Origin: Desulfonauticus sp.
GTDB lineage: Bacteria; Desulfobacterota; Desulfovibrionia; Desulfovibrionales; Desulfonatronovibrionaceae
Direction: 5' to 3'
Assembly: GCA_030950395.1 (NCBI GenBank)
Contig: JAUZRP010000050.1
Span: 1-64,000 of the forward strand
DNA length: 64,000 nucleotides
This document shows, in pieces, positions 1-64,000 of this stretch (position 1 is its first letter; every line of letters starts with the position of its first letter). Position numbers and translations under genes: made by a program. The notes beneath the pieces were generated by a model that ran no database searches, was not told where the DNA came from, and saw nothing but the letters and a program-made list of their open reading frames with translations.

Positions 1-140
1 TCAGAACGACGTAAAGACGTGGTCTCCTGAGGCTTTACTTCCAAAAGAGAAGCTCTAGAGACATCAAGCCCGCAAAGACAAGAGAGCACCGTCTCCTTAC
101 AACGAGAAAGTATCACCTTGGCCGCTATGTCGTAATACAT
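1..140 (-). CDS. N-terminal part of an unrecognised protein, cut by the window edge
   Basis: An open frame starts with ATG at 140-138 on the minus strand and runs off the left edge without a stop, giving 46 residues that begin MYYDIAAKVIL and contain PQETTSLRRS near the end. The composition is protein-like, while other frames here are short or interrupted. The opening is loosely reminiscent of the N-termini of Rpn-type or PD-(D/E)XK transposase-like nuclease proteins, but this is memory-based and weak. No clear Shine-Dalgarno sequence precedes the ATG. The catalytic part, if any, lies outside the window, so no function is assigned. Confidence 0.5.
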   Translation of the reverse strand, partial: MYYDIAAKVILSRCKETVLSCLCGLDVSRASLLEVKPQETTSLRRS

Positions 141-291
141 AAAATTAGATTAGCAATAAAAGGTTTAAAATTCAAGGAAAGAGCAAAAAAGGTCTTCTGA
201 CTAAAGTATAAAAAGTTATAAAAAGTAATTCTTCCAAACTATGCTAAAAACAAAAAATCTTTTTAGCGAAAAAAACAATACAAGATGTAAA

Positions 292-388
292 TGCAAAAGC
301 CCAAAATTTGTTTTTTTGGGGGTAAACCGTCAAAATGTAACCAGATTAACTTTTAATTGCTCAAAATAATTTTTGCAGCTAAATAGTT
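292..388 (+). repeat. dispersed intergenic element, copy 1
   Basis: This gene-free stretch (141-484) holds three blocks that recur in the same order at 55281-55401: TGCAAAAG.CCAAA.TTTG followed by a T run (292-318), TAACC.ATTAA (338-349), and TGCTCAAAATAATTTTTGCA (358-377) followed by GCTAAATA. The last block differs from the second copy mostly by transitions. A minus-strand relative of the third block lies at 3085-3115. A GGGTTAA block follows each copy at variable distance. No coding frame is seen here. The function is unknown; it could be a non-coding RNA, a repeat family or shared regulatory DNA. Confidence 0.4.
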
Positions 389-484
389 ACGAAAAAATAA
401 CTGCCTTCTTTTAGTCTTTTGGACGTGCCAATTTGGGCATTCAAGGGGTTAACCAGTCATAGTTGACAATATTTGAATTAATCG

Positions 485-504
485 CCTGGGGGATATCCCC
501 CAGG
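485..504 (-). terminator. perfect palindrome, likely terminator of the BI-1 gene
   Basis: CCTGGGGGATATCCCCCAGG is a perfect 20-bp palindrome lying 5 bp past the TAA of the minus-strand BI-1/YccA gene. It would form a GC-rich hairpin. No long T run follows on the minus strand (CGATTAATTC), so it is a weak intrinsic terminator or a 3'-end stabilising hairpin. Confidence 0.5.
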
Positions 505-509
505 TTGCT

Positions 510-1217
510 TTAATCTCTAGTTTGTCCCATAAAACGTAAAAGCATCAGAAAGAGGTTTATAAAATCAAGGTACAGAGTTAAAGCGCCCAGAATCGTACCT
601 CTTCTTATAGCCAGCTGATCATCATAAGGCGCGCTAGCGCCCATTTCTTTTAATTTTTGTGTATCGTAGGCAGTTAGGCCCACAAAGACTATCACTCCAA
701 TCCCGCTAATTACAAAGTTTAAACCAGAACTATGTAAAAACATATTTACAATCGAGGCAATAATAATCCCTATTAGCCCCATATACAAAAAACTTTTCCA
801 GGAGGTTAAATTCATATTCGTGGTAAGGCCAAAAATAGACATGGCCCCAAACATGCCAGCACATACAAAAAAGGTAGAGGCAATAGAAGAACTGGTGTAA
901 ATGAGAAAAATAGCTGAAAGGGTAAGTCCATTTAAGGCAGAGTAAAGCAAAAACAGACCAGTAGCCATACCAGCAGACATCCTGGATATCCCAGCACTGA
1001 TGACAATGACCAATAAAAATTCAGCAATAATTAGACCCCACATGAGCATAGGATTACCAAAAATAAGTTGCAGCATTTTGGGGCTAGTGGCAGTGTAATA
1101 CGCAATAGCCCCTGTTAACCCAAGGCCAATGGCCATCCATTGATAGACTCCACGCATAAAAGCATTTAGAGCTTTTACCTCTACTGTTGAGACGTTATAA
1201 TAACTTTTTTCAGACAT
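510..1217 (-). CDS. Bax inhibitor-1/YccA family membrane protein
   Basis: This is a 235-residue integral membrane protein of the BI-1 (LFG/TMBIM, E. coli YccA/YbhL) family. Six to seven hydrophobic segments fill the chain from about residue 25 to 230. The family hallmark after the sixth segment, AYDTQKLKE, is present near residue 186. Bacterial members are inner-membrane proteins linked to calcium leak or to modulation of the FtsH protease; which applies here is not visible. The ATG is preceded by AAGGGGGAAGTTTT, a good ribosome site. It is a single-gene unit with a hairpin just downstream. The family is secure; the physiological role is not. Confidence 0.9.
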   Translation of the reverse strand: MSEKSYYNVSTVEVKALNAFMRGVYQWMAIGLGLTGAIAYYTATSPKMLQLIFGNPMLMWGLIIAEFLLVIVISAGISRMSAGMATGLFLLYSALNGLTLSAIFLIYTSSSIASTFFVCAGMFGAMSIFGLTTNMNLTSWKSFLYMGLIGIIIASIVNMFLHSSGLNFVISGIGVIVFVGLTAYDTQKLKEMGASAPYDDQLAIRRGTILGALTLYLDFINLFLMLLRFMGQTRD

Positions 1218-1414
1218 AAAACTTCCCCCTTTTGTTCCATTATAAAAGTTTCCCCGCTATTTTAGAGCTTATTCCTGAATTTTTTAGATAGCCTGTGTCA
1301 AGTGAAAAGGCAAGATTTTTAGAAAAATATAGAGGCATTTCCCCAATTGTTCCTCTCTAATAAACACACTGGTGATGCCTCCCAAAAATATTTATACCTA
1401 ATATTAAGGCTATT

Positions 1415-1540
1415 TTAATCTATTTTAAGCTTGCTAATAAGCTCTCTCAAATCTGATAACTCAGATAAGTTATTTGCATTTTCCCGCAAAAAATTACTAT
1501 AAGCACTGAGTTCTTCAGCCGTGCTTTTTATCCAGATTAG
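1415..1540 (-). other. 41-codon open extension in frame after the mazG stop
   Basis: Directly after the TAA of mazG (1543-1541) the same frame stays open for 41 codons to a TAA at 1417-1415. The deduced peptide is protein-like, with STAEELSAYSNFLRE and SELSDLRELISKLKID. There is no ATG, and MazG already has its normal length without it. It may be a remnant of a neighbouring gene, an uninitiated fragment, or chance. The rest of 1218-1414 shows no gene. Confidence 0.25.
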
Positions 1541-2311
1541 TTACAATCTTTTGGCCTGTTCCCAAAGGATATTTAATTCTTTTAAAGAAAGTTCTTCCAG
1601 ATTTAGATTTTTAGCCCGGGCCAATTCTTCCATTTTTTGAAATCGTTGTAAGAACTTTTGATTGGCTCTGTGCAAAGCAGTATTGGGTTTTATCTGGTGG
1701 CGCCTGGCATATTCGGTTAGACAAAATAAATAATCTCCAAATTCTTCTTCCATCCTGGCTTTATCTTGTCGTTCTTTGGCTTTTAACCACTCTTGCCATT
1801 CTTCCTGGAGTTTTTCCTCCTGACTTTTGTTGTCTGGCCAGGTAAAACCTGATCTGGCAGCTTTGGAGTTTATTCTATAGGCTCGTAAAAGAGGCGGTAA
1901 ATGGGGCGGGATAGAGTCAAAAACAGATTTCCTGTGAGCTTTGGCCTGTTGTTCTTGCTTTTTTATTTTTTCCCACATTTTAAGTAGTTCTTCCAGATTG
2001 TCTATTTTTGTCTGACCAAACACGTGGGGATGCCTGCCAACCATTTTGGCAGTAACGCCTGCCAAAACTTCATCTAATGTAAATTTATCTTCATACAATT
2101 TTAAAACAAAAAACAACAAAAAAAACACGTCTCCTAATTCTTCTTTTATATCTTCAAGATGTTCTCTATGAATCGCATCCACTAATTCAAACACTTCCTC
2201 AATCAAATAATCACAAAGACTTTGAGGAGTTTGCTCCCTATCCCAGGGGCATCCATTAGGCCCAAGTAAGATATTAATAATTTTTTGCAACTCTTTTATA
2301 CCAGAATACAT
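1541..2311 (-). CDS. mazG: nucleoside triphosphate pyrophosphohydrolase MazG
   Basis: MazG hydrolyses (d)NTPs to the monophosphate and pyrophosphate, cleaning nucleotide pools or lowering ppGpp under stress. The protein shows the family opening CPWDREQT, the metal-binding helix pair IEEVFEL / EELGD in the first all-alpha domain, the linker GFTWPD, and a second motif EEEFGDYLF near the C-terminus. The tandem MazG domains and about 256 residues match E. coli MazG. I prefer the ATG at 2311 over the one at 2323 because GGAG sits 7 bases before it, while the upstream ATG has no ribosome site. Its neighbour upstream is cvpA, same strand, about 140 bp away. Confidence 0.93.
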   Translation of the reverse strand: MYSGIKELQKIINILLGPNGCPWDREQTPQSLCDYLIEEVFELVDAIHREHLEDIKEELGDVFFLLFFVLKLYEDKFTLDEVLAGVTAKMVGRHPHVFGQTKIDNLEELLKMWEKIKKQEQQAKAHRKSVFDSIPPHLPPLLRAYRINSKAARSGFTWPDNKSQEEKLQEEWQEWLKAKERQDKARMEEEFGDYLFCLTEYARRHQIKPNTALHRANQKFLQRFQKMEELARAKNLNLEELSLKELNILWEQAKRL

Positions 2312-2413
2312 TGATTTCTCCATCTATAAAATTTTTAACCCAAAAACTGTCTTGCACCCCAAAAAACCCAGATTTAGCCGCCAAAAATTAAACGCTACTC
2401 TCCCCCTAAAAAG

Positions 2414-2455
2414 CTTATCACAAATCACTAATCACCTATCACCAGTCACCAATTA
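2414..2455 (-). repeat. 7-bp tandem repeat tract starting at the cvpA stop
   Basis: Reading the minus strand from 2455, six consecutive heptamers follow without a gap: TAATTGG, TGACTGG, TGATAGG, TGATTAG, TGATTTG, TGATAAG. The TAA of the first unit is the cvpA stop codon. Because 7 is not a multiple of 3, the successive TAA/TGA triplets supply stops in all three frames. Related tracts lie at the ends of five other genes in the window. Confidence 0.7.
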
Positions 2456-2995
2456 CGGTACATGAGGCAATAACTTTTCTCTCCACTTTTTTTCCCAATA
2501 AGTTCTTTTTTGGGTAAAATTATCTTTTATATTCTTAGGTAACATAATGCTTAACTGCGTACTAATCTTATGCACATAAGGAGCAAGTTTGGACTGTCTA
2601 AGAGTGGGGTTATTGGTGGACAAAAAAGACGTCATTACCATTAGAATAATAGAGCATAAAATAACAGCTTTTAACAAACCCAAAAGACCACCAGCAATCC
2701 TATCCAACCAACCCAAAGACACCAAATTGAGGAAATGTTTGAGTAAGGCAGCCAAAATATAAACACCAATCATCACACCTATGATTACAGATAAATAGGC
2801 AATAATACCCGTCCAGGAAGAGGAAGGAAAAAACCTCTTTACATAGGGAACGACTGTTTGCCAATATTTATTGGCCAAAATAAAGCCCAAAAACAAAGCC
2901 ACTAAAGAAGAAATCTCCTGCACTAGACCTCTGTAAATACCTCGTAAAAAGAAAAATGCTGTAATTACAATAAAAACTATGTCCAATAGATTCAC
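2453..2995 (-). CDS. cvpA: CvpA family membrane protein
   Basis: This is a 180-residue inner-membrane protein of the CvpA (colicin V production) family. Four hydrophobic segments cover about residues 5-140, and the N-terminal LDIVFIVITAFFFLRGIYRG has the typical family pattern, followed by a basic C-terminal tail. CvpA proteins are tied to envelope homeostasis; no enzymatic role is established. The start is a GTG at 2995, chosen because TAGGAGGT lies 8 bases before it. The stop codon is part of a heptamer repeat tract. The family call is firm, the function is not. Confidence 0.85.
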   Translation of the reverse strand: MNLLDIVFIVITAFFFLRGIYRGLVQEISSLVALFLGFILANKYWQTVVPYVKRFFPSSSWTGIIAYLSVIIGVMIGVYILAALLKHFLNLVSLGWLDRIAGGLLGLLKAVILCSIILMVMTSFLSTNNPTLRQSKLAPYVHKISTQLSIMLPKNIKDNFTQKRTYWEKKWREKLLPHVP

Positions 2996-3443
2996 TTCTA
3001 CTACCTCCTAAAATGATGTATTAAAAAAACAAAATTGGTTAACAACGATTTCAACTTGCCCTGAGGCATAGCAGCCTAAATAGCACTATCCAATTGCAAA
3101 AATTATTTTAAACAGTTAAATGCCGTTCAACAAAATATTTCTTAACAATCTCAACTGGTTACAACTTGCCAATTTAACTCAAAACACAATCTTTGGACTT
3201 TTTCTGTCTCGTCTTAAGAAAGCTAAAACACTCAAAATACTCTTTGTTCTGCCTGGTGAAAGCCTTTATCGAAAAAAGATGGTCCTTCAAAACGTCTCTG
3301 GCCAAATATCCTTGCTTATGAGCTTGACACTAACCCAAAGGCTAATTAACTTCAACTAAATTGTTTTTTTTGACCATAAAAGAGTTACACTTTGACAATT
3401 TCGTGAAATTTTAGAGTAAAAAAAATCACATAAGGAGTAAATT
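2996..3443. other. gene-poor stretch between cvpA and the small conserved gene
   Basis: No gene can be supported here. A 79-codon plus-strand frame at 3120-3359 has no ribosome site and an unremarkable Leu/Lys composition. Short minus-strand stretches in the same place (FEGPSFFDKGFHQAEQ in one frame, DHLFSIKAFTRQNKEYF in another) look somewhat protein-like but are stop-bounded, so a decayed gene is possible. The minus strand of 3085-3115 matches the dispersed AATTTTTGCA element. Confidence 0.4.
3085..3115 (-). repeat. dispersed intergenic element, copy 3 (core only)
   Basis: The minus strand from 3115 contains CTGTTTAAAATAATTTTTGC followed by AATTGGATAG. This matches the third block of the elements at 358-386 and 55373-55401, with differences that are mostly transitions. 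GTTAACC follows on the same strand at 3043-3037, as GGGTTAA does downstream of the other two copies. It lies about 100 bp upstream of the cvpA start. Confidence 0.35.
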
Positions 3444-3803
3444 ATGGCCTATAATGTAAAACTGGTAAAACTGATAAACGGAGACATGGTTTTAGCCAAA
3501 TGGAATGAAGAAAAAAATTGTCTTCAGGATCCAGCAATTTTACAAATGGTGCCCACGCAAACAGGGGTACAAATGATGTTAATGCCTTTTGGCTATCCTT
3601 TTGACTCAGAGCTTAAAGGAGAAATAGACGGTAAGCACATTTTATATGAATACCAAAACGTGCCTGAAGAGCTAAAAGCAAAATATCTTGAAGCCTCTAG
3701 CAATTTAACTTTATCCACTCCCGCTGACTTACAAAACTTATCCAACCTGACTGGTGCTGGCGGAGGCAAAATTACAGACCTTTCAAGCTTATTAAAAAAA
3801 TAA
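3444..3803 (+). CDS. small conserved hypothetical protein
   Basis: This 119-residue soluble protein has no signal peptide or membrane segment. The first 70 residues are rich in alternating hydrophobic/polar stretches (VKLVKLINGDMVLAKW) that suggest a small beta-barrel; INGDMVLA is reminiscent of Sm-like or SH3-like strands. The C-terminal 40 residues are low complexity with a GAGGG linker and a helix. AAGGAG sits 6 bases before the ATG, so it is very likely translated. Similar short proteins occur in Desulfovibrio-type genomes as far as I recall, but I assign no function. It is a stand-alone gene. Confidence 0.75.
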   Translation: MAYNVKLVKLINGDMVLAKWNEEKNCLQDPAILQMVPTQTGVQMMLMPFGYPFDSELKGEIDGKHILYEYQNVPEELKAKYLEASSNLTLSTPADLQNLSNLTGAGGGKITDLSSLLKK

Positions 3804-3860
3804 CCGTTTAAGGCAGGATTCGTGGCTATCGCAAATAATGGAGATGCAACGTAATCTTGT

Positions 3861-4031
3861 CTAATAAAGGCTGGCTAAAGGTTTTGCTCCTAAAAAATTA
3901 GATCTTATACCCTTTGGTCGGCCGCCTTTTTCCCTATGAGATTTAATTTTAGCACTTAGTATCTCGTGTTTAAACTCTAACTGCCTGCAAGATGTGTTTG
4001 TCAGGTCTGTTTTGTGAATGAAAGAATTGCT
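3861..4031 (-). pseudogene. possible relic of a decayed gene
   Basis: A 56-codon open minus-strand frame without a usable start lies in the 214-bp gap before the radical SAM gene and overlaps its first codons. The deduced peptide is protein-like: EFKHEILSAKIKSH, then REKGGRPKGIRSNF, then GAKPLASLY and a stop. The GGRPKG stretch recalls tails of DNA-binding proteins such as recombinases, but the match is too short to name. It could be the C-terminus of a lost gene or chance. Confidence 0.25.
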
Positions 4032-6489
4032 TCACCTTTTTCAAAAACCCAGTCATTATCTAGGCACTGAACCCAATGCTGTTCACAAAAATCTTGCCTT
4101 TGTGTCCGTGCACATAGCTTTAGCCTTCCCAGATCTATATGAAGTGGGAATGTCTTATTATGGACATAAAATCCTATATGAACAAATAAATAAAGTAAAA
4201 GATTTCTATGCAGAACGGGTTTTTGCGCCATCTCCAGAGGTGGCTCATATTTTAAAACAAAACAATGTCCCTTTGGCCACCTTAGAGACTGACACCCCCT
4301 TAAAAAATCTAGACATACTTGGTTTTAGTCTCACTAACGAATTAGCTTATACTACTTTTCTTTACATGCTAGATTTGGCCCAGATACCCTTTTGGCCAGA
4401 ACAAAGAAACGACTCTTTTCCCCTTATTATAGCTGGTGGTGGAGTCACGTTTAATGCAGAGCCTGTAGCGCCATTCTTTGATCTTTTCTTTTTAGGAGAT
4501 GGAGAAAAACTTATTTTAAACTTTCTAGCCCGTTACAAAAAAGCTAAAAAACAGGGTTTTAAAAAAAAAGAATTTTTACTTTCTCTAAAAGGCATAGAGG
4601 GCATATACATTCCTGGCTTTTTTAAGGAGCACAGACAAAAGCACCATTTTTATGAGATAAAACCCATCTACGCTGATTATCCCAAAGCCCAAAAACATAC
4701 TTATCCCAATCTAAATCATACTCCTTTACCCCAAAAGCCCATAGTGCCTTTTGGCAAACCTGTTCACGATCGTCTCACTTTAGAAATTGCCAGAGGTTGC
4801 ACCAGAGGCTGCAGATTCTGCCATGCTGGTTTTATTTATAGACCTGTTAGGGAAAGAAATACAGCCCTCATTCTAAAGGCTATAGACAAGGGACTAAAAG
4901 CTACAGGCTACGAGGAACTCTCTTTTTTATCTCTAAGTACAGGGGATTTTTCTGACCTCTTAAACCTTTTTTGCCAAAGTATAAACATGCTTCAGTTAAA
5001 ACAAGTGGCTGTGTCTTTGCCTTCTCTGAGAATTGGTTCTGTGGCTAGCAAAATTATGGAAATGGTTGCCAGTATAAGGAAAACCGGTCTCACCCTGGCC
5101 CCTGAAGCAGGCAGTCAGCGTTTACGGGACGTGATCAATAAAAACATTACTGAAGAAGAAATTCTCTCCTATACGGAAAAAATTTTCTCTCTTGGCTGGC
5201 AACAGATAAAACTCTATTTTATGATTGGTTTACCCACAGAAACTCAAGCTGATCTGACAGCTATCTATGATTTATGCCAAAAAATCCTCCAAACTACAGA
5301 AAACAAAAGAGTCAGACTCACGGCTTCTGTGTCTCTGTTTGTACCTAAGGCCCATACTCCCTTTCAATGGGCAAGACAACTTAATCTGCAAGAACTAAAC
5401 GAAAGGTTGGCTTTTTTACGAGAATTATTTAAAAAAAATCGCAGGATGCAATTAAAATGGCATAATCCCCAAATGAGCGTATTAGAAGGTATATTTTCCA
5501 GAGGAGGCAGAGAATTGGCCTGTGTTTTACTAGATGCCTACAAACAGGGAGAAATTTTATCCAACTGGGATGATTTTTTTGGTTTCGAAACGTGGGAGCA
5601 AATTTTTGCCAAGCACGGCCTAGATCCAAACTTTTACCTACAAGAAAAAAAAATATCTGATCCCCTTCCGTGGGACCATTTAGATTGTGGAGTAAACAAG
5701 CAGTTTTTACAAAAAGAATATCAAAAAGCTCTAAACGCAAAATTAACTCCTGATTGTAGATTTGGAAGTTGTAGTGGATGTGGAGTGTGCAATTTTAAAC
5801 CCAAAGGACTTGCTCCTATTATAAACAAACCTGACAAGAAAATGTCTATCCCCAGTATAAACTACAATAAAAACAATTTAAAACAAGAACAATGGAGACT
5901 CTGGTTTTGCAAATTGGATAAAGCTGCTTATTTTAGTCAGTTAGAATTACAAAAAATTTTTGAGCGTTCCTTTAGACGCCTGGATATAGCTTTAACTTTT
6001 TCTAAAGGTTTTCACCCTGCTCCCATTTTATCCTTTGCCAGAGCACTGCCTGTGGGTTTAGAAAGTCTAGAAGAATGCCTGCAGGTCACGTTGGCTAAAA
6101 ATTACGTTAGTTTGCCTTTAAAAACTCTAAACGACATCTTACCTGCTGGCCTAAAATTTCTTAGAGGAACAAAAATATCTCTTAAAGAAAAAATACCAAT
6201 GGCAAAAAAAGAAGAATTTGAACTGTTTTTTAAGAAAAAACAAAATCTTTACGCTGAAAGATTAAAGAACTTTAATAAAAAAGCCGAATTTGTAATATGT
6301 AAGTCAGGTAAAAAACAGGAAAAACAATATGACCTTAAAAAAATTGTTTCTCAAATAGAACTAAAAACAAACAAAGCTCGAACAATATTAAATTGGGAGT
6401 GTTATTATCTAAATCCCAGATTTATTTTTCAATCCATTCTGGGAGATCTAGACGAGGTAAGAATTATAAAAATAAAACAATTTTTTTAG
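4018..6489 (+). CDS. radical SAM protein with B12-binding-like N-terminus and DUF2344 C-terminus
   Basis: This 823-residue protein belongs to the TIGR03960-type family. The N-terminal ~240 residues resemble a cobalamin-binding Rossmann region. The radical SAM [4Fe-4S] motif follows as C261-x3-C265-x2-C268 in ARGCTRGCRFCHAGF. A cysteine-rich segment (CRFGSCSGCGVCNF) near residue 580 is likely a further metal site. The last ~200 residues match DUF2344/TIGR03936, which is a separate gene in some genomes. The family is often found near rng and may act on RNA or translation factors, but its substrate is unknown. A TGA directly precedes the ATG in frame, so this is the first possible start; no clear ribosome site is seen. 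Confidence 0.9.
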   Translation: MKELLHLFQKPSHYLGTEPNAVHKNLAFVSVHIALAFPDLYEVGMSYYGHKILYEQINKVKDFYAERVFAPSPEVAHILKQNNVPLATLETDTPLKNLDILGFSLTNELAYTTFLYMLDLAQIPFWPEQRNDSFPLIIAGGGVTFNAEPVAPFFDLFFLGDGEKLILNFLARYKKAKKQGFKKKEFLLSLKGIEGIYIPGFFKEHRQKHHFYEIKPIYADYPKAQKHTYPNLNHTPLPQKPIVPFGKPVHDRLTLEIARGCTRGCRFCHAGFIYRPVRERNTALILKAIDKGLKATGYEELSFLSLSTGDFSDLLNLFCQSINMLQLKQVAVSLPSLRIGSVASKIMEMVASIRKTGLTLAPEAGSQRLRDVINKNITEEEILSYTEKIFSLGWQQIKLYFMIGLPTETQADLTAIYDLCQKILQTTENKRVRLTASVSLFVPKAHTPFQWARQLNLQELNERLAFLRELFKKNRRMQLKWHNPQMSVLEGIFSRGGRELACVLLDAYKQGEILSNWDDFFGFETWEQIFAKHGLDPNFYLQEKKISDPLPWDHLDCGVNKQFLQKEYQKALNAKLTPDCRFGSCSGCGVCNFKPKGLAPIINKPDKKMSIPSINYNKNNLKQEQWRLWFCKLDKAAYFSQLELQKIFERSFRRLDIALTFSKGFHPAPILSFARALPVGLESLEECLQVTLAKNYVSLPLKTLNDILPAGLKFLRGTKISLKEKIPMAKKEEFELFFKKKQNLYAERLKNFNKKAEFVICKSGKKQEKQYDLKKIVSQIELKTNKARTILNWECYYLNPRFIFQSILGDLDEVRIIKIKQFF

Positions 6490-6599
6490 CCCAATTAGTA
6501 TTGTGTAATTAGCAACTTAACGCTAATTTACAACTCAACTACTTATAAAACATTAAAAATAAAACATAAAAAATGTCCTCAGGACCTAAGGAGTTTAGG

Positions 6600-7538
6600 A
6601 TGGAAAACCAGGAACAAGAATTTAAATCTGGGTTTGTAGCTTTAATTGGGCCGCCCAATGCTGGCAAATCCACTTTCTTAAACACTGTAATTGGAGAAAA
6701 AATAGCTATAGTTACCCCCAAGCCTCAAACCACACGCAACCAAATAACAGGCATTTTAACTAGAGAACACTTTCAAATAGTTTTTATTGATACTCCAGGC
6801 ATTCATCAACAAAAAGGCAAACTGAATTCCTTTTTGTTAAAGGCAGCTTTTGCAGGACTAGAGGCCTCTGATGTAGTGGTTTTAATGCTTGACGGTAACT
6901 TGTACGTAAAAAAAACTTATTTGATTCAAAAAGAAGTAAGCTTTATTGTCCAACGCTTACGTCAAATAGACAAACCTCTTTTAATCGTTATTAACAAAAT
7001 AGATAAGGTAAAAAATAAAAATCTGCTTCTGCCCCTAACAGAAGAAATTCAAAAATTTTTGCCAGAAAAAGAGATTTTTTACATTTCTGCTTTAAATGGA
7101 GATGGTTGTGCTGAAGTCTTAAAAAAAATAGTAGAGTTACTGCCTTATGGTCCTATGCTCTATCCAGAAGATCAGGTTTCGACTGTACCTCTGCGTTTTC
7201 TGACCGCGGAATTGGTAAGAGAAAAACTATTTCTTTATTTACACAAAGAGATCCCTTACCACCTTGCTGTTGAAATAGAACAGTGGGAAGAAGAGGATAA
7301 CCTCGTAAAGATTATGGCTACTATCTACGTTAGCCGAGAATCTCATAAAAAAATTGTCATCGGCCAAAAAGGACAAATGTTAAAAAAAGTTGGCACAGAA
7401 GCCAGAAAAGAACTAGAAGAAATACTGGGGAAAAAAGTCTTTTTAGACTTATGGGTTAAGGTCAAACCTAAGTGGACCGAAAACACCAGTTTTCTAATTT
7501 CATTAGGCTTGGGCACGAGCAACCTGGAATTGGGCTAA
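6600..7538 (+). CDS. era: GTPase Era
   Basis: Era is the GTPase that binds the 3' end of 16S rRNA and checks 30S assembly. The G motifs are in order: G1 GPPNAGKST, G2 TTR, G3 DTPG, G4 NKID and G5 SALNG, followed by a C-terminal KH RNA-binding domain with GQKGQMLKK. At 312 residues it has the normal length. I chose ATG 6600 because AAGGAG lies 6 bases before it; an in-frame ATG at 6573 would add nine residues without a ribosome site. The YggS-like gene follows after 27 bp, so they are likely cotranscribed. Confidence 0.95.
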   Translation: MENQEQEFKSGFVALIGPPNAGKSTFLNTVIGEKIAIVTPKPQTTRNQITGILTREHFQIVFIDTPGIHQQKGKLNSFLLKAAFAGLEASDVVVLMLDGNLYVKKTYLIQKEVSFIVQRLRQIDKPLLIVINKIDKVKNKNLLLPLTEEIQKFLPEKEIFYISALNGDGCAEVLKKIVELLPYGPMLYPEDQVSTVPLRFLTAELVREKLFLYLHKEIPYHLAVEIEQWEEEDNLVKIMATIYVSRESHKKIVIGQKGQMLKKVGTEARKELEEILGKKVFLDLWVKVKPKWTENTSFLISLGLGTSNLELG

Positions 7539-7565
7539 ACAACAAAAGCTAACAGAGGCAGGACA

Positions 7566-8264
7566 ATGGAAGATCGTTTTAATTTTTTAAAACAAAGATA
7601 TTTAAGCTTAAAAGAGGAAATAGAAAACGCCTGTAGCAAGACCGGTAGAAACTTGTCAGAGGTGCAATTAATAGCTGTATCCAAAAAACATCCTGCCCAA
7701 GACATTGCCTATTTATATCAATTGGGACACACGGTTTTTGGAGAAAATTATGTTCAAGAAGCTTTAGACAAACAAAAACAACTAAACGATTTAAACCTTA
7801 ACTGGCACTTTATTGGCAGCCTCCAAACCAATAAGGTCAAATTTGTGGTAGGTAATTTTACTGTCATTCACACAGTAGATAGAGAAAAGCTTGTCTCTAG
7901 TTTAGCCAAGCAGTGCCAAAAAAAGAACTATTGCCAAAAAATTTTAATCCAAGTCAATGTAGGTAGGGAGCCCCAAAAAGCAGGAGTGTTGCCAGAAGGT
8001 CTAGAAAAATTAACCGAAATAGTTCTGGACCAAAAAGGCTTAAAATTGGAAGGTCTAATGACTTTACCACCTTATACAGAAAACAAGCATCAGATCAGAA
8101 AGTATTTTTCTTTTTTAAGAGAGCTAAAAGAAAAACTAGAGCAAAAATTTTCCATACAACTAAAAGAGTTGTCTATGGGCATGACTCACGATTTTAAAGA
8201 AGCCATTATGGAAGGCGCTACTATGATTCGCATAGGAACAAAGATCTTTGGCCCAAGAGAATAA
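7566..8264 (+). CDS. YggS/PLPBP-family pyridoxal phosphate-binding protein
   Basis: This 232-residue protein belongs to the YggS/PROSC (PLP homeostasis) family, a fold-III TIM barrel without known catalytic activity that buffers pyridoxal phosphate and affects amino acid pools. Diagnostic segments are AVSKKHP (PLP lysine near residue 36), FGENYVQE, WHFIGSLQTNK, LIQVNVGREPQKAG, LMTLPP and the phosphate-binding MGMTHDFKEAI ... IRIGTKIFG. Length and order match the family. It sits between era and motA. Confidence 0.93.
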   Translation: MEDRFNFLKQRYLSLKEEIENACSKTGRNLSEVQLIAVSKKHPAQDIAYLYQLGHTVFGENYVQEALDKQKQLNDLNLNWHFIGSLQTNKVKFVVGNFTVIHTVDREKLVSSLAKQCQKKNYCQKILIQVNVGREPQKAGVLPEGLEKLTEIVLDQKGLKLEGLMTLPPYTENKHQIRKYFSFLRELKEKLEQKFSIQLKELSMGMTHDFKEAIMEGATMIRIGTKIFGPRE

Positions 8265-8314
8265 CCTAAATTTAGATAATCAAAAATATAACGTAAAAAA
8301 TTAAAGGGGAATCT

Positions 8315-9076
8315 ATGGATCTTGCTACCATAATAGGGATAGTAATTTCTTTTGGCCTGGTTGCTGGAGCTATTGTTACGGGTGGCAGCCCTATGATCTT
8401 TGTCAATATCCCCTCAATGCTTATTGTTTTGGGTGGGACTATTGGAGCGACACTGGTAAATTATCCCTTAGGGCATGTGCTTGGGGTTATAAGTGTTATG
8501 AAAAAAACATTTTCGGCAAAAATAGAAAACCCAGCCCAGATAATAGAAAAATTTATTGATTATGCCAACAGGGCCAGACGAGAAGGCATACTTGCTTTAG
8601 AGCCTGTTATTAAAGATGCCCAGGATCCATTTCTCAAAAAAGGCCTGCAACTCACAGTAGATGGCATGGAACCCCAAATTATTCAAGAAATCTTAGAAAC
8701 TGAAATATCTTATATGGAAGAAAGACATGAGTTAGGAGCAGAAATATTGACCATTATGGGAGCATTTGCCCCTGCCATGGGCATGATAGGCACTGTTATT
8801 GGACTGGTGCAGATGCTCCAAAACATGAGCGATCCCAGCAGTATCGGTCCTTCTATGGCTGTTGCTTTGATTACCACTTTTTATGGAGCAGTACTTTCCA
8901 ATTTAATCTTTAATCCCATGGCGGGAAAATTAAAAACCAGAAGTAAGGAAGAACGCTTAATAAAAGAAATGATCCTGGAAGGTATTTTATCCCTGTCCAA
9001 AGGGGAAAACCCTAGAATAGTAGAGGACAAACTAAATAGTTTTATTCCTCCAAAACTACGTAAACAGTCAGAATAA
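8315..9076 (+). CDS. motA: flagellar motor stator protein MotA
   Basis: MotA forms, with MotB, the inner-membrane ion channel that drives flagellar rotation. The 253-residue protein has two N-terminal membrane helices (about 5-25 and 30-50), a cytoplasmic loop with EPVIKDAQDPF and EERHELG-like charged segments that contact FliG, and two C-terminal helices with the conserved AFAPAMGMIGTVIGLVQML and ITTFYGAVLSNLIF stretches. AAAGGGGAATCT precedes the ATG. The stop TAA overlaps the motB ATG by one base, so the two are translationally coupled. Confidence 0.95.
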   Translation: MDLATIIGIVISFGLVAGAIVTGGSPMIFVNIPSMLIVLGGTIGATLVNYPLGHVLGVISVMKKTFSAKIENPAQIIEKFIDYANRARREGILALEPVIKDAQDPFLKKGLQLTVDGMEPQIIQEILETEISYMEERHELGAEILTIMGAFAPAMGMIGTVIGLVQMLQNMSDPSSIGPSMAVALITTFYGAVLSNLIFNPMAGKLKTRSKEERLIKEMILEGILSLSKGENPRIVEDKLNSFIPPKLRKQSE

Positions 9077-9909
9077 TGGCCAAAAAAGAAAAAGTAGAAC
9101 AAGAAGAAGAAGGTATCCCTGCCTGGCTGGTTACCTTTTCAGATATGATGACGTTATTGTTAACCTTTTTTGTACTTCTGCTTTCTATGGCTTCTCTAAA
9201 AGATGAACAAAAGGTAAAACGAGCCATAGGCTCTCTAGCTGGCTCTTTTGGCCTTGGTCCCACAGGGATCGTCCCCTTTGAAGAACCCCACGGTAAAGTT
9301 GGAGCAGAACCAGGCCCTCTGGAAGATGTAAAAGACTTTCAAAGCCTCAAACCAATGCTCTGGGATGAGAAAAAATGGGATATTGACTTAATGTCAAATA
9401 AGTTTATCCAAATTTTAGAATTAGGGCCAGAGGTATTGTTTAGCCCAGGGAGTTCTAAATTAACCCAACAAGGCAAGCTGCTTTTGGCTAAATTGGTACC
9501 AATCTTAAAAAAAATAAAATATCCGATAGAGTTAAGAGGACATACGGCAAGTCTAAGAGATGAATTTGGTCCAGATTATATGCTGCAACAACAAAAATCT
9601 AAATTGGATCTATCCTGGAAACTATCTTTAGCCAGGACGTTAGCTGTCTATCGTTTTTTTTTAGACGCGGGAGTAAAACCCGAAAAAATACGTCTGGAAG
9701 CCTTTGGACGGTTTAGACCACGCTATGCTAACACCACAAGCAAAGGACGACAAAGAAATCGTCGCGTAGAGCTAGTGTTAGATAAACGTATCTCTTCCTG
9801 GGCAGTGCAAGAAATAATAAAATTTAAAGTAAAAACAAAAATAAAACGCGATAAATTCATCTATAAAGACTTTATTTTTGACCTAAACGGTACTAGTTTA
9901 GAAAAATAA
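9076..9909 (+). CDS. motB: MotB-like stator protein with OmpA domain (first of two)
   Basis: A 277-residue B-subunit follows motA with a 1-base overlap. The short cytoplasmic N-terminus leads into one membrane helix with the channel aspartate, TFSDMMTLLLTFFVLLLSM. A periplasmic linker follows, then an OmpA/MotB peptidoglycan-binding domain from about residue 130 with ELRGHT, SLARTLAVYRFF and KGRQRNRRVEL. It anchors the stator to the wall and supplies the ion-binding residue. A second B-type gene follows directly, so this is one of two candidates to pair with the single MotA. Confidence 0.9.
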   Translation: MAKKEKVEQEEEGIPAWLVTFSDMMTLLLTFFVLLLSMASLKDEQKVKRAIGSLAGSFGLGPTGIVPFEEPHGKVGAEPGPLEDVKDFQSLKPMLWDEKKWDIDLMSNKFIQILELGPEVLFSPGSSKLTQQGKLLLAKLVPILKKIKYPIELRGHTASLRDEFGPDYMLQQQKSKLDLSWKLSLARTLAVYRFFLDAGVKPEKIRLEAFGRFRPRYANTTSKGRQRNRRVELVLDKRISSWAVQEIIKFKVKTKIKRDKFIYKDFIFDLNGTSLEK

Positions 9910-10638
9910 ATGGCCAAAAAAAAGAAAAAAAAAGGTGGTGGACCACCAAAAGATGGATGGTTGGTTACTTTTTCTGACCTGGTTACCCTGCTGTTAACTT
10001 TTTTTGTTTTACTTTTATCCATGTCCTCTTTGGATAAAAGTGTTATCAAAGATATGGTTTCTGTTTTTCAGCAGGGCACAGGCTTTTTAGGGGCATCCTC
10101 GCGAGTAAAAGTAGAAGATAGATTTAAAATCGTACGAGATATTTTGCAAAAACCCTGGCAAATTTATGAAAAAAAACAAAGAATTATTGATTTGCTGTTT
10201 CCAGACGAAGCTTTGTCCCCTGATCTGAGTAAAAGTACCTTAGCAAAAAACTTAGAAATACTAAGAAGACCAGAAGGAGTGGCTATTGTCTTAAATAATG
10301 GCATACTGTTTGCTTCAGGACAATATAAACTAAAACCTGAGGTAAAACCGGTTTTAAATCAACTAGCCCAATTAATTGCCATCTGGCCAGCTCCGGTAAA
10401 CATTGCAGGTTATACGGATAACACTAGAGGCAGAAAAATGGACAACTACACCTTATCTTCTCTGAGAGCTTTGTCAGTTTTAGAATATTTTAGAGAGCAA
10501 CACATTGAGGCCAAAAGATTTTCTGTATCTGCTTATGGGCCAAACTTCCCTATAGCTTCTAACAAAACTCCTGAGGGAAGAAAGAGAAACAGACGGGTGG
10601 AGATATTATTTAAATTAACCGGATATCATTATTTGTAA
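9910..10638 (+). CDS. second MotB-like stator protein with OmpA domain
   Basis: This gene starts at the base after the stop of the first motB-like gene. The 242-residue product has a Lys-rich start, a membrane helix with the channel-type aspartate (TFSDLVTLLLTFFVLLLSM), and an OmpA-like domain ending in NIAGYTD, LSSLRALSVLEYFRE and GRKRNRRVEI. The two B subunits share the membrane helix almost residue for residue but differ in the linker. Both keep the aspartate, so both could conduct. They may form mixed stators or be used under different conditions. The stop codon overlaps a heptamer repeat tract. Confidence 0.88.
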   Translation: MAKKKKKKGGGPPKDGWLVTFSDLVTLLLTFFVLLLSMSSLDKSVIKDMVSVFQQGTGFLGASSRVKVEDRFKIVRDILQKPWQIYEKKQRIIDLLFPDEALSPDLSKSTLAKNLEILRRPEGVAIVLNNGILFASGQYKLKPEVKPVLNQLAQLIAIWPAPVNIAGYTDNTRGRKMDNYTLSSLRALSVLEYFREQHIEAKRFSVSAYGPNFPIASNKTPEGRKRNRRVEILFKLTGYHYL

Positions 10639-10670
10639 TTGATGATTAGGCTATAGGCTATGAACTATGG
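10636..10670 (+). repeat. 7-bp tandem repeat tract starting at the second motB stop
   Basis: From the TAA stop the plus strand reads TAATTGA, TGATTAG, GCTATAG, GCTATGA, ACTATGG, a 7-bp period with drift in unit sequence. It belongs to the same family as the tracts at cvpA, thyX, lepA and the CgeB-like gene, though more diverged. Confidence 0.5.
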
Positions 10671-10750
10671 GAGGTTGTAAAGGTTTGATGCGGGTGAACT
10701 GTGAACAGTTTTGTGATTAGTGGAGGTGTTGCTTAAATTAGGAGGACAAA

Positions 10751-10780
10751 ATGGACCTGCATCAAAAATCACACTTTTAA
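10751..10780 (+). CDS. 9-codon leader-type ORF upstream of fliL
   Basis: A strong Shine-Dalgarno sequence, TTAGGAGGACAAA, leads to ATG 10751 and a nine-codon frame (MDLHQKSHF) ending with TAA at 10778-10780, 25 bp before the fliL ATG. Such a good ribosome site on so short a frame could be a leader peptide or the remains of a deleted gene. There is no other evidence for function. Confidence 0.25.
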   Translation: MDLHQKSHF

Positions 10781-10805
10781 ATAACAACAAATTTGAGGGG
10801 TCAAT

Positions 10806-11348
10806 ATGGCTAAGAAAAAAAAAGAAAAAGAAGAAACTGAAGAAAAAGAAGAAAAAAAAGGCGGAAAATTAAAATGGATCATTATTATTTTTGTCTTGCT
10901 GGGACTGTTAGGGGGAGGTGGTTTTTTTGCCTACAAAAAATTTTTCGCTCCTAAAAAAAAGGAAGAGGTGCAGCAACAAACTGAAGAAGCACAACAACCA
11001 GAGGAGAAAAAAACAGATGACAAACAAGCAGAACAACAAGTTGGCCCAACAGAAATATATACTCTGCCAACTCTCATCGTAAATCTAGCCGATCCTCTGG
11101 GCAGAAGATACTTAAAAATCAGTATGGACGTGGAATTGCAAAATAAAAAAGTCGTAGCAGAATTAGAAAAAAAATTGCCTCAAATTAAAGACTCTCTTAT
11201 AATGCTGTTAACAAGCAAAACCTTTTCTGATATTAGCACCATAGAAGGCAAGTTGGAATTAAAAAACGAAATCATAGCTAGATTGACTCAAATTTTAGGT
11301 AAGGGGAAAGTTTTACAAGTATATTTTACAGAATTCGTGGTACAGTAA
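10806..11348 (+). CDS. fliL: flagellar basal body-associated protein FliL
   Basis: This is a 180-residue single-pass membrane protein that surrounds and stabilises the stator. The N-terminus is strongly charged (Lys/Glu run, residues 1-22), the membrane helix is WIIIIFVLLGLLGGGGFFAY, and a Glu/Gln/Lys-rich linker precedes the FliL fold, which holds the family features YTLPTLIVNLADP, RYLKISMDVEL and VYFTEFVVQ at the end. AGGGGTCAAT precedes the ATG. fliM follows after one base, so it leads the fliLMNOPQ run. Confidence 0.9.
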   Translation: MAKKKKEKEETEEKEEKKGGKLKWIIIIFVLLGLLGGGGFFAYKKFFAPKKKEEVQQQTEEAQQPEEKKTDDKQAEQQVGPTEIYTLPTLIVNLADPLGRRYLKISMDVELQNKKVVAELEKKLPQIKDSLIMLLTSKTFSDISTIEGKLELKNEIIARLTQILGKGKVLQVYFTEFVVQ

Positions 11349-11349
11349 A

Positions 11350-12327
11350 ATGAATAAGATCTTAAGTCAGGACGAAGTAGATGCCCTTTTAAGAGGCCTT
11401 ACGGGCGGAGAAATAGAAACAGAAACAGAGGTAGAAGAAGACGACTCTGGCATAGTGCCCTTTGATCTGTCCAATCAGGACCGAATCATCCGTGGCCGTA
11501 TGCCTGTTATGGAAATAATAAACGATCGCTTTGCCCGCCTCGCGAGCAATGCCCTGGCCAATGCGATGCGCAAAAGGGTTGATGTAAATCCTGTTTCCAT
11601 AGACATGAGCAAATTTGGCGACTTTATGCGTTCTTTACCTGTACCCACCAGTATCAATATTTTCAAAATAGACCCCCTGCGGGGAAATGCCATTCTGGTT
11701 ATAGATACCCGCTTGGTATTTGCCCTTGTAGAAAACTTTTTTGGCGGATCAGGTAGTCAGCCCAAAGTAGAAGGGCGTGACTTTACTCCTATAGAGCAGG
11801 CTATTATTAAAAAAGTGGTCAAAATCTTGCTTCAGAACATGGAGGCCTCGTGGCAACCTGTCCACGAAGTAAAAATAGAATATGTTCGCTCTGAAATAAA
11901 TCCTCAGTTTGCAGCCATCGTTCCTCCAAGTGATGTGGTGGTGGTCATTAGTTTTGAAGTGGAACTGGACAATGCCATTGGCTCTATAGTTATCTGTTTG
12001 CCCTATGCCACTATAGAACCTATCCGTTCCAAGCTTTACGCGGCCTATCAATCAGAACGCTTAGAAGTGGATCATGCCTGGATCTCGCGTTTTAAAGAAC
12101 GCTTAATGGAAGTTCCCGTTGACATAGAAGTCATCTTGGGCAGGACCAAGATAACAGGCCGACAACTACTAAATCTGGAAATAGGGGATATTTTGTTGTT
12201 AGATACAGACGAGGGAGACTTATTGCCTGCTTATGTACAAAAGGTTTTAAAATTTCACGGGTTGCCAGGTTATGTAAAGGGAAACAAAGCCTTTCAAATA
12301 ATAAAAGAAGAAGAACTTCACTTCTAG
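11350..12327 (+). CDS. fliM: flagellar motor switch protein FliM
   Basis: FliM is the C-ring protein that receives CheY-P and sets rotation direction. The 325-residue sequence starts with the CheY-binding EIDALL-type motif (LSQDEVDALLRG), continues with the CheC-like middle domain (VPTSINIFKIDPLRGNAILVID, FFGGSG near residue 130) and ends in the SpoA/FliN-like domain (ITGRQLLNLEIGDIL). Length and order are typical. The start lies 1 bp after fliL and fliN follows 10 bp downstream. Confidence 0.95.
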   Translation: MNKILSQDEVDALLRGLTGGEIETETEVEEDDSGIVPFDLSNQDRIIRGRMPVMEIINDRFARLASNALANAMRKRVDVNPVSIDMSKFGDFMRSLPVPTSINIFKIDPLRGNAILVIDTRLVFALVENFFGGSGSQPKVEGRDFTPIEQAIIKKVVKILLQNMEASWQPVHEVKIEYVRSEINPQFAAIVPPSDVVVVISFEVELDNAIGSIVICLPYATIEPIRSKLYAAYQSERLEVDHAWISRFKERLMEVPVDIEVILGRTKITGRQLLNLEIGDILLLDTDEGDLLPAYVQKVLKFHGLPGYVKGNKAFQIIKEEELHF

Positions 12328-12337
12328 GAGTAAAAAA

Positions 12338-12919
12338 ATGGCTGAAGATCAGGAAAAATTAGCAGAAGAATGGGCCAAGGCTTTAGAAGAAGGCACAGAC
12401 GATTTATTAGAAGAACAAAACGCTCAAGAAACTCAAGGCAAGCAAGAAGATGCCCAAACTCTAGCCGAAAACGCTGAGAAAGCAACTGCTCAGGATGATG
12501 AAGCTCTGGCTGACGAATGGGCCAAAGCTCTGGCAGCAGAAGAAGCCAAAAAAGTAGAAAAAGAAAAAAAACAACAAACCCTGGCTGCAGAAACTAAAAC
12601 TGCCCAATTTAAAGATTTAACAGAAGAAGCCAAAAAGGCTGCTAATTCCGGAGAACTGAAAAGAGATTTAGAATTTATTCTAGACATACCTCTTACTGTG
12701 ACCGCTCAACTGGGCAGTACTCAACTTTTAATTAACGAATTATTGCAACTTGGCCAGGGGTCTGTTATTGAGTTAAACAAACTGGCTGGCGAACCATTGG
12801 AAATTCTGGTCAATGGAAAGCTAGTGGCCAGAGGTGAAGCAGTTGTTATTAACGAAAAGTTTGGAGTAAGATTAACAGACATTATAAGCCCCATAGAAAG
12901 GATCAAACAGCTTGGTTAA
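12338..12919 (+). CDS. fliN: flagellar motor switch protein FliN with extended N-terminus
   Basis: The C-terminal ~85 residues form the SpoA domain of FliN (LDIPLTVTAQLG, LLQLGQGSVIELNKLAGEP, NEKFGVRLTDIISPIERI). At 193 residues it is longer than E. coli FliN because of a Glu/Ala/Lys-rich N-terminal region of about 105 residues. That region holds the FliN N-terminal motif twice: LAEEWAKAL near residue 8 and LADEWAKAL near 56. FliN forms the base of the C ring and binds FliH for export. fliO overlaps the 3' end by 8 bases. Confidence 0.93.
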   Translation: MAEDQEKLAEEWAKALEEGTDDLLEEQNAQETQGKQEDAQTLAENAEKATAQDDEALADEWAKALAAEEAKKVEKEKKQQTLAAETKTAQFKDLTEEAKKAANSGELKRDLEFILDIPLTVTAQLGSTQLLINELLQLGQGSVIELNKLAGEPLEILVNGKLVARGEAVVINEKFGVRLTDIISPIERIKQLG

Positions 12920-13268
12920 CTCTACCCTAACCTCCACTCCTCAAGTAAGTTTAGGGGTTGCCACCCTAAAAATGATAGGCTCTTTATTGCTAATTTTAGG
13001 CCTTATTGGCCTTATATACTATCTACTACGTCGCTTTGCTCCCCAAAATCTATTAAAACCCTCAGGCAATGAAGATTTAAAAATAATATCCACCCTTCCC
13101 TGTGGTCCTAAAAAATCCCTTTTATTGGTCCAATTTTTGAATAAAAAACTTCTGATTGGAATTACTGAAAACAACATTACGTGTTTAAGTGAGGTGAATT
13201 TGGACCATGAAGGGAAGCAAGACTTTTCTAAAATTCTTGGAGAAGAAAAAAAACATACTTCTTCTTAG
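12912..13268 (+). CDS. fliO: flagellar export apparatus protein FliO
   Basis: This is a 118-residue protein with one membrane helix (LKMIGSLLLILGLIGLIYYLL, about 19-41) followed by a cytoplasmic domain with the FliO features IISTLPCGPKKSLLLVQFLNKKLLIGIT. FliO helps assemble FliP in the export gate. The start is a TTG at 12912 overlapping the end of fliN; AGGA lies about 10 bases upstream. Its 3' end overlaps fliP by 62 bases in another frame. Sequence conservation in this family is low, so the position between fliN and fliP is an important part of the call. Confidence 0.85.
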   Translation: MVNSTLTSTPQVSLGVATLKMIGSLLLILGLIGLIYYLLRRFAPQNLLKPSGNEDLKIISTLPCGPKKSLLLVQFLNKKLLIGITENNITCLSEVNLDHEGKQDFSKILGEEKKHTSS

Positions 13269-13992
13269 CATAGGTATTATTTTGTTTCTTCCTAGCCTCG
13301 TGGCAGCCGAGCCAACCTTTCCTTCTCTTACCTTAAAACTTGCAGCAGGACAAAGCACTCCCGAAAAGGTCTCTGTTTTACTAGAAATTCTATTTCTCTT
13401 AACAGTCTTATCTATAGCTCCTGCCATTATTTTGACAATTACCTCTTTTACTCGGATCATCATCGTCTTCTCTTTTTTAAGACATGCTCTTGGCACTCAA
13501 CAGATGCCACCGAATCAGGTGCTTATTGCTTTGGCCATATTTATGACAGCAGTTATTATGGCCCCTGTGGGTAAACAAATCAATGACAACGCTCTTCAAC
13601 CTTATCTAAACGAAGACATAGGTTATAAAGAAGCCTTAAAAAGGGCAGAGCAACCTATCCGAGAATTCTTATTTAAACATACAAGAGAAAAAGACCTTTC
13701 CATATTTTATTCTATTTCTGGTTTAAAAAGGCCCAAAACCACAAAAGATGTTCCCACCCTTATCTTGTTACCTGCCTATATCATAAGTGAATTAAAAACA
13801 GGTTTTGAAATAGGATTTTTTCTTTACATACCATTTTTAATTATCGACATGGTGGTAGCCAGTATTTTACTTTCTATGGGCATGATGATGTTGCCTCCTG
13901 TTATGATTTCTCTGCCCTTTAAAATTTTACTCTTTGTCATGGTGGATGGTTGGAATCTATTAGTTGGCTCTCTGGTAAATAGTTTTCATTAG
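13207..13992 (+). CDS. fliP: flagellar export apparatus protein FliP
   Basis: FliP is a core component of the flagellar type III export gate. The 261-residue protein starts with a cleavable signal-like segment (NILLLSIGIILFLPSLVAAEP) and then carries the family signatures: TSFTRIIIVFSFLRHALGTQQ-MPPNQVL, YIISELKTGFEIGFFLYIPF and DMVVASILLSMGMMMLPPVM. The ATG at 13207 lies inside fliO; the signal sequence supports this start. fliQ follows after 47 bp. Confidence 0.95.
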   Translation: MKGSKTFLKFLEKKKNILLLSIGIILFLPSLVAAEPTFPSLTLKLAAGQSTPEKVSVLLEILFLLTVLSIAPAIILTITSFTRIIIVFSFLRHALGTQQMPPNQVLIALAIFMTAVIMAPVGKQINDNALQPYLNEDIGYKEALKRAEQPIREFLFKHTREKDLSIFYSISGLKRPKTTKDVPTLILLPAYIISELKTGFEIGFFLYIPFLIIDMVVASILLSMGMMMLPPVMISLPFKILLFVMVDGWNLLVGSLVNSFH

Positions 13993-14039
13993 CTAGGTTA
14001 TTTTTTACGATCAAAAATCAAGCTCTAAGGAGGATATAG

Positions 14040-14309
14040 ATGACTACCCAATTTGTTGTAGGTTTTGCGAGACAGGCCATGGAATTAACACTACTTATTT
14101 CTATGCCTATGCTAGGAGTAGGATTGGTAGTAGGTCTGATAATCTCGGTGATCCAGGCCGCAACCCAACTCCAGGAAATGACTCTCTCCCTGATACCTAA
14201 AATAATTTCTATCTTCATAGTGTTATTAATCGCCTTTCCCTGGATGATGGATAAAATGATAACCTTTACCAGAAATTTACTTTTAAATTTACCCAATTAC
14301 ATTCGCTAA
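14040..14309 (+). CDS. fliQ: flagellar export apparatus protein FliQ
   Basis: FliQ is an 89-residue, two-helix component of the export gate. The sequence shows the family segments ALRQAMELTLLISMPML-like start, VGLIISVIQAATQLQEMTLSLIPKI and ALPWMM-like tail (AFPWMMDKM). AAGGAGG stands before the ATG. In many genomes fliR and flhB follow, but here the run of flagellar genes ends and an HD-domain gene comes next. Confidence 0.93.
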   Translation: MTTQFVVGFARQAMELTLLISMPMLGVGLVVGLIISVIQAATQLQEMTLSLIPKIISIFIVLLIAFPWMMDKMITFTRNLLLNLPNYIR

Positions 14310-14315
14310 ACAAGA

Positions 14316-14450
14316 TCAAGACAACAACATAGTAATAATTGGCAATGAGACGGAATAAAGCCATCTCGTGAGACGGAGTTCTTTCAATTTTTTAGCGTAA
14401 AAAATTTGCTTTTTTGGTTTAAGTCGGGTAAATAAGTCTGTGGTCGTCAT
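14316..14450 (-). CDS. possible 44-residue small protein
   Basis: This minus-strand frame fills most of the gap between fliQ and the HD gene. It begins at ATG 14450 with GGAGAG seven bases before it, and reads MTTTDLFTRLKPKKQIF, a basic middle and SVSLPIITMLLS before TGA. Composition and ribosome site are plausible for a small basic protein with a hydrophobic tail. Nothing identifies it, and it could be chance. Confidence 0.25.
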   Translation of the reverse strand: MTTTDLFTRLKPKKQIFYAKKLKELRLTRWLYSVSLPIITMLLS

Positions 14451-14496
14451 TTTTGTCTCTCCACGTTTCTAAATATTTCAATTTAAGAAATAAACT

Positions 14497-15750
14497 ATGC
14501 CTAAAGAATACATAAACATCCGTAAAAGCTTGTTGCAGTTTGTATTTTCTGGGTCGTTTATGAAACGCTGGAATGACAAATTGCGCCCCATGGAACTGGT
14601 TGAGGTAGAAAAACAAGCCCATAAAATGATGATTGCCTTTATTTTACTGGTGTTAAATACAAAAAATAGCTCCTTTACAGAACAAACTGCAATCAGCGAA
14701 GAAGTTATTCTAGGTGGGATTTTTGATTACTTTTATCGCCTAATTATCACAGATATTAAACCTCCCATCTTCTATAAAATAAAATCTAATCCTGCTCACT
14801 TTGAGGAATTAACTAGCTGGGTACTGGAACAAATCCACCCCAAAGTGGAAGGTCTGGGCAAAACATTCTGGCAACAACTGGAGGACTATTTTGCGCATCC
14901 CAAAGATTCCTTAAGCCACCAGATCCTAACTGCTGCCCATCTATTAGCCAGTCGCTGGGAATTTCATCTCATAAAAGGTCTCAATCACTTTGATCCTGAA
15001 ATGCAAGAAATAGAAGACTCTTTTAGCACAAGGCTAAAACAATGTTATCATCTAAAAGGGGTCCAGGAACTAACAGAAAACTCTAAAAGTAACTTAAGTC
15101 TATTTATGAACCTGTGTGGACAATTGCGCTTCCAAAAAAGATGGTCCCAGACACCGCGTATCCCTGAGACGTCTGTGTTGGGACATTTGTTTATCGTTGC
15201 TAGTTATGCTTATTTTTTTAGTCTGGCCATAGGAGCCTGTCCCAAAAGAAGACAAAACAACTTTTTTGCCGGCTTATTTCACGATATTCCAGAATTATTA
15301 ACCAGAGACATTATCTCTCCGGTAAAACAATCAGTGGATAAAATAGGAAGCCTAATTCGAGAATACGAAGAAAACGAACTGGAAAAAAAAATTTTTTCCT
15401 TATTAAAAGATAGCCAATACGCTCCCTTACTCTCAAAATTAAAATACTTTTTAGGCATTGAAGTTGGTTCTGAATTTACCTGCACCATTATAAATAACGA
15501 TGAAGTCAAAGAAGTGACCTTAAATCAACTCCAAACTAAATATAATCACGATCAATATGAACCTAAGGATGGAGAATTACTCAAAGTCTGTGATAGTCTG
15601 GCAGCTTTTATTGAGGCCTATACAGCTACTAGAAATGGAATTATGAACGAACAGCTTCAACTAGCCCAGTTTAGAATAAAAAATAAATATCAAAATTATA
15701 TTCTTGCAGATCTAGTTCATATCGGAGCTATTTTAAGCGATTTTGACTAA
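14497..15750 (+). CDS. HD-domain metal-dependent phosphohydrolase-like protein
   Basis: This 417-residue soluble protein carries an HD domain in its C-terminal half: SVLGHLFIVASYAYFF gives the first His, and FFAGLFHDIPELLTRDIISPVK gives the HD pair near residue 265. The trailing LLKVCDSLAAFIEAY supplies the final Asp typical of the fold. It resembles YfbR/HDDC2-type 5'-nucleotidases in this part. The N-terminal 200 residues are helical and not recognised. It is probably a phosphohydrolase on a nucleotide or phosphorylated metabolite. The weak ribosome site leaves the exact start open. The zinc-type importer genes follow after 26 bp. Confidence 0.8.
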   Translation: MPKEYINIRKSLLQFVFSGSFMKRWNDKLRPMELVEVEKQAHKMMIAFILLVLNTKNSSFTEQTAISEEVILGGIFDYFYRLIITDIKPPIFYKIKSNPAHFEELTSWVLEQIHPKVEGLGKTFWQQLEDYFAHPKDSLSHQILTAAHLLASRWEFHLIKGLNHFDPEMQEIEDSFSTRLKQCYHLKGVQELTENSKSNLSLFMNLCGQLRFQKRWSQTPRIPETSVLGHLFIVASYAYFFSLAIGACPKRRQNNFFAGLFHDIPELLTRDIISPVKQSVDKIGSLIREYEENELEKKIFSLLKDSQYAPLLSKLKYFLGIEVGSEFTCTIINNDEVKEVTLNQLQTKYNHDQYEPKDGELLKVCDSLAAFIEAYTATRNGIMNEQLQLAQFRIKNKYQNYILADLVHIGAILSDFD

Positions 15751-15776
15751 AAGGAAGGATCCTTGGAGGATAAAAA

Positions 15777-16655
15777 ATGAAAATCTATTTCTATTCAGGC
15801 ATTTTAATTTTAACGTGGTTTATATTATATCCTTCGTTCTGCAGAGCCAATAATATAATTGTGGTCAGTATTGAACCAGAAATTTATTTTGTGCGCTCTA
15901 TTGCCGGAAATAACATAAACGTGACAGTAATGGTTCCTAAAGGAGCAGATCCCCATACCTACGAGCCCAAACCCTTACAGATGAGAATGTTAAGCCAGGC
16001 CTGTGCTTATCTAGCAATTGGAGTAAAATTTGAACAAACCTGGCTTCCTCGTTTTCAGGAACAAAATCCTAATTTAAAAATTTTTCATCTAGATCAAGGC
16101 ATAAAAAAATACCCCATGGAAGAACAGGTGTTTTATCCCGGCCCTATCAAACCCCATAAAAATGAATTTCTTGATCCACATATCTGGTTAGGAGTGGATG
16201 AAGCCAAACTTATCGCTAAAAATACTTACGAGGCCTTGTCCAAAACCTTTCCTGACCAAAAACAGCTTTTTAAAAAACGCCTAAATCAATTGCTTAGTCA
16301 TTTAACTACATTAAAAAAAACAATAGCCAGGCGTTTGGCCCGTCTTAAAAATAGAAATTTTTTGGTGTTTCATCCTGCCTGGGGATATTTTGCCCGGTGC
16401 TTTGGCTTGCGACAAATAGCTATACAAATACGAGGAAGAGAACCCAGTGCCAAAGACATGGCCTGGATCGTTCAGGTAATTAAGCAACATAAAATACCTA
16501 TACTATTTATTCAACCTCAATTCTCCCCCAAAAAGGCTCAGGTAATAGCAAAACAATTAGGTATAAAAGTTATGCTAGCTGATCCTTTAAGTAGAGAATG
16601 GGAAAAAAATATCTTGCATTTAGTGGATAACTTGCTTTTGGCCAATACCAATTAA
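15777..16655 (+). CDS. znuA: metal ABC transporter substrate-binding protein (ZnuA-like)
   Basis: This 292-residue periplasmic binding protein is of the cluster 9 (zinc/manganese) family. A signal peptide covers about residues 1-24 and ends in CRA. Metal ligands are visible in the expected order: His in DPHTYEPKP, His in DPHIWLG, His in FHPAWGYFA, and a final acidic site in ADPLSREW. The loop RGREPSAKDM is the family hallmark. No long His-rich loop is present, so zinc versus manganese is not decided by sequence; zinc is slightly favoured. The ATPase and permease follow at 16 and 8 bp spacing, forming one operon. I see no clear Zur box. Confidence 0.88.
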   Translation: MKIYFYSGILILTWFILYPSFCRANNIIVVSIEPEIYFVRSIAGNNINVTVMVPKGADPHTYEPKPLQMRMLSQACAYLAIGVKFEQTWLPRFQEQNPNLKIFHLDQGIKKYPMEEQVFYPGPIKPHKNEFLDPHIWLGVDEAKLIAKNTYEALSKTFPDQKQLFKKRLNQLLSHLTTLKKTIARRLARLKNRNFLVFHPAWGYFARCFGLRQIAIQIRGREPSAKDMAWIVQVIKQHKIPILFIQPQFSPKKAQVIAKQLGIKVMLADPLSREWEKNILHLVDNLLLANTN

Positions 16656-16671
16656 CTCCAAAAATAAAATT

Positions 16672-17466
16672 ATGGAAACAATTGTTGAACTAAAAAATGT
16701 TTACTTTGCTTACAGACGCCAACTGATACTAGAAGACATAGATCTAACGGTAAAAAAAGGAGAATTCTGGGCTATTTTAGGACCAAATGGCGGAGGCAAA
16801 ACCACCCTTTTAAAGCTTATCGTAGGCCTGTTAAAACCCCTTAAAGGACAAGTATTGGTATTCAATCAGCCACCAGCCAAGGTAAGACACCTCATGGGTT
16901 ACGTGCCTCAACACAGCACCGTTAATCCCCTTTTCCCTCTAACAGTGTTTGAATTGGTAGCTATGGGATGTTTAGAAAACAACAGAAGAGGAATTTTTTA
17001 TTCTAAAACTTGTAAACACAAAGTATATGCAGCTTTAGATAAAGTAAATCTGGTTAAACTGGCCTATAAAAACGTATCGTCTCTTTCTGGAGGAGAATTA
17101 CAAAGGGCACTGGTAGCAAGAGCGTTAGTAAACGAACCAGAACTGCTAGTTTTTGATGAACCAACAGCCAATATTGATCCTCAAGGAAAGGTATGTCTTT
17201 ATGAATTGTTATCGCAATTAAAGTCAAAAATGACCATCATTGTAGTAACTCACGATCTGGTAGTCTCAGCATCTTCTCTTGACCATCTAGCAGCTGTCAA
17301 TAAAAAATTAGTGGTCAGCAATACCGGATCTCTGGATAAAGCAATGTTAGATCTGCTCTATGGCGTACATGGACACCTATGCCCTTTAAATACTGCTGTT
17401 GCTACTGAACCAAAAGACATGTTTAATAAGGCCAGAGGTCGTTCTAATAAAAACTCCTGGAGCTAA
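16672..17466 (+). CDS. znuC: metal ABC transporter ATP-binding protein (ZnuC-like)
   Basis: This is the ATPase of the three-gene importer. The 264-residue sequence has Walker A GPNGGGKTT near residue 37, the Q-loop VPQHSTVN, the ABC signature LSGGELQRA, Walker B LLVFDEPTANID and the switch His in VVTHDL. The last 45 residues extend past the domain with CPLNTA, as in other ZnuC/MntB-type ATPases. It is expected to pair with the permease that starts 8 bp downstream. Confidence 0.9.
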   Translation: METIVELKNVYFAYRRQLILEDIDLTVKKGEFWAILGPNGGGKTTLLKLIVGLLKPLKGQVLVFNQPPAKVRHLMGYVPQHSTVNPLFPLTVFELVAMGCLENNRRGIFYSKTCKHKVYAALDKVNLVKLAYKNVSSLSGGELQRALVARALVNEPELLVFDEPTANIDPQGKVCLYELLSQLKSKMTIIVVTHDLVVSASSLDHLAAVNKKLVVSNTGSLDKAMLDLLYGVHGHLCPLNTAVATEPKDMFNKARGRSNKNSWS

Positions 17467-17474
17467 ATAAACCT

Positions 17475-18293
17475 ATGTTAGACATACTATCCTTTGAATT
17501 TATGCGAAATGCCTTCTGGTCTGCTTTATTAGCTAGTCTGGCCTGTGGTCTAATTGGACCTTTAGTGGTAATAAATAGAAAAGTGTTTTTAGCTGGCGGG
17601 ATAGCCCATTCTGCCTACGGAGGAGTAGGACTAGCTATCCTTTTGAGCCTGCCTGTTTTACCAGTCGTCTGGGGATTTACCTTGCTCATTAGTATTATTT
17701 TTGCTGTTATTAATTTGTATTACCAGGAGATGTCTGAAGTATTGGTAGGTTTAATCTGGTCTGGAGGTATGGCATTTGGAATTTTATTATTAGACCTCGT
17801 ACCTGGCTATAATGTAAACGTGATGAGTTATTTATTTGGCAGCATTTTAACTGTTAGTCATCAAGATCTTATCATGATGCTTTTTTTAGACCTGTTTATT
17901 GCTGGAGTTATCTGGTGGAAATACAAAGATTTTATCACGTTAAGTTTTGATTTTGAATATGCCAAAAGTTTAGGCCTTAGAGTAAATTTTTTATACATCC
18001 TTTTAATTAGCTTAATTTCTTTTGTCGTTGTTTTATTAATCGAGGTAGTTGGTTTGATTTTAGTGGTAGCATTACTAACGATACCTGTTTATCTAGCCAG
18101 AAGGTGGAGCAACAATTTATGTACGATGATGATTTTATCTTTTATTTTTTCTCTTACATTCTCCTGGACCGGTATTATTCTTAGTTTTTACTTCAATCTA
18201 AGTTCAGGAGCTAGTATTATTGGTGTAGCTGTAATCTGGTTTTCTATATGTTTAATAAAAGATTTAATAAACATTCAAAAATTGCACTATTAA
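17475..18293 (+). CDS. znuB: metal ABC transporter permease (ZnuB-like)
   Basis: The 272-residue ABC-3 family permease has about eight hydrophobic segments. The opening AFWSALLASLACGLIGPLVVINRKVFLAGGIAHSAYGG-type region is the family hallmark, and VEVVGLILVVALLTIPVYLAR marks the coupling region. It completes the importer with the ATPase and substrate-binding protein. The product resides in the inner membrane. Confidence 0.9.
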   Translation: MLDILSFEFMRNAFWSALLASLACGLIGPLVVINRKVFLAGGIAHSAYGGVGLAILLSLPVLPVVWGFTLLISIIFAVINLYYQEMSEVLVGLIWSGGMAFGILLLDLVPGYNVNVMSYLFGSILTVSHQDLIMMLFLDLFIAGVIWWKYKDFITLSFDFEYAKSLGLRVNFLYILLISLISFVVVLLIEVVGLILVVALLTIPVYLARRWSNNLCTMMILSFIFSLTFSWTGIILSFYFNLSSGASIIGVAVIWFSICLIKDLINIQKLHY

Positions 18294-18349
18294 CAAAACA
18301 CAACATAAATAGAACCTGACTAAAAGCAAAAATTTGTAGAGGAGCAAAG

Positions 18350-19300
18350 ATGAAATATGTATTTGGACCTGTTAATTCTTCAAGATTAGGCAGATCTTTG
18401 GGTATAGATTTATTAGCAAAAAAAATTTGCTCTTTTGACTGCTTGTATTGTGAAGTAGGAAAAACTGTTATAAAAACCTTAAAACGAGATATATACGTTG
18501 ATCCTGAACCAATTTTGCAAGAATTGGAACAATGGTTTAAATCAGGATATATCGTTCCAGACGTTATTACTTTTGGTGGTAGTGGAGAACCTTGTTTGAA
18601 CGCTTGTTTAGGATTTTTAGCTAAGGAAATAAAAAAACGTTATAATTTCCCCTTAGCTTTACTAACCAACAGCAGTCTATTGACAGACGAAAACATTTTT
18701 TCTGAATTAGAACCGTTTAATTTTATTTTACCCTCGCTAGATTCTCTGGTGCAGGAAGAATTTGTAAAAATAAATAGACCTGTGCAAGGATTAGGAGTAA
18801 AAGAAATAAAACAAGGACTTTTAAACCTAAAAAAATTCTTTAACGGTAAAATTTTTCTAGAAATTTTTCTCTTACCTCACGTAAATGACTCCAAGACTAA
18901 TTTAGCCCTATTAAAAGAATTTATTGTAAAGTTTAATCCAGATAGAGTTGATGTAGTAACCCTAACTAGACCTGGTACCTATGTACATCAAGCTGCCCCC
19001 AAACAAACCTTGTCTTTATGGAAAAACGAATTAAATATAAAAAAACAATCACAGCCTAATTTTAACAGTAAAAAGCAAAAAAATAAGGTCAACTTGCATT
19101 ATAATCTTTCTCTAAAAGAAATTCAATCTCTAGTGTTATCTTCTTTAGCTAGAAGACCTCAAACTAAAGAAGACCTAAGCAAGGCTTTAGGACTTAGTTT
19201 AAAACAAGTAGAAGAAGCAATAAACGAATTGGAGCAAAAAAAGCAAATTGTAATCCAGGGTGAAGAAGACAAAAATTCTTTTTACCGAATACGCAAGTAG
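18350..19300 (+). CDS. radical SAM protein (COG0731-like) with C-terminal winged helix
   Basis: This 316-residue enzyme has the cluster motif C27-x3-C31-x2-C34 (CSFDCLYC) directly after FGPVNSSRLGRSLGID, an opening typical of COG0731 proteins related to the wybutosine enzyme Taw1/TYW1. A TIM-barrel part follows (FGGSGEPCLN, LLTNSSLL, PSLDS). The last ~70 residues form a winged-helix-like domain (RRPQTKEDLSKALGLSLKQVEEAINELEQ), which suggests nucleic-acid contact. The substrate is unknown in bacteria. AGGAGC precedes the ATG. An ATPase/Toprim pair of different character follows 26 bp downstream. Confidence 0.85.
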   Translation: MKYVFGPVNSSRLGRSLGIDLLAKKICSFDCLYCEVGKTVIKTLKRDIYVDPEPILQELEQWFKSGYIVPDVITFGGSGEPCLNACLGFLAKEIKKRYNFPLALLTNSSLLTDENIFSELEPFNFILPSLDSLVQEEFVKINRPVQGLGVKEIKQGLLNLKKFFNGKIFLEIFLLPHVNDSKTNLALLKEFIVKFNPDRVDVVTLTRPGTYVHQAAPKQTLSLWKNELNIKKQSQPNFNSKKQKNKVNLHYNLSLKEIQSLVLSSLARRPQTKEDLSKALGLSLKQVEEAINELEQKKQIVIQGEEDKNSFYRIRK

Positions 19301-19326
19301 AAAATAAATAATCAGGAGCCCAAACA

Positions 19327-20412
19327 ATGCTTAAGGAAATAAAAATCAACACTTTTAAATGTTTCAAAGAGATAGAACTTCGCTCTTTCAAAAAAGTAAA
19401 TATTATTTTTGGCAAGAATAATAGAGGTAAAACTGTATTTTTAGAAGCTATTTCCTTGTTGTTTTCTAACACAAATCCCAGACAAATCTTTAATCTTTTA
19501 AGAGGGATGCCTGTTTCTTTTCCCTTGCAACGGGAAATCTGGAGCATTTTGTTTTACGAATTAGATATGACTAAAACAATAAAAATTTCAGGAAAAGTAA
19601 ACGAACTTGAGGCAGAGGTAGAGATTTGTTCTTCTGCTTCACAAACTTTTCCGAGCCAGACTCAATCTTTTTACCCGGAAAATTCTTTGTTTTTACATTG
19701 GAAGTACCAAGGAAAAGATTTAAAGGCTTATCTTACGTATAATGAAAATTTTTTAAAAAATTTTGTTCCTGCTTTTTCGTTCCCTATTATACCCATGTCC
19801 CCCGCATTAGATCCTTTTATTGTTCATTTTTCTGGGAACCTCAAGTCGCCCATATTAGAAACCGTTTTTCACACTTCTTTAGGACGAATGGACGTGCAAC
19901 AAGTCTCTCAAATGTTTGGAGAGTTGGTTAGAAAAAATTATAAAAACTTGCTAGTTAATTTGCTTTCAGAACTGGATAATTCTATAAAAGACATAGAACT
20001 TATGTCTTTTAATGGCAACAGCATCGTAGGTGTAAAGATAAAAGATAAATTTTATCCTATCAACCAGTTGGGAGAAGGCTTTTATAGAATATTTGTTTTA
20101 TCCTGTCTTTTTGTTCAAAGAACAAATGGAATAGTTTTAATAGATGAAATAGAAAACGGAATTCACCATAGTATTCAGGGAATGGTTTGGAAGTGGTTAT
20201 TAGATATGTCTGAGAGGTTTAATGTGCAGGTATTTATAACAACACATAGCTGGGAATTTATTATTAATGCTCTTGAAAATACAGAAAATTTCAAAGAACT
20301 ACAGGGCATCAGATTTGAAACGGGAAATGAAAAAAATCAAGAAATTATTCCAGTAGTAATCTCGGGAGAGGAGCTTAAAGAGATGGTGGAGCAAAATTAT
20401 GACGTTAGATGA
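19327..20412 (+). CDS. AAA/ABC-type ATPase of an ATPase-Toprim pair
   Basis: This 361-residue ATPase is of the AAA_15/AAA_21 (RecF/OLD-like) type. It begins with LKEIKINTFKCFKEIEL, has Walker A GKNNRGKT (residues 29-36), an ABC-like signature region NQLGEGFYRI near 246, Walker B GIVLIDEIENG with D273-E274, and the H-loop TTHSWEF near 305. Such ATPases dimerise head to tail. The 14-base overlap with the next gene, a Toprim-like protein, gives the same parts as OLD nucleases or PARIS-type systems split over two genes. A defence or DNA-damage role is inference. It interrupts housekeeping genes and reads on the same strand. Confidence 0.85.
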   Translation: MLKEIKINTFKCFKEIELRSFKKVNIIFGKNNRGKTVFLEAISLLFSNTNPRQIFNLLRGMPVSFPLQREIWSILFYELDMTKTIKISGKVNELEAEVEICSSASQTFPSQTQSFYPENSLFLHWKYQGKDLKAYLTYNENFLKNFVPAFSFPIIPMSPALDPFIVHFSGNLKSPILETVFHTSLGRMDVQQVSQMFGELVRKNYKNLLVNLLSELDNSIKDIELMSFNGNSIVGVKIKDKFYPINQLGEGFYRIFVLSCLFVQRTNGIVLIDEIENGIHHSIQGMVWKWLLDMSERFNVQVFITTHSWEFIINALENTENFKELQGIRFETGNEKNQEIIPVVISGEELKEMVEQNYDVR

Positions 20413-21064
20413 CAAACAAAAATGTTATAAACCTAAGTCAATAGAAAAAGAAGCTTGTATATTTGTAGAAGGCAAACTTGATCAAATAATAGTTGAATTA
20501 CTTTTAAAAAGTATATGCTCCAAAGAAGTTATAGAAAATATTCAAATATTTCAACTCGGTGGCAAAGCTGGTTTAAAATATGTAAAAAAGATGGAAAATT
20601 TTAATCAGCTTAAAGCTGTTTTGGTAATCCTTGATAAGGATGAAGATTACAGGTCCACTTCCCAAACAATTGATAATTTTTTTAAAGATTTGCCTAAGCA
20701 ATGTCAATGTCAACTAAAATTTATATCTCCTCCAGATAAGTTATCTGGCAAAGAATTAGAAGAGTATATAATAGAAGGCATTAAACATTGCAAAAAAAAC
20801 AAACTCATTGAGGAAATAAAAAAATGTATTGATAGTTTAATAAAAAACAAATTAACAAGCGAGAAAAAACTTGGTAAAAAGATTTTATTTACTTATTTCT
20901 TATTGAAAGATACTTGTACATACGATGGTTTATCTCTTAATAGAGATCAATTCCAAAGCTGTATAAAGACTTCATTAGATGGTCTTGTAGAACTAAAAAA
21001 TATTTTAGAAAATTTTATAAAATTTGTAAATAAGAATTTAAATGTCAAACAACTTAACGTATAA
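20399..21064 (+). CDS. Toprim-like partner protein (DUF3226/DUF4435-like)
   Basis: This 221-residue protein overlaps the ATPase gene by 14 bases. It shows a Toprim-like core: the acidic loop FVEGKLDQI (E24, D28) after a strand, GGKAGLKYV as the second loop, and VLVILDKDED with D79 and D81 as the metal-binding D-x-D. This fits DUF3226 or DUF4435-type proteins. The remainder is Lys-rich and helical. It is likely the effector (nuclease or ligand-binding) controlled by the ATPase. The pair is quite A+T-rich and Lys-rich. Family naming from memory is uncertain between the two DUFs. Confidence 0.75.
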   Translation: MTLDDKQKCYKPKSIEKEACIFVEGKLDQIIVELLLKSICSKEVIENIQIFQLGGKAGLKYVKKMENFNQLKAVLVILDKDEDYRSTSQTIDNFFKDLPKQCQCQLKFISPPDKLSGKELEEYIIEGIKHCKKNKLIEEIKKCIDSLIKNKLTSEKKLGKKILFTYFLLKDTCTYDGLSLNRDQFQSCIKTSLDGLVELKNILENFIKFVNKNLNVKQLNV

Positions 21065-21170
21065 CAACCCTAAAGGCAATACAGAATTATTAAAAATAAT
21101 CTCTACTGAAAAACATCTAGTTTCATGGTGTGCAGTACACAAAAAATTATTTTTGAGCAGCATCAAGTAA
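21042..21170 (+). CDS. possible 42-residue protein after the Toprim gene
   Basis: A frame starts with ATG 21042 inside the last codons of the Toprim gene and ends with TAA at 21168-21170, shortly before rng. The peptide reads MSNNLTYNNPKG, then TEKHLVSWCAVHKKLF and a short tail. It has no strong ribosome site; coupling to the upstream stop could allow translation. It may be a third small member of the cassette or chance. Confidence 0.25.
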   Translation: MSNNLTYNNPKGNTELLKIISTEKHLVSWCAVHKKLFLSSIK

Positions 21171-21190
21171 AAAAAACAGGAAAGTAAATT

Positions 21191-22657
21191 ATGAATAAAG
21201 ATAAAAAAAGGAAAATGTTTATTAGTTATCTTCCAGAAGAAGAGGTAGAAGTTGCTATTACAGAAAATGGCAGATTAGAAGAATATTATGTAGAAGTAAT
21301 TTCTCAAACAAAAACAAAGGGAAATATTTATAAAGGGAAAATCCACAATATAGATGTATCTTTACAAGCAGCGTTTGTAGATTATGGAGCAGAAAAAAAC
21401 GGTTTTCTACAGGTAGATGAAGTCCACCCAGAATATTATCAAGCTGATATAAAACCTTTGCCCAAACAAAAATACCCGCCCTTGCATAGGGTATTAAGAC
21501 CAGGACAGGAAATTTTAGTTCAAGTAGTAAAAGAACCAACAGGCAGTAAAGGGGCTTATCTCACTACGTATCTTTCTCTGCCTGGTAGGTTTCTGGTCCT
21601 AACCCCGGGAAAAGAAGACATTGGAATTTCGCGAAAAATAGACGATACTAAGGAAAGAGAAAGGTTAAAAAAAATTGTCCAGGACATGGATTTAGAAGAA
21701 GGTATAGGAGTAATAGTTAGAACAGTTAGTGAAGGTCAAACCAAAGCCAGTCTATTAAGAGATTTAAATTTTTTAAAACGACTCTGGAAAGAAATAAGAC
21801 ATAGAGCCAGAGTTCAAAAGGCACCTTCTCTGGTTTACGAAGAAAAAGATCTTATTTTTAGAGCAGTCAGGGACTATTTAACTCAGGATATAGAAGAAGT
21901 ATGGGTAGATCACGAATTGGTAGCTGTCCGCCTGGAGGAGTACATTTCTTTACTTTTTCCCAGAAAAAAGAATCTAGTCAGGCTCCACATGACAAAAGGT
22001 GGACTGGGACTTTTTGAGCGTTTTGATTTAGACGAGCAAATAGAAAAGATCTATAGCCGAGAGGTGGAACTGCCTTCAGGAGCAAGGCTGGTATTTGACT
22101 ATACAGAAGCTTTAACTGCTATAGACATCAATTCAGGCAAGATCTCTGGAGAAAAAAATTTTAAAGAAATGGCCTACAAAGCTAATCTAGAAGCAGCAGA
22201 AATGATACCTCTTCAATTAAAATTAAGAGATATTGGCGGACAAATAGTCATAGATTTTATAGAAATGAAGGATAAAAAACACATCCGTGAAGTAGAGCGA
22301 ACTCTAAAAAATGGTTTAAAGCGCGACAGAGCTAGAACCGACATGTTGCCTATTTCTAGATTTGGTCTGGCCCAAATAGTCAGACAGCGTCTTGGGACAT
22401 CTGCATTTTCTGCATCTTTAGAAACCTGTCCCTGTTGTCTGGGCAGAGGGACTTTGCCCAGTTTGGAATGGCAAGCACAGGTAAGCCTAAAAAAAATTTA
22501 TGCTGCTCTTCGCCATAGTGAACAAAAAGAAAACATCTATACGTTTTCTTTTCCTGCACCCTTAGCTTTTTACTTGTTAAATAGAAAAAAAAGAAATATT
22601 TTAAACTTGGAAGATAAATTTAAAACCAAAATTATTATAAAAGAAAAAACGACGTAA
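21191..22657 (+). CDS. rng: ribonuclease E/G family protein
   Basis: This is a 488-residue Rne/Rng endoribonuclease involved in rRNA maturation and mRNA decay. The N-terminal S1 RNA-binding domain (GNIYKGKIHNIDVSLQAAFVDYG) is followed by the catalytic DNase I-like region with FDYTEALTAIDINSGK and IGGQIVIDFIEMKD. The zinc-link motif CPCCLGRG lies near residues 413-416. It lacks the long C-terminal scaffold of RNase E, so RNase G size fits best. GGAAAGTAAATT precedes the ATG. queH follows after one base. Confidence 0.93.
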   Translation: MNKDKKRKMFISYLPEEEVEVAITENGRLEEYYVEVISQTKTKGNIYKGKIHNIDVSLQAAFVDYGAEKNGFLQVDEVHPEYYQADIKPLPKQKYPPLHRVLRPGQEILVQVVKEPTGSKGAYLTTYLSLPGRFLVLTPGKEDIGISRKIDDTKERERLKKIVQDMDLEEGIGVIVRTVSEGQTKASLLRDLNFLKRLWKEIRHRARVQKAPSLVYEEKDLIFRAVRDYLTQDIEEVWVDHELVAVRLEEYISLLFPRKKNLVRLHMTKGGLGLFERFDLDEQIEKIYSREVELPSGARLVFDYTEALTAIDINSGKISGEKNFKEMAYKANLEAAEMIPLQLKLRDIGGQIVIDFIEMKDKKHIREVERTLKNGLKRDRARTDMLPISRFGLAQIVRQRLGTSAFSASLETCPCCLGRGTLPSLEWQAQVSLKKIYAALRHSEQKENIYTFSFPAPLAFYLLNRKKRNILNLEDKFKTKIIIKEKTT

Positions 22658-22658
22658 T

Positions 22659-23249
22659 ATGGCAGAAAATAGCAAAATAAAAATTTTAATTCATTGTTGT
22701 TGTGGTCCATGCTCTATTTATCCTTTTTCTGTGCTTTTAGAACAAAATTTTGAAATCTTTGCTGTTTATTTTAACCCTAATGTTCATCCATTAAAAGAAT
22801 ATTTAAAAAGAAGAGAATCTTTTATTCAAGTATGCAACTATTTTAATGTGCGATACTTATGCATGGATAAAGATTATGATCCTCAAAAATATTTTAGAAC
22901 AATAAATTTTAGAGAAAATAACAGATGTTTTTACTGCTATCAGATTCGTTTGGAAAAAACTTTTTACATGGCCAGAAGAGGAAAATTTGATTATTTCACA
23001 ACTACTCTTTTGTATAGCAAATTACAAAAACATGACACCATAAAAACTTTAGCCCAAGACATTGTTCATGGTAGTAAAGTTAATTTTTTTTATGCTGACT
23101 TTCGTAAAGGATGGAAATTTGGGCAAGAAAAAAGCAACGCCCTCGGCATCTACAAACAAAATTATTGTGGTTGTTTATACAGTGAATTAGAAAGATTTAA
23201 AAAAGAATTAGAGCAACATAGTGATAAAACTGTTTCTTTGTCACGTTAA
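22659..23249 (+). CDS. queH: epoxyqueuosine reductase QueH
   Basis: QueH (DUF208) carries out the last step of queuosine synthesis in tRNA, reducing epoxyqueuosine without cobalamin. The 196-residue protein has the N-terminal CCCGPCS, the CFYCYQIRLEKT segment, YSKLQKHD and a C-terminal YCGCLYS, which together supply the cysteines for an iron-sulfur cluster and a second metal. It lies between rng and hemW with 1- and 8-bp spacing, apparently in one operon. Confidence 0.93.
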   Translation: MAENSKIKILIHCCCGPCSIYPFSVLLEQNFEIFAVYFNPNVHPLKEYLKRRESFIQVCNYFNVRYLCMDKDYDPQKYFRTINFRENNRCFYCYQIRLEKTFYMARRGKFDYFTTTLLYSKLQKHDTIKTLAQDIVHGSKVNFFYADFRKGWKFGQEKSNALGIYKQNYCGCLYSELERFKKELEQHSDKTVSLSR

Positions 23250-23257
23250 GTTCAATA

Positions 23258-24394
23258 ATGCTTTTATACATTCACGTCCCTTTTTGTATAAAAAAATGTA
23301 ATTATTGTGCTTTTTTTTCTCAACAATACGTGCCTGAGATGGCAGCCCTATATCTCTCTGCTCTCAGGCAAGAATTAAAATACTGGGCATCTAAATTTAA
23401 TTCTCCCCGAGTTCAAAGTATTTATGTGGGAGGAGGCACTCCTTCTCTTTTAAAAGAAAAAGAATTAGATCCCATCATAAACGATATTTATAAATATTTT
23501 TCCGTAGAACCAAAAATAGAATTTACTCTAGAAGCCAATCCAGAATCAACAAAAAACAAATCCAAAGTAACCTTCTGGTTACAATCAGGTATTAATAGAA
23601 TTAGTCTGGGAATTCAAAGTTTTGAACCATATTTTTTATCTTTGTTAGGTCGGGCTCATAGCGGAGGAGATATTTACAAATCCTTTAATCTGCTAAGATC
23701 TGTAGGTTTTAAAAATCTAAACATAGACCTGATGTTTGGGTTACCAGGACAGAGCATTAAACACTGGTTGGAAGAGTTAAAAAAAGGAATAAACTTAAAA
23801 CCTGAGCATATTTCTTGTTATAATCTAACGTTAGAGGCAGGTACTTATCTGGCAGAGCATAAAAAACAACTTGACTGGCCAGAAGACGACAAACAGGCCA
23901 AAATGTATGTTTATGGAGCTGAATATCTGGAATCCTGTGGCTATTTACAATATGAAATCTCTAATTTTTCTAAAATGGGTTATCGGTGCTTACATAACCT
24001 AGGGTACTGGGAAGGAATTGATTTTTTAGGATTAGGGCCATCTGCGGTATCTACAATAAATGAAAAACGCTGGCAGCAACCAGCCAATATAAAAAATTAC
24101 TTTAAAGCAGTTCAAAATGGGTTCAGAAATTTAGAAATAGAATACATTCAAGGCACAAAAAAAATTAACGAGTTTATAATGCTCTCCTTAAGAACCACAA
24201 GAGGTTTAAACCTAAAGAAATTTCAAAAGTTAACAGGAATAAATTTTTTCAAACGATTTCAACCCACAATTAACTTACTTTATAAACATCGCTTGATCTC
24301 AATTAAAAGAGATTACCTTAGCCTAACTAAGACAGGGATGGTGGTCAGCGATAGTATAATCCCTAAATTTTTTCTAACAGAAAAAAATGTTTAA
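23258..24394 (+). CDS. hemW: HemW-like radical SAM protein
   Basis: This 378-residue radical SAM protein starts with LLYIHVPFCIKKCNYCAFFS; C10, C14 and C17 bind the [4Fe-4S] cluster. The family features YVGGGTPSLL, EANPES, NRISLGIQSF, LGRAHS, DLMFGLPGQ and SCYNLTLEAGT follow in order, with a C-terminal HemN-type domain. HemW is now regarded as a heme chaperone rather than a coproporphyrinogen oxidase. The first start is at 23258; no strong ribosome site is seen and it is probably coupled to queH. Confidence 0.93.
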   Translation: MLLYIHVPFCIKKCNYCAFFSQQYVPEMAALYLSALRQELKYWASKFNSPRVQSIYVGGGTPSLLKEKELDPIINDIYKYFSVEPKIEFTLEANPESTKNKSKVTFWLQSGINRISLGIQSFEPYFLSLLGRAHSGGDIYKSFNLLRSVGFKNLNIDLMFGLPGQSIKHWLEELKKGINLKPEHISCYNLTLEAGTYLAEHKKQLDWPEDDKQAKMYVYGAEYLESCGYLQYEISNFSKMGYRCLHNLGYWEGIDFLGLGPSAVSTINEKRWQQPANIKNYFKAVQNGFRNLEIEYIQGTKKINEFIMLSLRTTRGLNLKKFQKLTGINFFKRFQPTINLLYKHRLISIKRDYLSLTKTGMVVSDSIIPKFFLTEKNV

Positions 24395-24453
24395 ATTTTT
24401 TCTTTTCAACCAGGTTTAATTCTATTAAACTTTAGGACAAGAAGGGGAAAAAG

Positions 24454-24678
24454 ATGAACGGATGGAATTTCATGGCCAAGACGTTTATTTATCTGGGGAT
24501 ATTTTTTATTGTGTTAGGTGTTTTGTTCCTATTGGCAGATAAATTACCCTTTCGGTTGGGTAGATTGCCAGGAGACATCGTGTACCACAAAGGCAATTTT
24601 AGTTTTTACTTCCCCTGGGTGAGTTGTTTGGTGGTTAGTGTGGTTTTAAGTCTGTTATTTATGTTGTTTAAAAAATAA
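24454..24678 (+). CDS. DUF2905 family small membrane protein
   Basis: A 74-residue protein with two membrane helices: AKTFIYLGIFFIVLGVLFLLA and FPWVSCLVVSVVLSLLFMLF. The loop between them contains RLGRLPGDIVYHKGNFSFYFP, the hallmark of DUF2905. GAAGGGGAAAAAG precedes the ATG at 24454. The function is unknown. Confidence 0.88.
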   Translation: MNGWNFMAKTFIYLGIFFIVLGVLFLLADKLPFRLGRLPGDIVYHKGNFSFYFPWVSCLVVSVVLSLLFMLFKK

Positions 24679-24707
24679 TATTGCTCTAAACTAGTTGGAG
24701 GTTTTAA

Positions 24708-25136
24708 ATGCCTTTTGGCTTTGGATGGGGACGAGGTAGAGGAAAATGTGGCAGTGGTGGCATATGTGCTCGCGGAAGAAAACGTTTTTTACCAGAAGAA
24801 GATAAATTTTGCATCTGCCCCAGATGCAAAACTATTATCCCACACCAACGAGGAATTCCCTGTTATCAAACGATCTGTCCTCAATGTGGTAGCCCAATGA
24901 CCAGACAATTTTGCCAGCAAGATGGTGATAGGGCTAAACCTCAAAAAGCCCTCTTGCCTTACGTTGATAAAAACTTATGTACTGGATGTAAAAATTGTCT
25001 GGACATCTGTCCAACAGGTGCTCTGCAATACGTGGACAACAAAGCTGTAATTGACGTCCAGACCTGCAAAGGGTGTTTGGCCTGTCTGGACGCTTGCCCT
25101 GAAGGAGCAATTAAACATGGAAAAAACAACCAATAA
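24708..25136 (+). CDS. 2[4Fe-4S] ferredoxin with zinc-ribbon-like N-terminus
   Basis: This 142-residue protein has three parts. A Gly/Arg-rich start (FGFGWGRGRGKCGSGG) is typical of proteins associated with NifX-like genes. A ribbon with CPRC and CPQCG spans about residues 38-62. The C-terminal ferredoxin domain has two full cluster motifs, CTGCKNCLDICPTG and CKGCLACLDACPEG. It is probably an electron carrier or cluster donor. GGAGG precedes the ATG. The CDF-NifX gene begins inside its last codons, linking the two genes functionally. Confidence 0.85.
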   Translation: MPFGFGWGRGRGKCGSGGICARGRKRFLPEEDKFCICPRCKTIIPHQRGIPCYQTICPQCGSPMTRQFCQQDGDRAKPQKALLPYVDKNLCTGCKNCLDICPTGALQYVDNKAVIDVQTCKGCLACLDACPEGAIKHGKNNQ

Positions 25137-26418
25137 AACCCAACAGTTAAAAAAAGGTCAAAAAGTCGCTTTTTGGGCCACTTTTTTTACCTTGCTTTTG
25201 GCAATACTTAAAGGTGTGGCGGGGATATTGTACAATTCCAAAATGCTACTAGCAGATGCTTTGCATAGCGGTGCAGACAGTGTTGCCATTTTTGTCTCAG
25301 GATTGGGATTGTGGATAGCCGCACATAAAAAAAGTGAAAAATTCCCTTATGGTTTATACAAGGTAGAAACTTTGGGAACATTATTTATAGGAGTATTTAT
25401 TCTTTGGGCAGGAGTAGAATTGTTTCTGGATGGTTACCACAAATTATTTGACCATCCTAAAATTATTGAATTTCCCACAATACCTCTATTTGTTACCATA
25501 ATTTCAATTATTACAGCTTATTTTATTGCCCACTACGAAAAAAAAGTAGGCAAACAAATTAATTCCCAATCCCTTATTGCCAATGCCCAAGAATCTTTTC
25601 TAGACATTATTTCATCCATAGTAGTTTTACTAGGAATCTTACTTACCTACTGGCGTATCCCCTACGTAGAAGGCATAATTATTATGCTAATATCTCTATT
25701 AATTTTTAAACTGAGCTTTGAAAACATATATAACCCTCTGTTAATTTTATTAGATGCCAATTTAGACGAGGAATTACAGAAAGAAATTAAATTACTAATA
25801 GAAACAGTTCCTGGAGTAAAAGAAATTCATATAGTTAAAATCAGACAAGCAGGCCCTTTTAAATTTGTAGAAATAGAATTTAGCACCAATCCTTCTATTA
25901 GTCTTTATCATGCTCATTCCATAGCAGATGAAGTTGAAAAACGAATAATGGAAAAATATTCGTCTGTAGAATCTGTGTTCATCCATGTGGAACCGTCAAA
26001 ACAAAAAATGATTCGAGCCATCTTGCCTGTAAAAAATATAGATGGACTTAATTCTATAGTACATAACCATTTTGGAAGAGCACCTTACTTTGTATTCGTA
26101 AAAATATCAGACAACAAAACAATAGAAATCGAAGATTTTTACTTTAACGAATTCTTGGACAAAAAACAGCACATAGGGTTACACGTAGTCAAAGTTATTG
26201 TAAACTATGACCTGGACATATTGTTTACAAGTCAAATTGGCGAAATTTCCTTTTACATGTTAAAAGAAAATTGTATAGACGTGTATCAAATTTTGGAGGA
26301 AAACGTTTCTGTCCAACAAGTAATTGAAATGTATCGTCAAAATAAACTGCCTAGATTAACGGCCCCTACTCATCCAGCAGACAAATCAATGGTAGTAAAA
26401 GAGAATAAAAACGACTAA
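25117..26418 (+). CDS. cation diffusion facilitator fused to a NifX/NafY-like domain
   Basis: The first ~300 residues are a CDF metal/proton antiporter: six membrane helices, LADALHSGADSVAIF in helix 2 with the metal-binding D residues, and ANAQESFLDIISS in helix 5, then a cytoplasmic ferredoxin-like domain (VPGVKEIHIVKIRQAG, HSIADEVEKRI). From about residue 305 a second domain of the dinitrogenase iron-molybdenum cofactor (NifX/NafY) type follows (LNSIVHNHFGRAPYFVFV, LHVVKVIVN, VQQVIEMY). The ATG at 25117 is preferred over 25051 because GGAG lies before it and homologous sequence starts here. It likely exports Fe, Zn, Co or Ni; the metal is not determined. Length is 433 residues. Confidence 0.85.
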   Translation: MEKTTNKTQQLKKGQKVAFWATFFTLLLAILKGVAGILYNSKMLLADALHSGADSVAIFVSGLGLWIAAHKKSEKFPYGLYKVETLGTLFIGVFILWAGVELFLDGYHKLFDHPKIIEFPTIPLFVTIISIITAYFIAHYEKKVGKQINSQSLIANAQESFLDIISSIVVLLGILLTYWRIPYVEGIIIMLISLLIFKLSFENIYNPLLILLDANLDEELQKEIKLLIETVPGVKEIHIVKIRQAGPFKFVEIEFSTNPSISLYHAHSIADEVEKRIMEKYSSVESVFIHVEPSKQKMIRAILPVKNIDGLNSIVHNHFGRAPYFVFVKISDNKTIEIEDFYFNEFLDKKQHIGLHVVKVIVNYDLDILFTSQIGEISFYMLKENCIDVYQILEENVSVQQVIEMYRQNKLPRLTAPTHPADKSMVVKENKND

Positions 26419-26460
26419 ACTTAATCAAAAACAGTAGTCAAGAAAACCTACCATATAACA

Positions 26461-26506
26461 ACTCCAAGGCAAAAAAAATCGTTTGCCCCCAGTGGCAAAT
26501 TGGAGT
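26461..26506 (+). promoter_or_regulatory. candidate alternative-pairing RNA element before the His-rich gene
   Basis: Three complementary segments lie in a row: GGCAAA (26468-26473), TTTGCC (26482-26487) and GGCAAA (26494-26499). The middle one can pair with either neighbour but not both. Outer arms ACTCCAA (26461-26467) and TTGGAGT (26500-26506) enclose them as a perfect 7-bp stem. There is no T run, so it is not a standard terminator. Its position between a metal exporter gene and a His-rich metal-binding gene makes a regulatory RNA possible; this is inference from pairing alone. Confidence 0.35.
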
Positions 26507-26541
26507 AAATAAGGTAAAAAAAACAAATGAGGAGGAAACTT

Positions 26542-26718
26542 ATGTGCAAAGATTGTGGATGCGGCCAAAAAGACTCTAAGTATGGGAAATTTATCCACGA
26601 ACACGAACATAGACATGGAGATTTAGTACATTCTCATCCCCACGAACATGAGCACGAGCATGATCCGGTCACAGGTGAAATCATTGAACATCATCACGAG
26701 CATAAAAACACTAAATAA
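26542..26718 (+). CDS. small Cys/His-rich metal-binding protein
   Basis: A 58-residue protein that begins MCKDCGCGQKD and is dominated by histidines (14 by my count) in HEHEHRHGDLVHSH, HEHEHEHD and EHHHEHK. The CxxCGC start recalls the nickel-binding N-terminus of HypB, and His-rich tails are common in zinc/nickel chaperones, but there is no GTPase domain. GGAGG lies seven bases before ATG 26542, so I prefer it to an upstream start at 26527. It probably buffers or delivers Zn, Ni or Co for the CDF pump upstream. Confidence 0.8.
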   Translation: MCKDCGCGQKDSKYGKFIHEHEHRHGDLVHSHPHEHEHEHDPVTGEIIEHHHEHKNTK

Positions 26719-26949
26719 TACATCATCAGAATTACTTATTTTGATCGAATGACTACCGTTGCCATTGATTATTTTCTACTCCCCATTACTAACAATTAAT
26801 ACCTCTATTTCTCTGGCAAGGACTTTTTAATCTGCATCTAGATGTCTACTATGAAAGGGGCTAATCACGTTGGCCCAAGTAAAAAAATGTGAGGGGCAAA
26901 GTCTTCGGGATATTAACAAAAATGGCAAAAATAGAAAGGCCTCAAGAAG

Positions 26950-27036
26950 TGGTGCCGGGGGCGAGACTCGAACTCGCACGGGCCAAAGCCCACTGGATTT
27001 TGAGTCCAGCGCGTCTACCAATTTCACCACCCCGGC
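26950..27036 (-). tRNA. tRNA-Leu (CAA)
   Basis: The minus strand folds into a class II tRNA: acceptor GCCGGGG with CCCCGGC, D-loop with TTGGTAGAC, anticodon arm CTGGA-CTCAAAA-TCCAG giving anticodon CAA, a long variable arm (GGGCTTTGGCCC), T arm GAGTTCGAGTCTC, discriminator A and an encoded CCA at 26952-26950. It reads the Leu codon UUG. Confidence 0.95.
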
Positions 27037-27201
27037 TACTTGAAAAGATATTCTTTAATTTTTTTTCACTATTCCGTCAAGAAAAATATTACCTCCACAT
27101 GGTTTTTTTTTCTATCTACTTAAAACTCTTAAAAGAACAACTCTAATCACTTCCTTTAAGACAAACTTCTTGTCCAAAACCTTAAATCAGCTTATACCCT
27201 T

Positions 27202-27469
27202 TTAATGTCCTGCGTTGTTATTTCGTTTTTTTTGTCCCAAAATATCAAACACATGGTTCTCGAATTGTGCCTTTTGTGCCACAAAGAGGCTTTCCTTTTA
27301 ATCAAAATTTTTAAGTTGTAAAAATTCCTATTACAACCTACCGGAAAGTTTTAATGATTACGCCATGTTGTTTGAATTTGGCTTTTATTTCTAATGCTTG
27401 CTGGCGGGCTTAAAGATAGAGATAAAGAGAGGAATAACGTTCTTTGTTAAAAAAATCGTTACCTGATTC
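27202..27469 (-). pseudogene. decayed protein gene between the two tRNA genes
   Basis: The minus strand holds protein-like segments broken by stops. From 27469 one frame reads NDFFNKERYSSLYLYL, a TAA at 27412-27410, then ARQQALEIKAKFKQHGVI-IKTFR and a stop at 27340-27338. Further on another frame reads ESLFVAQKAQFENHVFDILG and a short tail ending with TAA at 27204-27202. This looks like a once intact gene with at least one nonsense and one frame change. I cannot name the family. The rest of 27037-27589 shows no gene. Confidence 0.4.
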
Positions 27470-27589
27470 TTACCCAATTTTTTCGATTTTTCAATTTTTT
27501 TTTAGTGTTTTTGGATAGGCAGGAAAAATAGCTACAGGCCCTTAAAAGTTAAGGATTTATTTTGTATTATTTTTTCCTGATTTTATAAC

Positions 27590-27665
27590 TGGTGGAGCTG
27601 AGGGGACTTGAACCCCTGACCCCTTGAATGCCATTCAAGTGCTCTCCCAACTGAGCTACAGCCCC
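27590..27665 (-). tRNA. tRNA-Ala (GGC)
   Basis: The minus strand gives a 76-nt tRNA with encoded CCA: acceptor GGGGCTG pairing with CAGCTCC (one G-T), D arm AGCTCAGTTGGGAGAGC, anticodon arm CTTGA-ATGGCAT-TCAAG with anticodon GGC, and T arm AGGGGTTCAAGTCCCCT. It reads the Ala codons GCC and GCU. Confidence 0.96.
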
Positions 27666-27847
27666 ACATAGTGGAAAGTTATATTAACCATATATCTTTT
27701 CGTAGTCAATCATTTTTTGAAAAGACGTTAGAAAAAAATAACTAAACTTGAAAAAATATAAACATAAGACAGTGTTTAGCCAATCCGTTTAAAATTTAGG
27801 TTCTTCTTACAACAAATCTATTTTGTTCCTTAACCAAAAAATCATTT

Positions 27848-27866
27848 GCCTAAAAACATATTAGGC
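27848..27866 (-). terminator. possible terminator after tmcA
   Basis: On the minus strand, 56 bp after the tmcA stop, GCCTAATATGTTTTTAGGC can form a 6-bp stem, followed by AAATGATTTTTTGG. The T run is offset by five bases from the stem, so it would be a weak intrinsic terminator. The remaining sequence between tRNA-Ala and tmcA shows no gene. Confidence 0.4.
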
Positions 27867-27922
27867 CAAAGACACAGACAGGTATATACTTTTTTTTCAC
27901 TGGGTTTAATGAAAAAATATTT

Positions 27923-28318
27923 TTATTTTGATTTTTTCTCGTTATTTGCCTTGTGACATTCGCCACACATCACTGGACCTCTTTTTTCTTTTAGATGACA
28001 CCCCATGCAACGTTTATGATAAGCCTCTCTAAGAGAAATAGGATTGTCCCCCTTTACTGGATGAACTTTGTGACAACTGGAACAAGGCTGATCTTCTGAA
28101 GACTCGTCAGGAACGAGTTTGCCATTTTTATACACGTGATGACACACACTACAATTTTCTATGTGGGCTTTCTCATTATGCAAGTCATGATGAAAAATGA
28201 CCCTTGGACGTTCAGGAGACTTAAATTCTTTTCCCAAAATTAAATAATCTTCCTGGCCCAAACAAATGCTTGCTAGACCTAAAAATGCAATTATTAAAAT
28301 CAACGTTTTGATTTTCAC
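27923..28318 (-). CDS. tmcA: tetraheme cytochrome c3, TmcA-like
   Basis: This periplasmic class III cytochrome has a signal peptide (IKTLILIIAFLGLASICLG) and four CxxCH heme sites in order: CSVCH, CSSCH, CMGCH and CGECH. Extra histidines (FHHDLHNE, CHHVYK) provide the bis-His ligands usual for cytochrome c3. In Tmc complexes TmcA takes electrons from periplasmic hydrogenase/cytochrome c3 and hands them to the membrane part. I choose the GTG at 28318, which has AGAGGG seven bases upstream; a GTG at 28357 would add 13 residues ahead of the signal peptide. It is last in the transcription order. Confidence 0.85.
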   Translation of the reverse strand: MKIKTLILIIAFLGLASICLGQEDYLILGKEFKSPERPRVIFHHDLHNEKAHIENCSVCHHVYKNGKLVPDESSEDQPCSSCHKVHPVKGDNPISLREAYHKRCMGCHLKEKRGPVMCGECHKANNEKKSK

Positions 28319-28363
28319 AGCTTTCCCTCTTTTTATGTATTTTAAGGTTAAGATCACTTTTGC

Positions 28364-29668
28364 TTATTTTTCCATGCATTCGTATATAATATCGCCTAAA
28401 AACTTTAATTTCATGCCCAAGTTATAGTAATGGATAATGTCTTCCAAACCACCGTGACAATTGTGACAGGGGGCAATTACAACTTTTACTCCTGTGGCTT
28501 TTAATTGCTCTGCCTTAATCTTATTACCCTCTACCCTGGTCATTTTAAAAGGAGGACCACAATTAATTACGCCTCCGCCTGCGCAACAGCAATAATTGTG
28601 TTCACGGTTAGGATGCATTTCTACCACATTTTCACAAAAAGCATGCACCACTTCTCTTAACATTTCGTGGAGCCCCATACCCCTTACAATATTACAAGGA
28701 TCATGGATAGTAACAGGGGCTTCAAACTTTTTCGCTACTTTTAATCTTCCTTCCTGAAGCAATTCCCAGTAAAACTGCACAGCATGGATAACCGGAATGG
28801 GCATATTTTTCCAGCCTAACCAGCGGTTTCCCACGTCATATACAGATCTATAGGCATGACCACATTCACCCATTACTATTCTTTTTACTCTTAGACGCCT
28901 GGCGGTCTCAAAATGAAGTCGTTTTAACCTGCCCATAACTTCATAATCGCCAAGATACATAGCCATGTCACTATTATCCCATCCGGGAGTAGCAGGCATG
29001 GTCCAATTTACTTTGGCCACGTGCATAATGACCGCAGCCTGATAAATGAGTTGGGTCCTAAATTTTGGCTCTGGTCCTATTACAGAATATAAAATATCTG
29101 CCCCCTCTTTTTCTAAAGGAATACGTAAATCAGGGATTTCGTCTCTTGCTTCATCTTCCTGCCACTGCAAACTATCTATCCACTCGTCATCTTTTACCCA
29201 CATCTGGTTCATAGTGGCAGCATGACTATGGGAAGTATCCTGAATGTACATAGGAGCTACACCAAGCTTAAAACAAATCCTTCGCACCATACTTAATAAA
29301 TAAGCGATGTCTATACCAAAAGGACAATACATAGAACATCTTTTGCATAAGTTACATTCAGTATAAGCAATTTTAGCCATGTCCAAAATATCTCGAGGAC
29401 TGACGCTTCCCTTCGCTTGCACCAACTTCCACAGGGTCTGCTTTACCTTGCCCACAGGAGAATACCTAGGGTCATTATCGTGAGATAAATAATAATGACA
29501 GGCCTTAGAACACAAACCACAGTGCATACACGTCTGAATGTAGGCCTGTAAACGGGCTCCTGTTTCTTTGCTAATAGTCTCGTTTACTATTTTTTGAATC
29601 TTGTTAGTATCAAGTTGCTTAATCCCTTGTATCAAACCTTCATCTTCTAATACTTTGTTGTTTCCCAT
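28364..29668 (-). CDS. tmcB: TmcB-like iron-sulfur protein (HdrD-type)
   Basis: This 434-residue cytoplasmic-side redox protein carries two 4Fe-4S motifs in the N-terminal part, CMHCGLCSKACHYY and CNLCKRCSMYCPFG, and CCG-type (heterodisulfide reductase D) cysteine clusters in the C-terminal half, seen as HDPCNIVRG, YCCCAGGG and APCHNCHGG. The related DsrK and HmcF share this plan; the neighbours (one tetraheme cytochrome, a short cytochrome b and a Trp-rich propeller protein) favour Tmc. It would receive electrons from TmcC and pass them to a cytoplasmic thiol/disulfide or sulfite-reduction partner. tmcA follows 45 bp downstream. Confidence 0.85.
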   Translation of the reverse strand: MGNNKVLEDEGLIQGIKQLDTNKIQKIVNETISKETGARLQAYIQTCMHCGLCSKACHYYLSHDNDPRYSPVGKVKQTLWKLVQAKGSVSPRDILDMAKIAYTECNLCKRCSMYCPFGIDIAYLLSMVRRICFKLGVAPMYIQDTSHSHAATMNQMWVKDDEWIDSLQWQEDEARDEIPDLRIPLEKEGADILYSVIGPEPKFRTQLIYQAAVIMHVAKVNWTMPATPGWDNSDMAMYLGDYEVMGRLKRLHFETARRLRVKRIVMGECGHAYRSVYDVGNRWLGWKNMPIPVIHAVQFYWELLQEGRLKVAKKFEAPVTIHDPCNIVRGMGLHEMLREVVHAFCENVVEMHPNREHNYCCCAGGGVINCGPPFKMTRVEGNKIKAEQLKATGVKVVIAPCHNCHGGLEDIIHYYNLGMKLKFLGDIIYECMEK

Positions 29669-29705
29669 GGCTCTACCTTTTTATAATTTTTTAAGTTTGT
29701 TATAG

Positions 29706-30365
29706 TTACCAATCTTTGACGTGTCTTACGCCACCAAACTCAGAACCAATATAAACTCTGGTCAATAGCCCTACGAACATATGTATCAAGCGAGTAAAGG
29801 GAAAGGCAATGAGCAAAATCTCTGCAGACAAAACGTGCAAAACTAGCATCAACTTATAATCTATCCAACCATGATAGGCTATAAAGCCAAACAAAAATGG
29901 TGCAGTTACGAGTGACAACAACAAAAAATCTGTCCAAGAAGTGACAAACTTTACTTCTTTGACCCATAATCTCCGCCCCCAAAAAAAGGCCAAACATAAC
30001 AACACAATAAGCGTCAAAATATCTCCTAGTTTATCAGGTATGGTCCACCAACTAACAGACCAAAAAGTCTCCACTAAAACCACATGTCCCGTAATAAAAA
30101 GAGGTACGATTAAAACACAAAAATGAAACGCAAAAGAGACTAACGTAAAAAGAGGATTTTCTTGCATACTTATAGTACCAAAAGGAATTAACCAGTGGAT
30201 TAAAGACCTAAATCCATATTTAGGGCTAAAATAAGCCAAAACTACCCGATCCTTCTTGGGCGTGGCCAGAATAATTGCCCCTATTTTGCAAATACAACCC
30301 AAAATAAAAACACTAAAGGCTATCCAAGCGCCTGGTCCAATTAAAAAACCGTAAATCTTGTCCAT
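29706..30365 (-). CDS. tmcC: TmcC-like cytochrome b membrane subunit
   Basis: This 219-residue membrane protein has about five hydrophobic segments and resembles NarI/DsrM-type cytochromes b. Conserved histidines lie in candidate heme-binding helices: FHFCVLIVPLFITGH, YHGWIDYKLMLVLHVLSAE and FTRLIHMFVG. It should carry b-type heme and move electrons across the membrane between TmcA and TmcB. tmcB follows 37 bp downstream. A 133-bp gap with a hairpin separates it from the tmcD-like gene upstream. Confidence 0.82.
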   Translation of the reverse strand: MDKIYGFLIGPGAWIAFSVFILGCICKIGAIILATPKKDRVVLAYFSPKYGFRSLIHWLIPFGTISMQENPLFTLVSFAFHFCVLIVPLFITGHVVLVETFWSVSWWTIPDKLGDILTLIVLLCLAFFWGRRLWVKEVKFVTSWTDFLLLSLVTAPFLFGFIAYHGWIDYKLMLVLHVLSAEILLIAFPFTRLIHMFVGLLTRVYIGSEFGGVRHVKDW

Positions 30366-30444
30366 AGATTATAACCTCTCTGCTTTAACTAAAACGTCAT
30401 AACAACCTGTTTTGCAACACATTTATAAAGTTAAAATTTATAAA

Positions 30445-30459
30445 GGTAAAAACTTTACC
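30445..30459 (-). promoter_or_regulatory. hairpin between the tmcD-like gene and tmcC
   Basis: On the minus strand GGTAAAGTTTTTACC forms a 6-bp stem with a 3-base loop and is followed by the T-rich stretch TTTATAAATTTT. This is the shape of a weak intrinsic terminator or attenuator and could lower expression of tmcCBA relative to tmcD, or be an RNA processing site. Confidence 0.35.
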
Positions 30460-30498
30460 GTGCAAATTTAACTAAAAACTGCTTTCTCTTCAAACACC

Positions 30499-31746
30499 CT
30501 ACCAACTAGCTATTGGAACAATTTCTCTTTGATATGTTTGTTGGGAAATGTAGCGCAACATAATGTATTTGCCATCAGGCGAAAAACAAGGCTCCCACAA
30601 TTGTTCAAAATCTTTTTTATAGGGTTTACCATTGAGAATTACAGTATAACGTTTGTTTTTTTCAACCTTTACGGCCACGTGTTGGGCATCAGGACTTATT
30701 ACTGGTGCCCAGGCCATATCCCAGCTTTCTGGCCAGACAGTATCGTTCACTACTACAAACCACTTTTCGCCATTTTTCCCTATAGCGGCAATAGTTTTAG
30801 CATCAGGACTAAGACTGAGATCTGAAATCATGTCTGTAAAACATGTATTCCACGGCTTAGCATCTTCTATCACTGTCCACTTACCAAATTCAGGAGCACC
30901 AAGACCTACGATTTTATTCCCATCTGCACTAAATTGCATTTGCCAAAGCTGATTAAACTTAGCTGGCCAGATAATCTTTGCATCCATAGCCAGCCCCCAG
31001 AGGCCATCTTTCTTTACTGGAGCAATTACAGAATTGTTTACAGGATGAAAAACAGGCTCCCACACTGCAGAAAAAGTCTCAGGCCACATAATGCCATCTA
31101 TCGCAATAGTATATTCGTAAATACTCGGCCTGACTTGAGCAGCTACTTTTTGACCCGTATGGTTAAATACCGGAGTCCAAACACTAACAAAATTTTCTTC
31201 CCAAGACTTTCCATCCACAGCCACAGAAAAACAGCCTAGTTTAAACTTAAAGACATCTGCCTGCCCAAGAGACACAGTCTGAACTACTGCAGCAGTGCGA
31301 TCCCCTTGAGGACTTAAGACAAAACCATTAGCATTGTCATACAAGTGCTCCCAAACCTTACCGTCCAAAGCCATACCATACTTCATATCGTTCTGAATAG
31401 CAGACGCAATATGCTGCCCATCCTCACTAAATAACGTATTCCAAATAAAAGCAAATTTTTCTTCCCATTCTTGCCCATCAACAGCCAATGTATTTTCCCC
31501 CATTTCAGAAACAATGGCAGTTAATTTTCCAGCTGGGGAATAACGCAAATACCAAATCCTCTCGTAAGGTTTACCCCAAAATTTACCATCTGCCCATACG
31601 TCAAATTCGTTTTCCTCTTCCCCTGTTTTAACAACCACACCTATATGCTCTCCATCTGGACTCACCTGAAACTCTTCAATCCAGGAAAATCTGGAAAACA
31701 AATCTCGCAAATCAACTTCTTTGTTTACACCTTTCTTCCACTCCAT
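30499..31746 (-). CDS. tmcD: TmcD-like Trp-rich protein with beta-propeller-like repeats
   Basis: This 415-residue soluble protein has no signal peptide. It is built of about eight repeats of 45-50 residues, each with a core such as FSPDGKYI, LSPDAKTIAAIG or ISPDAQHVAVKV followed by a W-containing loop (GKVWEHLY, GKSWEENF, DTVWPESW). Such WD40/TolB-like repeats predict a beta-propeller. TmcD of Desulfovibrio is described as a Trp-rich cytoplasmic protein of the complex, which fits. Here it is the first gene of the run, with GAGGTGAG before the ATG. Its exact role is unknown. Confidence 0.78.
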   Translation of the reverse strand: MEWKKGVNKEVDLRDLFSRFSWIEEFQVSPDGEHIGVVVKTGEEENEFDVWADGKFWGKPYERIWYLRYSPAGKLTAIVSEMGENTLAVDGQEWEEKFAFIWNTLFSEDGQHIASAIQNDMKYGMALDGKVWEHLYDNANGFVLSPQGDRTAAVVQTVSLGQADVFKFKLGCFSVAVDGKSWEENFVSVWTPVFNHTGQKVAAQVRPSIYEYTIAIDGIMWPETFSAVWEPVFHPVNNSVIAPVKKDGLWGLAMDAKIIWPAKFNQLWQMQFSADGNKIVGLGAPEFGKWTVIEDAKPWNTCFTDMISDLSLSPDAKTIAAIGKNGEKWFVVVNDTVWPESWDMAWAPVISPDAQHVAVKVEKNKRYTVILNGKPYKKDFEQLWEPCFSPDGKYIMLRYISQQTYQREIVPIASW

Positions 31747-32022
31747 TATTATCTCACCTCGTTTTTATATAGTGCAGCTACAAAAAACAAAAAAATTATA
31801 AAAAATCACTTCCATCTAACACCTAAACTTATACGTTTCTACACCTTAAACTCGTAAAAGCACTTTTTGTAGCCACGTCCTAAAACATGTAAAATTTACC
31901 TTAGTGAACCAAACATTTTGGTGAATACCAATTTATGTTTTAATTGCCAAGTTTTTTGTGTTTTTTTCTAAAAAAAGTAACACTAGACTCTAAACAATAA
32001 ACTTGCTTTCAATCCCAGCCCA

Positions 32023-32064
32023 CCAACTACCAATTACCAACCACAAATTACCAATTACTAATTA
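32023..32064 (-). repeat. 7-bp tandem repeat tract at the thyX stop
   Basis: From 32064 the minus strand reads TAATTAG, TAATTGG, TAATTTG, TGGTTGG, TAATTGG, TAGTTGG without gaps. The first unit overlaps the last sense codon and the TAG stop of thyX. The first three TAA triplets fall in three different frames. The rest of the gap to the tmcD-like gene (31747-32022) shows no gene. Confidence 0.7.
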
Positions 32065-32783
32065 CGAACAGTAGGATATTTACCGCAACTAAACTTTCCT
32101 TCAGGGCAAAAACCAAGTCTTTTACACTTGGGTCCCGCGTTTTTAAAAACTACAGGCAATTTTTCCTGACAGATAGCCAACATCTTATTGGCAAGTTCTC
32201 TGATTTCCCATTGCGCCCTATTACAACAACGCAATTCAAAAAAGTGGAGTAAACTCCTGCAGTTCATGGTAAATACGATCTTAGTTTCACAGGCATTGGG
32301 CAAAACAAACCTGGCATCTTCATTCGCTTTTTTACCTCTGCCATCTTTTTCCAAAAGCTCTTGCAACTTAAGGTAAGTTTGGGCGGCCTCATTCATAAAT
32401 TGTTCAAAGATTTGTCTGGCCTGGGGATTTGTGGCAATAGCAGGAGGAAGAATGTAATTAAAATCTTTTGCATCCACGTAACGCTGACTTTGTTGCGAAT
32501 AAGAAGCAATCCTATGTCTTACCAATTGATGAGTCAAAGCTCTGGACACCCCTCCTACCGCAAAAGTAAAACTCACGTGTTCTACAGGACTTTCATGACC
32601 TGAAGCCAAAACATTTTGAATAAAAGTTTGTTGTTGCTCTAAAGGAATTTCTCCCCTTAACCATTTTTCAAACTTATCTCCCACAAATTCAGATGAATAG
32701 CATTGCCGAAAGGCAGCATAAACCAGAGAGATGGCATTAGGAGTATGGGCCAGTAAAGTTACTTTTAACTTGGTGCATGACAT
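32058..32783 (-). CDS. thyX: FAD-dependent thymidylate synthase ThyX
   Basis: ThyX methylates dUMP to dTMP using FAD, NADPH and methylene-tetrahydrofolate. The diagnostic RHRIASYSQQSQRY motif (RHRxxSxxxxSxR) lies near residue 80, preceded by SGHESPVEHVSFTF. The C-terminal part has the catalytic NCRSLLHFFELR. A Cys-rich tail (CKRLGFCPEGKFSCG) extends the protein. I start at ATG 32783 (241 residues), because GAGGAA precedes it and the upstream 17 codons to 32834 lack family similarity. It is the likely sole route to dTMP unless thyA exists elsewhere. Confidence 0.93.
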   Translation of the reverse strand: MSCTKLKVTLLAHTPNAISLVYAAFRQCYSSEFVGDKFEKWLRGEIPLEQQQTFIQNVLASGHESPVEHVSFTFAVGGVSRALTHQLVRHRIASYSQQSQRYVDAKDFNYILPPAIATNPQARQIFEQFMNEAAQTYLKLQELLEKDGRGKKANEDARFVLPNACETKIVFTMNCRSLLHFFELRCCNRAQWEIRELANKMLAICQEKLPVVFKNAGPKCKRLGFCPEGKFSCGKYPTVRN

Positions 32784-32917
32784 TATTGAATTCCTCTCTT
32801 GCGCATAGTTTAGGATATTGTCCCTAAAATACAAATACCTAAATTTGCATGTTCAAAAAAATAAATTATGCTCTAATTAGTTTGCTTTAGAGCAAAGCTT
32901 AATTAATTTCCTTCGTC

Positions 32918-32945
32918 CATCACTATCAACTTTCACTACAAACTA
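32918..32945 (-). repeat. diverged 7-bp repeat tract at the ruvB stop
   Basis: From the TAG stop of ruvB the minus strand reads TAGTTTG, TAGTGAA, AGTTGAT, AGTGATG. The 7-bp period is visible but units are diverged. It belongs with the stronger tracts at cvpA, thyX, lepA and the CgeB-like gene. Confidence 0.4.
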
Positions 32946-33923
32946 TGGTCCCAGCGGTAGTTTGCCTGGAAGTTGAATTTTTAGGTGTTCGTATGCCTTA
33001 GGGGTGGCCATTCTGCCTCTTGGAGTTCTTTTTATAAGCCCGGCCTGAATAAGAAAAGGTTCGTATATTTCCTCTATGGTTCTGACCTCCTCAGAAATAG
33101 CAGCGGCAATGGTTTTTATGCCCACAGGGCCACCACCATATTTTAAAATAATACATTCCAGAATTTTTCTATCCATTATGTCCAGTCCCATTTCATCCAC
33201 GTCCATTAGATCAAGGGATTGGCGAGCAATTTCCAGAGTAATTAAGTTAACCCCCTCTACATTGGCAAAGTCTCTAACTCTCCGAAGCAATCTATTGGCA
33301 ATGCGCGGAGTGCCTCTGGATCTGCGCCCTATTTCCAGGGCCGCCTGTGGGTCAATTTTGACCTGTAAAATTTTGGCGGCTCGCAGCACTATTTGGGCCA
33401 ACTCTTCGGGGCTATAGAAGTTCAGGCGGCAAATAACTCCAAATCTGTCCCTTAACGGCGACGTTAGAAGACCTAATCTGGTGGTAGCTCCTACCAGAGT
33501 AAAGGGTTGCAAATCTATTTTAACGGTTCTAGCTCCAGGTCCCTGACCTATAATTAAATCCAGTTTAAAGTCTTCCATGCCAGGATAAAGCACTTCTTCT
33601 ACTGCAGGATGAAGCCTGTGAATTTCATCTATAAAAAGTATATCATTTCTGTTCAAACTGGTTAAAATAGCTGCCAAATCCCCACTTCGCTCCAAAACAG
33701 GCCCAGAAGTAGAGACAATATTCACTCCCAGCTCTTTGGCCATAATATAAGCTAAGGTTGTTTTGCCAAGACCAGGATTTCCATATAACAGGGTGTGGTC
33801 CAGAGGTTGCTTTCTAGACTTTGCCGCTTGGATATATACCCTGAGATTATTACAAACATCTTTTTGGCCGATAAATTGATCCAAAGACTGAGGACGAATG
33901 TGGTCTTCTATTGGGACGTTCAT
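32943..33923 (-). CDS. ruvB: Holliday junction branch migration helicase RuvB
   Basis: RuvB is the hexameric AAA+ motor that drives branch migration with RuvA. The 326-residue protein shows [11 protein letters not shown] at the start, Walker [12 protein letters not shown], Walker [11 protein letters not shown], sensor 1 LVGATTRLG, the Arg finger region SPLRDRFG and the C-terminal winged helix with [14 protein letters not shown] and RTPRGRMAT. Its ATG overlaps the ruvA stop by 4 bases, so the genes are coupled. Confidence 0.97.
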
Positions 33924-34513
33924 TGAGTTTTCACTTTTTGCCTGAGTACTTCTCTAATGAGCATAGAGACATCGCACTCAGGTTCTTTTTGGATAATTTC
34001 TGTTAATAAGGGTTCAACTTCAGCCGAAGCATAGCCCAAATTTTTTAAAGCTTCTAAAGCATCTTGGACAACGGAGTTGTTGCCCGTGTTTTTTACTTCG
34101 CTGCTGCTGGGGATTTTTAATTTATCTTTTAAGTCTAACAAGATTTTTTTTGCAGTTTTTGTTCCTATGCCAGGAACTGTAGCTAATAGGGATGCATCCT
34201 CTTGCGTCACTATTTGTTGCAATTTATCAGGACCAAAGACGTCTAAAATAGCTAGAGCCAATTTGGGCCCAACTTTAGGAATAGTAAGCAAAACAGAAAA
34301 GGTATTCCTTTGCGCCCAAGACAAAAAACCATACAAGTCTAATACGTCTTCTCTCACTACAGTATAAGTATATAACTCCACTTCCTGGCCTGTTTGCAAT
34401 TGGGATGACAACCGCGCCGGCAAAAACACCTCGTAACCTACTCCAGCTGCAGTGGTTAGCACCAGACCGTGTTCTGTAAAAAAAAGAATTTGTCCTTTTA
34501 AATAAGCAATCAT
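33920..34513 (-). CDS. ruvA: Holliday junction DNA helicase subunit RuvA
   Basis: RuvA (197 residues) binds the four-way junction as a tetramer and recruits RuvB. Visible are the OB-fold start ([20 protein letters not shown]), the two helix-hairpin-helix motifs ([15 protein letters not shown] and [22 protein letters not shown]), and the C-terminal RuvB-binding three-helix domain ([20 protein letters not shown]). It lies 9 bp after ruvC and overlaps ruvB. Confidence 0.96.
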
Positions 34514-34522
34514 AAATACAAC

Positions 34523-35017
34523 TTAGACCTTTCTACCTACATAAGAGCAAAAACGAGCAGCATTGAGATGAGCTATAGCCACAGCCAAGGCGTCACTAAC
34601 GTCAAGGGGCCAGCTTTCTTTACATCCCAATAATTGTTGCACCATAAAAGCCACTTGTTTTTTATCCGCTCTTCCTGCCCCTACTATGCTTTGTTTTACT
34701 TTTGTAGGCTCATAAGAAAAAATGGGCAATTGCTTCCAGGCACAAGCAGCCAGAGCGGCTCCTCTGGCCTGACCTAATTTCAAAGCAGCTCTGGCATTTT
34801 TGGCCAAAAAAACGTCTTCTATTGCCACTACCTGGGGCCTATATTGGTCTATTATGTCTATTAAATGGGAAAAGATAAATCCCATTTTTTGTCCCAGATC
34901 CAAAGTGGTTGGTAAGTAAATAGCTTTGCCCAGCACCAATTTTAGATGTTGGTTGTGCTCCTCTACCAGGCCCACTCCCATGCATCTCGAACCAGGATCT
35001 AACCCTAAAACGCGCAT
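34523..35017 (-). CDS. ruvC: crossover junction endodeoxyribonuclease RuvC
   Basis: RuvC (164 residues) resolves Holliday junctions. The RNase H-like fold shows its four acidic residues in context: LGLDPGSR at the start, VVAIEDVF, and the C-terminal pair in PLDVSDALAVAIAHL. The middle segment KQSIVGAGRADKKQVAFMV is also typical. It starts one base after yebC and forms the usual yebC-ruvC-ruvA-ruvB order. Confidence 0.96.
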   Translation of the reverse strand: MRVLGLDPGSRCMGVGLVEEHNQHLKLVLGKAIYLPTTLDLGQKMGFIFSHLIDIIDQYRPQVVAIEDVFLAKNARAALKLGQARGAALAACAWKQLPIFSYEPTKVKQSIVGAGRADKKQVAFMVQQLLGCKESWPLDVSDALAVAIAHLNAARFCSYVGRKV

Positions 35018-35018
35018 T

Positions 35019-35765
35019 TTAAGCCAATTCTTTTAATAGGTTTTCTGGCAATTCAAAATTGGCATACACGTTTTGCACGTCGTCGTGATCGTCCAGGGCA
35101 TCGTATAATTTTAATAATTTTTGTCCTGTTTCTACATCTACTTCCACAGTATTTTGAGGCAACATAGTAATTTGTGCCTCTATGTATTTTACCCCTTGTT
35201 CGTCAAAATATTTTTTTACCTGAGCAAAATCTTTGGGATCACACTTAACCTGCCAGACTTCACCGTCATCAGCCACGTCTTCAATGCCTGCTTCCAAACC
35301 TATTTCCAAAAGTTCTTCTTCCGAATACTTTTCTTTTTCAAAAGAGAATACCCCTTTTTTCTCAAACATCCAGGCCACACAACCAGATTCCCCCATAGAG
35401 CCTCCATGTTTGGACAAAATATGACGGATTTCTGCAACTGTACGATTCTTATTGTCAGTCGCCGCTTCAATTAACATTGCCACTCCACCAGGTCCATATC
35501 CTTCGTAAATCACCTCTTCTATATTATCTCCTGCGAGCTCGCCTGTTCCCTTTTTTATGGCTGTTTCTATCTTGTCCTTAGGCAAATTGACGCTTTTAGC
35601 GGCTTCAATGGCTGCTTTGAGCCTTGGATTGGTATCAGGATTACCACCACCAGATTTAGCTGCCAGCACAATTTCTTTGGTCACTTTGGTAAAAATTTTA
35701 CTTTTTTTGGCATCTTGTCTGCTTTTACGGTGTTGGATGTTGTGCCACTTACTATGACCTGCCAT
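35019..35765 (-). CDS. YebC/PmpR family protein
   Basis: This 248-residue protein starts with the family hallmark [19 protein letters not shown] and continues with [22 protein letters not shown]-type sequence, [21 protein letters not shown] and [10 protein letters not shown]. YebC-type proteins were called transcription regulators; recent work points to relief of ribosome stalling at proline runs. The AGGAGG before the ATG is a good ribosome site. It lies in the rlmE-yebC-ruvCAB run. Confidence 0.95.
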
Positions 35766-35788
35766 ATATGTCCTCCTGCTTTTAAAGA

Positions 35789-36376
35789 TTACTTTTTTCT
35801 CAAACCCACTAAAAATGTCTCTTTGCTTTCCTGACGAGAGCTTTTGGGTTTAAATTGTTTAACCTGTTGAAATACCTGTCTAAGCTCTTGTTGTAAACTG
35901 GAAACATCAGGGCCTGTAAAAATCTTAACCACAAAATGACCGCCCTTTTTTAACCATTTTTGAGCTACAAAAAAAGCCTCCTGGGCCAGCTCGTAGGATC
36001 TGGCCTGATCTGCAAATTTTACTCCAGTGGTTTTGGGAGCCATGTCACTTAAAACCAGATCAAAAGGAGCCACCTGTTCAAGATAAGCCGTTATTTCTGG
36101 ATCAGGATCAAACACGTCTCCCTGAAAGGTAACCACCCACTTAGGTAAGGCAATTTCAATGGGTTTCAAGTCTATAGCTACTAGTTGACCTCTCGGACCG
36201 ATTTTTTTACTGCAAAATAACGTCCACGAACCAGGAGCTGCTCCTAGATCCAAAACCTTTTGGCCTGTTTTTAAAATTTTAAACTTATTGTTAATCTCTT
36301 GAAGTTTATAAACAGACCTGGCAGGATAATTTTCTTGTTTGGCCTTTTTAAAATAATAATCTTGATATTGTTTCAT
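35789..36376 (-). CDS. rlmE: 23S rRNA 2'-O-methyltransferase RlmE (RrmJ/FtsJ)
   Basis: RlmE methylates the 2'-O of U2552 in 23S rRNA. The sequence has [20 protein letters not shown], the SAM motif [14 protein letters not shown], the catalytic Asp in [13 protein letters not shown] and the Lys in [11 protein letters not shown] (K-D-K-E set). I use ATG 36376 ([13 protein letters not shown], 195 residues), the usual family beginning; an ATG at 36418 would add 14 unconserved residues. Neither start has a strong ribosome site. It is divergent from the CgeB-like gene. Confidence 0.93.
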
Positions 36377-36503
36377 CTTGTTTTCTTGAACTTTGTATGA
36401 CCTAACTGCAAGACACATTACGTGCCAAAGTAAAAATTACTGTGGACGTTGATTACCATAATTTTCCCTGCCCCCACAAGGCAGGCAAACAAAGTCATTG
36501 GCA

Positions 36504-37946
36504 ATGCGTATAAACCAGAAGAGTTTAAAAGTAAAAACCGAAACAGGTCAAGAAAAGACTCTAGGAAAAGGGCAGATATTTTTCAAGAAATTAAAGCCCG
36601 GGGAAAATCTATTGCTTCTGGGGCTAGGTCCTAATGTGGAGCTCTGGCAACAATTTGCAAAGAATAGAAAGGTCTTTTTAGTAGAGCATCCAGAGATTTT
36701 AGCGAAAATTAGCTTGCCTGAACACTTTTTATTACTAAACCCCAAAGACATAACCGATACCCTGATACAACAAGCTAACGTTTGGGCCTATGTGCCTTCT
36801 CTACGTTATTTTCCTACCTTCTGGTCTGATATTTTGGCCAAAGTTTATGCTCCCTTAGATGCCGCTAGCACAAGAAAAATCTGGCTATTTATGCCCAAAA
36901 CCAGTCTTTTAAACTTAGAACTTATCCTGGCAGCCAGACGCTTAAACATGACCGCAGAAATAAAACAGTTTGCCGAGCCAAAAGATCTGCAACAAGCCTT
37001 ATCCCAAGAAAGACCCTGCCTGGTTATCTCTATCAACGGACATATATTAGATCCTTTTGGCGTGTTCCAGGCTATTTTGGAAAAAGCAGGCGTACCTCTT
37101 GTCCTATGGCTAATAGACAATCCATGGCACGTTTTAAGCAAATTTAAAGGAAATTTTATTCAAAAATTCTATTTTTTTGTAACTGATGAATTTTTTGTAC
37201 CTTTACTCAAGCAAAAGGGCTTAAAAAAAACTTTCTACTTACCCCTGGCCACAGAGCCTCTAATTTTTCGGGAGGCAAAATTGCGCGAGCAATGGGCAAG
37301 TGAAATTACGTTTGTGGGAAGATTAAGCTTTCCCAACAAAAAAAAATATTTTGCAGGAGCACAGCCAGATAAAACAATACTTGACCAGGGGAAAAAACTT
37401 GTAGAACAAGGGAACAGAGCAGATTATGCCTGGGCACTCAAACAAGCCCCCCACATCTCTCACAGAAATCTAGGGCTAACTCTAGATAATCTAAACACCT
37501 TATATCGCAAACGTGTTTTAAAACATATTTCCCAAAATTTTTATCTAAAAATTATAGGTGGAGAAGAATGGAAAAATGTTTTACCCGAAGTAGAGGTGTT
37601 GCCTGCAGTAGATTATTACACCCAATTAAAACACGTTTATGCCAGCTCTAATTATATTTTAAACTTGACCAGCTTTTTCTTACCCTTTAGCCTAAACCAA
37701 CGCCATTTTGACGTCTGGATAAGTAATGGTTTTTTGCTCACAGACTTTACTCCAGGTCTAAAACTTTTTTCTTCTGAAGCTGTTTCTTATGTTTCATTTA
37801 CCAACTATACCAAACTAATGGCAAAGATAAAACGATTAGAGCAGGACAACACCCTAAAAAGGGACCTGCAAAATTATTTTAAAACAGAAATTTTACAAAA
37901 ACATACCTACGTTCAACGCTTAGAATTTGTAATTGGTAATTTGTAA
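36504..37946 (+). CDS. CgeB-like glycosyltransferase family protein
   Basis: This 480-residue protein resembles CgeB/DUF3880-type glycosyltransferases: an N-terminal Rossmann-like region, a central VLWLIDNPWHV and FYFFVTDEFFVPLLKQKG-type strand-helix pattern, LPLATEP, EITFVGRL, and a C-terminal GT-B-like part with NFYLKIIGGEEW, YASSNYILNLTSF and NQRHFDVWISNGFLLTDF. It likely glycosylates a protein or envelope component. The start may be ATG 36504 or TTG 36498; neither has a good ribosome site. The last five residues (VIGNL) and the stop lie inside a heptamer repeat tract. A phosphodiesterase-like gene follows 45 bp downstream. Confidence 0.75.
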   Translation: MRINQKSLKVKTETGQEKTLGKGQIFFKKLKPGENLLLLGLGPNVELWQQFAKNRKVFLVEHPEILAKISLPEHFLLLNPKDITDTLIQQANVWAYVPSLRYFPTFWSDILAKVYAPLDAASTRKIWLFMPKTSLLNLELILAARRLNMTAEIKQFAEPKDLQQALSQERPCLVISINGHILDPFGVFQAILEKAGVPLVLWLIDNPWHVLSKFKGNFIQKFYFFVTDEFFVPLLKQKGLKKTFYLPLATEPLIFREAKLREQWASEITFVGRLSFPNKKKYFAGAQPDKTILDQGKKLVEQGNRADYAWALKQAPHISHRNLGLTLDNLNTLYRKRVLKHISQNFYLKIIGGEEWKNVLPEVEVLPAVDYYTQLKHVYASSNYILNLTSFFLPFSLNQRHFDVWISNGFLLTDFTPGLKLFSSEAVSYVSFTNYTKLMAKIKRLEQDNTLKRDLQNYFKTEILQKHTYVQRLEFVIGNL

Positions 37947-37971
37947 TTGGTTGTTGGTGGTTGGCAATTTG
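37930..37971 (+). repeat. 7-bp tandem repeat tract covering the end of the CgeB-like gene
   Basis: The plus strand reads TAATTGG, TAATTTG, TAATTGG, TTGTTGG, TGGTTGG, CAATTTG from 37930. The first two units are translated out of their TAA frame as VIGNL, and the third unit provides the stop TAA at 37944-37946. The tract therefore reaches into the coding sequence. Confidence 0.7.
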
Positions 37972-37991
37972 AATAAGGTTATAAAGCGACT

Positions 37992-39278
37992 ATGCAACGT
38001 AATTGTATCCCAAGAAAAAATCGCTTAAAAACTCTAGTTATTGGTTTGGATGGTTTGTCTTATAGTCTGGCTTGTTCCCTGGCTGAAGCAGGTGTTTTAC
38101 GTTCTTTGCGCCCTTTTTTAGACTCAAACAAAGCCAAAGCTATCACCTCTGAAATCCCTTATTTATCTCCAGTAAACTGGACATCCTTTTACACGGCTAC
38201 TGGCCCAGAAAAACACGGTGTATTTGGTTTTACTGAATTTTGTTTTAAGCAAAAAGAAATATTTTTTTCTGATTTTTCTAAAGTTCAAAAAGAACCTCTT
38301 TTTGGGCCAAACCGAGCCCAAAATACTTATTTTAAAATCATCAACCTGCCCCATACCTATCCTGCAGGGCCTATATCTGGCCAACTCATCTCTGGCTTTT
38401 TATCTTTGGATCTAAAGAAAGCTATTTATCCGCCACCTCTTTATTCTATTTTACACGCCAAAGGATATGTACTTGAGGCAAACACCATTAAAGCCTTTGC
38501 CAATCCCAAAGCCATCTTTTCTGAATTACGAAAAACCCTTTTGGCCAGAAGATTGGCCTTTGACTTGCTGTGGCCTGACTTAATCTGGGATGTTTTTATT
38601 TTCGTGCTTACAGAACCTGACAGACTGTTTCACTTTTGCTTTGATGCACTTATGGAGCCAAAGCACCCTCTTCACCAAAAAACAGTAAACCTAATTCAAG
38701 ACCTGGACAAACTGGTGACCAGGGTACTAGAATGTTTTAGGAAACTTCCTGAGCCCAAACGCCTTATTTTTCTTGCCGATCATGGCTTTACCAAGTTACA
38801 CATAGAGGTTGATTTAAATGCCTATTTCAGACAAATAGGTATTTTACAACAAAAATATCTATTTACAGACCCAGATTTGCGCGGTTTAACTCCAAAGACC
38901 CAGGCCTTTGCTCTGGACGCAGGAAAAATTTATCTTTATCCTTTTTGCCCTGAGGCCAAAAAATTAGCTAAGCAAAAACTGGGAGAAAAAATTAAACAAT
39001 GGCTTTTAGCGCTTCGATATAAACAAAAACAGGTTATTGCCCGGGTATTTTGGCATTACGAACTTTATCCTGAGGCTAAATTTAGCCATGTGCCTGATCT
39101 AATCTGTGTGCCTAATCCTGGTTTTGACCTAAAAGGCAAATTTGATCGCAAGAATGTGTTTGAAAAGTACACAAGGACAGGTGCGCATTTAGAAAAAGAC
39201 GTGCTTTTTTTTGACTCCTTTGGGAGTCAAGTCAAAAGAGTACGAGACGTCGGAAAATTAATAGAAGAGGTATTATGA
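37992..39278 (+). CDS. alkaline phosphatase superfamily/type I phosphodiesterase-like protein
   Basis: This 428-residue protein fits the phosphodiesterase/nucleotide pyrophosphatase branch of the alkaline phosphatase superfamily. LVIGLDGLSYSLA gives the first metal-binding Asp, PVNWTSFYTATGPEKHGVFGF holds the nucleophile Thr/Ser region and the GxxPxxHG-like turn, and LIFLADHGFTKLH the DHG motif. No signal peptide is seen, so it acts in the cytoplasm unless exported differently. The substrate is unknown. The stop TGA overlaps the ATG of the helicase gene (ATGA), so the two are coupled. Confidence 0.8.
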   Translation: MQRNCIPRKNRLKTLVIGLDGLSYSLACSLAEAGVLRSLRPFLDSNKAKAITSEIPYLSPVNWTSFYTATGPEKHGVFGFTEFCFKQKEIFFSDFSKVQKEPLFGPNRAQNTYFKIINLPHTYPAGPISGQLISGFLSLDLKKAIYPPPLYSILHAKGYVLEANTIKAFANPKAIFSELRKTLLARRLAFDLLWPDLIWDVFIFVLTEPDRLFHFCFDALMEPKHPLHQKTVNLIQDLDKLVTRVLECFRKLPEPKRLIFLADHGFTKLHIEVDLNAYFRQIGILQQKYLFTDPDLRGLTPKTQAFALDAGKIYLYPFCPEAKKLAKQKLGEKIKQWLLALRYKQKQVIARVFWHYELYPEAKFSHVPDLICVPNPGFDLKGKFDRKNVFEKYTRTGAHLEKDVLFFDSFGSQVKRVRDVGKLIEEVL

Positions 39279-41377
39279 AAGTTAACTACGAACAGGAATT
39301 AAATCCAGCTCAGCTAAAGGCAGTAACTCACACCCACGGTCCCCTTTTGGTAATTGCTGGGGCTGGAAGTGGCAAGACCAGAACTATTGTCTATCGTTTG
39401 GCTTATCTGGTAGAAAAGGGAGTTTTTCCTGCAGAAATATTGCTTTTAACCTTTACTCGCAAGGCTGCTTCTGAAATGCTTTTTCGGGCCGAAAACATCT
39501 TAGAGCAACAAATACACGGTCTTAATGGCGGGACATTTCACAGTTTTGCCTGCACTATGTTAAAAAAATTTAGTTTAAATCTGGGCTGGGAGGAAGGGTT
39601 TTCGGTCATAGATCAGTCCGATGCAACAGACATAATAAGACAGGCAAAATACAACCTAAACTTACACAAAGACAAAACTTTTCCCAAACCCCATACCATC
39701 TACGACCTAATATCTCGCTCCAGAAATAAAGAATTGTCTTTGGAACAAACCATTGTAAATCAATCTTATCATCTTTTAACCTTTTTAGAAGATATTGAGA
39801 AAATAGCTGATTATTACAAAAAATTTAAAGCCAAACACTTTTTGTTGGATTACGACGATCTGTTATTCTTTTTTGAACAATTGCTTCAACAAGACCAAAA
39901 CGTACGCTCATTTTTGCAACAACGCTTTTCTTTTATCATGGTAGATGAATTTCAAGATACCAATAAAGTGCAGGGCAGAATTGTTCAGCTTCTGGCAGGA
40001 CCATCTGCCAATATCATGGCTGTGGGAGATGATGCCCAATCCATTTATGCCTTTCGAGGAGCCAGTGTAGAAAATATTTTAAACTTTCCACAAACTTTTC
40101 CGGGCACAACCATTGTCAAACTGGAGCAAAACTATCGCTCTACTCAACCTATTTTATCTTTTACCAATCATATCCTCTCTCTGGCTCAGGAAAAATATCC
40201 CAAAAAACTATTTTCGGAAAATATCCAGGGACCCAAACCAGAACTTTTTTATACCAAAAGCGATCTTAGTCAGGCCCAACTGGTAGTAAAAAAAATCCAG
40301 GAACTATCTCTTAGCTATCCTTATCACGAAATAGCCGTGCTGTTTCGAGCAGGATATCAATCCTATGCTCTAGAAATGGAACTTGGTAAAATTGGAATAA
40401 AGTTTCAAAAATTTGGAGGACAAAAATTTTCTGAAGCAGCTCATATTAAAGACATTATTGCCTTCTTAAGACTGGTTACCAATCCTTGTGACGTGCTGGC
40501 CTGGACCAGAGCTCTGGGCAACATAAAAGGAGTGGGACCAAAAACCTGCCAAAAACTCTATCAATGTTTTTTTGAGGCCAATTTTTCCCTTCTGGACAGT
40601 CTGTGTGCCAAAAATCAAGAATTAAAAACAATGTTACAACAATTAGATAGCCTCAGACAAAAAAAACTAGCCCCTCAAGATCTACTTGAAGAAGTCATTA
40701 AAATTTACACTCCTATAATGGAAGAAAAATTCGTAGATGACCTGCCCAAAAGAATGGCCGGCCTAGAACAACTTTTGCAAATAGCGTCTATCTATGACGA
40801 CGTAGAATTATTTTTGGCAGACCTAACATTAGAAACATCTCTGGAAGATAGAGAGGAATTAAAAGACAAACTCGTCCTTTCCACCATCCACTCGGCCAAA
40901 GGATTGGAATGGGACTGTGTATTGATCATTGACCTGGTAGAAGAGAGATTTCCCTCCAGACACGCCTTAATGGATCCAAAGTCTTTAGAAGAAGAAAGGC
41001 GTCTGCTTTATGTTGCCTGCACCAGAGCCAGAAAGTATCTGGGATTGTTCGTGCCAACCAATATCTACAACCGCTACCAGGGAAATTTTGAACCCCGTGC
41101 TCCAAGTCCTTTTATTAGAGAAGTGCCAGATGACCTGATCCAAAAATATCAAGAAGATCACTTTGGGACTCTACACCAAATAGACGTCCTCGGTCCCTCA
41201 AAGCCACCCAAAACAGGTCAACAAAAACACGATTTTACCTCCACAGGCAGTTATTGCTTGCATAAAATCTTTGGGCGGGGCAAGGTGATCGCCCACATTC
41301 CACCCAATAAGTATAAAATTCACTTTCCAGAACATGGCTTAAAAACAGTTTTGGCTGATTATCTGGAATTTGAATAA
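39275..41377 (+). CDS. UvrD/Rep/PcrA-type superfamily 1 helicase
   Basis: This 700-residue ATP-dependent 3'-5' DNA helicase has the SF1A motifs in order: Q motif LNPAQLKAV, Walker A AGAGSGKTRT, Ia LTFTRKAASEM, II FIMVDEFQDTN, III VGDDAQSIYAFRGA, IV VKLEQNYRS, V STIHSAKGLEWDCVLI and VI EEERRLLYVACTRA. The final SH3-like tail (HKIFGRGKVIAHIPPNKYKI) is the PcrA/UvrD-type Tudor domain that can bind RNA polymerase. It probably serves repair or transcription-replication conflict. Which paralogue (uvrD, pcrA, rep) cannot be decided. Confidence 0.92.
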   Translation: MKVNYEQELNPAQLKAVTHTHGPLLVIAGAGSGKTRTIVYRLAYLVEKGVFPAEILLLTFTRKAASEMLFRAENILEQQIHGLNGGTFHSFACTMLKKFSLNLGWEEGFSVIDQSDATDIIRQAKYNLNLHKDKTFPKPHTIYDLISRSRNKELSLEQTIVNQSYHLLTFLEDIEKIADYYKKFKAKHFLLDYDDLLFFFEQLLQQDQNVRSFLQQRFSFIMVDEFQDTNKVQGRIVQLLAGPSANIMAVGDDAQSIYAFRGASVENILNFPQTFPGTTIVKLEQNYRSTQPILSFTNHILSLAQEKYPKKLFSENIQGPKPELFYTKSDLSQAQLVVKKIQELSLSYPYHEIAVLFRAGYQSYALEMELGKIGIKFQKFGGQKFSEAAHIKDIIAFLRLVTNPCDVLAWTRALGNIKGVGPKTCQKLYQCFFEANFSLLDSLCAKNQELKTMLQQLDSLRQKKLAPQDLLEEVIKIYTPIMEEKFVDDLPKRMAGLEQLLQIASIYDDVELFLADLTLETSLEDREELKDKLVLSTIHSAKGLEWDCVLIIDLVEERFPSRHALMDPKSLEEERRLLYVACTRARKYLGLFVPTNIYNRYQGNFEPRAPSPFIREVPDDLIQKYQEDHFGTLHQIDVLGPSKPPKTGQQKHDFTSTGSYCLHKIFGRGKVIAHIPPNKYKIHFPEHGLKTVLADYLEFE

Positions 41378-41387
41378 AAATTAACCA

Positions 41388-41453
41388 CTAACGGAGACTA
41401 GATAGATGTCTGAATTGAAACGTTGGTCTCTATTGGTATCTGTGATACGTTAG
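41388..41453 (+). promoter_or_regulatory. possible folded RNA upstream of thiL
   Basis: In the gap before thiL, CTAACG (41388-41393) and CGTTAG (41448-41453) can form an outer stem. Inside are GAGAC (41394-41398) with GTCTC (41426-41430) and a small TATC-TGT-GATA hairpin at 41437-41447 that stacks on the outer stem. AGAC can alternatively pair with GTCT at 41408-41411. It does not have the TPP riboswitch motifs. It may be chance. Confidence 0.25.
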
Positions 41454-41486
41454 CTAATTGACAACAATTTTACGAATTACAAAATA

Positions 41487-42434
41487 ATGATGAATGAAGA
41501 CAGTTTTTTAGAAATAATAAATACATATTTTCAGCTGGATAGGGAGAAAAATAAACAAATTTTAGTGTCCAGAGGAGATGATTGTTGCCTTGTAGAAGCA
41601 GGCAAAATTGCTTTAAGCAGCGATCTCTTTTTGGAAGACGTGCACTTTTCTCGCAAATACTTTGGACCAAAGGACATAGGCTACAAAGCTCTAGCCGTAA
41701 ATCTAAGCGATCTGGCCGCGTGCGGAGCAAGTCCTTTGTTTTTTATGTTAAATCTTATCTGGCCAACTTCTCTCTCCCTCGATTATGCAAAATTAATGTT
41801 CCAATCTATGGCAGATTTGGCCTATGACCATCAACTCACACTCGTGGGTGGAGATTTGAGCCGAGGGGATAAGTTAGGCCTGTGTATCACCATTGCCGGT
41901 CAGATTGAAACAAACTTTGTTTTCAGACAACAGGCCAAACCAGGAGATCTTGTCTTTGTAGTCGGAAATATAGGACTTTCTAGAGTGGGTTTAGAAATAC
42001 TTGAAAAAAATAAAACCACATCTGATTTTCCCAAAAGCGTTTGGGCTCACTTGCGACCAACACCTCTGGTAAAAGCGGGTAAACTATTGGCCAGTTGGGT
42101 CAAATCCATGCTAGATGTTTCTGATGGGATTGCAAAAGACATCCAGAGATTGTTGCCTTCTGGACTTGGAGTAAAACTACGTCAACAATTGCCTTTAGAT
42201 GAAGAAATTTTTCGCTTTGCCCAGACAAACCAACTTGATCCGCTTTGTTTGGCCCTAGAGGGAGGAGAAGATTATGCCCTAATGGGGGTAATAGAACCCA
42301 ACACTTTTGAGCAAATAAAAACACTCGTCCCACAGGTGTGGATCTTGGGAGAAGTAATCGAGCAACAAGGCCTATTCTATAAAGACAAAAAGTTAGAGGT
42401 TATAGGGTTTGACCACTTTGCAAATGATTGCTAA
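41487..42434 (+). CDS. thiL: thiamine-monophosphate kinase ThiL
   Basis: ThiL phosphorylates thiamine monophosphate to the diphosphate cofactor. The 315-residue protein has the PurM-like ATP-binding features of the family: SRGDDCCLV, SSDLFLEDVHFSR, GYKALAVNLSDLAACGA, LVGGDLSRGD and the C-terminal MLDVSDGIAKDIQRLLP and ALEGGEDYALMG. Two adjacent ATGs (41487, 41490) could start it. No ribosome site is obvious. lepA follows 52 bp downstream. Confidence 0.93.
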   Translation: MMNEDSFLEIINTYFQLDREKNKQILVSRGDDCCLVEAGKIALSSDLFLEDVHFSRKYFGPKDIGYKALAVNLSDLAACGASPLFFMLNLIWPTSLSLDYAKLMFQSMADLAYDHQLTLVGGDLSRGDKLGLCITIAGQIETNFVFRQQAKPGDLVFVVGNIGLSRVGLEILEKNKTTSDFPKSVWAHLRPTPLVKAGKLLASWVKSMLDVSDGIAKDIQRLLPSGLGVKLRQQLPLDEEIFRFAQTNQLDPLCLALEGGEDYALMGVIEPNTFEQIKTLVPQVWILGEVIEQQGLFYKDKKLEVIGFDHFANDC

Positions 42435-42486
42435 TTAATAACGTTTAGGTTTTAAAATGATTATTCAGAGATAAAAGGATGATTTT

Positions 42487-44286
42487 ATGGATATAAGCAA
42501 AATAAGAAATTTTAGCATTATAGCTCACATTGACCACGGCAAATCAACATTAGCAGATAGGATCCTAGAAATAACAGGATTAGTGAGTGATAGAGACAAA
42601 AAAGAGCAATACCTGGACAAGATGGATCTAGAAAGAGAAAGAGGCATCACCATAAAGGCTCAAACTGTACGCATCCCCTATAAGGCCAAAGACGGACAAG
42701 AATACATTTTAAACCTTATCGATACTCCAGGACACGTGGACTTTTCTTATGAGGTTTCACGCAGTCTGGCTGCCTGTGATGGGGCACTGTTAGTAGTAGA
42801 TGCCACTCAAGGAGTGGAAGCCCAAACTCTGGCCAACACTTATTTGGCTTTAGATCACGACCTGGAAATCTTACCTGTATTAAATAAAATAGACTTGCCC
42901 AGTGCAGATCCAGAGCGCATTATCCAGGAAATAGAAGAAGGTATTGGCTTAGATACTAGCAATATTTCTCTGGTAAGTGCCAAAACAGGAGAAGGTGTGC
43001 CAGAATTATTAGAAAAGATAGTGCGTTACATTCCTCCACCCAAAGGCGATCCCAATGCTCCTCTAAAGGCCTTGATTTTTGATTCCTGGTACGATCCTTA
43101 TGTGGGAGTAGTGGTTTTATTTCGTGTGCTAGATGGAGTTATTACTCTGGGACAAGAAATTTTTATGTGTTCTACTGAAAAAAAATACGAAGTTCTTCGC
43201 CTGGGTGTGTTTTCCCCTGAGAGTATAGATATAGATCAGCTTGGACCAGGAGAAGTGGGATTTTTGTGTGCCAATATCAAAGAGTTAAAGGATGCTCGAG
43301 TAGGAGATACTATCACCCATCCCAAAAGAAAAACCCCTACTCCTTTTCCCGGGTTCAAACAAATTAAGCCTATGGTCTTTTGTGGCTTATATCCAGTAGA
43401 TCCTGGAGAATATGAAGATTTAAAATTTGCTTTAGAAAAATTACAACTCAACGACTCCTCTTTGTTTTTTGAACCAGAGACATCTCAGGCCCTGGGCTTT
43501 GGCTTTCGTTGTGGTTTTTTAGGCTTGCTTCACATGGAGATTGTTCAAGAAAGGTTGGAACGAGAATTCAAAGTCAATCTAATTGCTACGGCTCCTTCTG
43601 TGGTTTATAAGGTAGTAAAAGTGGATGGCACGGTTTTAGAAGTAGATAACCCATCCAAGTTGCCTCCACCTGTAGAAATAGAGGCTATCAAAGAACCTTT
43701 TGTGCGCATGGAAATCCACGTACCCAACGAATACGTGGGGAACGTTCTAAGATTGTGCGAAGAAAAAAGAGGTATCCAAAAAGACATAAAATACCTCACC
43801 ACTTCCAGAGTAATTGTAATTTACGAATTACCCTTTGCAGAGATCGTCTATGACTTTTTTGACCGTCTAAAATCTGTTACCAGAGGATTTGCCTCTCTGG
43901 ACTATGAAGTCATTAATTTTAGACCTTCTGATCTGGTAAAATTAGACATCTTAATCAATGGCTCTCCTGTGGACGCCATGGCCACCATAGTCCACAGAGA
44001 TAAGGCCTATTACAAAGGTAGGGCTCTAGCTCTAAAACTAAAAAAAGTCATACCCCGCCAGTTGTTTGAAATAGTTATCCAGGCCGCTATTGGCAATAAA
44101 ATAATTGCCAGAGAAAGAATTGCTCCTTTACGCAAAAACGTAACTGCCAAATGTTACGGGGGAGATATTACCAGAAAAAGAAAATTATTAGAAAAACAAA
44201 AAGAAGGCAAAAAACGCATGAAACAAATGGGTAACGTGGAAGTCCCCCAAGAAGCTTTTCTGGCCGTATTAAAAGCTGAAGATTAA
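42487..44286 (+). CDS. lepA: elongation factor 4 (LepA)
   Basis: LepA is a ribosomal GTPase with back-translocation or initiation roles. The 599 residues match the family length. Motifs: G1 [10 protein letters not shown]2 [12 protein letters not shown]3 DTPGHVDF, G4 NKIDLP, G5 SAKTG. The EF-G-like domains follow, and the LepA-specific C-terminal domain has [42 protein letters not shown] precedes the ATG. A heptamer repeat tract begins right after the stop. Confidence 0.97.
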
Positions 44287-44328
44287 GTTTTAGTCATTAG
44301 TAATTGGTGATTAGTAATTGGTAAGAGG
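44287..44328 (+). repeat. 7-bp tandem repeat tract after the lepA stop
   Basis: Directly after the TAA, the plus strand reads GTTTTAG, TCATTAG, TAATTGG, TGATTAG, TAATTGG, TAAGAGG. Degenerate sequence with related words (TGAAGGT, TAATAGG, GATGAACTGTGG) continues to about 44460. No gene is seen in 44287-44546. Confidence 0.65.
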
Positions 44329-44546
44329 TGAAGGTTGTAGGTGTAATAGGACATGGATTACAGCTCACAGGCCATGGATGAACTGTGGACTGGGAACGGA
44401 ATGGTTGTGAAAACCTCGTGTCTGCCCCTGATGGTGTGGTAATTGGTCACCAGAGGATAATGGGCGTAGTAGGGTGAAAGGGGAAGTAATTTTGGACCAA
44501 AGGCAAAGCTCCGTGCTGTCAAATTGTTCGCAGGAGAATATGGGAA

Positions 44547-45473
44547 ATGATTTTTATAGATGTATTTTTTATTGTTTGTGGGGCTGTGTTATTGTGGTTT
44601 GGAGCAGATTTTGTAGTCGATAGTGCTTCTGCTATTGCTGCCAGGTTTAGAATTTCTGAGTTAATAGTGGGTTTGACCATAGTTGCTATGGGGACTTCTT
44701 TGCCAGAATTTATGGTCACGTTTTTATCTGCCTTAAAAAGTCTTCCCAATATATCTCTTTCTAATGTCGTGGGTTCAAATATATTTAATCTGGGTATTAT
44801 TTTGGGCAGTATGGCTGTGATTAGCCCCATTTCTATTGAGAAAAAAATGGTTTATAGAGACGGATTTTTTTTATTAGGTATTATTTTAACTGTAATGTTT
44901 TTTTTACAGGATCTAACTATGGGGAGAGTGGCTGGTGCAGTTTTAATCAGTTCTTTTATAACGTATCTGATCTGGATAGCAGCCAAGACTCCTCGTTTAC
45001 CTGTAGAAATTGACATTGTTTACAGAAAAAGCAAGTGGTGGGACTATCCCAAATTAATAGGTGGGATTATCTTTTTAGCCCTAGGGGCTAATTTGTTGGT
45101 AGATCATGCTTCTAGTTTGGCCAGACATTTTGGTCTAAGCGAATGGTTTATAGGGGTAACTATAGTTGCGGCTGGCACTTCGTTGCCTGAGTTAGCAACT
45201 TCTTTAGCGGCTGCTTTGCGCGGTAAAAATGAAATGTTAGTAGGTAATTTGCTGGGGAGCGACATTTTTAACTTTGCTGGTGTATTGGGCATCACCAGTT
45301 TGATTCATCCTCTAACAGTTTCTCCCATTGGCCTGTTTAATGTAAAGATTTCTGCTCTTAGTTTAATCTTGCTGCTTGTTTTTATGCGTACAGGCTGGCA
45401 GTTATCCAGGGTGGAAGGTCTGATTTTAATAACTATAAACTTACTTCGGTGGTTAAGAGATTATTTGCATTGA
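44547..45473 (+). CDS. calcium/sodium antiporter family (CaCA, YrbG-like)
   Basis: This 308-residue membrane protein has two homologous halves of about five helices each. The alpha repeats are clear: GADFVVDSASAIAARF ... VAMGTSLPEFMVTF in the first half and GANLLVDHASSLARHF ... VAAGTSLPELATSLAA in the second. Each half continues with the partner motif GSNIFNLG or GSDIFNFAG. The likely activity is exchange of Ca2+ (or K+) for Na+ or H+. AGGAGA precedes ATG 44547. The cobK gene starts inside its last codons. Confidence 0.9.
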   Translation: MIFIDVFFIVCGAVLLWFGADFVVDSASAIAARFRISELIVGLTIVAMGTSLPEFMVTFLSALKSLPNISLSNVVGSNIFNLGIILGSMAVISPISIEKKMVYRDGFFLLGIILTVMFFLQDLTMGRVAGAVLISSFITYLIWIAAKTPRLPVEIDIVYRKSKWWDYPKLIGGIIFLALGANLLVDHASSLARHFGLSEWFIGVTIVAAGTSLPELATSLAAALRGKNEMLVGNLLGSDIFNFAGVLGITSLIHPLTVSPIGLFNVKISALSLILLLVFMRTGWQLSRVEGLILITINLLRWLRDYLH

Positions 45474-46255
45474 TACCAAAAAGAGTACTTGTCCTTGGGG
45501 GAACTTCGGAGACCAGAGATATTGTTTTGGCTTTAAATAAACACGACCACCAGGTCGTGGTCTGCACTGTAACCCACTGGGACCTTAGTCTCCCAGCCCA
45601 CGTATTAAGAATTGTGGGGGCATTATCTTTTAACAGACTCGTCCAAATAATAGAGAAGTTGCAAATTCAAGCTCTAATAGATGTGACTCATCCCTTTGCC
45701 TCTCAGATTAGCCAACTGGCAAAACAGGTATCTAAGCGAGTTGGCGTGCCTTTGTTTGGGTATCAGCGTCCAGAGTGGATCCCCAAAGGAAAAAATGTCA
45801 TTTTGGTCCAGACTCACCTGCAGGCTGAGCAAACGCTATTGGACCTGCAAAAAACAACGCTTTTTACTATTGGTGTAAAAAATCTGAGCTATTATAAACG
45901 TTTTTTTGGCTCTAACATACCTTTTTGGATAAAAATATTGCCTCAAAGTCTGTCCCGGGCTTTAAATTCTGGTTTAAAAAAACATCACCTCCTACTTTTG
46001 CCAGCTAAATTGCCTTGTGCAAAGTGGAGTTGTTTAATAGAAAAATATAATATTCAGGTGATGTTGGCTAAGTCCAGTGGAATAAGAGGAGGACTAAAAG
46101 AAAAATTTAGAATAGCCAGTCAATACAACCTAGATTTTGTTTTGATTAGACGCCCTAAATCTTATACTGAGAATTATTTTCAGGATTTAAATGAATTAGC
46201 AAAAGCAGTTATTGCTTATTTGGAGAATTTTGATAGAAATATTTATATGGTGTAA
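45449..46255 (+). CDS. cobK: precorrin-6A reductase (CobK/CbiJ)
   Basis: CobK/CbiJ reduces precorrin-6A (or the cobalt form) in corrin ring synthesis. The 268-residue protein starts with VLVLGGTSETRDIVLAL, a nucleotide-binding turn, and has ALIDVTHPFASQIS, YQRPEW, LFTIGVKNLSYYK, LLLPAKLPCAKWS and AKSSGIRGGLKEK in family order. The start is GTG 45449, overlapping the antiporter gene by 25 bases; TTG 45470 is the alternative. Other corrin genes in the window lie far away, at 58534-59502 and 63556-64000. Confidence 0.88.
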   Translation: MVKRLFALIPKRVLVLGGTSETRDIVLALNKHDHQVVVCTVTHWDLSLPAHVLRIVGALSFNRLVQIIEKLQIQALIDVTHPFASQISQLAKQVSKRVGVPLFGYQRPEWIPKGKNVILVQTHLQAEQTLLDLQKTTLFTIGVKNLSYYKRFFGSNIPFWIKILPQSLSRALNSGLKKHHLLLLPAKLPCAKWSCLIEKYNIQVMLAKSSGIRGGLKEKFRIASQYNLDFVLIRRPKSYTENYFQDLNELAKAVIAYLENFDRNIYMV

Positions 46256-46350
46256 AATCTACGTGTTTTTTTGAAATGCGAGTTAGTTATAACTTTTAGT
46301 AATTTCAATACGTTATTTTTGAAGTTATATTTGAGTAATTGGGAGAAAAG

Positions 46351-46764
46351 TTAAAAAAAATTTTGTTGTAACCAAAATACAATTAAAGGAGCGAAAAACA
46401 GAAAAATAAACCCTACACCCAGCCAATTTCTTTTTAATGGATTAAAGTCGTCTATTATTTTCTTCCATGTTAATTTAAAGATAAATTTTCCAAAATAAAT
46501 ATCTAATGAGAGCATAATAAAAAACCAAGTTAGACCTATTTTTAAACAATTTAAATAATTTTTGGGATTAATCCATGGTAAGAAGATCCAGCATATAATA
46601 AATATAAAGACAACACCCAACAAAAAACTAAAACTTTTAGCCTTATTTTTTGATAATTTTCTATGTAAAAATTTAATTCGTATATTTCCATTTATAATTT
46701 CGGCTAAAGCAATTAGTCCCCCAATTAACAAAGTCTTTACAAGCATTTCAGTATTCCATTTCAA
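46351..46764 (-). CDS. unknown four-helix membrane protein
   Basis: This 137-residue protein has four predicted membrane helices: MLVKTLLIGGLIALAEII, FSFLLGVVFIFIICWIFLPW, IGLTWFFIMLSLDIYFGKF and WLGVGFIFLFFAPLIVFWL. The loops are basic. No family is recognised. It reads opposite to cobK and lies close to the aminotransferase gene on the same strand. The first ATG at 46764 has no strong ribosome site. Codon use and A+T content are slightly more extreme than the neighbours by eye. Confidence 0.65.
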   Translation of the reverse strand: MKWNTEMLVKTLLIGGLIALAEIINGNIRIKFLHRKLSKNKAKSFSFLLGVVFIFIICWIFLPWINPKNYLNCLKIGLTWFFIMLSLDIYFGKFIFKLTWKKIIDDFNPLKRNWLGVGFIFLFFAPLIVFWLQQNFF

Positions 46765-46826
46765 ACAAAACGCTATTTACAATAAGATATACTATATAAA
46801 TTTTTTTTATTTACAATTGTCTGAGG

Positions 46827-48017
46827 TTAGTTTTTTAGTTTATTTACTGCCCTAAAAATAGCTTGTTTTGAGTTTAAAATAACTTTTTCAGGCACGCAAA
46901 AAGCAAATCGCACATTACCTGGCCAACCAAAACCTTTTCCTGGCACTGCCAAAACGTTTTCTTCTAACAAGGCGTGAATAAATTCATCTTCTTTTTTATT
47001 TGGAGCTTCAGGGAAAAAATAAAAACCACCTTTGGGCCATAAGAAATTTAAGCCAGCTTCTTGTAATATGTCTCCTAACATTTGTCTTCTTTTTTTATAG
47101 ACTTGCACATCTACCATTTGCCCAAGTCCAGCCAATAAAAGGTATTGTCCAATTATGGGAGCATTTACAAAACCCAAAATTCTGTTGGTTAAGGTGAGGC
47201 CAGAGACCATGTCTTGGGATTGTGGCATTTCTGGATTTACAACAACATAGCCGATTCTTTCTCCTGCGAGTCCAAGGCTTTTAGAAAACGAACTCACTAC
47301 CACAGAATAGGTATAGAGAGGCAAAATAGAAGGCATAGGCGTATCTTCGTAAGTAAGAAACCTGTAAGGCTCGTCTGAAACTAAAAAGATCTCCCGTCCG
47401 TATGTCCTGGTTTTACGCTCTAATATAGAAGCTAAGGTTTTTAATTCCTCCAGGGTATAGATTTGACCGCAAGGATTGTTAGGAGAATTGATCAGGACAA
47501 CTCTTGTTTTAGGAGTAATGACCTCGTCTAGTTGGTCAAAATCTAAAGAAAAATCTTTCTCTTTTGTCTTTACAATTTTTAGTTTTCCTTGATGGTTTTC
47601 AGCGTAAAAACCGTATTCTACAAAAAAAGGCGCCCAAACTATTACTTCGTCCCCGGGTTCAAGTATGGCTCTAAACAAAGTATTGAGGCCACCAGCAGCA
47701 CCACTGGTAATGACAATGTGTTTGGCCTGAACTTGTACTCCTTGTTCCTGACTAAAAAAATGAGCGAGCTTTTCTCTTAAGGCGGGCAAACCAGCATTGG
47801 GCATATAACCAAGACCTAGAGGTTCAGATGCTTTTTGTTTTATTTCTAGAAATGCATCTAAAATAGTTTTTGGGGGCACAAGATCAGGATTGCCCAAACT
47901 AAAATCAAAAACCTTATCTTCTCCCAGACGAGCTTTTAGCTCTGCGCCTTTTTCAAACATTTTTCTAATCCAGGAAGATTTTTCTATATAAGACTTAACT
48001 TGTTGATTTAAAAGCAT
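46827..48017 (-). CDS. class I/II pyridoxal phosphate-dependent aminotransferase
   Basis: This 396-residue fold-I aminotransferase has FDFSLGNPDLVPPKTIL, the PLP ring-binding region VITSGAAGGLNTLFRAILEPGDEVI, NSPNNPCGQIY, the Asp in VSDEPYRFL, the Schiff-base Lys in SFSKSLGLAGERIGYVV and the C-terminal Arg in NVRFAFCVP. It resembles AspC/AlaT-like enzymes annotated as aspartate or aromatic aminotransferases. The substrate is not determined. The sigma-54 regulator gene ends upstream of it on the same strand, 43 bp away. Confidence 0.9.
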   Translation of the reverse strand: MLLNQQVKSYIEKSSWIRKMFEKGAELKARLGEDKVFDFSLGNPDLVPPKTILDAFLEIKQKASEPLGLGYMPNAGLPALREKLAHFFSQEQGVQVQAKHIVITSGAAGGLNTLFRAILEPGDEVIVWAPFFVEYGFYAENHQGKLKIVKTKEKDFSLDFDQLDEVITPKTRVVLINSPNNPCGQIYTLEELKTLASILERKTRTYGREIFLVSDEPYRFLTYEDTPMPSILPLYTYSVVVSSFSKSLGLAGERIGYVVVNPEMPQSQDMVSGLTLTNRILGFVNAPIIGQYLLLAGLGQMVDVQVYKKRRQMLGDILQEAGLNFLWPKGGFYFFPEAPNKKEDEFIHALLEENVLAVPGKGFGWPGNVRFAFCVPEKVILNSKQAIFRAVNKLKN

Positions 48018-48060
48018 AATTAAACCTCACGTGTTTTTTGTTTTCAAATTTTTTAATAAG

Positions 48061-49431
48061 TTAGGGTATGGCAATGCCTTGTTTTTTATATTCGTTTAAT
48101 TTGTTTCTAAGGGTTCTAACTGAAATACCCAGCAATTGAGAGGCTTGAGATCTATTGCCTCCTGTGAGTTTCAAGCTTTTTAAAATCATGCGTTTTTCCA
48201 TTTCAGCCAGAGGCATGACTTCTTCTAGAGAATCTTCTGTTGTGTTTTGTTGGGATTGGACTGAATTAGACTCATCAAAAATGTTTTCGTCTAGCAAAAA
48301 GTGTTTTACCTCTATATATTGATTTTGAGATAAAAGTACTGCTCTTTCCATCAAATTTTGAAGTTCTCTGACGTTTCCTGGCCAGGGGTGGGCAAGTAAC
48401 CACTTTTTAGCTTCATTAGATAAAATTTTAGGTGGCAATTTATACATTTTACAAAATTTAGAAATAAAGAATTTGCCCAACAAAATCACATCTTCCCCAC
48501 GTTCTCTTAGGGGAGGTATTTTTAAGGGGATTACGTTTAAACGATAAAATAAGTCTGCCCGAAATTTATTTTCCTTAACTTGTTGCTCTATGTCTCTATT
48601 GGTAGTAGCTATAATGCGAACATCCACTTTGATGGTCTCTGTCCCTCCTACCCGATCAAATTCTTCTTCCTGTATAACTCTGAGCAACTTGGCCTGAAGA
48701 TTTATATCCATTTCTGTTATTTCGTCTAGCAAGATGGTTCCATGGTTGGCCAGTTCAAACTTTCCTGGTTTTCTGGCAATGGCTCCTGTAAAAGCTCCCT
48801 TTTCGTGTCCGAATAATTCGCTTTCTAGTAGATGTTCGGGCAGGGCAGCACAATTTACAGCAATAAACGCTCCTTTTCTGCCACTATGTTCGTGAATGTA
48901 GCGAGCAAATAATTCTTTGCCTGTTCCTGATTCTCCAGAAATCAGGACTGAGGCTTTAGATCTGGCGATTCTTTTGGCTAGATTTAAAGCCGCTTGAATA
49001 GAGGGATGGTTGCCAATGATTTGTTTACGTTCTTCTGAAAAATTGAGTGGTTGCTCTAAAGAGCATGTAACCTGTTTTGATTGTTCACTTTTTAAAACTA
49101 TTTCCAGTTTTTCTAAATTAAGAGGAGCGATCCAATAATCTTTGGCCCCTGCTTCCATTAGTTTGCGAGCTTCTTTGGCACTGCCACGCTCTGTAAATAC
49201 ATAGACAGGAATGTTTAAATTATTTTCTTGTAGCCAGGTTAGTAATTTTTCTACTCTAATGCCAGGTAAATCTGATTGAACAAATATAAAATCAGGTAAT
49301 TGTTCTTGAATGTTTTTTAAAGCCAGTTCAACACTATCCAGCAAAATTAGCTGAACCCCTTGTTCCTGAAGGGATTGATACAAAGGTGTCACGTGAATGG
49401 GACGAGCAATAAACAAAATTTTTTTTTCCAT
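48061..49431 (-). CDS. sigma-54-dependent transcriptional activator with degenerate receiver domain
   Basis: This 456-residue NtrC-family protein has a receiver-like N-terminus (1-120), a full AAA+ domain (Walker A GESGTGKE, GAFTGA loop, Walker B GTILLDEITEM, Arg finger region LNVIPLKIPPLRERGEDV) and a C-terminal Fis-type HTH (NRSQASQLLGISVRTLRNKLNEYKK). The receiver lacks its hallmarks: the acidic pair is replaced by ILFIARPIH and the phospho-Asp position reads FVQSDLPG with Gln where Asp is expected. It is therefore probably not controlled by standard phosphorylation. Flagellar or metabolic sigma-54 genes are likely targets; this is inference. Confidence 0.9.
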   Translation of the reverse strand: MEKKILFIARPIHVTPLYQSLQEQGVQLILLDSVELALKNIQEQLPDFIFVQSDLPGIRVEKLLTWLQENNLNIPVYVFTERGSAKEARKLMEAGAKDYWIAPLNLEKLEIVLKSEQSKQVTCSLEQPLNFSEERKQIIGNHPSIQAALNLAKRIARSKASVLISGESGTGKELFARYIHEHSGRKGAFIAVNCAALPEHLLESELFGHEKGAFTGAIARKPGKFELANHGTILLDEITEMDINLQAKLLRVIQEEEFDRVGGTETIKVDVRIIATTNRDIEQQVKENKFRADLFYRLNVIPLKIPPLRERGEDVILLGKFFISKFCKMYKLPPKILSNEAKKWLLAHPWPGNVRELQNLMERAVLLSQNQYIEVKHFLLDENIFDESNSVQSQQNTTEDSLEEVMPLAEMEKRMILKSLKLTGGNRSQASQLLGISVRTLRNKLNEYKKQGIAIP

Positions 49432-49462
49432 TTCAATCTTTTATCCATTTATTTTGTTATTT

Positions 49463-49659
49463 TCAAGTGTTTGTATTGATCCAGTATCTTCGACGTGGAT
49501 ATTTTTGTGTGAACCAAGCTCCCGGAAGTTCTAACCCTAAACTGACAGCACTGACTTGTAAAACAACAATCACTTTTACATATACCATTACTCTTTCTAT
49601 CGCTACTCATATTCCAAACGTAGCCTAATTTGACGATTTTGTAAAACCTTTTGAACCAT
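49463..49659 (-). pseudogene. small gene split by a frameshift, upstream of the sigma-54 activator
   Basis: Two short minus-strand frames abut. The first (49659-49603) reads MVQKVLQNRQIRLRLEYE and a TAG. The second continues in the -1 frame with VAIERVMVYVKVIVV, then LQVSAVSLGLELPGAWF and TQKYPRRRYWINTNT to a TGA at 49465-49463. An internal ATG at 49588 could start a 41-residue product. Joined by a one-base slip the frames give about 66 residues of convincing protein sequence. It is either a disrupted small gene, a sequencing error, or two tiny genes. The regulator starts 31 bp downstream. Confidence 0.4.
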
Positions 49660-50116
49660 AGTCAATATGTTAAATTTGCATCCCTCCACCTCCTACTCAA
49701 AATACCAAAAATTCCTGAATTTATACTTTATTTTTTGTTCTATTTGAGAAGTGGCGGGTATTTTACCGTTGAAATATTTTACCAACACCTTTTTCTGATC
49801 CCACTACAAAAATTAATTTAAGAAGTTATATACACGTTCAATAAGAAAATTTTTAAATAATTTAAGATAGTTAAATTTGGTGATTTAACCCAAAAACCCA
49901 AGTGAAGTTATGTCTTTTTCTTTGAAGAAACATTTTTAACTCAAAAAAATACTTGTTTTTTTTTCTTTAATAATTTAAATAACTATCTTAACATATCCAA
50001 ATAACAAAAACAAATTAGGAGATGAATTGATGAATTAGAGAACTATATTTTACCATATATTGATTGCAACTTTTAAAAATAAAAGTAAAAAATAATCTTA
50101 GAAGAGGAGGTTAGTT
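49660..50116. other. A+T-rich gap upstream of the chemoreceptor, with a 12-bp inverted repeat
   Basis: No gene is seen here. TTAAGATAGTTA (49862-49873) and its exact complement TAACTATCTTAA (49980-49991) form a widely spaced inverted repeat, about 105 bp apart, in front of the plus-strand chemoreceptor gene. AGAGGAGGTTAGTT before ATG 50117 is a strong ribosome site. A purine-rich AGGAGGTGGAGGG lies on the minus strand near 49690-49678, ahead of the small split gene. Confidence 0.4.
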
Positions 50117-51782
50117 ATGGTTAAATTCATAAATAATCACCTAAATATAAAACTTTTATTTTTAATAAGTGCAGTCAGTATATTGATATTTGGTATTTTA
50201 ATAGCCTTTATCATATCTAAAGAAAAAAAATCTATCTTAAGACAAATACATAGCTCTTTATTACAACAATCAGAATTGATAAAAATAGCCATAGAAAAGC
50301 CTATGATTATTGGAGACGATGAAGGAACGAAAGATGCATTTAAGAATCTAGCTAAAAGGATTAATAATACTGTTATTTATCTTACTGATTTTAGAGGTAA
50401 TATAACCTATAGCACAGATTTTAAAGTAATACGAAAATATTTTCAGCATTTATATTCTCAACATAAAAATCTTCATAACTTAATATCCAATTCCAAATAT
50501 GTTACCAATTTTGTTACTGAGATTAACGGCAAACACATTTTTCTTAACCACCGCATAATAAAAAATAGACCAAGTTGTTATCACTGTCACGGATCTTCTC
50601 ATAATATACTTGGTCATTTAATTATCATGAAAGATATTACTAATAACATTAGTAATATTCGTGAACAACTGTATAATACTGCAATTATATCTATAATAGG
50701 TGTTATTCTTTTAATATCAATATGTTATCAAACTATAAAAAGAACAATTATTCTCCCTATAAAAAAAATTTCTAAAGCACTAAAAGAAATAGCTCAAGGA
50801 GAAGGAGACTTAACCGCGAGGATAAAAGTCTACACCAATGATGAAATAGGCAATTTAGCTAAATACTTTAACGAATTTGTAGATAATTTACAAAATATCA
50901 TAAAAAATGTAGTAAGTAAATCTCAAGATGTAAATAGTGCATCTAAAGAACTCTCCAAATTTTCCAATCAAATCTATGTGGAAACAAAAGAAATGTCAAA
51001 CAAATTTAACAAAGTATCTCATGTATCTTCAGAAGTAAGTGAGAATATGAATTCTATAGCTGCATCTATGGAACAAGCATCTACTAATATTAGTTTAATT
51101 GCTACTGCATCTCAACAAATGTCAAAATCCATTAACCAGATCGTAGATAAAACTGGGAAGAGTAAAAAAATAACATCTAAAGCGGTATTACAGGTGGATA
51201 ACGCATCTGAAGAGATAAAAAAACTAGGTAACTCTGCCCAAGAAATAACTACATATAACTGACACAATTACCAATATTTCAGAACAAACCAATTTATTAG
51301 CTTTAAATGCGACTATTGAAGCTGCCAGAGCAGGAGAATCTGGTAAAGGTTTTGCAGTAGTAGCCAATGAGATTAAAGAGTTAGCCCAACAAACTACAAA
51401 TGCTAGTGAAGAAATTAAAGAAAAATTACAACACATTCAAAAATCAACAAAAGATGTCATAGATGAAGTATCAGATATAGCCGAAGTAATAAAAGAAGTA
51501 AATCAAGTCATGACAGACGTTATGGAAACTCTAAAAGAACAAGCTATAGCTATAAAAGAAATTGCTTCCAACGTATCAGAGGCCTCTTTAGGTATTCAAG
51601 AAGTAACAGAAAACGTAAACAAAAGCTCAGAAGCGTCTTCTGAGATCTCCCAGGAAATAGATCAGGTCAATCAAGCCACTAATAAACTCTCCCTCATGAG
51701 TTCTCAAATCAACAATAGAGCAGAACATCTATTGAATTTAGCTGAAAAATTGCATGGATTAGTAGAAAAATTTAAAGTATAA
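50117..51782 (+). pseudogene. heme-binding methyl-accepting chemotaxis protein, frameshifted
   Basis: The protein has an N-terminal membrane helix (about 12-34), a periplasmic domain with a c-type heme motif C154-Y-H-C157-H158, a second helix (about 188-205), a HAMP domain, and a methyl-accepting region. The frame breaks at about 51254: after AQEITT it ends as YN-stop, but removing one T of ACATATAACT restores [20 protein letters not shown]-type sequence to TAA 51780-51782. The signalling tip [19 protein letters not shown] lies in the second part. Intact length would be 554 residues. A single heme in the sensor suggests redox, NO or O2 sensing. It may be a real lesion or an assembly error. 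Confidence 0.85.
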
Positions 51783-52128
51783 TTAAGATCTGTCTGTAAA
51801 AAAAATTTTTTTGAATAGATACATTTAGGTTAACAAAAAAATAATATTTAAGGTGGTACAGTTTGACGTTTTAATCAAAAGATACAAAATCTTAATTTTT
51901 GCAGTGGAATTTATGGATGCAAACTTACGAATTTTTTTGAAACAAAAATTGCAATTAGTTACACATTACGTAGGGACAACTAATCAATTAGCCTGGTTCT
52001 ATTTAAGTATCTTCTTGAATAAAAAAAATATATTACCGGTTATTGCCTAATAAGGAGTGTATAAGATACTTGTAAGGTATTTTTAGGGAAAGATAGGTCT
52101 TTTAAGGTCTTGTAGGAGGAGGTGTTTT
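51783..52128. other. gap between chemoreceptor and cytochrome genes
   Basis: No supported gene. A 65-codon plus-strand frame at 51853-52050 has no ribosome site and low-complexity hydrophobic content. AATTTTTGCAG at 51893-51903 matches the core of the dispersed element but the flanks do not. The sequence ends with the strong site GTAGGAGGAGG before the cytochrome gene. Confidence 0.4.
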
Positions 52129-52572
52129 ATGAAGTTTATAACTATCTTTAGCCTGCTTTCTATCTTATCTTTTTCCTTTTGTTGGGCGGGAGAATATGTG
52201 GGATCAAAAAAATGTGGAGAATGTCATGAAACAGAATATAAGAATTTCATTACTTATTCTAAAAAAGCGAAAAGTTATGAACACATAAAGAAAATGTTTC
52301 CCAAATTAACTCCAGCTGAAAAAGAGCAGTGTTTTAGGTGTCATACTACGGCTTATAAACGTGGAGGGTTTATTTCCTATGCAAAAACTCCCCACTTAAG
52401 CGATGTTGGGTGTGAAACTTGTCATGGGCCGGGAAGAAAACACGTAGAATCTGGCGGAGATCCAGAATTCATTAGATTAAAACCTTCTCTTAAACAATGT
52501 GCTAAATGTCATAATACAGAAAGAGTAAGAGATTTTAGGTTTAGACCCTTATTATATGGTGGAGTACATTAA
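52129..52572 (+). CDS. periplasmic tetraheme cytochrome c (cytochrome c554-like)
   Basis: This 147-residue exported cytochrome has a signal peptide (IFSLLSILSFSFCWA) and four CxxCH sites: CGECH, CFRCH, CETCH and CAKCH. The opening YVGSKKCGECHETEYKNF and the TCHGPGRKHVE segment are typical of the cytochrome c554 family of multiheme electron carriers. It ends RPLLYGGVH. GGAGGAGG precedes the ATG. The adjacent upstream gene is a heme-containing chemoreceptor, and a strong hairpin ends the unit. Confidence 0.88.
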   Translation: MKFITIFSLLSILSFSFCWAGEYVGSKKCGECHETEYKNFITYSKKAKSYEHIKKMFPKLTPAEKEQCFRCHTTAYKRGGFISYAKTPHLSDVGCETCHGPGRKHVESGGDPEFIRLKPSLKQCAKCHNTERVRDFRFRPLLYGGVH

Positions 52573-52614
52573 AGGAGTGATTACGTATTATTTACCGTAC
52601 CATTAGAATTAAGG

Positions 52615-52652
52615 AAGGGGCAACGTTATAAGTAGTTGCCCCTTATTTGTTT
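52615..52652 (+). terminator. intrinsic terminator after the cytochrome gene
   Basis: AAGGGGCAAC (52615-52624) and GTTGCCCCTT (52635-52644) form a perfect 10-bp stem with a 10-base loop, followed by ATTTGTTTG. It lies between convergent genes, so it may serve both directions; on the minus strand the stem is followed by CCTTAATT. Confidence 0.85.
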
Positions 52653-52662
52653 GTTTAATGTT

Positions 52663-53790
52663 TTAATAAACTTGCACGCCGCCACTTACAGGTTTCCTCT
52701 CTTTATTTTGATGTAAAATACGTATTTGTTGGCGTAATCTTTGAGCATCTCTGATTTTTTTGTTAATTCTAACTTTTGCCTCAATATAAATGTCTTTATC
52801 TTTATAACGAAGTGCCTCTGTATAATACTTTTTAGCTTGTAAAAGACTTGCTAAATCACCTTTGGCTTCATAAGCAACACCTAGATTATAAAGAGCAGCA
52901 GTACAATGGGGCTTTTTGTCTAAAACACTTTTCCATAGTTCTATAGCATCTTCCCAGTCTCCTCTTTCAGCCAATTTCACTCCCTGCTTTACCTGAGAAG
53001 GTCCACTTTTATCTAAGACTACTTCTATAATATATCTGGTAGGCGCTATCTTTGCTACCAATTTAGTTGCAGCTTCCTTTGCCAACTCACTTATAGTCTC
53101 TTCTGGAGTAGGCAGTTCATCCAAAGTATGTCCACCTGCACCTAAAATTCCTAAAAGTCCCCCTTGTGCTTCATTTTTACCTCCATATTTTTGTTTAAAA
53201 TTTACACTGACTTGTTTAGTGGCTAAAATTTTTCTAGTGTTTAGATCAATAACTTTAATAGCGGCTGTAAGACAAGCAGTACGAATAATATATGGTACAG
53301 GTCGTAATACTGTTCTCATTATTTCTTCATCTACCCATTCAGTTTTGCCTGTAAAAAGATTCTTTCGTTTTACTTTTTTATATCTTCCTGTACCTTCTTG
53401 CATTTTTACATGGTCATAACCCTTGATGTCTTTTATTTGGACTCTAACGTAACCAGCTATTGCTGCATCAGCCTGTATTTCTGCAAAAGCTGGGACAAAT
53501 CTTGGATCATCTATTTGTTCCCATTGTATTTTATCCAGAGCTTGGTTGTATCTCATATCTTTGAGCGTAAAATGCTTTACTTCGTCAAGTTTAGAATAGA
53601 ATTCTTCTCGCACTAAATCACCATATTTACCTTTAAAGGGCAAAATAGCTAATGTTCTTACTCCAGGCAACGCTACTTCTGCTGGTCTGATGGCTACCAG
53701 TCTTGCTTTAGGTGCACAAGAGAACATCAAAAATAAAAAACTAATAAAAAATAAGTAAACAGTTTGCTTAGAGTAGATTCTTACTCTCAT
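52663..53790 (-). CDS. lipoprotein with C-terminal TPR region
   Basis: This 375-residue exported lipoprotein has a signal with a lipobox ending FLFLMFSC, the Cys at about residue 25. After a short linker, VRTLAILPFKGKYGDLVREEF resembles the start of CsgG/LpoB-type domains (RVAVLPF...). The C-terminal 110 residues hold tetratricopeptide-like repeats (AERGDWEDAIELWKSVLDKKPHCTAALYNLG-type pattern, then a second helix pair). GGGAG precedes the ATG. It is 20 bp downstream of the FlgT-like gene on the same strand, so the two products probably act together in the envelope. Confidence 0.75.
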   Translation of the reverse strand: MRVRIYSKQTVYLFFISFLFLMFSCAPKARLVAIRPAEVALPGVRTLAILPFKGKYGDLVREEFYSKLDEVKHFTLKDMRYNQALDKIQWEQIDDPRFVPAFAEIQADAAIAGYVRVQIKDIKGYDHVKMQEGTGRYKKVKRKNLFTGKTEWVDEEIMRTVLRPVPYIIRTACLTAAIKVIDLNTRKILATKQVSVNFKQKYGGKNEAQGGLLGILGAGGHTLDELPTPEETISELAKEAATKLVAKIAPTRYIIEVVLDKSGPSQVKQGVKLAERGDWEDAIELWKSVLDKKPHCTAALYNLGVAYEAKGDLASLLQAKKYYTEALRYKDKDIYIEAKVRINKKIRDAQRLRQQIRILHQNKERKPVSGGVQVY

Positions 53791-53810
53791 TGTTATCTCC
53801 CATTAAATTT

Positions 53811-55016
53811 TTATTGAATATTTATATTGCTTTCGGAAAAAGGATTGGCTGTGCCTTTTTTAAAGAATAAAAACCTATTTCCTTTGGCTTGCTGCGTTTG
53901 AAAAGCGATGCCTTGTTGCTTCATTTTCATATATAATTGGCGTTGAAAATCGAATTTTTTCCCCTGATAATTTACATCTACTTGAAAATTGCCTGGAGTT
54001 TGTTGACGTACATTTACATCTTTGACTCCTGAAATATTTTGTAAGATATCATAGATAGTGTAAACTTCTTCTTCACTAAAATTTCTAAACCAAATATCAA
54101 ATCTTGCTCCACCATGTACTTGACGTTCAAAATAAGCTACTACATCCCCAATTAAGGCTTTAGCAACTGCTTTCCCAACTTTATCAGCTGCCTTTGCAGC
54201 CATCATATCTTCGTAGTAATTACCTGCAATTCTTTGGGTCCTAACGTATAAATCCCCATGTTTTTGGGCAATAACATCTCCAGTGGCTGGGGCAATGGCT
54301 CTTAAATCTACCTCTACTATCACTCCACCAAAGTATCTACTTCTACCCCCTTGTTTAACACCCACATGCACATCATACACCAGTAATAAATCTGCTCTAT
54401 ATTTCAAGGCTAAAGCAGATAGGTCACTCATATCAATATCAATACGTCCTGCCTGTTCAATTTCATTGTAAATGTTATTTACAAACATTTGATCCAAAAC
54501 AACAAAACCTTTTCTTGTAAATACACCTTGAATTGCTTGCTCAGCAGCAATTACTGCTCGAGAATGACGATAAGCGCTGGAACGAGTTCTTGGCAGATAA
54601 ATAGTCATAAATCGAGGATTACCTACTTGTTGTCTTAAAATACCTAACGCCCTAAGATCATTTTTAATATTTTCTACAGAGACTACTGCTTTTATTGTCA
54701 CCCTATACATATTGTTATTTGGACCTTCTGACAATATCTGATATTTTTTTACGTACCCTGAAGCTTGAGAGTAAATTTTATCAGATAACAATTGATAATT
54801 TTTTACAATAGTACTCGAGTCAATTAGGGTGCCAATCCCTTGTTCAACGGCATTTCTCAATGCTTGTTGAAGTGCTTGACTCCTGGCTTGTCCTATATTT
54901 CCCATAATAGGAGCCATCCCACTCACTACTACTTCTTGAGACGCCAAACATATTGCTGGTAATAAAAATAAAATTAATATCAGGGAATATTTCAACTTCC
55001 TAATATGAACTGTCAT
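53811..55016 (-). CDS. FlgT-like envelope protein
   Basis: This 401-residue protein has a signal peptide (YSLILILFLLPAICLA). The region VVVSGMAPIMGNIGQARSQALQQALRNAVEQG resembles the N-terminal domain of FlgT, the H-ring protein of the Vibrio flagellar motor, followed by a middle domain (DLSALALKYRADLLLVYDVHV) and a C-terminal domain with two alpha/beta repeats. Vibrio FlgT is of similar length. AAGGAGGG precedes the ATG. The lipoprotein with TPRs follows. A flagellar role is inference; it could instead serve a different envelope complex. Confidence 0.6.
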   Translation of the reverse strand: MTVHIRKLKYSLILILFLLPAICLASQEVVVSGMAPIMGNIGQARSQALQQALRNAVEQGIGTLIDSSTIVKNYQLLSDKIYSQASGYVKKYQILSEGPNNNMYRVTIKAVVSVENIKNDLRALGILRQQVGNPRFMTIYLPRTRSSAYRHSRAVIAAEQAIQGVFTRKGFVVLDQMFVNNIYNEIEQAGRIDIDMSDLSALALKYRADLLLVYDVHVGVKQGGRSRYFGGVIVEVDLRAIAPATGDVIAQKHGDLYVRTQRIAGNYYEDMMAAKAADKVGKAVAKALIGDVVAYFERQVHGGARFDIWFRNFSEEEVYTIYDILQNISGVKDVNVRQQTPGNFQVDVNYQGKKFDFQRQLYMKMKQQGIAFQTQQAKGNRFLFFKKGTANPFSESNINIQ

Positions 55017-55280
55017 GTCTTCACCCTCCTTTTTGATAACTAAAGTTTAGCAAGTATGATAGATAAAAATAATTTTTATGACAACTCTTTTTTTTATTTA
55101 TTTGATTAAATTTAATGAACGATAGACAAAAAGTTTATTTTTCGGTTAGTTATAATAAAATGCTTTTAGTTAATAATTTTTTTACAAATTACAAGTTGAC
55201 GTTAAAATTTTTATATTTAAAAACTAACCACTGTTAGCTTTAAAACTAGCTTCATTAGAAGCTAAAACTGCAGATAAAAC

Positions 55281-55401
55281 TGCAAAAGACCAAAGTTTGT
55301 TTTTTTGAACAAATCATTTAATTATAACCAAATTAAATTATTGAAAAATTTTCTCATTAAATTTGTATTTACCTGCTTAAAACAATTTTTGCAGTTACAT
55401 A
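55281..55401 (+). repeat. dispersed intergenic element, copy 2
   Basis: This lies in a 576-bp gap (55017-55592) without genes. TGCAAAAGACCAAAGTTTG at 55281 matches copy 1 at 292; TAACCAAATTAA at 55325 matches TAACCAGATTAA at 338; and TGCTTAAAACAATTTTTGCA at 55374 matches 358. The spacing between the second and third block is 27 bp longer than in copy 1. A TAGCTTC-ATTA-GAAGCTA hairpin (55247-55264) lies just before it. Confidence 0.4.
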
Positions 55402-55517
55402 TTTTACCTTCATAGGGTTAATTTGCAAAATTTAAACTTAAAGGAATTGTAAGAAATTTAATAACTAGGTAAAAGAATTTCAAAATTCTTATTTATGGGA
55501 GAAATATATTGACAACA

Positions 55518-55546
55518 TTGACAAAAATTAAGAATAAGTTGATATG
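55518..55546 (+). promoter_or_regulatory. candidate sigma-70-type promoter of the TIGR00266 gene
   Basis: TTGACA at 55518-55523 is followed after 17 bp by GATATG at 55541-55546, a partial -10 match, 47 bp before the ATG. A second TTGACA overlaps upstream at 55509. Confidence 0.35.
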
Positions 55547-55592
55547 TTTAATTTATGTGGTGGGGTAGAATGTAAACCTGGAGGAAAAAATT

Positions 55593-56384
55593 ATGCAATG
55601 TCATGAAATAGATTATCAAATCATAGGCAATGATCTGCAAGTTGTAGAAATAGAGCTAGATCCCTCAGAAACTGTGATTGCAGAGGCAGGGGGTATGGTG
55701 TGGATGGAGGATGGGATTTCTTTTGAGGCTAAAATGGGAGATGGCTCTGATGCCAATAGTGGTTTTTGGGGAAAGGTATTGAATGCGGGAAAACGCTTGC
55801 TTACAGGAGAAAGTCTTTTTCTTACTCATTTTACCAATACAAGTTCAAGTAAGAGGCATATTGCCTTTGGAGCTCCTTATCCTGGGAACATTATCCCTGT
55901 AAATCTGGCAGAGCACCAAAATAAGATCATCTGTCAAAAGGATGCCTTTTTGTGCGCATCTTTTGGAACAAAGTTGGATATTGTTTTTAACCAAAAAATA
56001 GGCACAGGGCTTTTTGGGGGCGAAGGCTTTATTATGGAATCTTTAGAAGGAGATGGATTAGCCTTTTTACATGCTGGTGGAACTATAGTGAAAAAAGAAT
56101 TAAAAGGAGAAAAGATTTACGTAGATACAGGTTGTCTTGTGGCTTATACTACGAGCATTAACTTTGGCATAGAGCGGGTGAAAAATTTAAAATCTTTGTT
56201 TTTTGGAGGAGAAGGAATATTTTTGGCCGTATTAGAAGGTGAAGGTACGGTTTACTTACAAAGTCTACCTTTCTCCAAATTAGCCGATCGTATTCTTGCC
56301 AATGCCCCTAGTGTGGGTGGCAAACAAACAGGAGAGGGCTCTATACTTGGGGGAGTAGCTGATATATTTGAAAGCGATGATTAA
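55593..56384 (+). CDS. TIGR00266/AIM24 family protein
   Basis: This 263-residue protein belongs to the TIGR00266 (DUF124, AIM24) family of beta-rich trimeric proteins with unknown role. Family features are [21 protein letters not shown], a Gly-rich region ([22 protein letters not shown]), [20 protein letters not shown] and the second Gly block [21 protein letters not shown]. The GGAGG site precedes the ATG. It is a single-gene unit with a likely own promoter. Confidence 0.9.
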
Positions 56385-56599
56385 AAAAGCTTAATATGAG
56401 CAGGACAGTAGCCTTAAAAATATTCATAGTAAACAGTTGAATGGGCAAATTTTTTATTCTAAAAGATAAGCAGAAACGTTGTCGCAATGTCTCTAGCAAT
56501 CACTACTAACTGTCACGTTTAATAATTATTAGGGCGTGAACGTTGGAGTTGAGTGTCCAAAGAAATAAATCATTAACCTAATTAAAAAAGGATTGAACA

Positions 56600-57574
56600 A
56601 TGTCTTTTTTTAGAGGAAGAAGGCTTAGACAAAACAAATCGTTACGAGAAATGGTTCAAGAAACTTATCTTAGGCCAGAAGATTTGGTGCAACCCTATTT
56701 TGTGGTGGAAACAGAAGATAAAGATTTTTGCCAAGAAATTTCCGCTATGCCTGGGCAATATCAGCTTTCTTTGTGCCAATTGGAGCAAAGAGTAGCTAGG
56801 GCCGTAGATTATGGTTTAAAGTCTATTATTTTATTTGGCATACCAAAGCAAAAAGACGACGTTGCTTCCTCTGCTTACCATCCTCAAGGTATTATTCAAA
56901 AAAGTGTGGAAACTCTGAAACGTAAATTTTCTGACCTAATTATTATTACTGATGTTTGTCTGTGTGAATACACTTCCCACGGACATTGTGGTCTTATAAA
57001 GAATCAATACGTGCAAAATGACCCTACTTTGGAACTTTTAGCCAAAACAGCTTTATCTCACGTAATGGCAGGAGCAGATATTGTTGCTCCTTCAGACATG
57101 ATGGATGGACGTATTTTGGCCATAAGAAAAGCATTGGACCAGCATAATTTTGTTGAGGTACCTATTATGTCTTATGCTGTAAAATATGCTTCTTCTTTTT
57201 ATGGCCCTTTTAGGGAAGCAGCAGAGAGCGCGCCTCAATTTGGGGATAGAAAATCGTATCAGATGAATCCAGCCAACAGTAATGAAGCTATTCTGGAAGC
57301 AGAAGCAGACCTAAAAGAAGGAGCTGATATCATTATGGTTAAACCTGCCTTGCCTTATTTAGATATCTTACGGAGGCTAAAAGATAGACTTTTTTGCCCC
57401 TTGGCCGCTTATCAGGTCAGTGGAGAATATAGTCAAATAAAAGCTGCTGCTTTAAAAGGCTGGATAGAGGAAAAGGCAGTAGTGTTAGAAAGCTTGCTGT
57501 CTATAAAAAGAGCAGGGGCAAAGATTATTTTAACCTATTTTGCAGAGCAAGTTTTAAAACAAAAGTGGCTCTAA
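56600..57574 (+). CDS. hemB: porphobilinogen synthase (delta-aminolevulinate dehydratase)
   Basis: HemB condenses two 5-aminolevulinate molecules to porphobilinogen for heme, siroheme and corrin synthesis. The 324-residue TIM barrel has the zinc-type Cys loop ITDVCLCEYTSHGHCG, the Lys of SYAVKYASSFYGPFREA, and the Schiff-base Lys of IIMVKPALPYLDI. YQVSGEYSQIKAAA is the C-terminal family segment. The Cys loop means it is the zinc-dependent type. AAAGGATTGAACA precedes the ATG. The downstream gene is convergent. Confidence 0.96.
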   Translation: MSFFRGRRLRQNKSLREMVQETYLRPEDLVQPYFVVETEDKDFCQEISAMPGQYQLSLCQLEQRVARAVDYGLKSIILFGIPKQKDDVASSAYHPQGIIQKSVETLKRKFSDLIIITDVCLCEYTSHGHCGLIKNQYVQNDPTLELLAKTALSHVMAGADIVAPSDMMDGRILAIRKALDQHNFVEVPIMSYAVKYASSFYGPFREAAESAPQFGDRKSYQMNPANSNEAILEAEADLKEGADIIMVKPALPYLDILRRLKDRLFCPLAAYQVSGEYSQIKAAALKGWIEEKAVVLESLLSIKRAGAKIILTYFAEQVLKQKWL

Positions 57575-57651
57575 TCTACTTTTTTATTTTGCTCCTGTCT
57601 TTTGCAGCAGTAGAGATGTCATTAATGGATCTGAATGTTCCTTGCTTCAGG

Positions 57652-58371
57652 TTAATAACAGGTTGTTATAACCAAAACACCTTTTTCTGCAGCCTGTTTT
57701 TCTAATTGATCTGTTATTTCTACACCTACCACAACAGGGATAACTTCTTTGTCGAATAAGCGACTGAGGATCTCTGCTCGTTGTTTGGCTCGGATTAAAT
57801 CTTTTTCGTAAATAGCGTAAGATATTTCTCCAGCCAAGACGACAGGTTTTCTGGTCTTCTTGATTTCACCCTGTACTACTATATCAAGATTAAACAGCAT
57901 TTCTCTTTCTTCTTCATTTATTATGCCTTTGTCCTCAGCATCGTCAATAATAGAGACTAATTTATCCCAATCAATAAGCCTGCATTTTTTTAAAATGCGA
58001 CCAAAATAAGCAGGATATTTTTCTCTAATAGTGCGTTCAAAATCCCTGCCTTTGAACCGGCCAAACTCTCCCTTTAAATAAGACATGTCTTTCTTTAAAA
58101 TAGCTACGTCGTATTTTAAAATAGCTACGTCTTGTTTTAAAATAGCTACGTCCTGTTCTAAATTTTCTACCCTTTTTAAAAGTTCGTCAAACTTTTTGGG
58201 AAGTTCTAGCAGTTCAGACGTGAGGATTATTTTTCTAATCTCCTCTAACCATTCAGGATTTTCTTTTAAAGCTTTTATGATATCGGCAAAAGTTTCTATT
58301 TTGTAGCGTTTCATATCTTCTAAACAAGGACTTGGTGTGGGTTCTTCTAGTTTATGAGCCAGGTTCATCAA
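57652..58371 (-). CDS. coiled-coil protein with nuclease-like C-terminus (DUF3782-like)
   Basis: This 239-residue soluble protein has an N-terminal helical region with heptad repeats (VENLEQ, DVAILKQ, DVAILKY, DVAILKK, DMSYLKG) at about residues 88-120, encoded by a 21-bp tandem repeat. The C-terminal half (FGRFKGRDFERTI, then LDIVVQGEI, VVLAGEISYAIY, IPVVVG) resembles the PD-(D/E)XK-like DUF3782 family, often found in thermophiles and cyanobacteria. The E-x-S spot replaces the usual E-x-K, so nuclease activity is uncertain. It is convergent with hemB. Two other starts are possible: MMNLA or MNLA. Confidence 0.7.
   Translation of the reverse strand: MMNLAHKLEEPTPSPCLEDMKRYKIETFADIIKALKENPEWLEEIRKIILTSELLELPKKFDELLKRVENLEQDVAILKQDVAILKYDVAILKKDMSYLKGEFGRFKGRDFERTIREKYPAYFGRILKKCRLIDWDKLVSIIDDAEDKGIINEEEREMLFNLDIVVQGEIKKTRKPVVLAGEISYAIYEKDLIRAKQRAEILSRLFDKEVIPVVVGVEITDQLEKQAAEKGVLVITTCY
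58097..58159 (-). repeat. 21-bp tandem repeat in the coiled coil
   Basis: Three near-identical 21-bp units (58097-58117, 58118-58138, 58139-58159) share the core AAAATAGCTACGTC and differ at two to four bases. Each encodes one heptad, xDVAILK on the minus strand. The unit length matches one coiled-coil turn pair, so copy number can vary in frame. Confidence 0.85.
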
Positions 58372-58533
58372 AAAATTCCTCCAAATAATCTTTTAAGAGA
58401 CATTTGTCATGGAAAACGTAATTTGAATGTGGTTATTTTAGGGTATAAAATAAGCTAATTTTTTTTTATGGTCAACTAAACAAGATGTTTTTTAGGCAAT
58501 TGGAGCAAAAGTTATAGATAGGCTGGCTAAATT

Positions 58534-59502
58534 TTAAAAAGCCATTTTTTTTAGTCCATTTACAATGGCAGCAGCTACGCTACTTCCCCCTCTTGGACCA
58601 TGGTTAGAGATATAAATTAAGTCACTTTGCATTAATTCTTTTTTACTAGAACACGCCCCAACAAAGCCCACAGGTACTCCTATGACTAAAGACGGACGGA
58701 TTTGTTCTTCTTTAGCTAGACGAAGTACTTCCTGCAATCCTGTAGGAGCATTGCCTATGACCACTAAGGACTGGTGCAAGCGCTGCCCAAAATAGAGAAA
58801 ATTTGCCCTTGCCCGAGTAGTGTTTTTTTGTTTGGCCAAAAGTTTTACTTCCTCTGTGTCTATGGCGCAAAATACATTATCTAGGCCTGTGAGGCCTGCT
58901 TTTACCATGTGCACGTCGCAAAAAATAGGAGCTTTTTGCTTAATAAGGTTAACCCCTACGGACACAGCCTCTGGATGAAATTTTAGGCTGGATATAAAAG
59001 AAAAATCACAGGTTGCGTGAATAACTCTGGTTAAGATTTTTTTTTCTGCTGTAGAGAAATTAGAGTTTAGCAAAAAATCTTCTATAAAACTAAAACTATT
59101 CTTTTCTATTTCTGTTGGCTCTAAATTTCGTTGAACACAATTTATGTGGGTAGTAAGATGTTCAAAAATGAGCTCTTCTAATAAGGGCTCCTGACCAAAA
59201 ATAGGCAAAAGCTCTATGCTAATCCCTTTGAATTTGTGCTCTAATTGTTCCAACTGCAAGGGTAATTCGTGTTGGATATGTACCCCTGGACTTAAAAAAA
59301 AAGGATAAACCCAAATTTTTTTTACTCCAGCACCAACTAGCTCAGCTATCACTTCTTTTAAATTGGGGCTGGCCAGAGAAAAAAATGCAGCTCTAACCAG
59401 AATAAAAGGAAAACGCTTGGCCACTCTCTGGACTAGCTCCAAGAAATTTTTTTGGGCATCAAGGTGACGGCTACCATGCCCCAAAATAATAATACCCCTC
59501 AT
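58534..59502 (-). CDS. CbiX-CbiC fusion: sirohydrochlorin cobaltochelatase and precorrin-8X methylmutase
   Basis: The first ~125 residues are a short CbiX chelatase (ILGHGSRHLDAQKNF, FFLSPGVHIQHELP), inserting cobalt into sirohydrochlorin. From about residue 150 a CbiC/CobH methylmutase follows (VIHATCDFSFISSLKFHPEAV, FCDVHMVKAGL, VIGNAPTGLQEVLRLAK, PVGFVGACSSKKEL, ISNHGPRGGSSVAAA). Both are steps of corrin synthesis. ATG 59502 (322 residues) has GAGGT 10 bases upstream; a TTG at 59526 would overlap sbcC. The GHGSRH and HP/NAPT motifs support both activities. It follows sbcC closely. Confidence 0.88.
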   Translation of the reverse strand: MRGIIILGHGSRHLDAQKNFLELVQRVAKRFPFILVRAAFFSLASPNLKEVIAELVGAGVKKIWVYPFFLSPGVHIQHELPLQLEQLEHKFKGISIELLPIFGQEPLLEELIFEHLTTHINCVQRNLEPTEIEKNSFSFIEDFLLNSNFSTAEKKILTRVIHATCDFSFISSLKFHPEAVSVGVNLIKQKAPIFCDVHMVKAGLTGLDNVFCAIDTEEVKLLAKQKNTTRARANFLYFGQRLHQSLVVIGNAPTGLQEVLRLAKEEQIRPSLVIGVPVGFVGACSSKKELMQSDLIYISNHGPRGGSSVAAAIVNGLKKMAF

Positions 59503-59515
59503 TTTGCTTGTTACC

Positions 59516-62116
59516 TCAAACCTCAATTATACTTTCTCCACTTCCTATTTTTTTTATCACAATCTTATCTGCCATCTCATGTTGAAACATTTCCACGTGC
59601 GTGATCACCCCAATCATCTTATCTCCCATCACCAGACTTTGCAATAAAGAAAGTACTTCGCTCAAACTGTCTCTATCCAACGTGCCAAAACCTTCATCCA
59701 GAAACATAGTGTCAATGGAAACCGCATCTTTTGATATCTCACTTAAAGCCAGACTTAAGGATAAACTCACCAGAAAACTTTCACCACCAGAAAGAGTATC
59801 AGGAGTACGCACACTACTACCTAAAAAATGATCAACTATTTCAAATTCTATGGAAGACAAATTATCTATTGTTTTTAAAGAATATCTGTTTTGAGAAAGA
59901 CGCCACAAGTGCTTGTTGGCCACACTCAATAAATTGGCCATCAGAAATCCAATGGCCTTGCTTACGAATTTTGAGCCATTTCTTGATCCCAGTTCATCTT
60001 TTAGAACCCTTAATGCTTGTTCTCTTTGAGCCAAATTGTGAAGTTTTTGCTCCAGTTGGTGGAATTGTTTTAGTTCTTGCTCGTAAAACTGTTGCCTTTG
60101 GCTGAGTTCTCCTATTTCTTTTTGACATTGCTCTAAAATTTGAACGATGCTTTGATGTTTTTGCTCCAGTTGTTTAATGTTTACTTCTTCTTGAGATAAT
60201 TTATTTAGTTCAACTGTTAGGTCTTTTTTTCTTTTTGCCAAGTGCTCAATGTTTTCTTCTAGCCTGGCTAATTCAATTTCTAAAGACTGTTGATTTTGTT
60301 CTAATTTTTCTTTTTCTAATTTGAAATTTTTAACCTTTGACTGTAAATCGTTTAATTCCTTACGTATATCTTGGCCTGTATAACATCGTTGCAATTCTTG
60401 TTTTAGCATATTTTTATTTGTTTTTAGATTTTCTATTTTATTTTTGTCTTCTTGAATTATGTTGGTATAAACTAAAATTTTTTCCTTAATTATTTTAAGC
60501 TGATTGTGAAATTGGTTTATATCTTTTTGAACTAATTCCCATTCTTTTATATTTTTGTAAATTTTATCCCAATTTTTAAATTCTAAAAAATCATTTTTAA
60601 TTATTATTTGTCTTTGCTCTTTTATTTTATTTTCCAATTCCTGAATTGTATTTTTCAAAAACTCTTCTTTTCCTACTAAATTAGAAAACTTTTTTTGTGT
60701 TTCTATTAAGAGTTGATCGATTTTATTAAATTTCTCTTGATCACTTTTATCTACATTAGGCAAATTATCTAAATCATGTTTTAGACTTCCACACAAAGGA
60801 CAAGGCTGATTTGATTTTAATTTTTTTCTATCTTCTGTATATTTTAAAATCAAAATTTTATTTTCTAAATTATCTTTTGTTTGTTGTAATTCGGTTAATC
60901 TTTGCTCCAAAAGATTTTTATTTTTATATAACGCCTGTAATTGAACTTTTTTAGTTTCCAAATCTTGCTGATAAGATTTTAAATTTTTGTGAGCCTGTTT
61001 TAATATAAGGTATTTTTCTTGATATTCGTCTTTTTTGTGGATTAACTCTTCTTGGATACAAAATCTTTTAGTTTGTAACTGCTGAACCTTTTGTTCTAGA
61101 GGTCGTTTTTGGGCTTTAATTTGCTTTAATTCTGTTAATTTTCGTTCTAATTCTCTTTGTAAAGAATTTATTTGATCTTGCACATTTTTTAAATTATTTT
61201 CTAATTTTTCATAATTAATAAATGTTTTATTTAAATTTTGAAGTTCTATTTCTTTTTGTTCAAGTAAATTTTTCAGTTCTTGTAATCTTTTTTTGTTTCT
61301 TTTATTCAGATTAGAGAGTTGATTTTTTCTTTTTTCTTTTTCTTCTAAGTTCTTCTTGCAACTTTCTAGTTCTTGTTTTTTTTGTTGAATGTATCTTGCT
61401 TGTTCTAGCATCCTGGAAAGAATATTTTGCTCTTGTTTATAGTGGTTACGTTTTTTTTGTAGTTCTTGTAATCTAAGCGTGCACTGATGCAATTGAGTTT
61501 TTAATGTGTTTTTATCTTTTTCTTGCAATTTATCTCTAAGCAATTTTAATTCTTGTTCTATAAGCAGGTATTCATCGTAAATAAGTTCTGATATTGTCGC
61601 ATAATCTTCTAAGTTAAAGATTTTTTTTAAGATATCACTTTTTTGAGCCGAACTTGATTTTAAAAATTTATCAAATTCTCCCTGAGCTAAGATGACAGAA
61701 CGTGTGAATTGTTCATAATCAAGACCTATAAAATCTGTAATAAATTTGGTAATAGCGTTGACTTTATCTAATTGCTCTACATTGCTATCTTTATTATCTA
61801 GAGGTTTACAAATTAAATGTTTTTTTAGATTATTTTTGTTAAATTTTAAACTTATTTCACATTCTTTGTCCTTATGTACAAAAGATAGCTTTATCTGGCC
61901 GGTATCTGAAGACTTGTTTAAAAGTTTTACGATTTGGTTAGATAGTCTGGGAGTTTTGTGATACAGAGCAGCTAAAATGGCATCAATAAGCGTTGTTTTG
62001 CCTGCCCCTGTGGGGCCAGAAATTAAGAATAATTTATTCCAGAAACGTTCAAAATTGACACGAAAATGTCCTTTAAAAGAATTGATATTGACTACTTCTA
62101 ACTGTTTTATTTTCAT
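59516..62116 (-). CDS. sbcC: SbcC nuclease complex ATPase subunit
   Basis: SbcC (866 residues) is the SMC-like partner of SbcD in DNA end processing and hairpin cleavage. Walker A SGPTGAGKTTLIDA is at the N-terminus. Two long Lys/Gln/Glu-rich coiled coils flank the zinc hook CPLCG near residue 445. The C-terminal lobe has LSGGESFLVSLSLSLALSE, Walker B TMFLDEGFGTLD and VITHVEMF. It starts directly after the sbcD stop and is followed by the cobalamin fusion gene. Confidence 0.95.
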   Translation of the reverse strand: MKIKQLEVVNINSFKGHFRVNFERFWNKLFLISGPTGAGKTTLIDAILAALYHKTPRLSNQIVKLLNKSSDTGQIKLSFVHKDKECEISLKFNKNNLKKHLICKPLDNKDSNVEQLDKVNAITKFITDFIGLDYEQFTRSVILAQGEFDKFLKSSSAQKSDILKKIFNLEDYATISELIYDEYLLIEQELKLLRDKLQEKDKNTLKTQLHQCTLRLQELQKKRNHYKQEQNILSRMLEQARYIQQKKQELESCKKNLEEKEKRKNQLSNLNKRNKKRLQELKNLLEQKEIELQNLNKTFINYEKLENNLKNVQDQINSLQRELERKLTELKQIKAQKRPLEQKVQQLQTKRFCIQEELIHKKDEYQEKYLILKQAHKNLKSYQQDLETKKVQLQALYKNKNLLEQRLTELQQTKDNLENKILILKYTEDRKKLKSNQPCPLCGSLKHDLDNLPNVDKSDQEKFNKIDQLLIETQKKFSNLVGKEEFLKNTIQELENKIKEQRQIIIKNDFLEFKNWDKIYKNIKEWELVQKDINQFHNQLKIIKEKILVYTNIIQEDKNKIENLKTNKNMLKQELQRCYTGQDIRKELNDLQSKVKNFKLEKEKLEQNQQSLEIELARLEENIEHLAKRKKDLTVELNKLSQEEVNIKQLEQKHQSIVQILEQCQKEIGELSQRQQFYEQELKQFHQLEQKLHNLAQREQALRVLKDELGSRNGSKFVSKAIGFLMANLLSVANKHLWRLSQNRYSLKTIDNLSSIEFEIVDHFLGSSVRTPDTLSGGESFLVSLSLSLALSEISKDAVSIDTMFLDEGFGTLDRDSLSEVLSLLQSLVMGDKMIGVITHVEMFQHEMADKIVIKKIGSGESIIEV

Positions 62117-63220
62117 CTAGTCTTCCTGTTCTTTTTGGAGATAAAATTTATCCAAAATGGCCTCAAATTCTTTTTTTAGAGCAGCATAATCGTCTCTATT
62201 TTGGAATAACTCCTCAAAGATATATAAGGGGGTTATTTTTTTTACGTTTTTTTCATAATTAACTTCACTCACTTGGGTTTTATAATTGTAACGCACGATT
62301 CTCACATTTTTGAACTCGTCTTTTAGGTCTTCTATTTCAGCTCTACTTATGTTTTCTGTAAGGAGTATTTCCACAAAAGCAGGCAGTTGGGTTCGAGCAT
62401 TGATGTAATCTAAACTATGTTTTATTTGTTCTTTGTTGCCCTCCAGACTTTTTATAATTCTAAATTGGGGTATGTTTACGTATTCTAAGGAAAAATCGTC
62501 TGTATCTAAGATGAGTAGTTTTTTATCATCGTTTTCGTCAAAACTTAATTTTAATATAGAGCCGCTATAGACTATAGATGGGCTTATGTGTTGACACCTG
62601 TGGAGATGTCCAAGAGCAACGTAGTCTGCTCCGTAAAAAATTTCAGGACTTACTCCCTCTAGTTTGCCAATGTAGAGTTCTTGTTCGCTTTGGCTTTTTT
62701 TGGAATTTAAAACAGTTAAATGACCGGTAACTATCTTTTTTTTATTTGTTTTAGATATTAATTCCTGATATATTTTACTTAAATTTTCTAAAAGATTCTC
62801 ATTGTTATAGAGTTCACGCAAGATAAATTCTCTTAGATAAGGAACGAGAATTAGAGAAAAGTCGTCAAATTCTACAATTAAATCTTCTACATCTTCGTTC
62901 CCACTAATAATTTTGATGTCCAAAACGTCTAATAGATCTTTAGGCGCAGATAAATTAGAAATACTGTCGTGGTTACCAGCCAGAATATATATGTTTTTTA
63001 AGTAATTTTTGGCCTGCACCAAAAAAGAATAATAAAGCCTTAAAGCCTCTTGGGGTGGATAATAGGCATCAAAAATATCTCCTGTCACCAATAAAATATC
63101 TATTTGCCTGTTTTGAATAACCTCTAAAAGATAATCCAAAACCAAACGAAATTCTTCGCTGCGATCATAACCATAAAACTTATGACCAAGATGCCAATCA
63201 CTGGTATGTAAAATTTTCAT
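62117..63220 (-). CDS. sbcD: SbcD nuclease subunit
   Basis: SbcD (367 residues) is the Mre11-type metal-dependent nuclease. Phosphoesterase motifs are in order: TSDWHLGHKFYG, LLVTGDIFDAYYP, ILAGNHDSISN, IVTGHLTVL and ALGHLHRCQ. The conserved beginning MKILHTSDWHLG fixes the start at ATG 63220. An upstream in-frame start at 63319 would add 33 residues with no similarity. It is coupled to sbcC, whose ATG follows the TAG directly. Confidence 0.94.
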   Translation of the reverse strand: MKILHTSDWHLGHKFYGYDRSEEFRLVLDYLLEVIQNRQIDILLVTGDIFDAYYPPQEALRLYYSFLVQAKNYLKNIYILAGNHDSISNLSAPKDLLDVLDIKIISGNEDVEDLIVEFDDFSLILVPYLREFILRELYNNENLLENLSKIYQELISKTNKKKIVTGHLTVLNSKKSQSEQELYIGKLEGVSPEIFYGADYVALGHLHRCQHISPSIVYSGSILKLSFDENDDKKLLILDTDDFSLEYVNIPQFRIIKSLEGNKEQIKHSLDYINARTQLPAFVEILLTENISRAEIEDLKDEFKNVRIVRYNYKTQVSEVNYEKNVKKITPLYIFEELFQNRDDYAALKKEFEAILDKFYLQKEQED

Positions 63221-63555
63221 AAGGTGCTGCTCAATTTTGTTTTTAATTTTTGTATCTGTCAGGTAAAAGCAAGACAAGATCACGTAATATTGAAGACAGT
63301 GTTTAGCCCAAATTACCAAAAAAAGAAACTGAAAATTATGCTTTTTGCTGCTGGAAAAATTGGTTATTAATTTTTAGGATTTTTTACGTTAGCCTTAAGT
63401 GTCAAAAACTAAGCATTAAAATTTTATACTGCTCCACTAAGTACGGGACATAAAGAAAAGACCAAGTTGGATTTTAAAGGAGAAAGAAATTAAGTCCTGT
63501 TTATCCTTAACCTTCTGGTTAGATCTGTTTATACTTATGTATTTACTTGTTCTTC
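63221..63555. other. gap between sbcD and cbiA
   Basis: No gene is supported; short plus-strand frames lack ribosome sites. TAACC-TTCT-GGTTA near 63511-63524 is a small hairpin past the cbiA stop, and CTGTTTAT occurs on both sides of it as a direct repeat. No cobalamin riboswitch motif is seen here. Confidence 0.4.
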
Positions 63556-64000
63556 TCATTTTTGGGTCAAAAAATTCACCATGTGTTGCACGACTTTTTG
63601 ATCGTGGGCAAAGTAAAGGTGAACAAAGCTGGCCAGGACGTTATTTACTTTCAGTCCAAAGGTATTTACTTTATTATTTTGACTGTCCACTACTTCGTAA
63701 ACGTTTGAGATGTTTTTTTGGTTTAAGAGGTCAGCTTCAGAGACCAATAATTTAGAATAGTGAAACTCGTGGCCTCGTAAGGTCATGTTTTGGGCCAGCC
63801 AACCTGCATCCTGGACCAATCTTACTTGCACATAACCCAGTCTAACCAGTTTGCTGTGTAGCTCTGTCCAATAGGGCACTAGACCTGCAAAGGCGTACTT
63901 TTGGTTATTGACAACAATTCCTTTGCTCAAAAAAATCAGACCACCGCACTCTGCATATATTTTGCCCCCATCCCAGGCAAAACTTTTTAGCCATTGGATA
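63556..64000 (-). CDS. cbiA: cobyrinic acid a,c-diamide synthase, C-terminal part (cut by window edge)
   Basis: A frame open from the right edge to the stop at 63556 gives 148 residues of the glutaminase domain of CbiA/CobB, which amidates cobyrinic acid. IYAECGGLIFL holds the nucleophile Cys. GLVPYWTELHSKLVRLGYVQV-type sequence, LRGHEFHYSKL with the His-containing triad region and FVHLYFAHD near the end are typical. A TTG at 63930 is only an internal codon, since the frame continues upstream. Codons are normal, so it is an ordinary gene continuing beyond 64000. Confidence 0.9.
   Translation of the reverse strand, partial: IQWLKSFAWDGGKIYAECGGLIFLSKGIVVNNQKYAFAGLVPYWTELHSKLVRLGYVQVRLVQDAGWLAQNMTLRGHEFHYSKLLVSEADLLNQKNISNVYEVVDSQNNKVNTFGLKVNNVLASFVHLYFAHDQKVVQHMVNFLTQK

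Follow-up and report, generated by a model that had tools for sequence, protein, structure and literature searches.

Why should a CDF exporter carry a domain of the type found in NifX and the orange protein (ORP), and do the genes beside it belong to the same system? The question is raised by three forward-strand ORFs in a 64,000-nucleotide stretch of Desulfonauticus sp. DNA (contig JAUZRP010000050.1; hereafter the window), all within positions 24708-26718, where an initial annotation made from the sequence had also placed them. That annotation read them as one metal cluster made up of a ferredoxin with a zinc-ribbon-like start, a CDF with a NifX/NafY-like domain and a HypB-like His-rich peptide, and envisaged transport controlled by a bound cluster. 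The roles of ORP/NifX-type domains outside nitrogenase assembly are poorly known; in the part of their paper available to us, the authors who described MrpORP consider the role of its ORP domain still unclear (PMC6345978). Judged by titles and abstract openings, the open-licence literature held no description of a CDF-NifX fusion, and the accessible part of PMC7170241 contained nothing of use on extra domains in CDFs, so that this family of pumps looks unstudied. Here we describe the anatomy of the locus, the conservation of its parts and its history, and weigh what the added domain may do.

Results

Layout of the locus

The features of the locus are collected in Table 1. Gene 1 begins with a ribbon whose six cysteines follow the order CxCxxC...C....CxxC and continues into a 2[4Fe-4S] ferredoxin, as the initial annotation had proposed. 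GC content (44.3% in gene 1, 32.9% in gene 2 and 36.1% in the window) gave no clear signal of origin. Neither the window, where only two tRNAs were detected, nor 16 loci contained a riboswitch; riboswitch control was therefore rejected, and the metal is not named by such an element. A promoter scan returned 4 sites, fewer than in shuffled sequence (mean 8.2). Elsewhere in the window, a 361-aa ATPase-like ORF, recognised by eye, adjoins a 221-aa companion (19327-21064, + strand), possibly a defence or toxin-type ATPase pair, and three ORFs on the opposite strand (27923-30365) resemble by eye DsrJ, DsrK and DsrM of the sulfate-reduction membrane complex.

Table 1. Features of the ribbon/CDF-ORP locus, in window coordinates.
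Feature	Nucleotides	Residues	Strand	Details and basis
DUF2905 gene, resident left flank of the probably inserted pair	24454-24678		+	Pfam 1.3e-23; syntenic in congeners
Gene 1, Cys6 ribbon fused to two-motif ferredoxin	24708-25136	142 aa	+	
Gene 1, ribbon part with Gly/Arg-rich start	24708-24911	about 1-68	+	
Gene 1, ferredoxin part		about 84-137	+	Pfam Fer4 1.4e-12, two stretches
Overlap of genes 1 and 2	25117-25136		+	20 nt, different frames
Gene 2, CDF exporter with ORP/NifX-type domain	25117-26418	433 aa	+	
Codons H50 and D54, TM2 side of predicted transport site	25264-25278	50, 54	+	YiiP alignment, conservation
Codons E159 and D163, TM5 side of predicted transport site	25591-25605	159, 163	+	YiiP alignment, conservation
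ZT_dimer cytoplasmic domain	25762-25995	216-293	+	Pfam, structure model
ORP/NifX-type domain	26008-26373	298-419	+	Pfam 312-407; 2wfb fold match 298-419
HFGRAPYF motif	26068-26091	318-325	+	Conservation; used as well for retrieval, with a second pattern
Shine-Dalgarno-like AGGAGG preceding the peptide gene	26530-26535		+	
His-rich CxxCGCG peptide gene, resident right flank, outside the conserved pair	26542-26718	58 aa	+	ATG 26542

Gene 2 encodes a CDF exporter with an added ORP/NifX-type domain

Gene 2 matches three Pfam domains above their cut-offs: Cation_efflux (4.6e-46, 157.5 bits against 26.6), ZT_dimer (1.5e-20, 73.4 bits against 26.7) and Nitro_FeMo-Co (PF02579; 7.5e-14, 52.2 bits against 26.3). 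The first two, together with two ligands on each of TM2 and TM5, place the protein in the CDF family, and PF02579 with a matching fold places it in the Nitro_FeMo-Co (NifX/ORP) family as well. A phmmer alignment to YiiP puts H50, D54, E159 and D163 at the predicted transport site, an HD-ED quartet of the kind reported for CDF clade 8 in the accessible part of PMC5703985; the equivalents of YiiP H263, H285 and D287 are H267, H290 and E292. An AlphaFold2 model built from a 48-sequence alignment (pLDDT 87.8, pTM 0.70), which superseded one built from 6 sequences (pLDDT 68.5), resembles YiiP up to about residue 297 (Z up to 24.4 at rmsd 9.4; 21.3 at rmsd 4.4). Residues 298-419 match the Desulfovibrio gigas orange protein (2wfb) with Z 18.7 and rmsd 1.5 over 116 residues, and further structures of the NifX/NifB-type family. 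In the model about five residues separate the two cytoplasmic domains: the last ZT_dimer strand reaches residue 293, and the added domain opens with a strand at 298. The genome, 96.9% complete, contains no second CDF that we could find and no match to nitrogenase-type Oxidored_nitro. The label NifX/NafY-like was thus correct at superfamily level, although among solved structures the orange protein matches best, and a nitrogenase link, or a NifX/NafY protein proper, was rejected for want of any Oxidored_nitro gene.

The CDF-NifX fusion is a genuine and widespread architecture. A scan of one genome per species matched 174 relatives, from which 80 loci were kept and 57 with a CDF frame like that of the window (L036-L092) were used, L093-L115 being left out. 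The 57 come from KSB1, Caldithrix, Omnitrophota, Nitrospirota, many deltaproteobacterial groups, a spirochaete and archaea. The three Pfam domains occur together in all 48 rows of the alignment of what we call subfamily I (46 of the 57, the window protein and L011), and likewise in 30 of 30 proteins of a mixed set, 22 of which belong to a second, more distant subfamily in the window's own phylum. Subfamily I has an HD-ED site, with E in 39, D in 7 and H in 2 of the 48 at position 159; subfamily II has an HD-HD site, with H there in 21 of 22. A tree of the CDF parts with 16 plain CDFs needed one change for each subfamily, and a single clade of all fused CDFs was not rejected (p-AU 0.48), which is no proof of such a clade. 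Within the phylum, 53 of 297 genomes have a CDF frame of fused length, a class defined by frame length and alignment end and not in each instance by Pfam; of the 90 CDF matches, 9 could be assigned to neither the fused-length nor the short class.

The added domain has a conserved motif and no conserved cysteine. Conservation of HFGRAPYF within subfamily I arises partly by construction, because HF[GA]RAPYF served in part as a retrieval pattern; H318, G320 and P323 are nevertheless present in 22 of 22 members of subfamily II, which the motif did not retrieve. No cysteine is conserved in the domain in either subfamily (no column with 5 or more Cys among the 48 rows), and a Cys-ligated Fe-S cluster was rejected on that ground. 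The CXHFGHCE and CDH motifs of the MrpORP type are likewise absent, HFGRAPYF standing in their place. Since those Cys/His motifs were proposed as the ligands in MrpORP, their absence weakens the case for cluster binding without excluding it. The ORP cluster is described as non-covalently bound in the available part of PMC6345978, and the single Cys of IssA is placed in its tail, outside the globular domain, in that of PMC5524996. Cluster-controlled transport is one possible mechanism.

The ribbon protein is a conserved partner of CDF-ORP

Genes 1 and 2 make up a conserved pair: in 41 of the 51 loci with enough upstream DNA (six of the 57 had too little), the CDF gene is immediately preceded on the same strand by a ribbon ORF, with a gap of -11 to 113 nt. 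It is the ribbon that is conserved, the ferredoxin being an addition: at 38 of the 41 loci the ORF measures no more than 64-96 aa, and it extends into a ferredoxin only in the window and at three loci from KSB1 (L036, L039) and Caldithrix (L037). In 32 aligned ribbons, including that of the window, the six cysteines are invariant and every tail carries a net charge of at least +4 (median +7), with a median of 31.5% Gly. Searches of Pfam and NCBIfam gave weak matches to generic zinc-ribbon models and to no others.

Across the 297 genomes of the phylum, ribbon and fused-length CDF co-occur (37/16/82/162; Fisher p 2e-6, not corrected for kinship). A ribbon lies within 10 kb in 13 of the 53 genomes with a fused-length CDF as against 1 of 27 with a short CDF, and the single exception (G003) is a 118-aa fragment of the fusion at a contig edge, 60% identical to the window protein. 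The partner can be dispensed with, since ten testable loci (six bacterial, four archaeal) are without it and no ribbon match was found in 16 of the 53 genomes with a fused-length CDF. At two archaeal loci without a ribbon, L083 and L086, a DUF134-like gene, recognised by eye, adjoins the CDF-NifX gene; in L086 it overlaps the CDF start and has a zinc-ribbon-like stretch of its own.

The same ribbon also accompanies NifX domains in single chains. The ORP-type cluster of the Desulfonauticus genome is not beside the pair but on another contig (C72, locus L128). It comprises two MinD-type ATPases with ferredoxin motifs and DUF5320-like and metallo-beta-lactamase-like proteins, all named by reading, together with PF02579 matches: a NifX protein with MrpORP-like HFGHCE and CDH motifs, and a further NifX protein. 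The locus also encodes a 196-aa protein (8607-9197) made up of a NifX domain, a Gly/Arg-rich linker or tail and, last, the same Cys6 ribbon. Frames like this one occur in many genomes of the phylum and may correspond to the IssX-like proteins that the IssA paper mentions. Of 147 ribbon matches in the phylum, 34, this one included, sit in frames of 155-320 aa; among 21 such longer frames checked (20 fetched and our own), Nitro_FeMo-Co was matched at E 1e-3 or better in 16 and not in the other 5. In several, a Met lies inside the frame at the point where a free ribbon would begin, so separate translation of the ribbon is possible.

A MinD-Fer4 ATPase, a stand-alone NifX-type gene or a NifU-like gene lies near at least 32 of the 57 loci, and none of these was seen at 25; adding metallo-beta-lactamase and DUF5320 genes, with domains scanned on representatives, raises the count to at least 37. 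Both counts are lower bounds because flank lengths differ. A ZIP transporter or a molybdate-type binding protein stands beside some of the 57.

The His-rich peptide is a resident gene beside a probably inserted pair

The free-standing 58-residue peptide is a real gene, given that two congeners carry orthologues (82 and 75% identical), and its 14 histidines, counted in a 63-aa frame, all fall within the 58 residues. In both congeners RNase G, QueH, HemW and DUF2905 stand in the same order as in the window and the peptide follows directly (L182 5869-6042 and L183 3648-3821), starting 50 and 101 nt after DUF2905, with neither ribbon nor CDF between. In the more distantly related genomes G300 and G301 of the family, RNase G, QueH and HemW are retained, in G301 together with DUF2905, but no such peptide was seen there. 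The empty site in both congeners marks the peptide as resident and the pair as a probable insertion next to it. The peptide next to ribbon and CDF genes is thus particular to this one genome.

The HypB-like label is weak. NCBIfam HypB_prefix_1 scored 18.3 bits against a cut-off of 30, and there is no HypB GTPase part. The genome's own HypB (219 aa, L129 1176-1835), beside a HypA-like ORF, has no His-rich prefix, for which reason the peptide could conceivably act as such a prefix in trans. Peptide matches occur in 16 of the 297 genomes, ours included and the congeners lying outside that sample; the nine inspected are His-rich stretches of larger frames, except for one 112-aa His-rich frame (G161). 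The notion that the peptide has no free-standing homologue proved wrong. Its core is similar to His-rich tails found on larger frames that look like transporters (84% over 25 residues in one case), which on reading appear to be components of Co/Ni ABC systems. A Peripla_BP_2 protein adjoins the peptide in both L182 and L183, with urease accessory genes further on in L183; in congener G298 such a protein, and further on a UreG-like GTPase and UreF, are neighbours that hint at nickel. The peptide has a gene separate from the pair and is probably a Ni/Co or Zn buffer.

The ribbon-ferredoxin and CDF-ORP pair has its nearest relatives among KSB1/Calditrichota genes. The window CDF is 69% identical to that of KSB1 locus L036 and at most 52% identical to the full-length relatives drawn from its own phylum; in the tree it shares a group with L036, L037 and a spirochaete on a long branch (SH-aLRT 98), and the pairing with L036 has support of 96/74. 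None of 60 relatives gave a match to gene 1 at E 1e-20, and the best CDF matches of the congeners (G297, G298) are unfused: these frames, 308-311 aa in length, stop where the CDF part stops. No such frame was found in the Desulfonauticus genome, as if a resident unfused CDF had been replaced there by the fused one. Taken together, the gene tree, the absence from relatives and the empty site lead us to infer horizontal acquisition, probably of a two-gene cassette that entered between DUF2905 and the peptide. We consider an assembly artefact unlikely, since gene order on the left agrees with that of the congeners and the right-hand peptide is orthologous to theirs. We have high confidence in the anatomy and history of the locus as described.

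Discussion

In this study we found that a CDF exporter with an ORP/NifX-type domain recurs with a small ribbon protein as its partner, an arrangement that differs from each of the systems it recalls. Gene 2 has the transmembrane part and ZT_dimer in common with YiiP/FieF and MamM, as judged by alignment and model, yet these have a DD-HD site where gene 2 has HD-ED, and lack its added domain and conserved ribbon partner. The D. gigas ORP has the fold of the added domain; it is, however, a stand-alone soluble protein with a Mo-Cu cluster and only 26% identity to the gene 2 domain. In MrpORP (Orp9/Dde3202) a NifX-type domain is likewise appended to a metal-handling module, according to the available part of PMC6345978, but that module is an Mrp/NBP35 ATPase. 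FmpB of Desulfovibrio magneticus RS-1, in the accessible part of PMC4287615, has a NifX/NifB-type domain appended to an iron biomineralisation protein, a magnetochrome/PDZ protein and not a CDF. IssA of Pyrococcus furiosus belongs to the same domain family and works with a cationic Gly-rich tail, proposed to hold anionic thioferrate bound by the same kind of domain; as far as the available part of PMC5524996 goes, that tail is on the same chain, with no ribbon described and no transporter, whereas here it is on the neighbouring ribbon protein.

We tentatively propose that efflux is tuned by a metal-sulfide species held between the ORP domain and its ribbon partner. The CDF part would export a divalent metal, by our guess Fe2+ or Zn2+, through the HD-ED site. 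The ribbon protein would dock on the ORP domain, an interaction proposed because the two are fused in one chain elsewhere, also in the Desulfonauticus genome. By analogy with IssA, the cationic Gly/Arg tail and six cysteines of the ribbon may then, with the ORP fold, hold an anionic metal-sulfide species, whose occupancy would alter the cytoplasmic dimer and so tune export, a metal overflow valve under sulfidic conditions. The ferredoxin fused to the ribbon in the window would add a redox input or receive clusters. In support of this proposal we count the computed ORP fold, the ribbon upstream and its fusions to NifX domains, the excess of nearby ribbons in genomes with fused-length CDFs, the cationic Gly-rich tails and the MinD, NifX and NifU neighbours, as well as the empty site, the absence in relatives and the tree. 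Against it stand the lack of conserved cysteines, the loci without a ribbon, the distance of the pair from the genome's ORP-type genes, the tail charge, which is a mere analogy to IssA, the lack of a riboswitch naming the metal, and the transport site, a poor predictor of the metal in CDFs according to the accessible part of PMC5703985. Our literature search also found no experiments on any member of the CDF-ORP family. That the whole amounts to a split IssA-type sensor on a CDF pump, with a thioferrate- or ORP-like metal-sulfide held by the ORP domain and a separate Gly/Arg-tailed Cys6 ribbon, and that this widespread family would serve anaerobes as an overflow valve for sulfide as well as metal, we regard as unlikely.

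About as likely as metal-sulfide tuning is an ordinary homeostasis exporter, in which the ORP-like domain is a dimerisation or docking module without a cluster and the ribbon a Zn2+ chaperone or sensor subunit. Retention of H267, H290 and E292, each in 46 of 48 sequences, the absence of conserved cysteines and the purely generic zinc-ribbon matches all fit such a protein; it accounts less well for the residues of the family motif that persist throughout subfamily II and for a ribbon that accompanies NifX domains both with and without a CDF. Alternatively, the CDF could be the metal-supply arm of an ORP/NifX-type cofactor assembly, moving or handing metal between the membrane and a soluble MinD-NifX machinery and not acting as a safety valve. 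The MinD-Fer4, NifX and NifU-like genes and the ZIP and molybdate-type binding proteins at some loci would suit that role, as would ANME-2a, where a CDF, 4Fe-4S proteins, a Nif-type protein and a P-loop NTPase have nearby locus tags and nickel uptake was proposed, with no fusion mentioned in the available part of PMC12622379. Characterised CDFs, however, are exporters, as stated in the accessible part of PMC5703985, and the loci with none of those assembly genes nearby argue further against a supply arm, which we consider improbable.

Least probable, and by a wide measure, is the three-gene metal unit of the initial annotation, with the peptide buffering the metal of the CDF. In its favour is adjacency on one strand in the window, but its co-occurrence across genomes held only for the ribbon and CDF-ORP genes: the peptide is near none of the 57 relatives, stands directly behind DUF2905 without the pair in both congeners, and in G298 has periplasmic-binding and urease accessory neighbours instead. 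We rejected the unit on the strength of the empty site and the absence of the peptide from the 57.

Altogether, a conserved transporter that carries an ORP/NifX domain, often near genes of the same kinds, ties these proteins to the flux of metal across the membrane, and the ribbon and CDF-ORP proteins provide a small two-protein system in which that tie can be tested. If a metal-sulfide species does gate the pump, anaerobes would possess a new mechanism for sensing their metal load in the presence of sulfide.
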